The position numbers were made by a program, and so were the translations under genes. A stretch of 36,127 nt of DNA from Candidatus Kuenenia stuttgartensis (GTDB lineage: Bacteria > Planctomycetota > Phycisphaerae > Phycisphaerales > SM1A02), in the NCBI GenBank assembly GCA_945870915.1, contig CAMBUI010000004.1:1-36127 (forward strand), given 5' to 3'. Each line of letters starts with the position of its first letter. The first letter of the stretch is position 1. Below are positions 1 through 36,127 of the stretch, piece after piece. A model generated the notes under the pieces. The model searched no databases, was not told the origin of the DNA, and worked only from the letters and a program-made list of their open reading frames with translations.

Positions 1-894
1 GGAACCATCGGCATCGACACCGTCGAGACGCCCACCGCGCGCGCCGAGCATGTGCTCGGAGGCAGCGCCGCCTACTTCGCGGCCGCGGCGAGCCGGCTCA
101 CCCCGGTGCGCCTCGTCGGCGTCGTCGGCGAGGACTTCCCGGCCGCGCACCGCACCCGCCTCGAGACGCTCGGGCAGGTCGACCTCCGCGGCCTCGAGAC
201 CCGCGCCGGCGGCCGCACCTTCGCGTGGGGCGGCAAGTACCTCCTCAACATGAACGAGCGCGAGACGCTGTTCACCGAGCTCGGCGTCGTGGCCGACGCG
301 CCGCCGCAGGTGCCCGCGGCGTTCGCCGACAGCGGCTTCGTCTTCCTCGGCAACACCCATCCCGCGGTGCAGAGCGGACTGCTCGACCAGGTCCCGAACC
401 GCCGCCTCGCGGTGGCCGACACGATGGACCTCTGGATCAACGTCGCCCACGACGAACTCGTCCACCTGCTGTCGAAGGTCGACGGCATCGTGCTCAACGA
501 CTCCGAGGCCGCGCACCTCACCGGCGTGCGCAACGCGATCAGCGCGGGACGGCGGATCCTCGGCTACGGACCCAAGTTCGCCGTGGTCAAGAAGGGCGAG
601 CACGGCGCGGTGCTCGTCCACCGCGACGGCGTCGCGGTCGTGCCCGCGTTCCCGGCCGAGGAGGACATGGTCGTCGACCCGACCGGCGCAGGCGACACCT
701 TCGCCGGCGGCTTCATGGCGCACCTTGCGCGCACCGGCCGCACCGACCTCGAGACGCTGCAGACCGCGCTCTCGTGGGGCACCGTGATGGCGAGCTTCAC
801 CATCGGCGCGTTCAGCCTCGACGGCGTCGCGCGCGCGACCGCGGCCGACCTCGACGCGCGCTACCGCCTGTTCGCGCGCCACGCCCGCGTGTGA
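1..894 (+). CDS. PfkB-family carbohydrate kinase, 5' end outside the window
   Basis: Frame is open from base 1 (GTIGIDTVETPTARAEHVLGGSAAYFAAAASRL); C-terminal PfkB signature DPTGAGDTFAGGF. Confidence 0.9.
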   Translation, partial: GTIGIDTVETPTARAEHVLGGSAAYFAAAASRLTPVRLVGVVGEDFPAAHRTRLETLGQVDLRGLETRAGGRTFAWGGKYLLNMNERETLFTELGVVADAPPQVPAAFADSGFVFLGNTHPAVQSGLLDQVPNRRLAVADTMDLWINVAHDELVHLLSKVDGIVLNDSEAAHLTGVRNAISAGRRILGYGPKFAVVKKGEHGAVLVHRDGVAVVPAFPAEEDMVVDPTGAGDTFAGGFMAHLARTGRTDLETLQTALSWGTVMASFTIGAFSLDGVARATAADLDARYRLFARHARV

Positions 895-911
895 GCGGCT
901 ACGCTGCGCGC

Positions 912-3170
912 ATGACCCGCCCGATGCGCATTTTCGCGGCGTTTGCCGCCCTTCTCGCAGGCTCCTGCGCCGTCGCGCAGACCTACACGCCGCTCAAGGA
1001 GATCCCCGGCAACGAGCTCATGCGCCGCATGGAGAGCGCCATGGGCGGCATCGGCGACGGCGGCGACATCGGCGACGCGAAGTGGGACCTCGCCACCGGC
1101 ACGCTCTGGTTCGAGAAGGACGGCTGGCGCACCCTCGACCTCGCCACCGGCGCGATCGAGCGCCGCGATGGCAACCCGCCCGAGTCGGCCGTACCGTCGC
1201 GCGCGCAGCGCGAGGGCCGCGAGCGCCGCCCCGCGCGCGGCCGGCAGTTCACCACCGCCGAGAGTCCCGACGGCGCCTGGACCGCGGTGAGCGAGAACGG
1301 CAACCTGTTCCTCCGGCCGCGCAAGGCCGGGATCGACGGCGCGGGCGCGGACGTGGGTGCAGGCAAGCCCGCGGCTGAGGTTGCGGGCAACCCCGCGGGT
1401 GAGGTCGCCGTCACCACCGACGGCACCGCCGACATCAAGTACGGACAGGCCTCGTGGGTCTACGGCGAGGAACTCGACCAGACCACCGCGATGTGGTGGA
1501 GCCCCGACTCGCGCTTCATCGCGTTCTACCGCTTCGACGAGTCGCAGGTGAAGGACTTCTTCATCCTCGGCGGCTGGACCGAGGTCAACACGCGGGTGCT
1601 CAGCGAGGCCTATCCCAAGCCCGGCCAGCCGAACCCGACCGCGTCGCTCATGGTCCACGAGGTCGCGACCGGCCGCACGGTCGCGGTCGACAGCTTCAGC
1701 GAGAAGTCGGGCGCCGTCCCCGGCACCGAGTACTACCTCTACAACGTGCGGTGGACGCCCGACGGCGGCGAGCTGCTCTACTCGCGCACGCCGCGGCGGC
1801 AGGATGTCCTCGACGTGCTCGCCGCCGATCCCGCCACCGGCGCCTCGCGGCTCGTGGTGCAGGAGCGCCAGGACACCTGGCAGGACAACGCCCCCGGCAT
1901 GCGCTTCCTCAAGGACGGAACGCGCTTCATCTGGGAGACCGAGAAGACCGGATTCCGCCACTACGAGCTGCGCTCGCTCGACGGGTCGCTGATCTCCACC
2001 ATCTCGCGCGGCGCGTGGCCGGTCGAGCGGATCGTGCTCGTCGACGAGGAGGCCGGCCAGCTGTGGTTCACCGCGTGGAGCGGCAAGGTCGCGGTCCAGC
2101 AGCAGCTCCATGTCGCGCGGCTCGACGGCGGCGCCTGCGCGCGCGTGACCGGCGGCGACCTCCACCACGGCGGATTCCGCATCTCGCCCGACGGCTCGTT
2201 CGTGGTCGCGACCGCGCAGTCGACCCAGGTTCCGCCGCGCACCGTCGTCTACGCGGCCGACGGCCGGCTCCTCGCCACGCTCGCCGAGGGCGACGCGAAG
2301 GGCTTCGGGGTCCACGGCCTCGCGCCGACCGAGCTCTTCACCTGCAAGGCCGCCGACGGCGTCACCGACCTCTACGGCAAGATCCGCTTCCCGCCCGCAT
2401 TCGACCCGGCCCGCAGGTACCCCGTGGTGGTCGACATCTACGGCGGCCCCACGGTCCGCCTCGTGACCGACACCTTCGAGGCGGGCGACCAGCGCACCGC
2501 GCTCGGCTTCATCCTCGTCACCGTCGACAACCGCGGCACCCCGGGGCGCGGCAAGGCCTTCGAGGGCGCCGCCTACCTCAGGCTCGGCGTGGTCGACGCC
2601 GACGACCAGGCCGCCGCGGTGCAGCACCTCGCCGCCACGCGCCCGTACATCGACGGCGCGCGCGTGGGCATCACCGGCCACAGCTACGGCGGCTACCTGA
2701 CCGCGATCTCGCTCATCCGCCGCGGCGACGTGTTCGCGGCGGGCGTGGCCGGCGCGCCCCCGACCGACTGGCGACAGTACGACACCATCTACACCGAGCG
2801 CTACATGCGCACCCCGCAGGAGAACGCCGAGGGCTACGACGCGGGCAGCTGCGTCAAGCACGCCGGCAAGCTGCGCGGCAAGCTCATGCTGCTCCACGGC
2901 ATGATGGACGACAACGTGCACCCGAACAACACCTTCGAGCTCGCCCACGCGCTGCAGGCGCTCAACCGCCCGTTCTCGATGATGCTCTTCCCCAACTCCG
3001 ACCACGGCATCCGCAGCCCGTCGGCCGAGAGCGTGAAGTGGTCGTTCTTCGTCGACGCGCTCGCGCCCGCGGTGCCGGAGTGGGGCGGCAAGGCCGAGCG
3101 GAAACCCGAGGGGAAAACCGGGGAAAACACCGACGGGTCGTCCGACACCGCGAAGGAGCAGACTCCATGA
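912..3170 (+). CDS. S9 family peptidase, dipeptidyl-peptidase IV-like, secreted
   Basis: In-frame ATG at 912 followed by signal-like MTRPMRIFAAFAALLAGSCAVAQ; beta-propeller-type N-domain; nucleophile motif GHSYGGY, LLHGMMDDNVH (Asp) and DHGI (His). The longer ORF start at 225 is spurious. Confidence 0.9.
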   Translation: MTRPMRIFAAFAALLAGSCAVAQTYTPLKEIPGNELMRRMESAMGGIGDGGDIGDAKWDLATGTLWFEKDGWRTLDLATGAIERRDGNPPESAVPSRAQREGRERRPARGRQFTTAESPDGAWTAVSENGNLFLRPRKAGIDGAGADVGAGKPAAEVAGNPAGEVAVTTDGTADIKYGQASWVYGEELDQTTAMWWSPDSRFIAFYRFDESQVKDFFILGGWTEVNTRVLSEAYPKPGQPNPTASLMVHEVATGRTVAVDSFSEKSGAVPGTEYYLYNVRWTPDGGELLYSRTPRRQDVLDVLAADPATGASRLVVQERQDTWQDNAPGMRFLKDGTRFIWETEKTGFRHYELRSLDGSLISTISRGAWPVERIVLVDEEAGQLWFTAWSGKVAVQQQLHVARLDGGACARVTGGDLHHGGFRISPDGSFVVATAQSTQVPPRTVVYAADGRLLATLAEGDAKGFGVHGLAPTELFTCKAADGVTDLYGKIRFPPAFDPARRYPVVVDIYGGPTVRLVTDTFEAGDQRTALGFILVTVDNRGTPGRGKAFEGAAYLRLGVVDADDQAAAVQHLAATRPYIDGARVGITGHSYGGYLTAISLIRRGDVFAAGVAGAPPTDWRQYDTIYTERYMRTPQENAEGYDAGSCVKHAGKLRGKLMLLHGMMDDNVHPNNTFELAHALQALNRPFSMMLFPNSDHGIRSPSAESVKWSFFVDALAPAVPEWGGKAERKPEGKTGENTDGSSDTAKEQTP

Positions 3171-4093
3171 GCACGCAGCAGACGCTTCCTCCCGACCGCT
3201 CGCATGTGGCCACCGAGCAGCGCAACGCTGGTTCGGCGGAGCTCGACCGGCTCTCGACCGTGGAGATCGTCGAGCTCATGGCGCGCGACCAGCGCATCGC
3301 CGTCGACGCCGTGGAACGCGCGGCCGCTGCGATCGCGCGGTTTGCCGATGCCGCTGCGGCATCGCTCGCCGCGGGCGGTCGGCTGGTCTACGCGGGCGCG
3401 GGCACCAGCGGCCGTCTCGGAGTGCTCGATGCAAGCGAGTGTCCGCCGACGTTCTGCAGCGATCCCGCGCAGGTGGTGGGCATCATCGCCGGCGGCGACG
3501 GTGCGCTGCGCCGCTCGAGCGAGGGCCGCGAGGACGAGTGGGAGGGCATCGCGCCCGAGTTCGAGCGGCTCTCGCTCGGCGCGCGCGACTGCTTCCTCGG
3601 CATCGCCGCGGGCGGCACCACGCCCTACGCGCTCGGCGGCGTGGAGCTCGCCAAGAGGCGCGGCGCCGCGACGGGCTTCCTCACCTGCGCGCCGAGCGCG
3701 CAGCCGCGGATGTGCGACCACCTCATCGTGCTCGAGACGGGCGCGGAGATCCTCACGGGCTCCACGCGCCTCAAGGCGGGCACCGCGACCAAGATCGCGC
3801 TCAACGCCATCACCACGGCGATGTTCGTGCGCCTCGGCAAGACCCACGGCCACCTCATGGTCGATCTCGCGGCGACCAACGACAAGCTCGTCGACCGCGC
3901 GCTGCGGATCTACCGCGAGTTCTTCCCCGGCGATTCCCGCGAGACCGCGCACGCGCAGCTCCTCGCCGCCGGCGGCATGCTCAAGGTCGCGCTCGTCATG
4001 CGCGCGCGGGGGCTTGGTCGTGCGCAGTCAGAGCAGTTGATTGCAGCGAACGGATCTGGGATCCGAGGAATCCTCGAGTCTCGATGTTGGTAG
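3167..4093 (+). CDS. murQ: N-acetylmuramic acid 6-phosphate etherase
   Basis: ATGA overlap with the S9 peptidase stop. SIS-domain motifs GAGTSGRLGVLDASECPPTF, GIAAGGTTPYALG, TRLKAGTATKIALNAITT, GHLMVDLAATNDKL. Confidence 0.92.
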   Translation: MSTQQTLPPDRSHVATEQRNAGSAELDRLSTVEIVELMARDQRIAVDAVERAAAAIARFADAAAASLAAGGRLVYAGAGTSGRLGVLDASECPPTFCSDPAQVVGIIAGGDGALRRSSEGREDEWEGIAPEFERLSLGARDCFLGIAAGGTTPYALGGVELAKRRGAATGFLTCAPSAQPRMCDHLIVLETGAEILTGSTRLKAGTATKIALNAITTAMFVRLGKTHGHLMVDLAATNDKLVDRALRIYREFFPGDSRETAHAQLLAAGGMLKVALVMRARGLGRAQSEQLIAANGSGIRGILESRCW

Positions 4094-4111
4094 TTGTGTC
4101 AGACTCGGCCT

Positions 4112-4531
4112 TCACGGCAGGGTGCGCAGGTAGTACCAGACACGGCTCTTTCCGGCCGAGTAGGCGAAGAGCTGGCCCTTGTGCCACGCGATGCGCCAAG
4201 GCTGCGCGCCGGTGTATCCTCCGAATGAGTTCTTTGCGTTCACCGATACGTTGGATACCCAGACGGGCACGGCCTCTGGCGAGAGCAATTGCTTCTGAAT
4301 TGCGTCCTTCTCGACGCTCAAGAACGCAAGCTTGGCGCTGTCTGGATCCTTGAGAACAGAGAGGATCAGGTCCCGCTCCTGCTTCTCGCGGTCTGCGGGA
4401 GGGGCGGGACTGAAATCAGCGTCAGAATTCTTCTTAAGAATCTCATCGCGCTGGGCCATGTAGGCCACGCCGCATGAAGGAAAGATCGAAACGCAAATGC
4501 TGAGCAGGGAAGCACACAGTGTTCGTTTCAT
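4112..4531 (-). CDS. Small exported or lipoprotein-like hypothetical protein
   Basis: 139 aa with N-terminal hydrophobic segment and Cys (MKRTLCASLLSICVSIFPSCG), 'LKDPDSAK' motif; lower GC than its neighbours. Confidence 0.6.
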   Translation of the reverse strand: MKRTLCASLLSICVSIFPSCGVAYMAQRDEILKKNSDADFSPAPPADREKQERDLILSVLKDPDSAKLAFLSVEKDAIQKQLLSPEAVPVWVSNVSVNAKNSFGGYTGAQPWRIAWHKGQLFAYSAGKSRVWYYLRTLP

Positions 4532-5397
4532 CCCCTCATCCTATCATGGGGGTTTTATGCGGCGCGGATCCGCTGGCGATCGAGAGTCTCGTATCCCTCC
4601 GACGAAGCCCCTTGCAAGTGCGTGTTGACTCCTGCCGGCTACCGATCTCGATCGAGCTCTGCCCATTCCTCCCGTCGTTTCCGATGTTTTACGGGGAGCC
4701 TGGGACTCTGCCGCGCCCGACGGGTTGCCAGCTGCCGCACGCGGTCGTACCCCATCGCGAGTTCCACCTGCTTCGCAGTCTTCGAGCGGCCCTCCTGCCG
4801 CCTTCCCCCAAAGGTCGGCTGCCATCTTCGGCCAGCTGGAGGATTCCTGGCCGTTCTCGCACGTCCATCGGTTCCACCGATCGCCCGCGATCCGTCGTTC
4901 GCGAGCCCCGCAGCGATGGTCCGCTCCGGTACGCCGTCGATGCCGCGCGTCGCATGCGCGTGCCACACGAGCTGGGCGCTGGTGCTGGTGGATGCTGCCC
5001 TTGCGAGGACATGCTCGTCCGAGGTGATTTCGGGAGTCGGCGGGCGAGAAGGTTGGGCGTGAGTCGCCGGCAGGCTTCTTGCTCTGGGCGGAACATGTAG
5101 GTCAGCCGGCGACGCCGTACCCTCAGTGGCCCTCCGATGCGACCGATGGTCGGGGGCGAGCGAGCAGCCGGGGTGGAAGTCCGCATTCCCGTCGTATGGG
5201 TTCGCAGTCGCCCATGCACTGGTTCGCGGGTATGAGCGGCAGCGTTCGATGAGCCCATTGAGGTCGAGGATGTGCCAATGCCAACCGTGCAGTTTGCCGC
5301 TTCAGGCCTTCGCGGGTGCGGCGGACGGACTTTGGACTCGGGTGCATTGGGGGCCACTTCGGTGTTCTTCTCGCGACGTGAGGTCCGAGAGGGCCCG

Positions 5398-5435
5398 CGA
5401 AAAGAAGCAACGCGCGCCTTGCGGCGCGCGTTGCG
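5398..5435 (-). terminator. Rho-independent terminator downstream of the HU gene
   Basis: Perfect 12-bp inverted repeat gcaacgcgcgcc-ttgc-ggcgcgcgttgc (5408-5435); on the minus strand it is followed by TTCTTTT. Confidence 0.85.
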
Positions 5436-5491
5436 TGATCTCCTGTCAGAGCGAACGAAAGTCGCGAGCGCTCAAACGTCGTCGCGAACGC

Positions 5492-5824
5492 TCAGATGTT
5501 GTCGTTCAGGCCCTTCATCGCGCGGATGCGGACCTTGCGGCTCGCCGGCTTCGCCTTGAACATCTGCTCCTGGCCGGTGAAGGGGTTCTTGCCCTTGCGC
5601 GCCTTGGTGGCCGGCTTGATGACCGTGCGCATCTTGGCGAGGCCGAAGAGGTTGAAGGTGCCGCAGCCCTTCTTGCTGAGGTCCGCCTTCATCATCTCGG
5701 TCATGCTGTCGAACACCGCGACGACCTGCTTGCGGGTCAGGCCGGTGATGCCGGCGATGTCCTTGTACATGGAACCCTTGGTGCGGACCTTCGAAGCCGG
5801 GGTGATCTTGATCTTGCTCGCCAT
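5492..5824 (-). CDS. HU family DNA-binding protein
   Basis: MASKIKITPASKVRTKGSMYKDIAGITGLTRKQVVAVFDSMTEMMKADLSKKGCGTFNLFGLAKM...; HU/IHF fold pattern; AAAGGA Shine-Dalgarno upstream of this ATG (longer ORF start at 5941 unlikely). Confidence 0.88.
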   Translation of the reverse strand: MASKIKITPASKVRTKGSMYKDIAGITGLTRKQVVAVFDSMTEMMKADLSKKGCGTFNLFGLAKMRTVIKPATKARKGKNPFTGQEQMFKAKPASRKVRIRAMKGLNDNI

Positions 5825-5926
5825 TGTCGGAATCCTTTCGTACGGAGCGGGGACAAGCGCCTTGCCTGTCGATTTCACGGAAAATAAAGGGGTCGGACGT
5901 GCCCTGCAAGGGCATGACGGCGTGAA

Positions 5927-5964
5927 AACATCGAAAAACACGATGATTCTCGGCAGACTGCCGA
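5927..5964. promoter_or_regulatory. Two inverted repeats between the FHA gene 3' end and the HU gene (terminator of FHA or HU regulatory site)
   Basis: tcggcag-a-ctgccga (5950-5964, 7+1+7) and catcg-aaaaaca-cgatg (5927-5943); T-rich on the minus strand. Confidence 0.45.
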
Positions 5965-6009
5965 AAACCGGCTCCTTTGTCGAGGTTTTCGCCGACTTTC
6001 ATCCGCCGG

Positions 6010-6885
6010 TCAGCGGATCGTGTCGTCGTCGTCGAGGAAGGCCGACGGGCGCTTGGGCGCGCGGGTCTCCAGTCCCGGCAGCGGCATCGCCACCGGCGGG
6101 AGCGGCGCCGCGGTGCGCACCACGCGCTGCATCGACAGGCGGAAATCCCCGATCGGGACGGTGATGCCCTCCTCGAGCCGCTTCCGGTACCAGCGCTTGC
6201 CGTCCCACATGATCCCCGCGCTGCTGCCGGCGTCGATGATCGACCAGCGCTCGCTGCCGACCGACAGCACGCAGTGCAGCGGATCGACCGACGGGTGGCA
6301 GATCTGGAGGTCCATGGTGTTCGCGCGGCCGATGGTGATCCGCGGCGAGCCGCCGCCCTTGGTCGCGGCGATGCCCGACAGGTCGGCGCAGAGGTGGATG
6401 TTGCCCGCCGCGTCGGCGACGGTCATCACCTCGGTCACGGGGGTGGGCTCGGGCTGCGAGAGGTCCTCGATCGACATCCGGGCGAAGCGCGGCGGCGAGC
6501 CGACCTCGGTGGTCTCGGGCCGGGCGTCGATCCACTCGGGCGGGCGCCCCGGCGAACCCGAGAGCCAGATGAACAGCGATCCGACGCTCACCCAGCTGTC
6601 GGCCGAGAGCGGGGCGCACCGCACCGGGCCGGCCTCGGTCTCGAGCCCGCCGACCGAGCCGGCGTCGCAGGCCAGCCAGCGGCCGTTCGAATGGAAGACG
6701 AACGCGTGGCGGCGGCTCACCGAGGCGTTGTCGATCACGACGTCGCAGTTCGACTCGCGTCCGATCCAGTAGCCGCGCACCGGGTTGAGCTTGCGTTGCG
6801 CGAGGACCTTGCCGTCGGGTTGGGAGATGAGCAGTTCAGCCACAGTCGTCGCAGGATAGGGGATCGGGTGCATCGGGAACAACAC
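6010..6885 (-). CDS. FHA domain-containing protein with two FHA-like modules
   Basis: First module GYWIGRESNCDVVIDNASVSRRHAFV; second module ITIGRANTMDLQICHPSVDPLHCVL. Confidence 0.85.
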   Translation of the reverse strand: MLFPMHPIPYPATTVAELLISQPDGKVLAQRKLNPVRGYWIGRESNCDVVIDNASVSRRHAFVFHSNGRWLACDAGSVGGLETEAGPVRCAPLSADSWVSVGSLFIWLSGSPGRPPEWIDARPETTEVGSPPRFARMSIEDLSQPEPTPVTEVMTVADAAGNIHLCADLSGIAATKGGGSPRITIGRANTMDLQICHPSVDPLHCVLSVGSERWSIIDAGSSAGIMWDGKRWYRKRLEEGITVPIGDFRLSMQRVVRTAAPLPPVAMPLPGLETRAPKRPSAFLDDDDTIR

Positions 6886-6963
6886 CTTCCGGAGCCCGCC
6901 GAAGGACCTGGGTCGTCCGTTGGGCGGGGACCCGGCGGGCGCAACCGGCGGCGTTCCGGCCCG

Positions 6964-6999
6964 GGGTCACCCGTTCACCCAGGGTCACCCGTTCACGGG
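6964..6999. repeat. 18-bp direct repeat x2 overlapping the 3' end of the UDP-glucose dehydrogenase gene
   Basis: GGGTCACCCGTTCACCCA / GGGTCACCCGTTCACGGG; contains the stop codon of the gene. Confidence 0.85.
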
Positions 7000-8313
7000 T
7001 GCGCGTCCCACCGAGTGGTACGCAAACCCGCGGCTCTCCATCGCCTGCCTCTTGTAGAGATTCCGGCCGTCGAAGATCAGCTTGGACGGCATCAGGGCCG
7101 CCACGCGGTCGAAGTCGGGGGCGCGGAACTCGTTCCACTCGGTGGCGATCACCAGCGCGTCGGCGCCCTCGAGGGCGTGGTACATGTCCTTGGCGCGCTC
7201 GACCTCGGGGAACTCCTTGCCGAGGTTCTCGAGCGCGACCGGGTCGAACGCGCGCACCTTGGCGCCCGCGGCGACCGCCATCCGCATCAGGCTGATCGAC
7301 GGCGCCTCGCGGATGTCGTCGGTGCGGGGCTTGAACGCCACGCCCCAGAACGCGAGCCGCTTGCCCGCCAGGTTCGGCCCGAACACGCCCTCGACCTTGC
7401 TCCAGAAGTGGCGCCGCTGCGCCTGGTTCACCCGGTGCACCGCGGCGTTGAGCTCGCAGTCGAAGCCGATCGCCTTGCCCATCGAGACCACGGCGAGCGT
7501 GTCCTTGGGGAAGCACGATCCGCCGTAGCCGAGGCCCGGGTAGAGGAACTGGTTGCCGATGCGCTTGTCGGCGCACATGCCCTCGCGCACGCTCGTGATG
7601 TTCGCGCCGTAGCGCTCGCAGAGGTTCGCCATCTCGTTGATGAACGAGATCTTGCAGGCCAGCATCGCGTTCGACGCGTACTTGACCATCTCGGCCGAGC
7701 GGACATCCATGAGGTAGATCGGGTTGCCCTGGCGCACGAAGGGCTCGTAGAGCTCGCGCATCACCTCCGCGGCGCGGTCGCTCTCGACGCCGCACACCAC
7801 GCGGTCGGGCTTCATGAAGTCGTTGATCGCATCGCCTTCCTTGAGGAACTCCGGGTTGTCGGCGATGTGGAAGGGGAGCGCGGTGCGGGACGCGATCAGG
7901 TCGCGCACCTTGTGGCTGGTGCCGACCGGCACGGTGCTCTTGACCACGACGGTCTTGGGCGGCGCCGAGGGGCCGATCGCGTTGATCGCGTCGGCGATGT
8001 CGCCGGCCACGCGGAGCACGTACTGGAGGTCGGCGCTGCCGTCCTCGTCGCTCGGCGTTCCGACGCAGATGAAGATCACCTCGGCGTGGCGGTAGGCCTC
8101 GAGCTTGTCGGTGGTGAAGACGAGCCGTCCCGCGCCCGCGTTGCGGACGATCATCTCGGACAGACCGGGCTCGTAGATCGGGCTCTCGCCGCGGCGCAGG
8201 GTCGCGATCTTGGCGGCGTCGACATCGAGGCACACGACATGGTTGCCGGTCTCGGCGAAGCACGCGCCCGTCACGAGTCCCACATACCCGGTTCCAACCA
8301 TCGTCAGCTTCAT
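6985..8313 (-). CDS. ugd: UDP-glucose/GDP-mannose dehydrogenase family protein (UDP-glucose 6-dehydrogenase)
   Basis: MKLTMVGTGYVGLVTGACFAETGNHVVCLDVD; GYGGSCFPKDT catalytic Cys motif; AAGGAG Shine-Dalgarno upstream. Confidence 0.93.
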   Translation of the reverse strand: MKLTMVGTGYVGLVTGACFAETGNHVVCLDVDAAKIATLRRGESPIYEPGLSEMIVRNAGAGRLVFTTDKLEAYRHAEVIFICVGTPSDEDGSADLQYVLRVAGDIADAINAIGPSAPPKTVVVKSTVPVGTSHKVRDLIASRTALPFHIADNPEFLKEGDAINDFMKPDRVVCGVESDRAAEVMRELYEPFVRQGNPIYLMDVRSAEMVKYASNAMLACKISFINEMANLCERYGANITSVREGMCADKRIGNQFLYPGLGYGGSCFPKDTLAVVSMGKAIGFDCELNAAVHRVNQAQRRHFWSKVEGVFGPNLAGKRLAFWGVAFKPRTDDIREAPSISLMRMAVAAGAKVRAFDPVALENLGKEFPEVERAKDMYHALEGADALVIATEWNEFRAPDFDRVAALMPSKLIFDGRNLYKRQAMESRGFAYHSVGRAPVNG

Positions 8314-8330
8314 CGCGGCGCTCCTTATAT

Positions 8331-8395
8331 CCCGCTTGGGTCACCCGCTTGGTTCACCCGATTGGGTCACCCGCTTGGGTTCCCGATTTGGGTTT
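8331..8395. repeat. 13-bp tandem repeat x5 immediately upstream of ugd
   Basis: CCCGCTTGGGTCA CCCGCTTGGTTCA CCCGATTGGGTCA CCCGCTTGGGTT CCCGATTTGGGTTT. Confidence 0.9.
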
Positions 8396-8444
8396 CCCGT
8401 CCGAAACCCGCGCGAAGCAGGGTGCGGCGCGAGGGGGGCGCACT

Positions 8445-8978
8445 CTAGCAGGCGGCCGCGGGCGTGGCGCCGCATCGATCGAGCCCGGGCCCGCGCCCGC
8501 ACTCGTAGTCGAGCAGCCTGCGCTTGATCGCCGCGAGTTCGCCCGTCCGGTCGCCTGCGTAGCCGCCGAGTCCGCCGCCCGCGACCACGCGGTGGCAGGG
8601 GACCACGATCGGCAGGGGGTTCCTCCGCAGCGCCTGTCCGACCGCGCGGCAGAGCGCGTGCCCTCCGCCGAGCTGCCCGGCGATCCAGCCGTAGGTGCGG
8701 GTCTCGCCCGCGGGGATGCCGCGGCACGCGTCCCAGACGCGGCGCTGGAACGCGGTGCCCCCGCCGGTCGGGATGCGCTCGAGCGCCGAGGCGTCGCCGC
8801 CGAAGTGCGCGTCGATGGCGGCGGCAAGCGCGACCGCCTCGGCATCGGCGGGGTCGAAGCGCGGCGGTTCCGCATCCGCGGCGCCGGGTACCAGCCAGTC
8901 CGCCACCAGCCGCGCGCCGCGCCGGCCCACGGCCAGCGTTCCGCAGGGTGTGTCGATGATGCCGCGCGGGAGGTCCAT
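8445..8978 (-). CDS. ogt: Methylated-DNA--[protein]-cysteine S-methyltransferase
   Basis: Active-site IVVPCHRVVAGGGLGGYAGD; FQRRVWDACRGIPAGETRTYGWIA. Start set at MDLPRGIIDTPCG because the longer ORF (to 9227) runs through the tandem repeat. Confidence 0.88.
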   Translation of the reverse strand: MDLPRGIIDTPCGTLAVGRRGARLVADWLVPGAADAEPPRFDPADAEAVALAAAIDAHFGGDASALERIPTGGGTAFQRRVWDACRGIPAGETRTYGWIAGQLGGGHALCRAVGQALRRNPLPIVVPCHRVVAGGGLGGYAGDRTGELAAIKRRLLDYECGRGPGLDRCGATPAAAC

Positions 8979-8993
8979 GGTCGGAGCGTAGCG

Positions 8994-9080
8994 CCCCGCG
9001 GCGCGTTGCATCCCCCGCGGCGCGTTGCATCCCCCGCGGCGCGTTGCATCCCCGCGGCGCGTTGCATCCCCGCGGCGCGG
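8994..9080. repeat. 18-19-bp tandem repeat, about 4.5 copies, between divergent ogt and glyA
   Basis: Unit CCCCGCGGCGCGTTGCATC; copies begin near 8994, 9013, 9032, 9050, 9068. Confidence 0.92.
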
Positions 9081-9123
9081 CAGCGCACCTCCCGCCGCCG
9101 CGCGTCGACTACCATCGCCACCC

Positions 9124-10464
9124 ATGACTCCCGCGACCGCCGCTCCCGCCGCCTCCGCCCGATCGATGCCCGCCGGTTTCCCCTCCGACATCCCGCTCGA
9201 CGCGATGTCGGCGCAGCTGCTCTCCATGCTCGAGCGCTACGACCCGGCCGCCGCGCGCCTGTTCGCGCAGGAGGCCGAGCGCCAGGCGACCACGCTCGAG
9301 CTCATCGCCAGCGAGAACCATGTCTCGACCGAGGTCATGCACTCGGTCGGCTCGTGGCTCACCAACAAGTACGCCGAGGGCTATCCCGGCAAGCGCTACT
9401 ACGGTGGCTGCGAGTTCCACGATGGCATCGAGGACCTCGCCCGCGACCGCGCCAAGCAGCTCTTCGGCTGCAGGTTCGCCAATGTCCAGCCGCACTGCGG
9501 CGCCAACGCGAACACGGCGACCTTCATGGCGATGTGCGAGCCGGGCGACACCATCCTCTCGCTCCCGATCAAGTCGGGCGGCCACCTCTCGCACGGCCTC
9601 AAGGTGAACTTCTCCGGCACCTTCTACAAGATCGCCGAGTACGACCTCGACGCCGCGACCGAGCTCCTCGACTACGACGCGATTCACCGCATCGCCCGCG
9701 AGTGCAAGCCGAAGATGATCATCTGCGGCTACTCGGCGTATCCGCGCACGATCGACTTCGCGCGCTTCCGTGCGATCGCCGACGAGGTTGGCGCGGTGCT
9801 CATGGCCGACATCGCCCACATCGCGGGCCTGGTGGCGACGGGCGTGCATCCGTCGCCGTTCCCGCACGCGCACGTGGTCACGACGACCACGCACAAGACG
9901 CTGCGCGGCCCGCGCGGAGGCCTGATCCTCACCAACGACGAGGAGATCGCCAAGAAGATCGACCGCAAGGTCTTCCCGGGCACGCAGGGCGGTCCGCTCA
10001 TGCATGTGATCGGCGCGAAGGCGATCGCCTTCGGCGAGGCGCTCAAGCCCGAGTTCACGACCTACTGCCAGCAGGTCGTGAAGAACGCGCAGGCGCTCGC
10101 CTCCGGTCTCGTCACGCGCGGCTACCGCCTGTGCTCGGGCGGCACCGACAACCACCTGATGCTCGTCGATCTCCGCGCGCGCTCGGCCGACCTGACCGGC
10201 GCCGACGCCGAGAAGTGGCTCGAGAAGGCCGGCATCATCGTCAACAAGAACGGCATTCCCAACGACCCGCGCCCGCCGATGGTCACCAGCGGCCTGCGCC
10301 TCGGGACGCCCGCGCTCACCACGCGCGGCCTCAAGGAGGCCGAGATGGAGCAGGTCGCCGCCTGGATCGACCGCGTGCTCGGCTCGTCGGGCGATGCGGC
10401 GGTGATCGCCGCGGTGCGCGGCGAGATCCGCGCGTTCTGCGGCCGTTTCCCGCTCTTCCACTGA
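9124..10464 (+). CDS. glyA: Serine hydroxymethyltransferase
   Basis: [32 protein letters not shown] motif [18 protein letters not shown]. Start is the in-frame ATG after the repeat array. Confidence 0.95.
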
Positions 10465-10468
10465 CGCG

Positions 10469-11602
10469 ATGGGCGCCCGAGCCGGTGCGGTTCCCGAGGA
10501 GTGGCGGGCGCTCTTCGAGGGGCGCAATGTCGTGTTCGCCGAGCTTCCGCCGGCGCCGCCGCGCGCGGTCAGCCGGGTGTCGAAGTGGTTCCTGCGCGGA
10601 TTGGCGCTGATCGTGTCCTTCGGAGCGGCGGTCGGCGCGAGCATGTGGATCGCAGCCGCCAGCGGCCGGTGGTGGATCGGCCTGATCGTGTTCGTCATCA
10701 TCGGCTGGGTCGCGACGCTGCTCGCGGTCGGCATCGTCGGCGCGGTCAAGGTCGAGCGCGAGGCCGAGGCGCGCCGCCGCGCGCGGGCGCTCGAGGACCC
10801 GATCGGACGGCTGCTCCCGAACCGCGGCATGCGCCGCAGGCAGTTCCTCGATCCCGCGACCTACGCCGGGCTCCTGGCGCTCGAACAGCGTCCGGTGCTG
10901 GTGTTCGACAAGGCGCTGCTCGAGGTCATCCAGCTCGACAGGATGGTCCGGTCGCTCGCCCCGCGCGGGCGCCTGCCCGAGCCGGAGATCCTCGCGACCT
11001 CGTCGGTGCCCGCGGGTACCTCGGTCTTCGGCCTGATGCTCATCTTCCAGTCGACCTCGTCGTGGGTGCAGCTGCTCGGGGCGCTCCGGAGCGGCGCGCC
11101 GCTGCACTGGTCGCTCTGGTACAGCGTGCCGATGGTCGCGGTCGGCCTGTACCTGATCGTGCGCGATCCGTGGCTCCGCCGGAAGCTCAACCTGCCGCGC
11201 CTGTTCGGCGCCGACGCGGTGATCGGCGCAGGCTGGATTCGCGACGGCAAGGGCGAGGTCTGGACCGTCGACGACGCGATGCTGCTGGTCACGCTCGCCG
11301 GCGGCGGAATGGAGATCCGCCTGCTCAAGCCGGGGAACGTGCGGTCGTTCTACCTGCCCATGATGCTCGGCAAGCCCGGCACCGGGCGCACGAAGGCGCC
11401 GCGGGGCATCACCGGGCTCGGGCTCCGCCGGCGCGCGAAGGGTCTCGCCGTCGACGCGGCGAAGGGAGCCGCGCAGTCGGTCGGCGTCGAGACGGGCGGG
11501 GATGCGGAGACCGACATGCCGGGGCCGGACGATCCCTTGCGCCTCCTGCTCTCGAGCTGGACCTATCCCGAGCCGCGCACCGATCTTGCGATGCGCGAGT
11601 GA
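10469..11602 (+). CDS. Hypothetical membrane protein
   Basis: 377 aa ORF 4 nt after the glyA stop; several hydrophobic segments (LALIVSFGAAVGASMWIAAA; WWIGLIVFVIIGWVATLLAVGIVGAV; WYSVPMVAVGLYLIV). Confidence 0.75.
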   Translation: MGARAGAVPEEWRALFEGRNVVFAELPPAPPRAVSRVSKWFLRGLALIVSFGAAVGASMWIAAASGRWWIGLIVFVIIGWVATLLAVGIVGAVKVEREAEARRRARALEDPIGRLLPNRGMRRRQFLDPATYAGLLALEQRPVLVFDKALLEVIQLDRMVRSLAPRGRLPEPEILATSSVPAGTSVFGLMLIFQSTSSWVQLLGALRSGAPLHWSLWYSVPMVAVGLYLIVRDPWLRRKLNLPRLFGADAVIGAGWIRDGKGEVWTVDDAMLLVTLAGGGMEIRLLKPGNVRSFYLPMMLGKPGTGRTKAPRGITGLGLRRRAKGLAVDAAKGAAQSVGVETGGDAETDMPGPDDPLRLLLSSWTYPEPRTDLAMRE

Positions 11603-11681
11603 CGCGCGTCGCCCGCGCGGGCGGCCGGCGGCGCGGCGACGGTTGTGCCTGTCCGCCCCGGTGCGCCGATAGGACTGCTCC

Positions 11682-12203
11682 ATGCACCAGCCCTCGCAGC
11701 CGTCGCTTCCCCATACGCAGGGCCTCGCCGATTCGGCCATCGACGCAGCGTGGGCCGTCATGCCGCCGGACATGGAGATCGAGACCGCGCGGCTGCTGCC
11801 CGTCGTGGTCGGCGCGCACCTCCGCAGCGAGATCGCCGACCGCCCGCTGGCAAACCGCCTCGTGGCCGCGATCCGCCAGTGGCAGCGGCAGGCGATCCCC
11901 GACGAGGACGACCGCCTGATCCCGATGGTCATGACCGACCTCTGGTACCTGAACGACAAGGAGCTGCTGCTCCAGCCCGCGATCGCCATCGGCGAGCCGG
12001 GCGCCAACGCCGCGAGCGCCTACTACGGGACGCGGCTGCCGAAGGCGTATGTGGTCGACGGCCAGCTGCAGGTGCTCGCCGACCTCGAGTTCCTCGAGCC
12101 GAGCGTGACGCTGTGGGGCGTCGACGCCCACGCCACGCGCACCGCGCTCGACTGGTTCATCAACCGGCACCTCGGGCGGTTCCTCGAGTCGATCCACGGC
12201 TAG
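11682..12203 (+). CDS. Hypothetical protein
   Basis: 173 aa ORF with non-arbitrary composition (DDRLIPMVMTDLWYLNDKELLLQPAIAIG); family not recognised. Confidence 0.65.
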   Translation: MHQPSQPSLPHTQGLADSAIDAAWAVMPPDMEIETARLLPVVVGAHLRSEIADRPLANRLVAAIRQWQRQAIPDEDDRLIPMVMTDLWYLNDKELLLQPAIAIGEPGANAASAYYGTRLPKAYVVDGQLQVLADLEFLEPSVTLWGVDAHATRTALDWFINRHLGRFLESIHG

Positions 12204-12217
12204 CGCGCGGAGCCGGT

Positions 12218-13150
12218 TCAGAGTGAGGACGCGAAGCGGCCCGCCGCCGTCGATTCCGCGATTCCGGCGATGTTCATGACGCGGAACGCCTGCCCGAGCA
12301 GCGCCGCGATCAGCTCCTCGCGCACGCCGCCGTCGCGCGCGCGAGGCACGAGGAAGTCGCGGTACCGCGCGTCGGCCCCGGCCGGATCGCGCTTCGCGAG
12401 CTCCACGACCTCGGCGAGCAGGGGCAGCTCGTCGTTCATCCGCGCGACGAACGCATCGATGTGCGGCCCGAGCGCGCGCTCGCCGCCGTGCGTGAGCACC
12501 GCGCGGATGCCGCGCGGCAGCGCGCGCAGCCGTGCGACCGACTCGCGCCATGCGGGGATGTCGATGTCCGAGGGCGGCACGGGAACCGAGATGTAGTCCG
12601 ATGCCGGCGAGATCATCCCGAGCACGTCGCCCGTGAACACCAGCTCCGCCGCGCGGCCGGCGGCGCCGGCGACCCACGCATGGTGGTGCCGCGCATGTCC
12701 CGGCGTCTCGATCGCCTCGAGTCGCAGGCCCGCGACGTCGACCGTGCCGCCGTGCCCGACCGCGTGCAGCATGTCCGCGGCGATCGGGAGCGGATCGCCG
12801 TAGAAGCGGTCGTAGCGGGGGCCATGCACGGCGCGCGAGCCCGCGATCAGCCGTGCAGGCTCGGCGAGATGCCGCACGCCGCGCGGATGCGCGAACACCG
12901 GCACGCCCTCGCGCGCGAAGTGTCCGGCGGTGCCCGCGTGGTCGAGATGGATGTGCGTGACGAACAGCGCCTTCAGGTCGCGCGGCGCGAGCCCGATCGC
13001 CGCCAGCTGCGCGCGAAGGCCCTCGAACGCGACCGCGCAGCCGCACTCGACGAGCACCGCGCCCTCCGGGCCGCGCACGGCGAAGGCCATCGCGGTGCCC
13101 GGGATTCCCAGGTACATCGTGTCGAGGGGCGTGATGTCGATCGGCGGCAC
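12218..13150 (-). CDS. MBL fold metallo-hydrolase
   Basis: Metal-binding THIHLDHAG, ETPGHARHHHAW, FTGDVLG, LTHGG; probable GTG start. Confidence 0.9.
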   Translation of the reverse strand: MPPIDITPLDTMYLGIPGTAMAFAVRGPEGAVLVECGCAVAFEGLRAQLAAIGLAPRDLKALFVTHIHLDHAGTAGHFAREGVPVFAHPRGVRHLAEPARLIAGSRAVHGPRYDRFYGDPLPIAADMLHAVGHGGTVDVAGLRLEAIETPGHARHHHAWVAGAAGRAAELVFTGDVLGMISPASDYISVPVPPSDIDIPAWRESVARLRALPRGIRAVLTHGGERALGPHIDAFVARMNDELPLLAEVVELAKRDPAGADARYRDFLVPRARDGGVREELIAALLGQAFRVMNIAGIAESTAAGRFASSL

Positions 13151-13197
13151 GGCGCGGAGCGTACCGCGGCGGGCGCCGTTCGCGCGCCGGCGGAAAT

Positions 13198-13247
13198 CAA
13201 CCGTTGGCTTTACTTGACGAAAGACAACAGTTGTCTATCCTGAGGCG
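13198..13247 (+). promoter_or_regulatory. Promoter with embedded palindromic operator of the winged-helix regulator gene
   Basis: -35 TTGACG (13214-13219), 16-bp spacer, -10 TATCCT (13236-13241); agacaac-a-gttgtct (13222-13236) fills the spacer; second CAAC-c-GTTG at 13198-13206; ATG at 13248. Confidence 0.7.
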
Positions 13248-13970
13248 ATGCCCCGTCCCGCCATCCACCATGTCGCGCAGCCGAAGCACTGGACGGTCCT
13301 CGTCGCCCCCGTGCGCCTCGAGATCGTCGAGGCGATGCGCATGATCGCGCCCTGCTCGATCGCCGAGATCGCCGCCGCGCTCGACCGGCCGGCCGACACG
13401 CTCTACCGCCACATCGACAAGCTCAGGCGCGCGGGGTTCGTCGTCGAGGCCGGCGTCCGCCGCAGCGGACGGCGCTTCGAGCAGGTGTACGACCTCGTGG
13501 CCGACGATTTCCGCGTCGGCTTCAAGGAGGTCGCGGGCCGCACCGCGAACAAGGCCTACAACGACACCATGCAGTCGATCCTCAAGATCGCGAGCCGCAC
13601 CGCGCGCGATTCGGCGGCGGCGAGCGAGCTCGTGGGCATGGGCGACGAGCGCAACATCATCGGCAAGATCGAGCATGCGTGGCTCACGCAGGAGGAGTTC
13701 CTCGAGCTGCGCGAGATGATGATGCGGGTGAAGCTCTACATGGACGCGCGCAAGGCCCGCCGCGAGGGTCGGCTCTACCTCGCGGCCGTGATCGCGATGC
13801 CGGTCACGCGCAAGCGCGGAGCGAAGCGCAACGGCGTGGACGCGAAGTCCGGCCCGAAGTCCACTCCGAAGTCCGCTCCGAAGTCAGATCCCAAGCCCGC
13901 CGCGAGATCCGCCCCGGGTCCCGACGCCGCAACCGCCAGGAAACCTAGGAGAAAGGCAGGTACGAAGTGA
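13248..13970 (+). CDS. Winged-helix (ArsR-like) transcriptional regulator with basic SxPK-rich C-terminal tail
   Basis: APVRLEIVEAMRMIAPCSIAEIAAALDRPADTLYRHIDKLRRAGFVVEAG; tail KSGPKSTPKSAPKSDPKPAARSAPG. Confidence 0.85.
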   Translation: MPRPAIHHVAQPKHWTVLVAPVRLEIVEAMRMIAPCSIAEIAAALDRPADTLYRHIDKLRRAGFVVEAGVRRSGRRFEQVYDLVADDFRVGFKEVAGRTANKAYNDTMQSILKIASRTARDSAAASELVGMGDERNIIGKIEHAWLTQEEFLELREMMMRVKLYMDARKARREGRLYLAAVIAMPVTRKRGAKRNGVDAKSGPKSTPKSAPKSDPKPAARSAPGPDAATARKPRRKAGTK

Positions 13971-15055
13971 AGGCCCTGATCGCAGCAGCTGTCCTCGGCA
14001 TGGCCGCAGCCGGCGCGTCGCAGGACGCGCTGCCGCAGTGGAGGAAACTCGCGAGCGAGCCCTACAAGGGAAAGCAGGACGACATCTCCTTCGTCACGCC
14101 CGAACTCGGCATCTACGGCAACGGCGCAGGCAAGATCTTCAGGACCACCGACGGCGGCGCGTCGTGGGAGCAGGTCTTCGCCAAGCCCGGGACCTTCGTG
14201 CGCTGCCTCGCGTTCGTGACCGACAAGGTCGCGGTCATGGGCAACATCGGCCCCGGGTACTTCCCCGGCGTGACCGACGCGACGCCGCTCTACCGCACCG
14301 AGGACGGCGGCACGACCTGGAACCCGGTCGCATCGATCGAGGGCGCGCCGGTGGTCGGCCTCTGCGCGTTCGATGTCGTCCAGGTTCCGTTCATCAACGC
14401 GGGCAACCTCGACCATCGGCCGCGCATCGTGGGTGTCGGCCGCGTCGGCGGGCCCACGGCGTTCATCTGGTCCGACGACCTCGGCAAGACCTGGAAGCAG
14501 GGGAGGATTCCCGACCTCGGCGCCATGGCGTTCGATGTGAAGTTCCTCGATGATCGCCGGGGATTCCTCGCGTCGGCCACGCACGCCGATGTCGCGCAGT
14601 CGCACGCGCTCATCCTCGCCACCGAGGACGGCGGCACGACCTGGCGCGAGGTCTACCGGTCGACGCGCCCGTTCGAGACGACATGGAAGTTCAGCTTTCC
14701 AACGCAGGAGGTCGGCTACTGCACCGTGCAGTCCTACAACCCCGATCCATCGGCCTCCCAGCGGTTCGTGGCCAAGACGACCGACGGAGGCAGGACCTGG
14801 GTGGAGATCCCGCTGGTCGACGACCACAAGGTGCGCGAGTTCGGGATCGCGTTCGTCGATGCCGACCGCGGCTGGGTGGGCGCGATGCCGCGTGGATTCG
14901 GTACCACCGACGGCGGAAGGACCTGGACGCCGGCCGACTTCGGGAACGCGGTCAACAAGATCCGCCTCGTGCCGGCGAAGGACGGGGTCGTCGGCTACGC
15001 AATCGGCGTTGAAATCCACAAGCTGGTGTTGCCAAGCAGCGCGCCCGCAAAGTGA
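13967..15055 (+). CDS. Exported Asp-box/BNR repeat (Ycf48-like beta-propeller) protein
   Basis: GTGA overlap with the regulator; about six Asp-box motifs (TTDGGASWE, TEDGGTTWN, SDDLGKTWK, TEDGGTTWR, TTDGGRTWV, TTDGGRTWT); N-terminal signal-like segment. Confidence 0.85.
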   Translation: MKALIAAAVLGMAAAGASQDALPQWRKLASEPYKGKQDDISFVTPELGIYGNGAGKIFRTTDGGASWEQVFAKPGTFVRCLAFVTDKVAVMGNIGPGYFPGVTDATPLYRTEDGGTTWNPVASIEGAPVVGLCAFDVVQVPFINAGNLDHRPRIVGVGRVGGPTAFIWSDDLGKTWKQGRIPDLGAMAFDVKFLDDRRGFLASATHADVAQSHALILATEDGGTTWREVYRSTRPFETTWKFSFPTQEVGYCTVQSYNPDPSASQRFVAKTTDGGRTWVEIPLVDDHKVREFGIAFVDADRGWVGAMPRGFGTTDGGRTWTPADFGNAVNKIRLVPAKDGVVGYAIGVEIHKLVLPSSAPAK

Positions 15056-15077
15056 ACCCCCTCCGCGACCTGATCCC

Positions 15078-15986
15078 ATGAACACCATGAACACGCCGCA
15101 CCGCTCGATTCCGTCGATCTCGACCTTCCGCCGCGCCTCCCGGCGACTGGGCGTCCTGCTGCTGTCGGCCCTGCCCGGACTCGGGCTCGCCGGCTGCATG
15201 GCCGGCGCGTTCAAGGCTGAAACCACGCAGTCCTCGTCCGTCGCGGACGGCAAGTCGCTCTTCGTGAGCGCCGAGAACGGCCGCGTCGAGCTGATCAAGG
15301 ATCCGTCGTCGGCCGAGGTGCGCGTCGAGGCGAAGGTCCGGTGCTCGGGTGCGACGCAGGCCGAGGCCGACGGGCGCCTCGCCCAGTCGAGGCTCGTCGC
15401 CGTGCGCGACGAGGCGGGATGCGTGCGCGTGTCGGTCGAGTTTCCCGCGCGCAGCGGCGTCTCGTGGGGTTGGCCGGACGACTCCGCCAGCATCACGGTG
15501 CGTGCCGCCGACCTCTCGGGCATCGAGGTGGTGACCTCCAACGGAGCGATCGCCAGCGCCGGTTTCTCCGGCCAGGCCACGCTCGTCACCTCGAACGGCC
15601 GCATCTCGGTCGATGGCCACGACGGCCCCGTCACCGCGCGCTCGTCGAACGGCGCGATCGTGGTCTCGGGCGTGCGCTCGCTGTCGGCGCGGACCTCGAA
15701 CGGCCGCATCGAGGCGGCGCTCGCCGAGGGCGCGGCGGGCGACGTCGAGCTCGATTCGTCGAACGGCGCGGTGTCGCTCGTGCTTCCCGCCTCGTGGAGG
15801 GGCGTGGTGACCGCCGAGACGAGCAACGGCTCCATCGACCTGAAGGGCGGCAGCGTCCGCAAGCACGATGGGAGCAAGAGCATGACGGTCGGTGACGCCG
15901 CGGGCGCATCGGCCAAGGCCACGATCGAAACCAGCAACGGCCGCGTGCAGGTGCGCGTGGCCGGCGCGACCGACACCAGGAACTGA
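15078..15986 (+). CDS. DUF4097-like beta-helical lipoprotein
   Basis: Lipobox LGLAGC; seven SNG[ARS][IV] rungs. In-frame ATG at 15078. Confidence 0.8.
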   Translation: MNTMNTPHRSIPSISTFRRASRRLGVLLLSALPGLGLAGCMAGAFKAETTQSSSVADGKSLFVSAENGRVELIKDPSSAEVRVEAKVRCSGATQAEADGRLAQSRLVAVRDEAGCVRVSVEFPARSGVSWGWPDDSASITVRAADLSGIEVVTSNGAIASAGFSGQATLVTSNGRISVDGHDGPVTARSSNGAIVVSGVRSLSARTSNGRIEAALAEGAAGDVELDSSNGAVSLVLPASWRGVVTAETSNGSIDLKGGSVRKHDGSKSMTVGDAAGASAKATIETSNGRVQVRVAGATDTRN

Positions 15987-15996
15987 GCGAATCCGA

Positions 15997-16974
15997 ATGC
16001 AGCACGCACACCTCTCGCATGCCTGCCTCTCCATCAGGGGCCTCGTCAAGATCCATCCCGGCCCGGTCTGCGCGCTGCGCGGCGTCGACCTCGAGATCCC
16101 CGAGGGCATGTTCGGCCTGCTCGGACCGAACGGCGCCGGCAAGTCGACCTTCATGAACATCGTCGCGGGGCTGATCGAGCCGACCGCGGGCAAGGTGCTG
16201 CTCGACGGCACCGATGTCGTCGAGAACCCGCGCTTCATGCGCGAGCGGCTCGGCTACCTGCCGCAGGACTTCGGCTTCTATCCCGACCTCTCGGGCCGCG
16301 CGATGCTGGAGTTCCTGCTCAAGATGAAGGGCGTGACCGGGCCGAAGGGCCGCGGGGCGCTCGCCGACGAGCTCCTCGAGCGCGTGAACCTCACCGGCGC
16401 CGCCAAGCGCAAGGTCGGCGGCTACTCGGGCGGCATGCGCCAGCGCCTCGGGCTCGCGCAGGCGATCGCGGGCAATCCGCGCGTGCTGATCGTCGACGAA
16501 CCGACCGCGGGCCTCGATCCCGAGGAGCGCCAGCGCTTCTACCGCCTGCTCGCCGAGATGAGCGCGGGCCGCGTGGTGCTGCTCTCGACGCACATCGTCG
16601 ACGACGTGTCGACGCTCTGCCCGCGGCTCGCGGTGATCCGCTCGGGCGAGGTGGTGGCCGACACGACGCCGACCGCGGCGCGCAGGGCGGTCGACGGACT
16701 CGTGTTCGAGGGCTTCGTCGCCGACCCCGAGCTGCCCGCGTTCTCGAGGGAGCACCGCGTGATCAGCGCGGTGCTCAACGAGGGCCGCAACAACCGCGTG
16801 CGCGTGTTCTGCGCCAACGGCCGCAGCGCGCCCGCCGGATTCCAGCGCAGCCAGGGCACGCTCGAGGACGCGTACCTCGTGCTCATGCGCTGCCCGCCCG
16901 ACGAGGTGCCGCCCGCGCTGTCGCGCGCGGTGCCGTTGGGCGCGATGCCCGCCGCCATCGGGGGTGCGGCGTGA
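15997..16974 (+). CDS. ABC transporter ATP-binding protein
   Basis: Walker A GPNGAGKST, signature GYSGGMRQRLGLAQAIAG, Walker B VLIVDEPTAGLDPEE. Confidence 0.95.
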   Translation: MQHAHLSHACLSIRGLVKIHPGPVCALRGVDLEIPEGMFGLLGPNGAGKSTFMNIVAGLIEPTAGKVLLDGTDVVENPRFMRERLGYLPQDFGFYPDLSGRAMLEFLLKMKGVTGPKGRGALADELLERVNLTGAAKRKVGGYSGGMRQRLGLAQAIAGNPRVLIVDEPTAGLDPEERQRFYRLLAEMSAGRVVLLSTHIVDDVSTLCPRLAVIRSGEVVADTTPTAARRAVDGLVFEGFVADPELPAFSREHRVISAVLNEGRNNRVRVFCANGRSAPAGFQRSQGTLEDAYLVLMRCPPDEVPPALSRAVPLGAMPAAIGGAA

Positions 16975-19900
16975 TCGCGCGGTTCCTCGCGTTCCCGCTG
17001 CTCGACCTCAGGACCTGCTGGAAGCGCCCGCTCAACATCATCATGCTCGCGGTGTTCGGGTTGATGTCGTTCGGCTTCGTGATGGGTGGCGTGCAGGTGA
17101 GCACGGGCAGCGCCGACACGGGCGGCGCGAAGGTGTCGATCAACTCGGCGTTCAACCTGGCGTTCGCGGATGTGGCGCTGTTCGCGCTGATCCTGCCGTT
17201 CTTCATCGCGGTCGCGTGCGGCATGCCCGTGCTCGGCGACTTCGACCGCCGCATCAACCGGCTGGTCGCCGCGACGCCGATCTCGCATGTCGAGTACGCG
17301 TTCTCGCGCTTCCTCGGGGCGTTCGGCGTGCTCGCCGCGATCCTCGCGCTGTGGCTGCTGCTGCAGGTCGGCTTCTACGAGCTGATCCCGCTCGATCCCG
17401 CCGAGCGCGTGCGCGGAGACTTCAGCGCGTGGAACTACCTGTTCCCGATGCTGCTGTTCGGGCTGCCGCTGGGGCTGTTCGTCGGCGGCATCTCGATGTA
17501 CCTCGGCGTGCGCACGCGGCAGCCCGTGCTGGTGTTCGCGCTGCCGGTGGTGATCGTCGTGTCGGGCATCTTCCTGGTGTGGACCTTCAATCCCGAGTGG
17601 ATGCCGATGTGGGTGAACCGGCTGCTCCAGTGCGTCGATCCCACCGGGTTCCGCTGGTTCGCCCGCACCTTCATCAGCGAGGACCGCGGCGTCGCCTTCT
17701 ACAACACCGCGCCGCTCGCGCCCGACGCGCTGTTCGCCGCGAGCCGCGTGGCGCTGTGCGCGATCGGCCTCGGCGCCGTGTGGGCGACGGGCCGTCGCCT
17801 GGCGCGCACCGAGCACGACGACCTGCGCGTGGGCGAGGTCGAGCGGCTGCTCGCCGAGGCGGGCCGGCTGCACGCGGCGTCGGTGCTCGCCGACCACGCG
17901 GCGATCGCCGCGCGCGGCGGACCGCTTGCCTCGACGACGCGCGCGCCCGGCTTCGTGACCGCGACGGTCGACGTCCTCCGCTACGAGACGCGCGCGCTGC
18001 TGCGCTCGCCCGGCGTGTGGCTGTTCGGACCGCTGATCCTGATCCAGTCGTGGGCGGCGACCAGCTTCCGCCAGGGGCCGCTCGACACCGAGCTCCTCAT
18101 GACGACCGGCGCCGCGGCCGCGGGCGCGTTCGACACGCTCACGCTGCTGCTGTGCTTCCTGATCCTCTTCTACACCGTCGAGAGCCTCGTGCGCGAGGAG
18201 CGGTGCGGCCTGAGCGGGATCTTCCGCGCGTCGCCCGTGCCGACGGCCGCGGTGCTCGCGGGCAAGGTGCTCGCGAACGCGGCGATGGCGCTCTTCATCA
18301 TCGGCTGCGCCGCGCTCGCCATCGCGATGGTGCTGGGCAAGCAGATGTTCGACACGGGCATCGCCGTCGAGCTCGATGTGCCCGTCCTCTTCCTGATCCT
18401 CGGCGTGCTGCTTGCGCCGACGCTGATCGTGTGGGGCGCGTTCGTGTCGTTCCTGTACGCGGTGCTGCGCAACCGCTTCGTCGTGTACGGCGTCGCGCTC
18501 GGCGCGCTCGTCGGCACCGGCTTCGCCACCCAGTTCGGATACATGAACTGGGCGACCAAGTGGCACATGTGGAGCAGCATCCAGTGGAGCGAGCTCGACC
18601 GGCTCGCGTTCATGTGGCCGGCGATCGCGGTGAACCGCCTGCTCGTGCTCTCGCTCGCGGCGTTCTTCATCGTGGCCACGCTGTCGCTGTGGCCGCGGCG
18701 CCTGCCCGACCTGCGCGCGGTGGCCGACAGCATGAGGCCCGCGGCGTTCCTGCGCGCGTCGATCGTGCCCGTCGTGGCGGCGATTCCCGTGGTGGCGCTC
18801 GCGACCTACGCCGGGCTCTCGGTGCGCGGCGGATACGAGGGCGCGCCCGAGCAGGAGGCGCGGAAGGCCTACTGGAAGCGCAACTCGAAGACCTGGGAGG
18901 ATGTGCCCGTTCCCGCGCTCGACAAGGTCGACGGCGAGGTCAGGCTGTATCCCGAGTCGCGCTCGCTCGAGGTTTCGGCGACCTATGTGCTGCGCAATCC
19001 GCACCTCGCGCCGATGGCGGAGGTGCCGATCACGGTCGGCTCGCACTTCACCACCAGCGGCTGGACGGTCGATGGCGTCGCCACCGATCCCGAGAAGAAG
19101 GACCAGCCGCTGCCGTCGATCGAGAACCGCAGCGGACTGCATGTGATCACGCCCGCGCGCCCGCTCGCGCGCAACGGGACCGTCACCGTCACCTTCACGA
19201 TGAAGGGCGAGTTTCCCAAGGGTTGGTCGCGCTCGGGCGGCGGCACGAGCGAGTTCATCCTGCCGTCGGGCGTCGTGCTCACGAGCTTCAGCCCGAGCTT
19301 CCTGCCGGTGGTGGGCTTTGCGGAGGGCGTCGGAATCGACGGTGAGAACAGCCGCGACGCACGCGAGTATCCGGTCGATCACTGGAAGCGGCGCGTCGAT
19401 CCAGCGTTCGGCCCCGCGTGGGCGACGCAGGTTCGGCTCGCGGTCGAGGGACCCGAGGACTGGAAGCTCAATGTCGTCGGCGTCGAGAAGGAGTCGACGG
19501 TCGTCGACGGCCGGCGCCGCACCGTGTGGGAGACCGAGCACCCCGTGCGCTTCTTCAACATCGTCGGCGGACCGCTCGAGGAGAAGACCGGCGAGGCCGC
19601 GACCGTGTACTACTCCGCGCGCACGCCGCACAACGTCGACACGATGGTGAAGGCGCTGTCGGCCGCGCGCAGGAACTACGGCGCGTGGTTCGGACCGTAT
19701 CCGTGGGAGAACCTGCGCGTGACGCAGTTCCCCGGGCTCGCGGGCTATGCGCAGGGGTTCCCGGGCAACATCTCGTTCTCCGAGGGGATCGGCTACATGT
19801 CGCGTCCCGTCGCGAAGGGCGCCGACGGCTACCTCGAGCAGGAGGGCGCGCTCGACGTCGCCTTCTACATCGTGGCGCACGAGTCGGGCCACCAGTGGTG

Positions 19901-20627
19901 GGGCAACATCGTCATGCCCGGCAAGGGCCCGGGCGGCAACATCATCAGCGAGGGCCTCGCCGAGTTCAGCGCGATGATGCTCGTCCACCACGAGCTCGGC
20001 GAGGAGCAGGCGAAGACGCTCCGCCGCCGCTGGGAGAAGGCCTACACCGAGGGCCGCCGCGCCGACAACGAGCGCTCGATCAACCGCACCGACGGGACGC
20101 GGCCGGGCGACACGGTCGTGACCTACAACCGCGCGGGGCTCGTGTTCTGGATGCTGCGCGACCTGATGGGCGAGGAGCAGATGCTCGCCGGCCTGAAGTC
20201 GTTCGTCGCGAAGTGGAAGAACGGCGTCGAGACCCCCGAAGGGCTCGATTTTCCGCTCATCGAGGACATGGTCGAGAGCCTGCGGCCGTTCGCGCCCGAC
20301 GAGGTGGCCTTCGGCCTCTTCGTCGACCAGTGGATCTACGGCACCACGCTGCCCGAGCTCGACATCGCCGATGCGGAGGCCGACGACGCCGATGGCGCGT
20401 TCACGACCACCGCGGAGCTTCGCAACACGGGCAAGGGCACGGTGGATGTGACCGTGCGCGCGCTGGGCGAGAACGCGACGCAGTTCGAGGACACGGTCGT
20501 GCGCGTGGCCGCGGGCGGCAGCGTGCCGGTCGTGATTCAGTCGGCGTTCAAGCCCGCGAAGCTGGTGGTCGACCCCGAGGTCAGGCTTCTGTTCGCGGGT
20601 CGGAAGCGCTGCGAGAAGTCGCTTTGA
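16971..20627 (+). CDS. ABC-2 type permease fused to an M1-family metallopeptidase domain
   Basis: GTGA overlap with the ATPase; two blocks of hydrophobic segments in the N-terminal half, then VAHESGHQWWGN, ISEGLAEF and YNRAGLVFWML. Confidence 0.9.
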   Translation: MIARFLAFPLLDLRTCWKRPLNIIMLAVFGLMSFGFVMGGVQVSTGSADTGGAKVSINSAFNLAFADVALFALILPFFIAVACGMPVLGDFDRRINRLVAATPISHVEYAFSRFLGAFGVLAAILALWLLLQVGFYELIPLDPAERVRGDFSAWNYLFPMLLFGLPLGLFVGGISMYLGVRTRQPVLVFALPVVIVVSGIFLVWTFNPEWMPMWVNRLLQCVDPTGFRWFARTFISEDRGVAFYNTAPLAPDALFAASRVALCAIGLGAVWATGRRLARTEHDDLRVGEVERLLAEAGRLHAASVLADHAAIAARGGPLASTTRAPGFVTATVDVLRYETRALLRSPGVWLFGPLILIQSWAATSFRQGPLDTELLMTTGAAAAGAFDTLTLLLCFLILFYTVESLVREERCGLSGIFRASPVPTAAVLAGKVLANAAMALFIIGCAALAIAMVLGKQMFDTGIAVELDVPVLFLILGVLLAPTLIVWGAFVSFLYAVLRNRFVVYGVALGALVGTGFATQFGYMNWATKWHMWSSIQWSELDRLAFMWPAIAVNRLLVLSLAAFFIVATLSLWPRRLPDLRAVADSMRPAAFLRASIVPVVAAIPVVALATYAGLSVRGGYEGAPEQEARKAYWKRNSKTWEDVPVPALDKVDGEVRLYPESRSLEVSATYVLRNPHLAPMAEVPITVGSHFTTSGWTVDGVATDPEKKDQPLPSIENRSGLHVITPARPLARNGTVTVTFTMKGEFPKGWSRSGGGTSEFILPSGVVLTSFSPSFLPVVGFAEGVGIDGENSRDAREYPVDHWKRRVDPAFGPAWATQVRLAVEGPEDWKLNVVGVEKESTVVDGRRRTVWETEHPVRFFNIVGGPLEEKTGEAATVYYSARTPHNVDTMVKALSAARRNYGAWFGPYPWENLRVTQFPGLAGYAQGFPGNISFSEGIGYMSRPVAKGADGYLEQEGALDVAFYIVAHESGHQWWGNIVMPGKGPGGNIISEGLAEFSAMMLVHHELGEEQAKTLRRRWEKAYTEGRRADNERSINRTDGTRPGDTVVTYNRAGLVFWMLRDLMGEEQMLAGLKSFVAKWKNGVETPEGLDFPLIEDMVESLRPFAPDEVAFGLFVDQWIYGTTLPELDIADAEADDADGAFTTTAELRNTGKGTVDVTVRALGENATQFEDTVVRVAAGGSVPVVIQSAFKPAKLVVDPEVRLLFAGRKRCEKSL

Positions 20628-21213
20628 GCGCGAGCAGTGCTTCCTCGCAGCCGCGCGGATCAGGGACGCCGTAGAACCCGTGCGCGACCGAGCGCGTGCG
20701 GCCCTTGGCGCCCCGCACCAGCGACGACGCGAAGATCAGGCTGCCCGTCCCGTCGGGGTGGAGCGTCTTGGAGATCCCGTCGAGATCCTGCGCGCTCCAC
20801 GACTGGACCTTGAAGGAGCGGCCGCACGCGACCTGCATCGCGCGCTGGTTGGTCACGCAGCACGCGGTGCGCCGCGCCTTGCGGCCGACCCAGAAGGGTG
20901 ACGAGATCATCGCCACTCCCACCAGCAGGAACGGCAGTCCGAACAGGGGGAACAGCATGAACACGCCGACGGCGACCTTCGAGCCGGCGTCGTCCGACGA
21001 CTGCATGCCGCCGAACCAGGCGCCGGCCGCCGCCATCGTCATCCAGAACGCCGCGAAGCCGCCGAAGAAGAGGCCGAACAGGGCGATTGGCCACATCTTG
21101 CGGCCCATGCGCGACGGCGACGGCATGCCCGCGTACCACAGTTCCTCGCCCTCGCGCAGTTCGTTGCGCACGGCGGCGTCGAGTTCAGGCGTGAGTCCGG
21201 CGAGCGTCGACAT
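20581..21213 (-). CDS. Hypothetical membrane protein, possibly PH-like
   Basis: Two hydrophobic segments (MWPIALFGLFFGGFAAFWMTMAAAGAW; VAVGVFMLFPLFGLPFLLVGVAMI) then VTNQRAM... soluble part; overlaps the M1 fusion 3' end by 47 bp. Confidence 0.65.
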   Translation of the reverse strand: MSTLAGLTPELDAAVRNELREGEELWYAGMPSPSRMGRKMWPIALFGLFFGGFAAFWMTMAAAGAWFGGMQSSDDAGSKVAVGVFMLFPLFGLPFLLVGVAMISSPFWVGRKARRTACCVTNQRAMQVACGRSFKVQSWSAQDLDGISKTLHPDGTGSLIFASSLVRGAKGRTRSVAHGFYGVPDPRGCEEALLALKATSRSASDPRTEA

Positions 21214-21219
21214 GGCGCG

Positions 21220-21456
21220 TCAGCCCTTCTTCACGAAGCAGGTCTTGAGCACCCACACCTGCTTGCCCTCGCGCACCTCGATCTCCTCGGCGCTCGAGGT
21301 CGTGCGGATGCCCTTGTAGGTGGTGCCGCGCTTGATCGTGGTCTTGGCGCCCTTCACATCGAGGTCCTTGATCACCACGACCGAATCGCCGTCCTTGAGG
21401 ACGTTGCCGTTCGAGTCCTTGGTGATGACCGTCCATTCGTCTTCGTCGAAGCTCAT
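21220..21456 (-). CDS. PhnA-like (YjdM C-terminal domain) protein
   Basis: TKDSNGNVLKDGDSVVVIKDLDVKGAKTTIKRGTTYKGIR...VLKTCFVKK; start set at MSFDEDEW. Confidence 0.82.
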   Translation of the reverse strand: MSFDEDEWTVITKDSNGNVLKDGDSVVVIKDLDVKGAKTTIKRGTTYKGIRTTSSAEEIEVREGKQVWVLKTCFVKKG

Positions 21457-21544
21457 GGGCGGAGTGTCGCTGTTTCGGGGCGTGCGCACAAGCGCGCGCA
21501 GGCCCGCGGCCGCATCCCGTGCCTGCTCCGCGCGCGGGCGCCCG

Positions 21545-22981
21545 TCAGGCGCGCATGATCGCCGTGTTGACCTTGCCCTTCACATCGGTGAGGCGGAAGT
21601 TGCGGCCGGCGTGCCGGTAGGTCAGGCGCTCGTGGTCGAGGCCGCCGAGGTGCAGCACCGTCGCGTGCCAGTCGTGGATGTCCATGACGCCGTCTACGGC
21701 CTCGGCGCCGATGTCGTCGGTCGAGCCGTGGGAGAGGCCGCCCTTGACGCCGCCGCCGGCCATCCACATGGTGAAGCCCTTGGCGTTGTGGTCGCGGCCG
21801 TCGCCGTTCTGCGCGTACGGCGTGCGGCCGAACTCGCCGCCCCAGAGGACCAGCGTGTCGTCGAGCATGCCGCGCTGCCTGAGGTCGGCGAGCAGCGCCG
21901 CGATCGGCTTGTCGATCTCGCCGCACTGCTTGGCCATCTCGTCGCGGAGGTTGCGGTGGGTGTCCCAGCCGCCGTGGCTGACCTCGATGAAGCGCACGCC
22001 CTTCTCGGCGAAGCGGCGCGCGAGCAGGCACTGGCGCGCGAAGTTGTCGGTGGGCTGCTCGCCCACGCCGTACATCTCGAGCGTCTCCTTCTTCTCGTCG
22101 GAGAAGTCGACCAGGTCCGGCACCTCGGCCTGCATGCGGAACGCGAGCTCGTAGCTCTCGATCACGCCCTCGAGCTGCGCGTCGTCCTTCTCGCGCTTGA
22201 GGCGTTCGCGGTTGAGGCGCTGCACCAGGTCGAGCTGCTCGCGCTGCATGGCGTTGCCGAGGCGCTCGTTGTCGATGTGCGGGATCGCGTCGCCGGAGCC
22301 GGCGTTGCGGCCGTTGCCCAGTCGCACCGGGGTCGCCTGGTACGCCGCGGGCAGGAACCCGCTGCCGTAGAGCTGCGAGCCGCCGTTGTCGCCGCGCGGA
22401 TTGATGGCGATGAAGCCAGGGAGGTTCTCGTTCTCGGTGCCGAGGCCGTACAGCGCCCACGCGCCCATCGAGGGACGCACGAATTGGAACGAGCCCGTGT
22501 GCAGCTGGATCGAGGCCTGCGCGTGCGCGGGGATCTCGGCCTTCATGCCGCGCAGCAGGCAGAGCTCGTCGGCCTGCTTCTGCAGGTTGGGGAAGAGGTC
22601 GCTGATCCACAGGCCCGACTTGCCGCTCTGGCGGAACTTCCACGGGCTGCCGAGGAGCTTCGAGTTGCCGCGGTAGACGGTGCCGTCGTTGAGCGTGAGC
22701 TCGGGCTTGTGGTCGAAGGTGTCGACATGGCTCGGGGCGCCCGCCATGCACAGGAAGATGATGCGCTTGGCGCGCGGCGCAAAGTGGGGTTTGCGCGGGG
22801 CGAGCGGGCTGCTGGAGGCGCCGTCGTCATCGCCCCGGCCGTCGCCGAGCAGCGTCGTGAAGCCGTTCGCGCGCGCGGCCATCGCGGCGAACGCGACCGA
22901 GCCGAAGCCGCACGCCGCGTAGCGCAGCATGTCGCGGCGGGAGTAGGCGAGGGGAAGACGGTTGCAGCAGAGGTCGCTCAT
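21545..22981 (-). CDS. DUF1501 domain-containing protein, Tat-type signal
   Basis: YSRRDMLRYAACGFG twin-arginine motif; RIIFLCMAGAPSHVDTFDHKPEL; LWGGEFGRTPYAQNGDGRDHNAKGFTMWMAGGGVKGG. Confidence 0.9.
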   Translation of the reverse strand: MSDLCCNRLPLAYSRRDMLRYAACGFGSVAFAAMAARANGFTTLLGDGRGDDDGASSSPLAPRKPHFAPRAKRIIFLCMAGAPSHVDTFDHKPELTLNDGTVYRGNSKLLGSPWKFRQSGKSGLWISDLFPNLQKQADELCLLRGMKAEIPAHAQASIQLHTGSFQFVRPSMGAWALYGLGTENENLPGFIAINPRGDNGGSQLYGSGFLPAAYQATPVRLGNGRNAGSGDAIPHIDNERLGNAMQREQLDLVQRLNRERLKREKDDAQLEGVIESYELAFRMQAEVPDLVDFSDEKKETLEMYGVGEQPTDNFARQCLLARRFAEKGVRFIEVSHGGWDTHRNLRDEMAKQCGEIDKPIAALLADLRQRGMLDDTLVLWGGEFGRTPYAQNGDGRDHNAKGFTMWMAGGGVKGGLSHGSTDDIGAEAVDGVMDIHDWHATVLHLGGLDHERLTYRHAGRNFRLTDVKGKVNTAIMRA

Positions 22982-23085
22982 GGGAGGCTCGCGGGTGCGT
23001 GGGCGTCGAGAGGGGGCGTAGGAAGGAGTGTCGTCGGGAGGAGGGCGTCGGGGTCGGCGCGGCGTTCGGCGGGCACCGGCACGCG

Positions 23086-25962
23086 TCAGTCGACGGTGCG
23101 GAACTCACCGGACAGGAACAGCGCCTGGCAGAGCGCGCTCCACGCGGTCTGTTCGGCGTCGGGGGCGCGGGACGCCGGCTTCTGCGGGTTGCGCATCGCC
23201 TCGAGGCGCTCGCGGGCGCGCTCGCGGATGCGAAGCGCCTCGGGCTCGCGGTTCTGTCCGTTCGCGGCGGCGGCGTCGCGCGCACGGGCCACCCGGCTCC
23301 GGCCGCTGGAGCCCGCGGCGGCGGTGCCATCCTTCGCGGTGGCGCGGCCGTCCTTCGCGGCGGCCTTGCGGAAGTCGTCGAGGAAGTCGCGGCACGCCGC
23401 GATCTCGCTGGGCGCGGGCGCGCGGCCGAAGGCGATGGCGAAGGCCGCGCGGATGCGCTCGACCTCGGCGTCGCCGGCGGCCATGACGCGGGTGGCGAAC
23501 ATGTCGGCGAGCCGCGTGATCTCGGCGCTGTTCATGAGGAACAGCGCCTGCGTGGGCACGTTGGTCGCGTCGCGGCGGCCGGTCACGAACGCGGGCTCGG
23601 CGAAGTCGAACACCTCGAGCGCCTCGGGCACGCGGTCGCGCACGATCGGGAGGTAGACGCTGCGGTGGTTGTCGCCGGTGCCGTCGGTCGATCCGAGGAG
23701 GCGCTCCACCGCGGGGCCGCGCGCGGCGCCCTCGACGAACGCGATCGGCGAGCCGAGCCGCGGCGCGCGCACGAGCGCACCCGATGCGGCGAGCATCGAG
23801 TCGCGGATCGCCTCGGCCTCGAGGCGCTTCTTGGGCATGCGCCAGAGGTAGGTGCCGTCCGGGTCGATCTCGGCGTCCTTCGCGTCGTACGCGCTCGACA
23901 TCGCGTAGGCGCGCGAGAGCACGATCTCGCGGATCAGGCGCTTGGTGCTCCATCCGTTGGCGACGAGGCGCGCGGCGAGGTGGTCGAGGAGCTCGGGATG
24001 GCTCGGCCGGAGGCCGCTCATGCCGAAGTTGTCCGGGGTCGGCACGAGGCCCTGGCCGAACAGGTGCAGCCAGACGCGGTTGACCCACACGCGCGAGGTG
24101 AGCGGGTTGTCGTCGCGGGCGATCCACTGCGCGAGCTCGAGGCGGCCGCTGCCCTTGGCGATGCGCGGGTCGTCGCCGGTCGAGAGCAACTCGACGAATC
24201 CGCGGCGGACGACCTCGCCCGGCTTGTCGAGCTCGCCGCGGTCGAGGATGCGGGCGTTGAGCGCGCGGTCGCGGTCGGCCGCACCCATGGCCCGGAGGTT
24301 CGCTCCGGTGGGCTCGCCCTCGGGACCGAAGCGCTCGGTGATGCTCTCGAGGTTGCGGGTCGCGCCCTGGGTGGCGCGGGCGCGCACGATCTGCTGCTGG
24401 ATGTTGGCGGGAAGATCCTCGCCCTTCAGACGCGCGGCGCGGGCCTGCGCGAGGATCTCCTCGCTGCGCTTGGCCTCCTCGGCGGTGCGCAGCTGCGCGG
24501 CGGCGAGCAGGCCGCGCTGGTCGCGGCGCATGGCGGGGCCGAGCGGGAGCCCCGATTCGGCGGGCAGCTCGAGCAGGCCGGCGGGATGGTTGTTCTGCTG
24601 CGCCTCGAAGGTTCCGTACCGCGTGTCGGTCGAGAGGAAGATCCCGGCGACCGCGTAGTAGTCCTTCTGCGTGATCGGATCGAACTTGTGGTCGTGGCAG
24701 CGGGCGCACGCGACGGTGAGGCCGAGCATGCCCTGGGTGGCCGCGTCGAGCTGCTCGTCGGCGAGGTCCATCTGGAACTGCGGCTTGCCGCGCGCGTTGT
24801 GGCTCTTGGTGCCGACGGCGAGGTAGCCGGTGGCGACGAGGTTCTCGGCGCGGTCGGCGTCGCTCGCCGCGGGCATCAGGTCGCCGGCGAGCTGCTCGGT
24901 GAGGAACAGGTCGTAGGGCTTGTCCTCGTTGAAGGCGTCGATCACGTAGTCGCGGTAGCGCCAGGCGTGCGGGTAGAAGACGTTCGCCTCCTTGCCGCTC
25001 GACTCGGCGTAGCGCGCGACATCGAGCCAGTGGCGGCCCCAGCGTTCGCCGAACGCGGGGCTGGCGAGCATGCGGTCGACGGCCTTCGCGAAGGCGTCGG
25101 GCGCAGTGTCGGCCTCGAACGCCGCGAGCTCGGCCTCGGAGGGCGGGAGGCCGGTGAGGTCGAGGCTCGCGCGGCGGAGGAGCGTGCGGCGGTCGGTGGG
25201 CGCCGCGGGGGTGAGCCCGCGCTCGTCCATCTCGGCGAACACGAACGCGTCGATCGCGGTGCGCGACCACTCGGGGTCGGTCACGGCCGGGGGCGCCGCA
25301 TCGACGACAGGGCGGTACGCCCAGTGGTTGGTGCGGCCCTCCGCGATGTCGTCCTTCGTCCAACGGTGGGCGGTGCCGGGCGACGCCTCGCCGGGCTTGC
25401 CAGCGGCCTTCGCGGGCTTCTCGTCGCGCGGATCGGGCGCGCCCATCGCGACCCACTTCTCGAGGGTGCGGATCTCCTCGTCGGAGATGCGTCCGTCGGG
25501 CGGCATCTGGAAGTCGACATCGTGGTAGCGCACGGCGCGCACGAGCAGGCTCGAGTCGAGATCGCCGGGGACCACCGCGGGTCCGCTCCGTCCGCCGCGC
25601 CGCGTGGCGTCGCGGGTGTCGAGCCGGAGCCCGGCCTTCGCGAGGTTCGCCGTCCTGGAGTGGCAGCCGTAGCAGTGGGTGATGAGGAGCGGGCGGACCT
25701 CGGCCTCGAAGAACTTCACCTCGTCGGCGGTCGGCGCGCGCTCGTCGAAGGAGACGGGGATCTCCCCGGTGTCGACCTTCTCCATCGGCGCGCCGTACTG
25801 CGCGTCGATGGGCTTCGCCGGGTCGTCGGCCATCATCTGCGCGGAGGCAATCGGACACAGCCCGAGTGCGACCAACACGGCGGCGACCGACACGGGGGCG
25901 ACGGCCGCAGGCAGCCCCGCGATGGCGCGCGACGACAGGATGGAGTGGTGGTCGGTCGGCAT
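23086..25962 (-). CDS. PSCyt1/DUF1549/DUF1553 planctomycete cytochrome-type protein
   Basis: Signal peptide; heme-type CYGCHS; RWGRHWLDVARYAESSGKE; QLAGDL; RVWVNRVWLHLFGQGLVPTPDNFG. Confidence 0.92.
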   Translation of the reverse strand: MPTDHHSILSSRAIAGLPAAVAPVSVAAVLVALGLCPIASAQMMADDPAKPIDAQYGAPMEKVDTGEIPVSFDERAPTADEVKFFEAEVRPLLITHCYGCHSRTANLAKAGLRLDTRDATRRGGRSGPAVVPGDLDSSLLVRAVRYHDVDFQMPPDGRISDEEIRTLEKWVAMGAPDPRDEKPAKAAGKPGEASPGTAHRWTKDDIAEGRTNHWAYRPVVDAAPPAVTDPEWSRTAIDAFVFAEMDERGLTPAAPTDRRTLLRRASLDLTGLPPSEAELAAFEADTAPDAFAKAVDRMLASPAFGERWGRHWLDVARYAESSGKEANVFYPHAWRYRDYVIDAFNEDKPYDLFLTEQLAGDLMPAASDADRAENLVATGYLAVGTKSHNARGKPQFQMDLADEQLDAATQGMLGLTVACARCHDHKFDPITQKDYYAVAGIFLSTDTRYGTFEAQQNNHPAGLLELPAESGLPLGPAMRRDQRGLLAAAQLRTAEEAKRSEEILAQARAARLKGEDLPANIQQQIVRARATQGATRNLESITERFGPEGEPTGANLRAMGAADRDRALNARILDRGELDKPGEVVRRGFVELLSTGDDPRIAKGSGRLELAQWIARDDNPLTSRVWVNRVWLHLFGQGLVPTPDNFGMSGLRPSHPELLDHLAARLVANGWSTKRLIREIVLSRAYAMSSAYDAKDAEIDPDGTYLWRMPKKRLEAEAIRDSMLAASGALVRAPRLGSPIAFVEGAARGPAVERLLGSTDGTGDNHRSVYLPIVRDRVPEALEVFDFAEPAFVTGRRDATNVPTQALFLMNSAEITRLADMFATRVMAAGDAEVERIRAAFAIAFGRAPAPSEIAACRDFLDDFRKAAAKDGRATAKDGTAAAGSSGRSRVARARDAAAANGQNREPEALRIRERARERLEAMRNPQKPASRAPDAEQTAWSALCQALFLSGEFRTVD

Positions 25963-25980
25963 GGCGGGATGAACGGGATT

Positions 25981-26002
25981 CGATCGGCTCTATTGCCGAT
26001 CG
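25981..26002. promoter_or_regulatory. 8-bp inverted repeat in the leader of the PSCyt1 gene
   Basis: CGATCGGC-tctatt-GCCGATCG, 18-40 nt upstream of the minus-strand start codon. Confidence 0.45.
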
Positions 26003-26120
26003 GCGCGCCAAATCTAGGTCTTTCGAAGGGATGCGGGGTGGGGTCTGTGCAGGCCAGTGCAGGAAAACGCGGATTCGCGGCTTGCGCGGAGGGGTATTTG
26101 GCGGATGCTTCGGGACCGGC

Positions 26121-26250
26121 CGCTCCTGGCCGACACTGGCCGCCCCTGGCCGACACCGGCCGCTCCTGGCCGACACCGGCCGCTCCTGGCCGCTCCTGGC
26201 CGACACCGGCCGCTCCTGGCCGACACTGGCCGACACTGGCCGGCACCTCC
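26121..26250. repeat. 10-bp tandem array, 12 copies plus one degenerate, two unit types
   Basis: CGCTCCTGGC (A) and CGACA[CY]YGGC (B) in exact 10-bp register: A B A' B A B A A B A B B. Confidence 0.95.
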
Positions 26251-26267
26251 CTCCGCGATCGACCTCC

Positions 26268-27389
26268 ATGCACACGCACCCCGCCTTCGCCTCCGCCGCG
26301 CCCTGCGCGATCCGCCGTTCCTCGCTGCGGTCCATCCTCGGTCCCGGCCTCCGGGCCTCCGTCGTCGTCGCGGTCGTCGCGGCCGGTGCGGGGCGCTGCC
26401 TGGCCCAGGGCGCCGACGCGTGCGCAGACGCGCAGCCGGTCAAGGGCTACGGGGCGGTGGCGTACACCACGGTCGGCGCGACCACCGACGGCGCCGCCGA
26501 TGTCCTGTGCAACTTCTTCAACGAGCAGAACATCTACAACGACGTCTGGTTCCGCTTCACCGCGCCCGAGACCACGGTCGTCGACATCGGCAACTGCGGC
26601 GCAGCGACGCTCGACACCAAGATCGCCGTCTACGGCGGGGCCGACTGCGCCTCGCCGGTGATCGCCTGCGCCGACGACAGCTGCGGCACGCAGACCAAGC
26701 TCTCGGTGGCGGTGACGGCGGGGCAGACCTACCTCGTCCGCGTGGGCGCCTACGCGGCGACCGGCTTCGGGGCGGGCACGCTCAGCATCACGCCGTTCAC
26801 GCCGCTGGCCGACGTCACCGACCCGGCGACCGGCATCCGCTACCTCGCGATCGCCGCGACCACCTGGAGCGGCGCGGAGTCGTTCGCGGTGCAGCTCGGC
26901 GGACACCTGGTCTCGATCAACAGCCAGGCCGAGCAGGACTTCGTCTGGTCGACCTTCGGGCAGCTCGGCGGCATCGATCGCCGCGTGTGGATCGGCTTCA
27001 CCGACAACGGCACCGAGGGCGCGTTCGGCTGGAGCGACGGCTCGCCGGCGAAGTTCACCAACTGGAATCCCGGCGAGCCCAACAACTCGGGCGGCGTCGA
27101 GCACTACGCCGAGCTCCTCGGCTCCAACGGCCGCTGGAACGACCTCAACGACGCGGGTGCGGGCTACACCCACATCGCCGTGGTGGAACTGGCCGCGGGT
27201 GGCGGCGGCGGCGGTGGTGGCGGCGACCCATGCCCGGCCGACCTCGACAACGACGGCTTCGTCGACGCGGCCGACATCGCGATCCTGCTGAGCTCGTGGG
27301 GCAAGGCCGGCGGCGACATCACCGGCGACCAGACCACGAACGCCCAGGACATCGCGGCGCTGCTGAGCTCGTGGGGCGCGTGCCCGTAA
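26268..27389 (+). CDS. Secreted protein with C-type lectin domain and dockerin-like C-terminal tail
   Basis: YLAIAATTWSGAESFAVQLGGHLVSINSQAEQDFVW...WNPGEPNNSGGVEHYAEL...GRWNDL; poly-Gly linker; DLDNDGFVDAADIAILLSSWG...AQDIAALLSSWGACP. Confidence 0.88.
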   Translation: MHTHPAFASAAPCAIRRSSLRSILGPGLRASVVVAVVAAGAGRCLAQGADACADAQPVKGYGAVAYTTVGATTDGAADVLCNFFNEQNIYNDVWFRFTAPETTVVDIGNCGAATLDTKIAVYGGADCASPVIACADDSCGTQTKLSVAVTAGQTYLVRVGAYAATGFGAGTLSITPFTPLADVTDPATGIRYLAIAATTWSGAESFAVQLGGHLVSINSQAEQDFVWSTFGQLGGIDRRVWIGFTDNGTEGAFGWSDGSPAKFTNWNPGEPNNSGGVEHYAELLGSNGRWNDLNDAGAGYTHIAVVELAAGGGGGGGGGDPCPADLDNDGFVDAADIAILLSSWGKAGGDITGDQTTNAQDIAALLSSWGACP

Positions 27390-27410
27390 GTCCCGCGGGG
27401 GATCGGCCGC

Positions 27411-28730
27411 TCAGAAGTGCGCGCTGCCGAGCCGCGTGAGCTGCGCCTCGCGGAGTTCCGCGATCTCGTCGCGCACACCGGCCTCGGTGCCTCCATCGGA
27501 GAGGGCGAAGCCCACGCGCAGCACCTCGGCGTGCGTGACCGTCGCCGGCGGTCGCGACGGGGCGTAGCGGCTGGCGCCGCCCTCGATCCGATGCGCGAGC
27601 CCGTGGCGCTCGAACAGAAGGAGCAGTTCGCGCGCGATCGCCGGCGACACGCCGCAGTTGCGGACCAGCGTGTCGACCGAGGCCCCGCGACCGGTCCCGA
27701 AGCGCGCGCAGATCGCGCGGTAGCAGCCGATCGACTGCGACGGCTCGAAGAGGTCGGGCGCGGTCACCGCCGCGGCGAGGCTGCGGCCGCCGCGCGAGAG
27801 CCCCTGCAGGATCGCCGCCGTCTGCAGCCCGAACAGCACCGCGAGCCACATCAGGTAGACCCACAGCATGAAGAGCGGGACCAGCCCGAGCGAACCGTAG
27901 AGCCGGCTGGCCGCGAACGACCCCGCCAGCGAGGCCCCGAGGAAGCGCTTGCCGAGCTCGACGATCGCCGCCGCGACGAGCGCGCCCAGGATCGCGGCCC
28001 GCACATCGACCTTGGTGTTGGGCACCGTGGCATACGCCGCGCCGAGCAGCAGCCACAGCGAAACGAACGCGCCGACGGCCGAGAACACGCGCGCGGCGAG
28101 CAGTGCCGCGTTGCTGTCGGCGCCCACCAGGTCGGTGAGCGTGGTGAACGCGAACGGAACCGCCGCGAACAGCACCGGTCCTGCGGTGATCACGAACCAG
28201 TAGATGAGCACGCGGCGGATCAGCGGCCGGCCCTGCGGCGCCCGGTAGATCGTGTTGAAGCTCGACTCGATGGCGACCATCGTCCACACCGCGCTGAAGA
28301 CGACCGCGAGCGCGCCGACGAACCCGATCGCCGAGAGGTCGATGTTCGCCGCCTCGCGGGCGAGCGACTCGAGCCATGAGCCCAGCGGCACGCCGGCGGC
28401 GTCGGACGCCGCGCCGCTGCCGTCCGCCGGCACCACCTTGACCTCGTGCAGTCCGAGGAGATCGATCGTGCGGTGGACGAGCTCGATGAACCCGTCGCCG
28501 AGCAGCGCACGGGTGACGATCGTCGCCACCACGAGAACGGGAAGAAGTCCGAACAGGGTCCTGAACGCGAGGTTCGCCGCCATCGCGGGCGCCTGCGACT
28601 GCTGCACCTGCGCGAAGGCGAAGCGCACCGCGATCGCGAGGTCGCGGGTGCGCGGGCGGGGGGCCTCGGTCAGGGTGGTCGGTGCGGCGCCGGCGGGCGA
28701 AGCGTTCTCGGGCGATGCGTGCTGTGCCAT
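27411..28730 (-). CDS. YihY/virulence factor BrkB family membrane protein
   Basis: AMAANLAFRTLFGLLPVLVV, VFSAVWTMVAIESSFNTIYRAPQGRPLIRRVLIYW, FMLWVYLMWLAVLFG; start set at MAQHASPEN. Confidence 0.85.
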   Translation of the reverse strand: MAQHASPENASPAGAAPTTLTEAPRPRTRDLAIAVRFAFAQVQQSQAPAMAANLAFRTLFGLLPVLVVATIVTRALLGDGFIELVHRTIDLLGLHEVKVVPADGSGAASDAAGVPLGSWLESLAREAANIDLSAIGFVGALAVVFSAVWTMVAIESSFNTIYRAPQGRPLIRRVLIYWFVITAGPVLFAAVPFAFTTLTDLVGADSNAALLAARVFSAVGAFVSLWLLLGAAYATVPNTKVDVRAAILGALVAAAIVELGKRFLGASLAGSFAASRLYGSLGLVPLFMLWVYLMWLAVLFGLQTAAILQGLSRGGRSLAAAVTAPDLFEPSQSIGCYRAICARFGTGRGASVDTLVRNCGVSPAIARELLLLFERHGLAHRIEGGASRYAPSRPPATVTHAEVLRVGFALSDGGTEAGVRDEIAELREAQLTRLGSAHF

Positions 28731-28736
28731 GGTGGG

Positions 28737-28816
28737 GGCTCGGTCGGAGGCTCGGGCGGAAGCTCGGGCGGGGCATCGGCCAGCGGTGCACCCCGATGCA
28801 CCCCGCTGCAATCCGA
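28737..28816. repeat. Two adjacent short tandem arrays (12 bp x3 and 10 bp x3) upstream of the YihY gene
   Basis: GGCTCGGTCGGA/GGCTCGGGCGGA/AGCTCGGGCGGG (28737-28772) and TGCACCCCGA/TGCACCCCGC/TGCAATCCGA (28787-28816). Confidence 0.8.
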
Positions 28817-28893
28817 CATTCTCGCCGCGCCGCGCGCCGGGGTGGGGGGGCGCGATCCCGCAGGCGTCATTTCATGATAACTACGCAAGTCCC

Positions 28894-28922
28894 TTGATCG
28901 GCTCGGTTTCCGCGCCATATTC
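28894..28922 (+). promoter_or_regulatory. Candidate sigma70-like promoter for the CDS at 29014
   Basis: TTGATC (28894-28899), 16-bp spacer, CATATT (28916-28921) in a locally AT-richer stretch. Confidence 0.45.
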
Positions 28923-29013
28923 AACCAAGTCCGTTCCTGCGGATCGAGGTGTTCGTCTCGCCTCGCGTGTGTTCTTCCGCGGCCTCGTCCGCCGCTCCTC
29001 CCCGGGGTCCCCC

Positions 29014-30195
29014 ATGAACTGCATCCGAAGGTTCGGGCCGCTGCTGTTGGCAGGTGGTCTGTCGCTCGCGGCCGCGCCCATCGCGCTCGCGCAGAGCTTC
29101 ATCAGCTTCGACCAGGCCGCCAGCACGATGTCGGCGTTCGTCCCGTCGTGCCTCACGACGCGGATCGAGTTCTTCACCGACCCGGTGACCTCCTCGACGC
29201 AGGTCGATGTCTTCGGCACCACGGTCAAGATGGACATCGGCTACACGCTCACGCTCGACGCGGTGTCGGGCGTGCCGCTCAGCATCACCGCCGCGCCGCT
29301 GACCGACTTCGAGCGCGCCGGCCTGCTGCCGGTCGTGCCGCGCCTGCCGTTCTGCACCGCGACCTACGGGCAGGCCGCGCAGATCGCCGCGACGGCGATG
29401 AACCGGTCGCTCAACCGCTTGCGGTTCATCCAGCTGGTCTCGACCAACACGCTGCTGGTCTACTTCACCCGGTTCGACGACCTGGTGAGCGTGAACACCG
29501 ACGCCATCGCGGGCGTGCGGCTCGCCGACGGGTTCGAGGGCGAGCCGGTCGCGCGCGCGAGCAGTGCGCAGCTTTCGTCGGCGATCGGCTCGGCGCAGCT
29601 CGCGCTCGGCGCGCCTTGGACATTCCTGCGCGCGCGCACGATCGCGCAGACGCCGGCGGTCAAGCTCGACATCGTGATGGCCGATCCGGTCAAGGGCACC
29701 GCGCGAAATGTGCGCGTGACCCTCGGGGCGCCCAACACCACCGAGGTCTCGCCGCCGTTCATCCCGCGCGGAAACCTCGCGTCCGATCTCGCGAGGCTCA
29801 ACGCCGCGCGTGCGGCCGGCTTCGTGTCGACGGCCTCCGAGGCGCTCGTGCGGCTCAACGCGAGCGCGACCAACGTGAAGTTCTTCGACTTCCGCTTCCG
29901 CGACCTGGCGGGCGCACCGAAGTGGTCGGGCTCGGGCGACTCGCCGAACGTCTACCTGAGCGCCGAGTTCACCATGTTCCTGACCGCGAACGAGCCGGCG
30001 CCGTTCGGCTTCGTCTGGGGCCGCCGCGAGTTCTCGCTGCAGTCGTCGGACCTCAACTTCGACGCGCAGATCTCGGGCATGGACCTCGCCGAGATCCTGA
30101 ACGCGTGGGGCGCCTACTACCCGCCGTACGACCTGAACGAAAGCGGCTCGGTCGACGGCGGCGACCTCGCGGCCATCCTCAACGGCTGGCGCTGA
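29014..30195 (+). CDS. Secreted protein with dockerin-like C-terminal tail
   Basis: Signal peptide MNCIRRFGPLLLAGGLSLAAAPIALAQ; tail SSDLNFDAQISGMDLAEILNAWGAYYPPYDLNESGSVDGGDLAAILNGWR. Confidence 0.82.
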   Translation: MNCIRRFGPLLLAGGLSLAAAPIALAQSFISFDQAASTMSAFVPSCLTTRIEFFTDPVTSSTQVDVFGTTVKMDIGYTLTLDAVSGVPLSITAAPLTDFERAGLLPVVPRLPFCTATYGQAAQIAATAMNRSLNRLRFIQLVSTNTLLVYFTRFDDLVSVNTDAIAGVRLADGFEGEPVARASSAQLSSAIGSAQLALGAPWTFLRARTIAQTPAVKLDIVMADPVKGTARNVRVTLGAPNTTEVSPPFIPRGNLASDLARLNAARAAGFVSTASEALVRLNASATNVKFFDFRFRDLAGAPKWSGSGDSPNVYLSAEFTMFLTANEPAPFGFVWGRREFSLQSSDLNFDAQISGMDLAEILNAWGAYYPPYDLNESGSVDGGDLAAILNGWR

Positions 30196-30228
30196 CTCCT
30201 TCCAGGCAACGACTTGCATTCGCATCGC

Positions 30229-30264
30229 GGCGCGCGCCGATGGAACCATCCGTCGGCGCGCGCC
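30229..30264. terminator. Strong hairpin downstream of the 29014-30195 CDS
   Basis: GGCGCGCGCCGA-tggaaccatccg-TCGGCGCGCGCC, 12-bp perfect stem; no poly-T, so terminator role is tentative. Confidence 0.55.
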
Positions 30265-30576
30265 GTCGTCCTTCACGCGATCTTGACGCCGCGCACACGC
30301 CGATCGGCGCGATCCGCACCGCTGTCGAACCATCTCTGAACGATCCGCACACACTCGCGGTCTACTTTTCGCCCTGTCAATCCGACGCATGGCGGCTTCC
30401 TTCACGGAAACCCATCGCGAAGCGGAGCGGCAATTCACGTGATGTGAATGAAGCAAGGCTAGTTTCCATCGTGAAGGCGCCCGACTGTGGTCTCGTTGAT
30501 CGCAGGACTGCGTGCAGCAGGCAGCCGGTCGCCCTCACTCGCGCTCAGAGTTGCATTGAGAAAGACGGATCCCCCC

Positions 30577-32301
30577 ATGAAGAAGAATCTCGCCACTGTC
30601 GTTGCGATGGCCGGAGCCACGGTGCTCTCGTCCCACGCGCTCGCCGCCGAAGTGCTCGTCTCGGGCAACATTTCGGCCTCGACCATCTGGACCAAGAACA
30701 ACACCTACAACCTCCAGGGCCAGGTCTTCGTCCTCCCGGGCGCGACCCTGACCATCGAGCCGGGCACCGTGATCGCCAGCGACTCCGGTGGCTCGCTCGC
30801 CATCACCCGCGGCGCGCGCATCAACGCGGTCGGCACCCAGGCCGAGCCGATCATCTTCACCTCGAAGCAGGATGTCGCCACCTGGACCGCCGGCGACCCG
30901 AAGACCGGCACCTGGCGCCCGGTGTGCAACGAGTGGGGCAACCTGACGGTCATGGGCCGCGGCTACATCTCCGAGAACGCGGTCGCGGCCAACACCGCCT
31001 CCCCGAACGCGGCCAACGTCGCGGCGATGGAAGGCCTCGTCGGCACCAGCCCGACCGACCCGAACGTCCTCTACGGCGGCGGCGACGACCTCGACGACAG
31101 CGGCACCCTCGCGTTCTGCTCGTTCCGCTACGGCGGCAAGGTCATCGGCCTCAACAACGAGCTCAACGGCCTCTCGCTCGGCGGCGTCGGCAAGGAGACG
31201 ATCATCGATCACATGGAGATCATGAACAACGTCGACGACGGCATCGAGATCTGGGGCGGCACCGTCAACCTCCAGTACATCTCGATCTGGAACATCGGCG
31301 ACGACAGCCTGGACATCGACCAGGGCTGGCGCGGCAAGGTGCAGTTCGGCCTCATCGTCCAGGGCTACTCGGCCAACGCCGCGCAGGGCTCGGGCACCGG
31401 CGACAACTGCATCGAGATCGACGGCGCCGAGCAGTCGGACTACCAGCCCGTCACCACCGGCGTCATGTACAACATGACCGTCATCGGCAACAACGGCTCG
31501 AACGCGACCGGCTCGAACGGCGGCGACCACGGCATCGCGTACCGCGACAACGCCCGCGTCCAGGTCCGTCAGTCGATCTTCATGGACCTCGGCGAGCGCC
31601 TCGTGGCCATCGACAACGTCGACGGCGACGGCGGTGCGGGCTACGGCTTCAACGGCACCCACACCTGGGCGTCGACCTGGACCACCCCGTTCAACATCTA
31701 CCCGACCGTGAACGCCCCGGCGAACCCGGCCGCCTTCTACCAGGCGCAGACCAACGGCAACCTCAACGAGCTCAAGGACTCGGTGTTCTTCAACAACATC
31801 AACACCGCGGCCTACACCGAGGCCGACGCCCGCGGCGTCCGCGCCAAGGGCAACAGCAACGTGACCGCGACCTCGATGCCGATCGCCGGCATCACCCGCG
31901 GCCCCGTCGTGAACCCGACCGTCACCCTCGCGGTGAAGCCGGTCATCTCGCTCGACCCCCGCGCCGCGGGTGACGCCCTCAACGCGGCCGGCACGGCCCC
32001 GAGCGACGGCTTCTTCTCCCCGGTGACCTACCGTGGCGCCTTCAGCTCCACCGAGAACTGGCTCTGCGGCTGGACCGCGGCCGACGCCTACGGCTACAAC
32101 GTCGCCCCTCCGGGCGGCTGCGTGATCGGTCAGCCCTGCCCGGCCGACCTCAACGGCGACGGCAGCGTCGGCGCGACCGACCTCGCCGAGATCCTCGGCG
32201 GTTGGGGCACCAACGACCCGACCATCGACCTGAACGATGACGGCAGCGTCGGCGCGGCCGACCTCGCCGTGCTCCTCGGCTCGTGGGGCGCCTGCCCGTA
32301 A
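30577..32301 (+). CDS. Secreted right-handed parallel beta-helix-type protein with dockerin-like C-terminal tail
   Basis: Signal MKKNLATVVAMAGATVLSSHALA; VLPGATLTIEPGTVIASDSGGSLAITRGARINAVGTQAEPIIFTS; tail PADLNGDGSVGATDLAEILGGWG...DLNDDGSVGAADLAVLLGSWGACP. Confidence 0.88.
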   Translation: MKKNLATVVAMAGATVLSSHALAAEVLVSGNISASTIWTKNNTYNLQGQVFVLPGATLTIEPGTVIASDSGGSLAITRGARINAVGTQAEPIIFTSKQDVATWTAGDPKTGTWRPVCNEWGNLTVMGRGYISENAVAANTASPNAANVAAMEGLVGTSPTDPNVLYGGGDDLDDSGTLAFCSFRYGGKVIGLNNELNGLSLGGVGKETIIDHMEIMNNVDDGIEIWGGTVNLQYISIWNIGDDSLDIDQGWRGKVQFGLIVQGYSANAAQGSGTGDNCIEIDGAEQSDYQPVTTGVMYNMTVIGNNGSNATGSNGGDHGIAYRDNARVQVRQSIFMDLGERLVAIDNVDGDGGAGYGFNGTHTWASTWTTPFNIYPTVNAPANPAAFYQAQTNGNLNELKDSVFFNNINTAAYTEADARGVRAKGNSNVTATSMPIAGITRGPVVNPTVTLAVKPVISLDPRAAGDALNAAGTAPSDGFFSPVTYRGAFSSTENWLCGWTAADAYGYNVAPPGGCVIGQPCPADLNGDGSVGATDLAEILGGWGTNDPTIDLNDDGSVGAADLAVLLGSWGACP

Positions 32302-32346
32302 GTGAAGTGAACTGCGCGGGTCCTTCGGCCTGCGAATGAGAGTGTG

Positions 32347-32408
32347 CATCGCGCCCGTCCCGCGGGAGGCTGGAGTTCAACCTCCGGCCTCCTCGGGCGG
32401 GCGCGATG
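32347..32408. terminator. Long imperfect hairpin downstream of the beta-helix gene
   Basis: CATCGCGCCCG (32347-32357) pairs with CGGGCGCGATG (32398-32408); inner GGAGG/TGGAG against CCTCC/CCTCC. Confidence 0.5.
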
Positions 32409-32458
32409 GCGTTTGGGGATCGGCGGGAGAGGCCCGCGGCGCGCGCCCCGCGCGCCCG

Positions 32459-32532
32459 GAGAGCTCGCGCCCGGAGAGCTCGCGCCCGGAGAGCTCGCGC
32501 CCGGAGAACTCGTGCCCGAACACCCGTGCCCG
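32459..32532. repeat. 15-bp tandem repeat, 3 perfect plus ~2 degenerate copies
   Basis: GAGAGCTCGCGCCCG x3, then GAGAACTCGTGCCCG and AACACCCGTGCCCG. Confidence 0.92.
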
Positions 32533-32641
32533 AAGAATGGAACCCGTGCGGTCGTGTCGGGTACGCTCGGCGCCGTAGGAAGTACGCCACGGAAGCAAGC
32601 CACGGAAACACGCGACGAAACAACGCGACGGAACCACAGCC

Positions 32642-33931
32642 ATGCACTCGCCTCGCCTCCAGCCCGCCTCGATCCTGCTCGCGCTCGCACTCGCCACTTC
32701 GGCGACGGCCTTCGGCGATGACCGCCCGGCCGCGGCGCCCGGCGTTGGCGCCGCGCCCTCGGCCCAGGCCGCCGGCGGTGGTGCAGCCCCGGCCGTGCTT
32801 CCGGGCTTCGCCGATCCGCAGGCGCGGCGCGCCATGCTCGAGACGGCGTTCGAGGTCGCCTCGACGATTCCCGCCGAGGGGCAGGCCCGCGACCGTGCGC
32901 GCATGCAGGCGATCGCCGCCGAGGCCTTCATCGCGATCGGCGTGCCCGATCGCGCCGCCATGCTCGCCTCGTCGATCGACGGCTGGCGCCGCGGCGAGGT
33001 GTTCGCCGCGACCGCGCTCGAGGCCGCGAAGGCGGGCAAGGCCGACGAGGCGCGCATGCTCGCCAAGCGCGCGCTGGGCGTGGTGCCGAAGGTCCTCGAC
33101 TGGCAGCGCGAGCGGATCAATGTCTCCGTGGCGCGCGTGTACGCGTGGCTCGGCGACGACGGCGAGGCCGCGAAGCTCGAGAAGGGCGTCGGCGAGCCCG
33201 AGATGGGCCGCGTGGCCGCGGCGCGCGCCGGCAAGGGAGCGGGGGAGTCCTTCTCGAAGGAGTACTTCGACACCCAGATGGCCGCGCTCGAGGAGTGGAT
33301 CACGACGAAGAACTTCGACCTGGTGCGCAACTCGATGGAGGTGGCGTTCGAGTTCTACCCGAACTGCCTGGGCGACCCAGAGCGCCGCACGCGCATCGAG
33401 GCGCTGATGGCGGCCGCGAACGCCCAGCTCGCCTACGACCTGCGGATCGCGAACCTCACCCGCACGGCCGAGCTGCTCGCGTCGCGCGGCGAGCAGGCCG
33501 CGGCGCGCGTCGCCATCGAGAAGGCGGGCGAGGTGCTCGCGTCGAACACCTGGCTCACCGAGGACGCCGTGTACCAGGCGTCCGTGATCGCACGCGCAAA
33601 GGTGCGCAACGGCGACGGCGAAGCGGCGCGCAAGGACCTCGAGGCGGCGCTCGCGCGCTACGACGCGGGGCGCACCGGCGTGGTCGACATCTACCGCGCC
33701 CGGCCGCTGCGCGCCGTGGCCGCGGCCTACGCCGAACTCAAGGACGCCGACGCCGCGCGGGCGACCTACCTGCGCGCGCTCGAGGACGGGTCGACGAACC
33801 CCAACGCCCGTCCCCGCGCCGAGGCGCTGGTGGAGACGCTGGTGTCGATGGCCAGGACCGGCGTCGCCCCCGACGCCGCGGTCGACGCGAAGGTCGCGGC
33901 GATCCGCGCCGGGCTCGTGGCGCCGTGGTGA
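32642..33931 (+). CDS. Exported alpha-helical, TPR-like hypothetical protein
   Basis: Signal peptide MHSPRLQPASILLALALATSATAFG; Ala-rich helical repeats (AKAGKADEARMLAKRAL; AELKDADAARATYLRALEDG). Confidence 0.72.
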   Translation: MHSPRLQPASILLALALATSATAFGDDRPAAAPGVGAAPSAQAAGGGAAPAVLPGFADPQARRAMLETAFEVASTIPAEGQARDRARMQAIAAEAFIAIGVPDRAAMLASSIDGWRRGEVFAATALEAAKAGKADEARMLAKRALGVVPKVLDWQRERINVSVARVYAWLGDDGEAAKLEKGVGEPEMGRVAAARAGKGAGESFSKEYFDTQMAALEEWITTKNFDLVRNSMEVAFEFYPNCLGDPERRTRIEALMAAANAQLAYDLRIANLTRTAELLASRGEQAAARVAIEKAGEVLASNTWLTEDAVYQASVIARAKVRNGDGEAARKDLEAALARYDAGRTGVVDIYRARPLRAVAAAYAELKDADAARATYLRALEDGSTNPNARPRAEALVETLVSMARTGVAPDAAVDAKVAAIRAGLVAPW

Positions 33932-34004
33932 CAAGGGCCCGCGATGAAGGTCGCGTCGTGAGGACCAGGCGACGGATGTCGCGCGACGAGGTCTCCGCGA
34001 CGAA

Positions 34005-34060
34005 GGCCGCGGTCTGACGGCCGCGGTCTGACGGCCGCGGTCTGACGGCCGAGGCCTGCA
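34005..34060. repeat. 14-bp tandem repeat, 3 perfect plus 1 degenerate copy
   Basis: GGCCGCGGTCTGAC x3 (34005-34046), GGCCGAGGCCTGCA. Confidence 0.92.
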
Positions 34061-34260
34061 GGCCGCGCGGCGGAGTCCTCGCCTGCACCGCGCGCGCGAA
34101 CGCCCGGCGGGGCGAGCGCCTTCACAATTCCTGAACCCGTCATTCACCCAATCAAAGCGACCGCTTAGCAAAGGGCGTTCGCGCCCCATTTAGGGTGCGC
34201 GTCCTGTTTCAGCAGGGCGGCGTTCGCCGCGCGTTCCGACCGCGTTTATCGAGCAACACC

Positions 34261-35097
34261 ATGAGACGACTCGAATTTCTCCGCAGCATGCCGCGACCGG
34301 CCGGGGCGCTCGCCCTGACCCTCGCGCTCGGCGCCGCCGGCGCGGCCCTCGCGCCGTTCCAGGCCGCCGGCAACCCGCCCTCGGCGACCCCCGGGACCGC
34401 CTCCGAGCCCACGCTCGAGGAGACCCGCATCACCATGGGCAAGTGGATCGAGACCCAGCAGATCATCGGCCGCGAGCGCAACGAGTGGACCCAGGGCAAG
34501 GAGATCCTGAAGGGCCGCATCGAGCTCGTCGCCAAGGAGGTCGCGACCCTCGACGAGAAGATCAAGCAGGCGCAGACCAACGTCGCCGAGTCCAAGAAGG
34601 GCTACGACGAGCTGATCGCCGAGCGCGAGCAGCTCAAGGCCGCCGCCGCCCAGCTCGTGGCCTCGGTGACCACGATGGAGACCGAGGTCCGCAAGCTCGC
34701 GAAGATGCTGCCCGACCCGGTTCGCCAGAAGCTCCAGCCGCTGTTCGCGCGCCTTCCCGAGGACGCGGCGACCACCAAGGTCTCGGTCGCGGAGCGCTTC
34801 CAGAACGTGCTCGGCATCCTCAACGAGGTCAACAAGGCCAACAGCGAGATGACGGTGGTGTACGAGGTCCGCGCGCTGCCCGACGGCACCAACGCCGAGG
34901 TCCAGTGCATCTATGTCGGCCTCGCGCAGGCGTACTACATCTCGCCCCGCGGCGAGGCCGGCATCGGCCGTCCCACCGCCGACGGCTGGAAGTGGCAGTC
35001 GGCGCCCAACGCCGCCAACGGCATCCTCACCGCGCTCGAGATCATCCAAGGCAAGCACGCCCCGGCCTTCGTGCCGCTTCCGGTGAACATCCAATGA
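34261..35097 (+). CDS. DUF3450-like exported coiled-coil protein
   Basis: Signal-like N-terminus; coiled coil (KGRIELVAKEVATLDEKIKQAQTNVAESKKGYDELIAEREQLKAAAAQL); YEVRALPDGTNAEVQCIYVGLAQAYYIS...GWKW. Confidence 0.78.
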   Translation: MRRLEFLRSMPRPAGALALTLALGAAGAALAPFQAAGNPPSATPGTASEPTLEETRITMGKWIETQQIIGRERNEWTQGKEILKGRIELVAKEVATLDEKIKQAQTNVAESKKGYDELIAEREQLKAAAAQLVASVTTMETEVRKLAKMLPDPVRQKLQPLFARLPEDAATTKVSVAERFQNVLGILNEVNKANSEMTVVYEVRALPDGTNAEVQCIYVGLAQAYYISPRGEAGIGRPTADGWKWQSAPNAANGILTALEIIQGKHAPAFVPLPVNIQ

Positions 35098-36127
35098 ACA
35101 CGATCCACCGCACCATCCGCTCCATGTCCCCGGTGCTCGGGCTTCCGGCGCTCGCCCTCGCGGCGGTCGCCGGCCTCGCCGCGCCGTCGGCCGCGCAGTC
35201 GCCCGACCCCGCCGGCGGCAAGGTCCTCACCAAGGTGTCGCAGAGCGCCGACGCGCGCCTCGCCCGCAGCATCGCCGACCTCAACGGCCTGCGCGAGCAG
35301 GTCGCCGCCGAGAAGCTCCCGCTCTCGCAGGAGCTGACCGGCCTCGAGGAGCGCGTCACCGAGCTCCGCAAGGACAGCGACCGCATGTCGCGCCTCGTCG
35401 ATGAGGGCGCCCTTGAGATGGCCAAGATCCGCCAGGAGATCAAGGCCCGCCAGGACGAGCTCTCGTACGTGGGCAACCTGCTCGACGAGTACGCGCGCAC
35501 CTTCGAGACCAAGGTCAACCCGGTCGAGATGCAGGTCTTCGGCGCGGCCGTCGCCACCGCGAAGGACGCCGTCGAGAACAAGACCCTCACCATGCCGCAG
35601 CGCTTCGAGCGCCAGACGACCTTCGTCGACGGCTCGATCCGCCGCGCGTTCGACGCGATCGGCGGGATGCGCTTCGCCGGCGTCGGCGTCGACATGCTCG
35701 GCACCGTGGCCGAGGGACAGTTCGCGATGATCGGCCCGGTCGCGCTCTTCCGCGCCTCGAGCGGCAACGCGGGCATCGCGGTCCCGCAGGCCGGCTCCGA
35801 CAAGCCGCTCATCCGTCCGCTCGAGGGCGCGCTCGAGCCGACCGTCGGCGCGCTCGTCGCGACCGGCGAGGGCACGCTCGCGCTCGACCCGTCGCGTGGC
35901 GGCGCCCTCAAGGCGCTGGTCCAGAAGACCAACCTCGTGCACATCTTCATCAAGGGCGGCCCGATCATGTGGCCGATCCTCGTGGCGTCGATCCTCGCCC
36001 TCGCGGTGGTGCTCGAGCGCGTGTTCTTCCTCCTCAACGAGCAGCGCAAGCGCGACCGCAAGGCGCTCAACCGCTTCTTCGGCGAGGTCGAGCGCAAGGA
36101 CCTCAACGCGGCCATCGAGATCTCCCG
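35094..36127 (+). CDS. MotA/TolQ/ExbB proton-channel family protein with N-terminal periplasmic coiled-coil extension; 3' end outside the window
   Basis: ATGA overlap with the DUF3450 gene; signal peptide; IFIKGGPIMWPILVASILALAVVLERVFFLL. Frame stays open to the window end, so it is missing from the ORF track. Confidence 0.85.
   Translation, partial: MNTIHRTIRSMSPVLGLPALALAAVAGLAAPSAAQSPDPAGGKVLTKVSQSADARLARSIADLNGLREQVAAEKLPLSQELTGLEERVTELRKDSDRMSRLVDEGALEMAKIRQEIKARQDELSYVGNLLDEYARTFETKVNPVEMQVFGAAVATAKDAVENKTLTMPQRFERQTTFVDGSIRRAFDAIGGMRFAGVGVDMLGTVAEGQFAMIGPVALFRASSGNAGIAVPQAGSDKPLIRPLEGALEPTVGALVATGEGTLALDPSRGGALKALVQKTNLVHIFIKGGPIMWPILVASILALAVVLERVFFLLNEQRKRDRKALNRFFGEVERKDLNAAIEIS

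Follow-up and report, generated by a model that had tools for sequence, protein, structure and literature searches.

An ABC ATPase and an ABC-2 permease–M1 peptidase fusion form a constant operon core joined to interchangeable regulators with predicted operators

Proteins in which an ABC-2 exporter and an M1 peptidase share one chain were catalogued in 2013, with their substrate only guessed at. The example described is Myxococcus xanthus Q1D520, classified as TC 3.A.1.145 (PMC3924187), which has about 1200 amino acids, 13 transmembrane segments in the N-terminal ABC-2 part and a C-terminal zinc M1 domain; the passages of that source devoted to the family describe no regulator, propeller or DUF4097 partner. 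DUF4097 (toastrack) domains are known from operons that combine a toastrack, an ABC ATPase, a permease, a winged helix-turn-helix regulator of the GntR or RHH type and a DUF2884 lipoprotein, with no mention of an M1 fusion (PMC11237479). They also occur in PadR-DUF1700/HAAS-DUF4097 operons such as the lltR operon of Listeria monocytogenes (PMC6624303, PMC11237479), and both PadR-DUF1700-DUF4097 operons and HAAS-PadR dyads have been linked to the response to drugs and to envelope stress (PMC11237479, PMC6624303). The fusion class, the toastrack-ABC operons and the PadR-HAAS-DUF4097 operons have each been published separately. An M1-fusion exporter joined to interchangeable regulator cassettes with operators appears to be new, as we found no report of it in the open-access literature searched; literature queries for the fusion under NCBI-style names returned nothing useful.

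The locus described here lies in the window, the whole 36,127-nucleotide stretch of DNA that was analysed, which is contig 4 of a draft genome that is 83% complete. The first-pass annotation had recognized five genes on the + strand, with GTGA overlaps at two junctions and short gaps elsewhere, and all of this was borne out. All five open reading frames have a GC fraction of 0.90-0.96 at the third codon position, which supports coding for each. The overlaps are at 13967-13970 (regulator/propeller) and 16971-16974 (ATPase/fusion), while 22 nt separate the propeller and DUF4097 genes and 10 nt the DUF4097 and ATPase genes. The sole sigma-70-like promoter found in 12.8-21.3 kb stands directly 5' of the regulator. 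The features are as follows:

13202-13229, + strand: predicted operator, CGTTGGCTTT-ACTTGACG-AAAGACAACA, an inverted repeat with an 8-nt spacer
13214-13241, + strand: predicted sigma-70-type promoter, TTGACG-16-TATCCT
13223-13235, + strand: an additional, perfect palindrome, GACAACAGTTGTC, that overlaps the operator's right half
13248-13970, + strand: winged-helix regulator of the ArsR/HTH_20 type, 240 aa
13967-15055, + strand: exported Asp-box beta-propeller with a Ycf48-like fold, 362 aa
15078-15986, + strand: DUF4097 (toastrack) lipoprotein, 302 aa, lipobox LAGC
15997-16974, + strand: ABC ATPase, 325 aa (PF00005, 106.5 bits)
16971-20627, + strand: permease-M1 fusion, 1218 aa; ABC-2 type, two TMD halves, about 13 TM helices, M1 part predicted to be extracytoplasmic
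18915-20336, + strand: M1 domain, residues ~649-1122 of the fusion

The domain labels proposed at first pass hold as well. HTH_20/HTH_5, PSII_BNR and BNR, DUF4097, ABC_tran and Peptidase_M1 all score above Pfam gathering; the permease half falls just below the ABC2_membrane_3 cut-off (28.3 vs 31.6 bits), and in the AlphaFold2 model of the fusion (pLDDT 86.2, pTM 0.82) residues 1-283 and 328-573 form two halves of six helices each. A thirteenth TM helix (590-619) is followed by a beta-sandwich and then by a thermolysin-like M1 domain. Since the number of TM helices is odd (6+7), the modelled chain would place the M1 domain on the outer face of the membrane if the N-terminus is inside. With an ABC-2 part of about 13 TM helices and an M1 domain in the same chain, the fusion belongs to a known class, as had been supposed; the likeness to TC 3.A.1.145 is drawn from the published description of Q1D520 (PMC3924187).

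Peptidase_M1 (PF01433) is recognized in the last domain at 34.5 bits, and Foldseek matches this domain to M1 peptidases (E=9e-18). The predicted zinc ligands are H970, H974 and E994, with E971 as general base and Tyr1052 as catalytic tyrosine; none of the five varies among 47 sequences, whose identity goes as low as 25%. Two hallmarks of M1 aminopeptidases are replaced. The spacing between HESGH and E994 is 19 residues, as in nearly all relatives, rather than the 18 of HExxH-x18-E, and the exopeptidase motif GAMEN (GxMEN) aligns with YAQGF (926-930), which puts Gly929 in the place of the GAMEN glutamate and is kept in most of the fusion family. The label "aminopeptidase" thus lacks support from the motifs, and we refer to the domain as an M1-fold zinc peptidase. 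With GAMEN replaced, cleavage of peptides by this domain is plausible, not assured.

The same motif bears on a nutrient role, in which M1 would work in the periplasm, trimming peptides from outside before they are taken up, and the function of the ABC part would be import or something unrelated. M1 peptidases are commonly engaged in peptide catabolism, which speaks for such a role; the ABC-2 fold, however, is typical of exporters, the operon contains neither a binding protein nor an oligopeptide importer, and GAMEN, the anchor of the substrate N-terminus in aminopeptidases, is replaced. We consider this explanation very improbable. A somewhat better, still improbable, case can be made for a peptide maturation exporter, in which the core would export a self-made peptide (a signal or RiPP-like peptide) and M1 would remove its leader outside, so that the system would mirror the C39-peptidase exporters. 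It draws on EryP, the M1-fold peptidase of a lanthipeptide pathway according to its PDB title, which is among the best structural matches of the domain (ranks 8 and 14), and on the union of exporter and peptidase in one chain. Against it, no RiPP-type synthesis gene was recognized beside the core, and the neighbours of the core differ between lineages.

When 85,000 species genomes were scanned, 76 fusion loci came to light, mostly from Planctomycetota, with other records labelled Acidobacteriota, Eisenbacteria, Gemmatimonadota and Latescibacterota; most relatives that carry a name are metagenome bins of planctomycetes. The fusion is present in 15 of the 16 genomes of the genus, and in 16 of 392 genomes sampled over Planctomycetota (E<=1e-20). 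In a collection of plasmids, the M1 fusions found were all distant, in part broken, and set among other genes. In every related locus with at least 950 bp upstream (71/71, a few of these loci being one genome reached via two tools) an ATPase homologue lies directly 5' of the fusion, and the 4-nt ATPase/fusion overlap recurs in 53 of 72 gene pairs. The constant core of the operon is the ATPase and the fusion only. The first-pass annotation had proposed a coupled export-and-proteolysis module and looked to a conserved neighbourhood in relatives: the coupling of exporter and peptidase stands, with ATPase and fusion kept, but the five-gene set is not fixed. Most relatives have lost the propeller and DUF4097 genes, lack them or retain only decayed forms, and others have a different regulator in its place. 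The condition named there as a refutation, a neighbourhood that is not conserved, therefore applies to three of the five genes and not to the remaining two. In one bin of the genus (G014; loci L002 = G014:C654 and L144 = G014:C36), the fusion is 96% identical to that of the window while the regulator and metallo-beta-lactamase genes are only 69% and 74% identical, and this mismatch indicates that the bin may be chimeric.

The regulator has a winged-helix fold (PF12840, 43.1 bits; PF01022, 29.4 bits) and falls short of the ArsR/SmtB metalloregulator model NF033788 (26.2 vs 55 bits). ArsR-like regulator genes of this kind are preceded by an inverted repeat, TGTTGTCTTT-N8-AAAGACAACA, a finding that adds to the first-pass annotation. 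The search was seeded with locus L073 alone, and 15 other regulator loci were scanned; in 11 of these 15, no other site anywhere in the locus scored as well as the one upstream of the regulator. Its position is always 46-48 nt before the ATG and the spacer length is the same; dinucleotide shuffles seldom reach its score. L045 and L056, the two loci that carry PadR-HAAS as well, lack the site, and in L066 it is weak. The predicted operator in the window (13202-13229) agrees with that of L073 at 18 of 20 half-site positions and outscores every other site in the 36 kb. Its own genome contains one exact match to the core pattern, at this operon, other sites differing by 1-2 mismatches. Among the 16 genomes of the genus the pattern has four exact matches, three of them directly before regulator genes, and one of these three (in G014) had no part in defining the operator.

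The -35 box TTGACG lies inside the operator spacer, and the perfect palindrome GACAACAGTTGTC has a single match in the window, with 0.03 expected. An inverted repeat that covers the -35 box and accompanies the regulator makes autorepression likely: judged from sequence, the ArsR-like regulator probably represses its own operon through this predicted operator. That the site accompanies the regulator gene speaks for the earlier notion of a dedicated regulator. We also considered the site as the control element of the divergent metallo-beta-lactamase gene (12218-13150), and rejected this because elsewhere it stays with the regulator: it is kept next to other upstream neighbours in L059, L060 and L063, and so belongs to the regulator. 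It may also affect the metallo-beta-lactamase gene.

Front ends were counted in the 54 loci for which 2.4 kb or more of upstream sequence was available, L044 being masked in this count. An ArsR-like regulator is the only one in 13 loci, a PadR and HAAS-Sensor membrane pair (PF03551 and PF22564+PF13796) in 14, both occur in two, and neither was recognized in 25; the totals are 15/54 for the ArsR-like regulator and 16/54 for the pair. L067 and L068 carry a more distant divergent regulator. On a FastTree tree, for which the program warned of long branches, no fewer than 14 changes are required to explain the front-end states, with gains and losses counted alike. The two loci with both regulator types and the many with neither led us to reject the idea that the types strictly alternate. 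The PadR-HAAS front ends have a conserved site of their own, AGTACTGT-N5-ACAGTACT, about 25 nt before the start, which suggests that autorepression may operate there too. In L074, L075 and L078, PadR, HAAS and DUF4097 genes precede the ATPase and fusion, an arrangement like that of the Listeria lltR operon (PMC6624303, PMC11237479); in the operon of the window, by contrast, PadR and HAAS genes are absent and the regulator is ArsR-like, and no such ABC exporter is described for the Listeria operon.

Some single loci show further variants of the front end. L046 begins with a 50-aa HAAS-Sensor remnant before its ArsR-like regulator, so the reverse order of the two front ends exists as well. In a Thermoanaerobaculia bin (L090:8045-8965), a gene 37 nt before the ATPase resembles TrmB-type regulators by sequence and may represent a third type of front end. 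L027 (1372-6671, - strand) carries, ahead of PadR and on the opposite strand, four tandem exported-looking paralogues of ~290-380 aa with the motif "...TPGYxNPRDAVxADVL...", and another copy of this family is found in L035/L050.

The remaining two genes are less constant. The five-gene set is complete in the window, in L054 and in L048; L045 has it together with PadR-HAAS, and L044, whose regulator region is masked, possibly has it too. Among 20 close loci (at least 60% identity and at least 3 kb upstream), the propeller was matched in nine, two of these as remnants only, and the DUF4097 gene in five, absence in draft bins being weaker evidence than presence. In L049 and L051 just a 54-residue propeller end is left before the ATPase, direct evidence of propeller loss. 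Since both genes are missing in most relatives, neither is needed for the core function. Two loci (L048:5341-8046 and L055:5249-8380) have the propeller as the C-terminal part of a larger exported protein, after a signal-peptide-like start, a PDZ domain and an S33-type alpha/beta-hydrolase.

The propeller (PF14870, PF02012) shares its Asp-box fold with the photosystem II assembly factors YCF48/HCF136, its best Foldseek and PDB sequence matches, but misses the Ycf48 equivalog cut-off (61 vs 326 bits) and has no photosynthesis context. Its AlphaFold2 model (pLDDT 73.5, from a seven-sequence alignment) matches best a YCF48 structure with bound D1 peptide (E=2.1e-9); further down the list is DAIP, solved with a thermolysin fragment. 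These likenesses suggest, as a lead only, that the propeller may bind a peptide or a peptidase. They also recall membrane quality control, in which the core would pull stray TM fragments, or signal peptides left after cleavage, from the membrane and M1 would degrade them, assisted by the propeller as a Ycf48-like assembly or client-binding factor. The bound D1 peptide in the closest fold and the persistence of the core amid unrelated neighbours, as expected of a housekeeping role, agree with this; its presence in only 16 of the 392 sampled genomes (E<=1e-20) is unusual for housekeeping, however, and dedicated regulators suggest induction on demand. We regard it as unlikely, no more probable than the maturation of a self-made peptide.

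The DUF4097 protein scores 25.9 bits against a cut-off of 22.9 (PF13349), and a lipobox or its SAAC variant is present in all eight copies with a readable N-terminus. This speaks for a location on the outside in this branch, and consistently lipidated-looking proteins bear on the location of toastracks, which have been argued to be intracellular (PMC11237479); the Listeria DUF4097 protein has been called an exoprotein (PMC6624303). With the PSP/Lia envelope-stress systems the window has the toastrack in common; PspA, PspC, LiaF and LiaRS were not recognized among the window genes scanned with Pfam.

The reading we prefer, at a little under even probability, is that of a derepressible exporter that protects the envelope and carries a peptide-clipping peptidase on its outer face. 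It builds on gene content and order, the conservation of the core and of the operator, the predicted fold, the zinc and tyrosine residues and the lipobox. One fusion chain, providing both TMD halves, would assemble with two copies of the ATPase into an ABC-2 exporter; the thirteenth TM helix would set the zinc peptidase on the outer face, and M1 would clip peptides moved out or extracted from the membrane by the exporter. The ArsR-like regulator, bound to the inverted repeat over the -35 box, would keep the operon repressed until an envelope signal releases it, and in relatives the PadR/HAAS-Sensor pair would take the same job. The lipoprotein and propeller would be optional exported helpers, probably binding peptides or the peptidase. 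We infer the outward direction of transport and the peptide substrate along with this scheme, and the envelope-stress role follows from association with regulators of that type. No PadR, HAAS, PspA or PspC gene was recognized in the window, which counts against the stress role, and the absence of a recognized regulator in about half of the loci counts against a derepressible exporter.

A bolder proposal, which we consider possible though clearly less probable, extends to the whole fusion family. Here the ABC engine would feed membrane-bound or exported peptides to the attached outer-face peptidase, which extracts and clips; the family would have traded the GAMEN anchor for its specific YAQGF and thereby gained another cutting mode, and its production would be wired to the state of the envelope through interchangeable repressor cassettes, either ArsR-like with its operator or PadR/HAAS-Sensor. 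The repeated pairing with envelope-stress-type regulators and defined predicted operators offers a direct handle on the fusion: finding what releases the regulator would give the condition, and perhaps the substrate.

Rfam and tRNA searches of the window gave no match, and PADLOC reported no defence system, only generic wHTH and ATPase matches. An S9 peptidase (prolyl oligopeptidase/DPP IV-type) is encoded at 912-3170 of the window, a position unrelated to the operon. Downstream, a gene for a 210-aa protein without a Pfam match (20581-21213, - strand) converges with the fusion gene and overlaps it by 47 nt (20581-20627); an identical 47-nt convergent overlap with the fusion is found in L042, L046, L056, L066 and L113.
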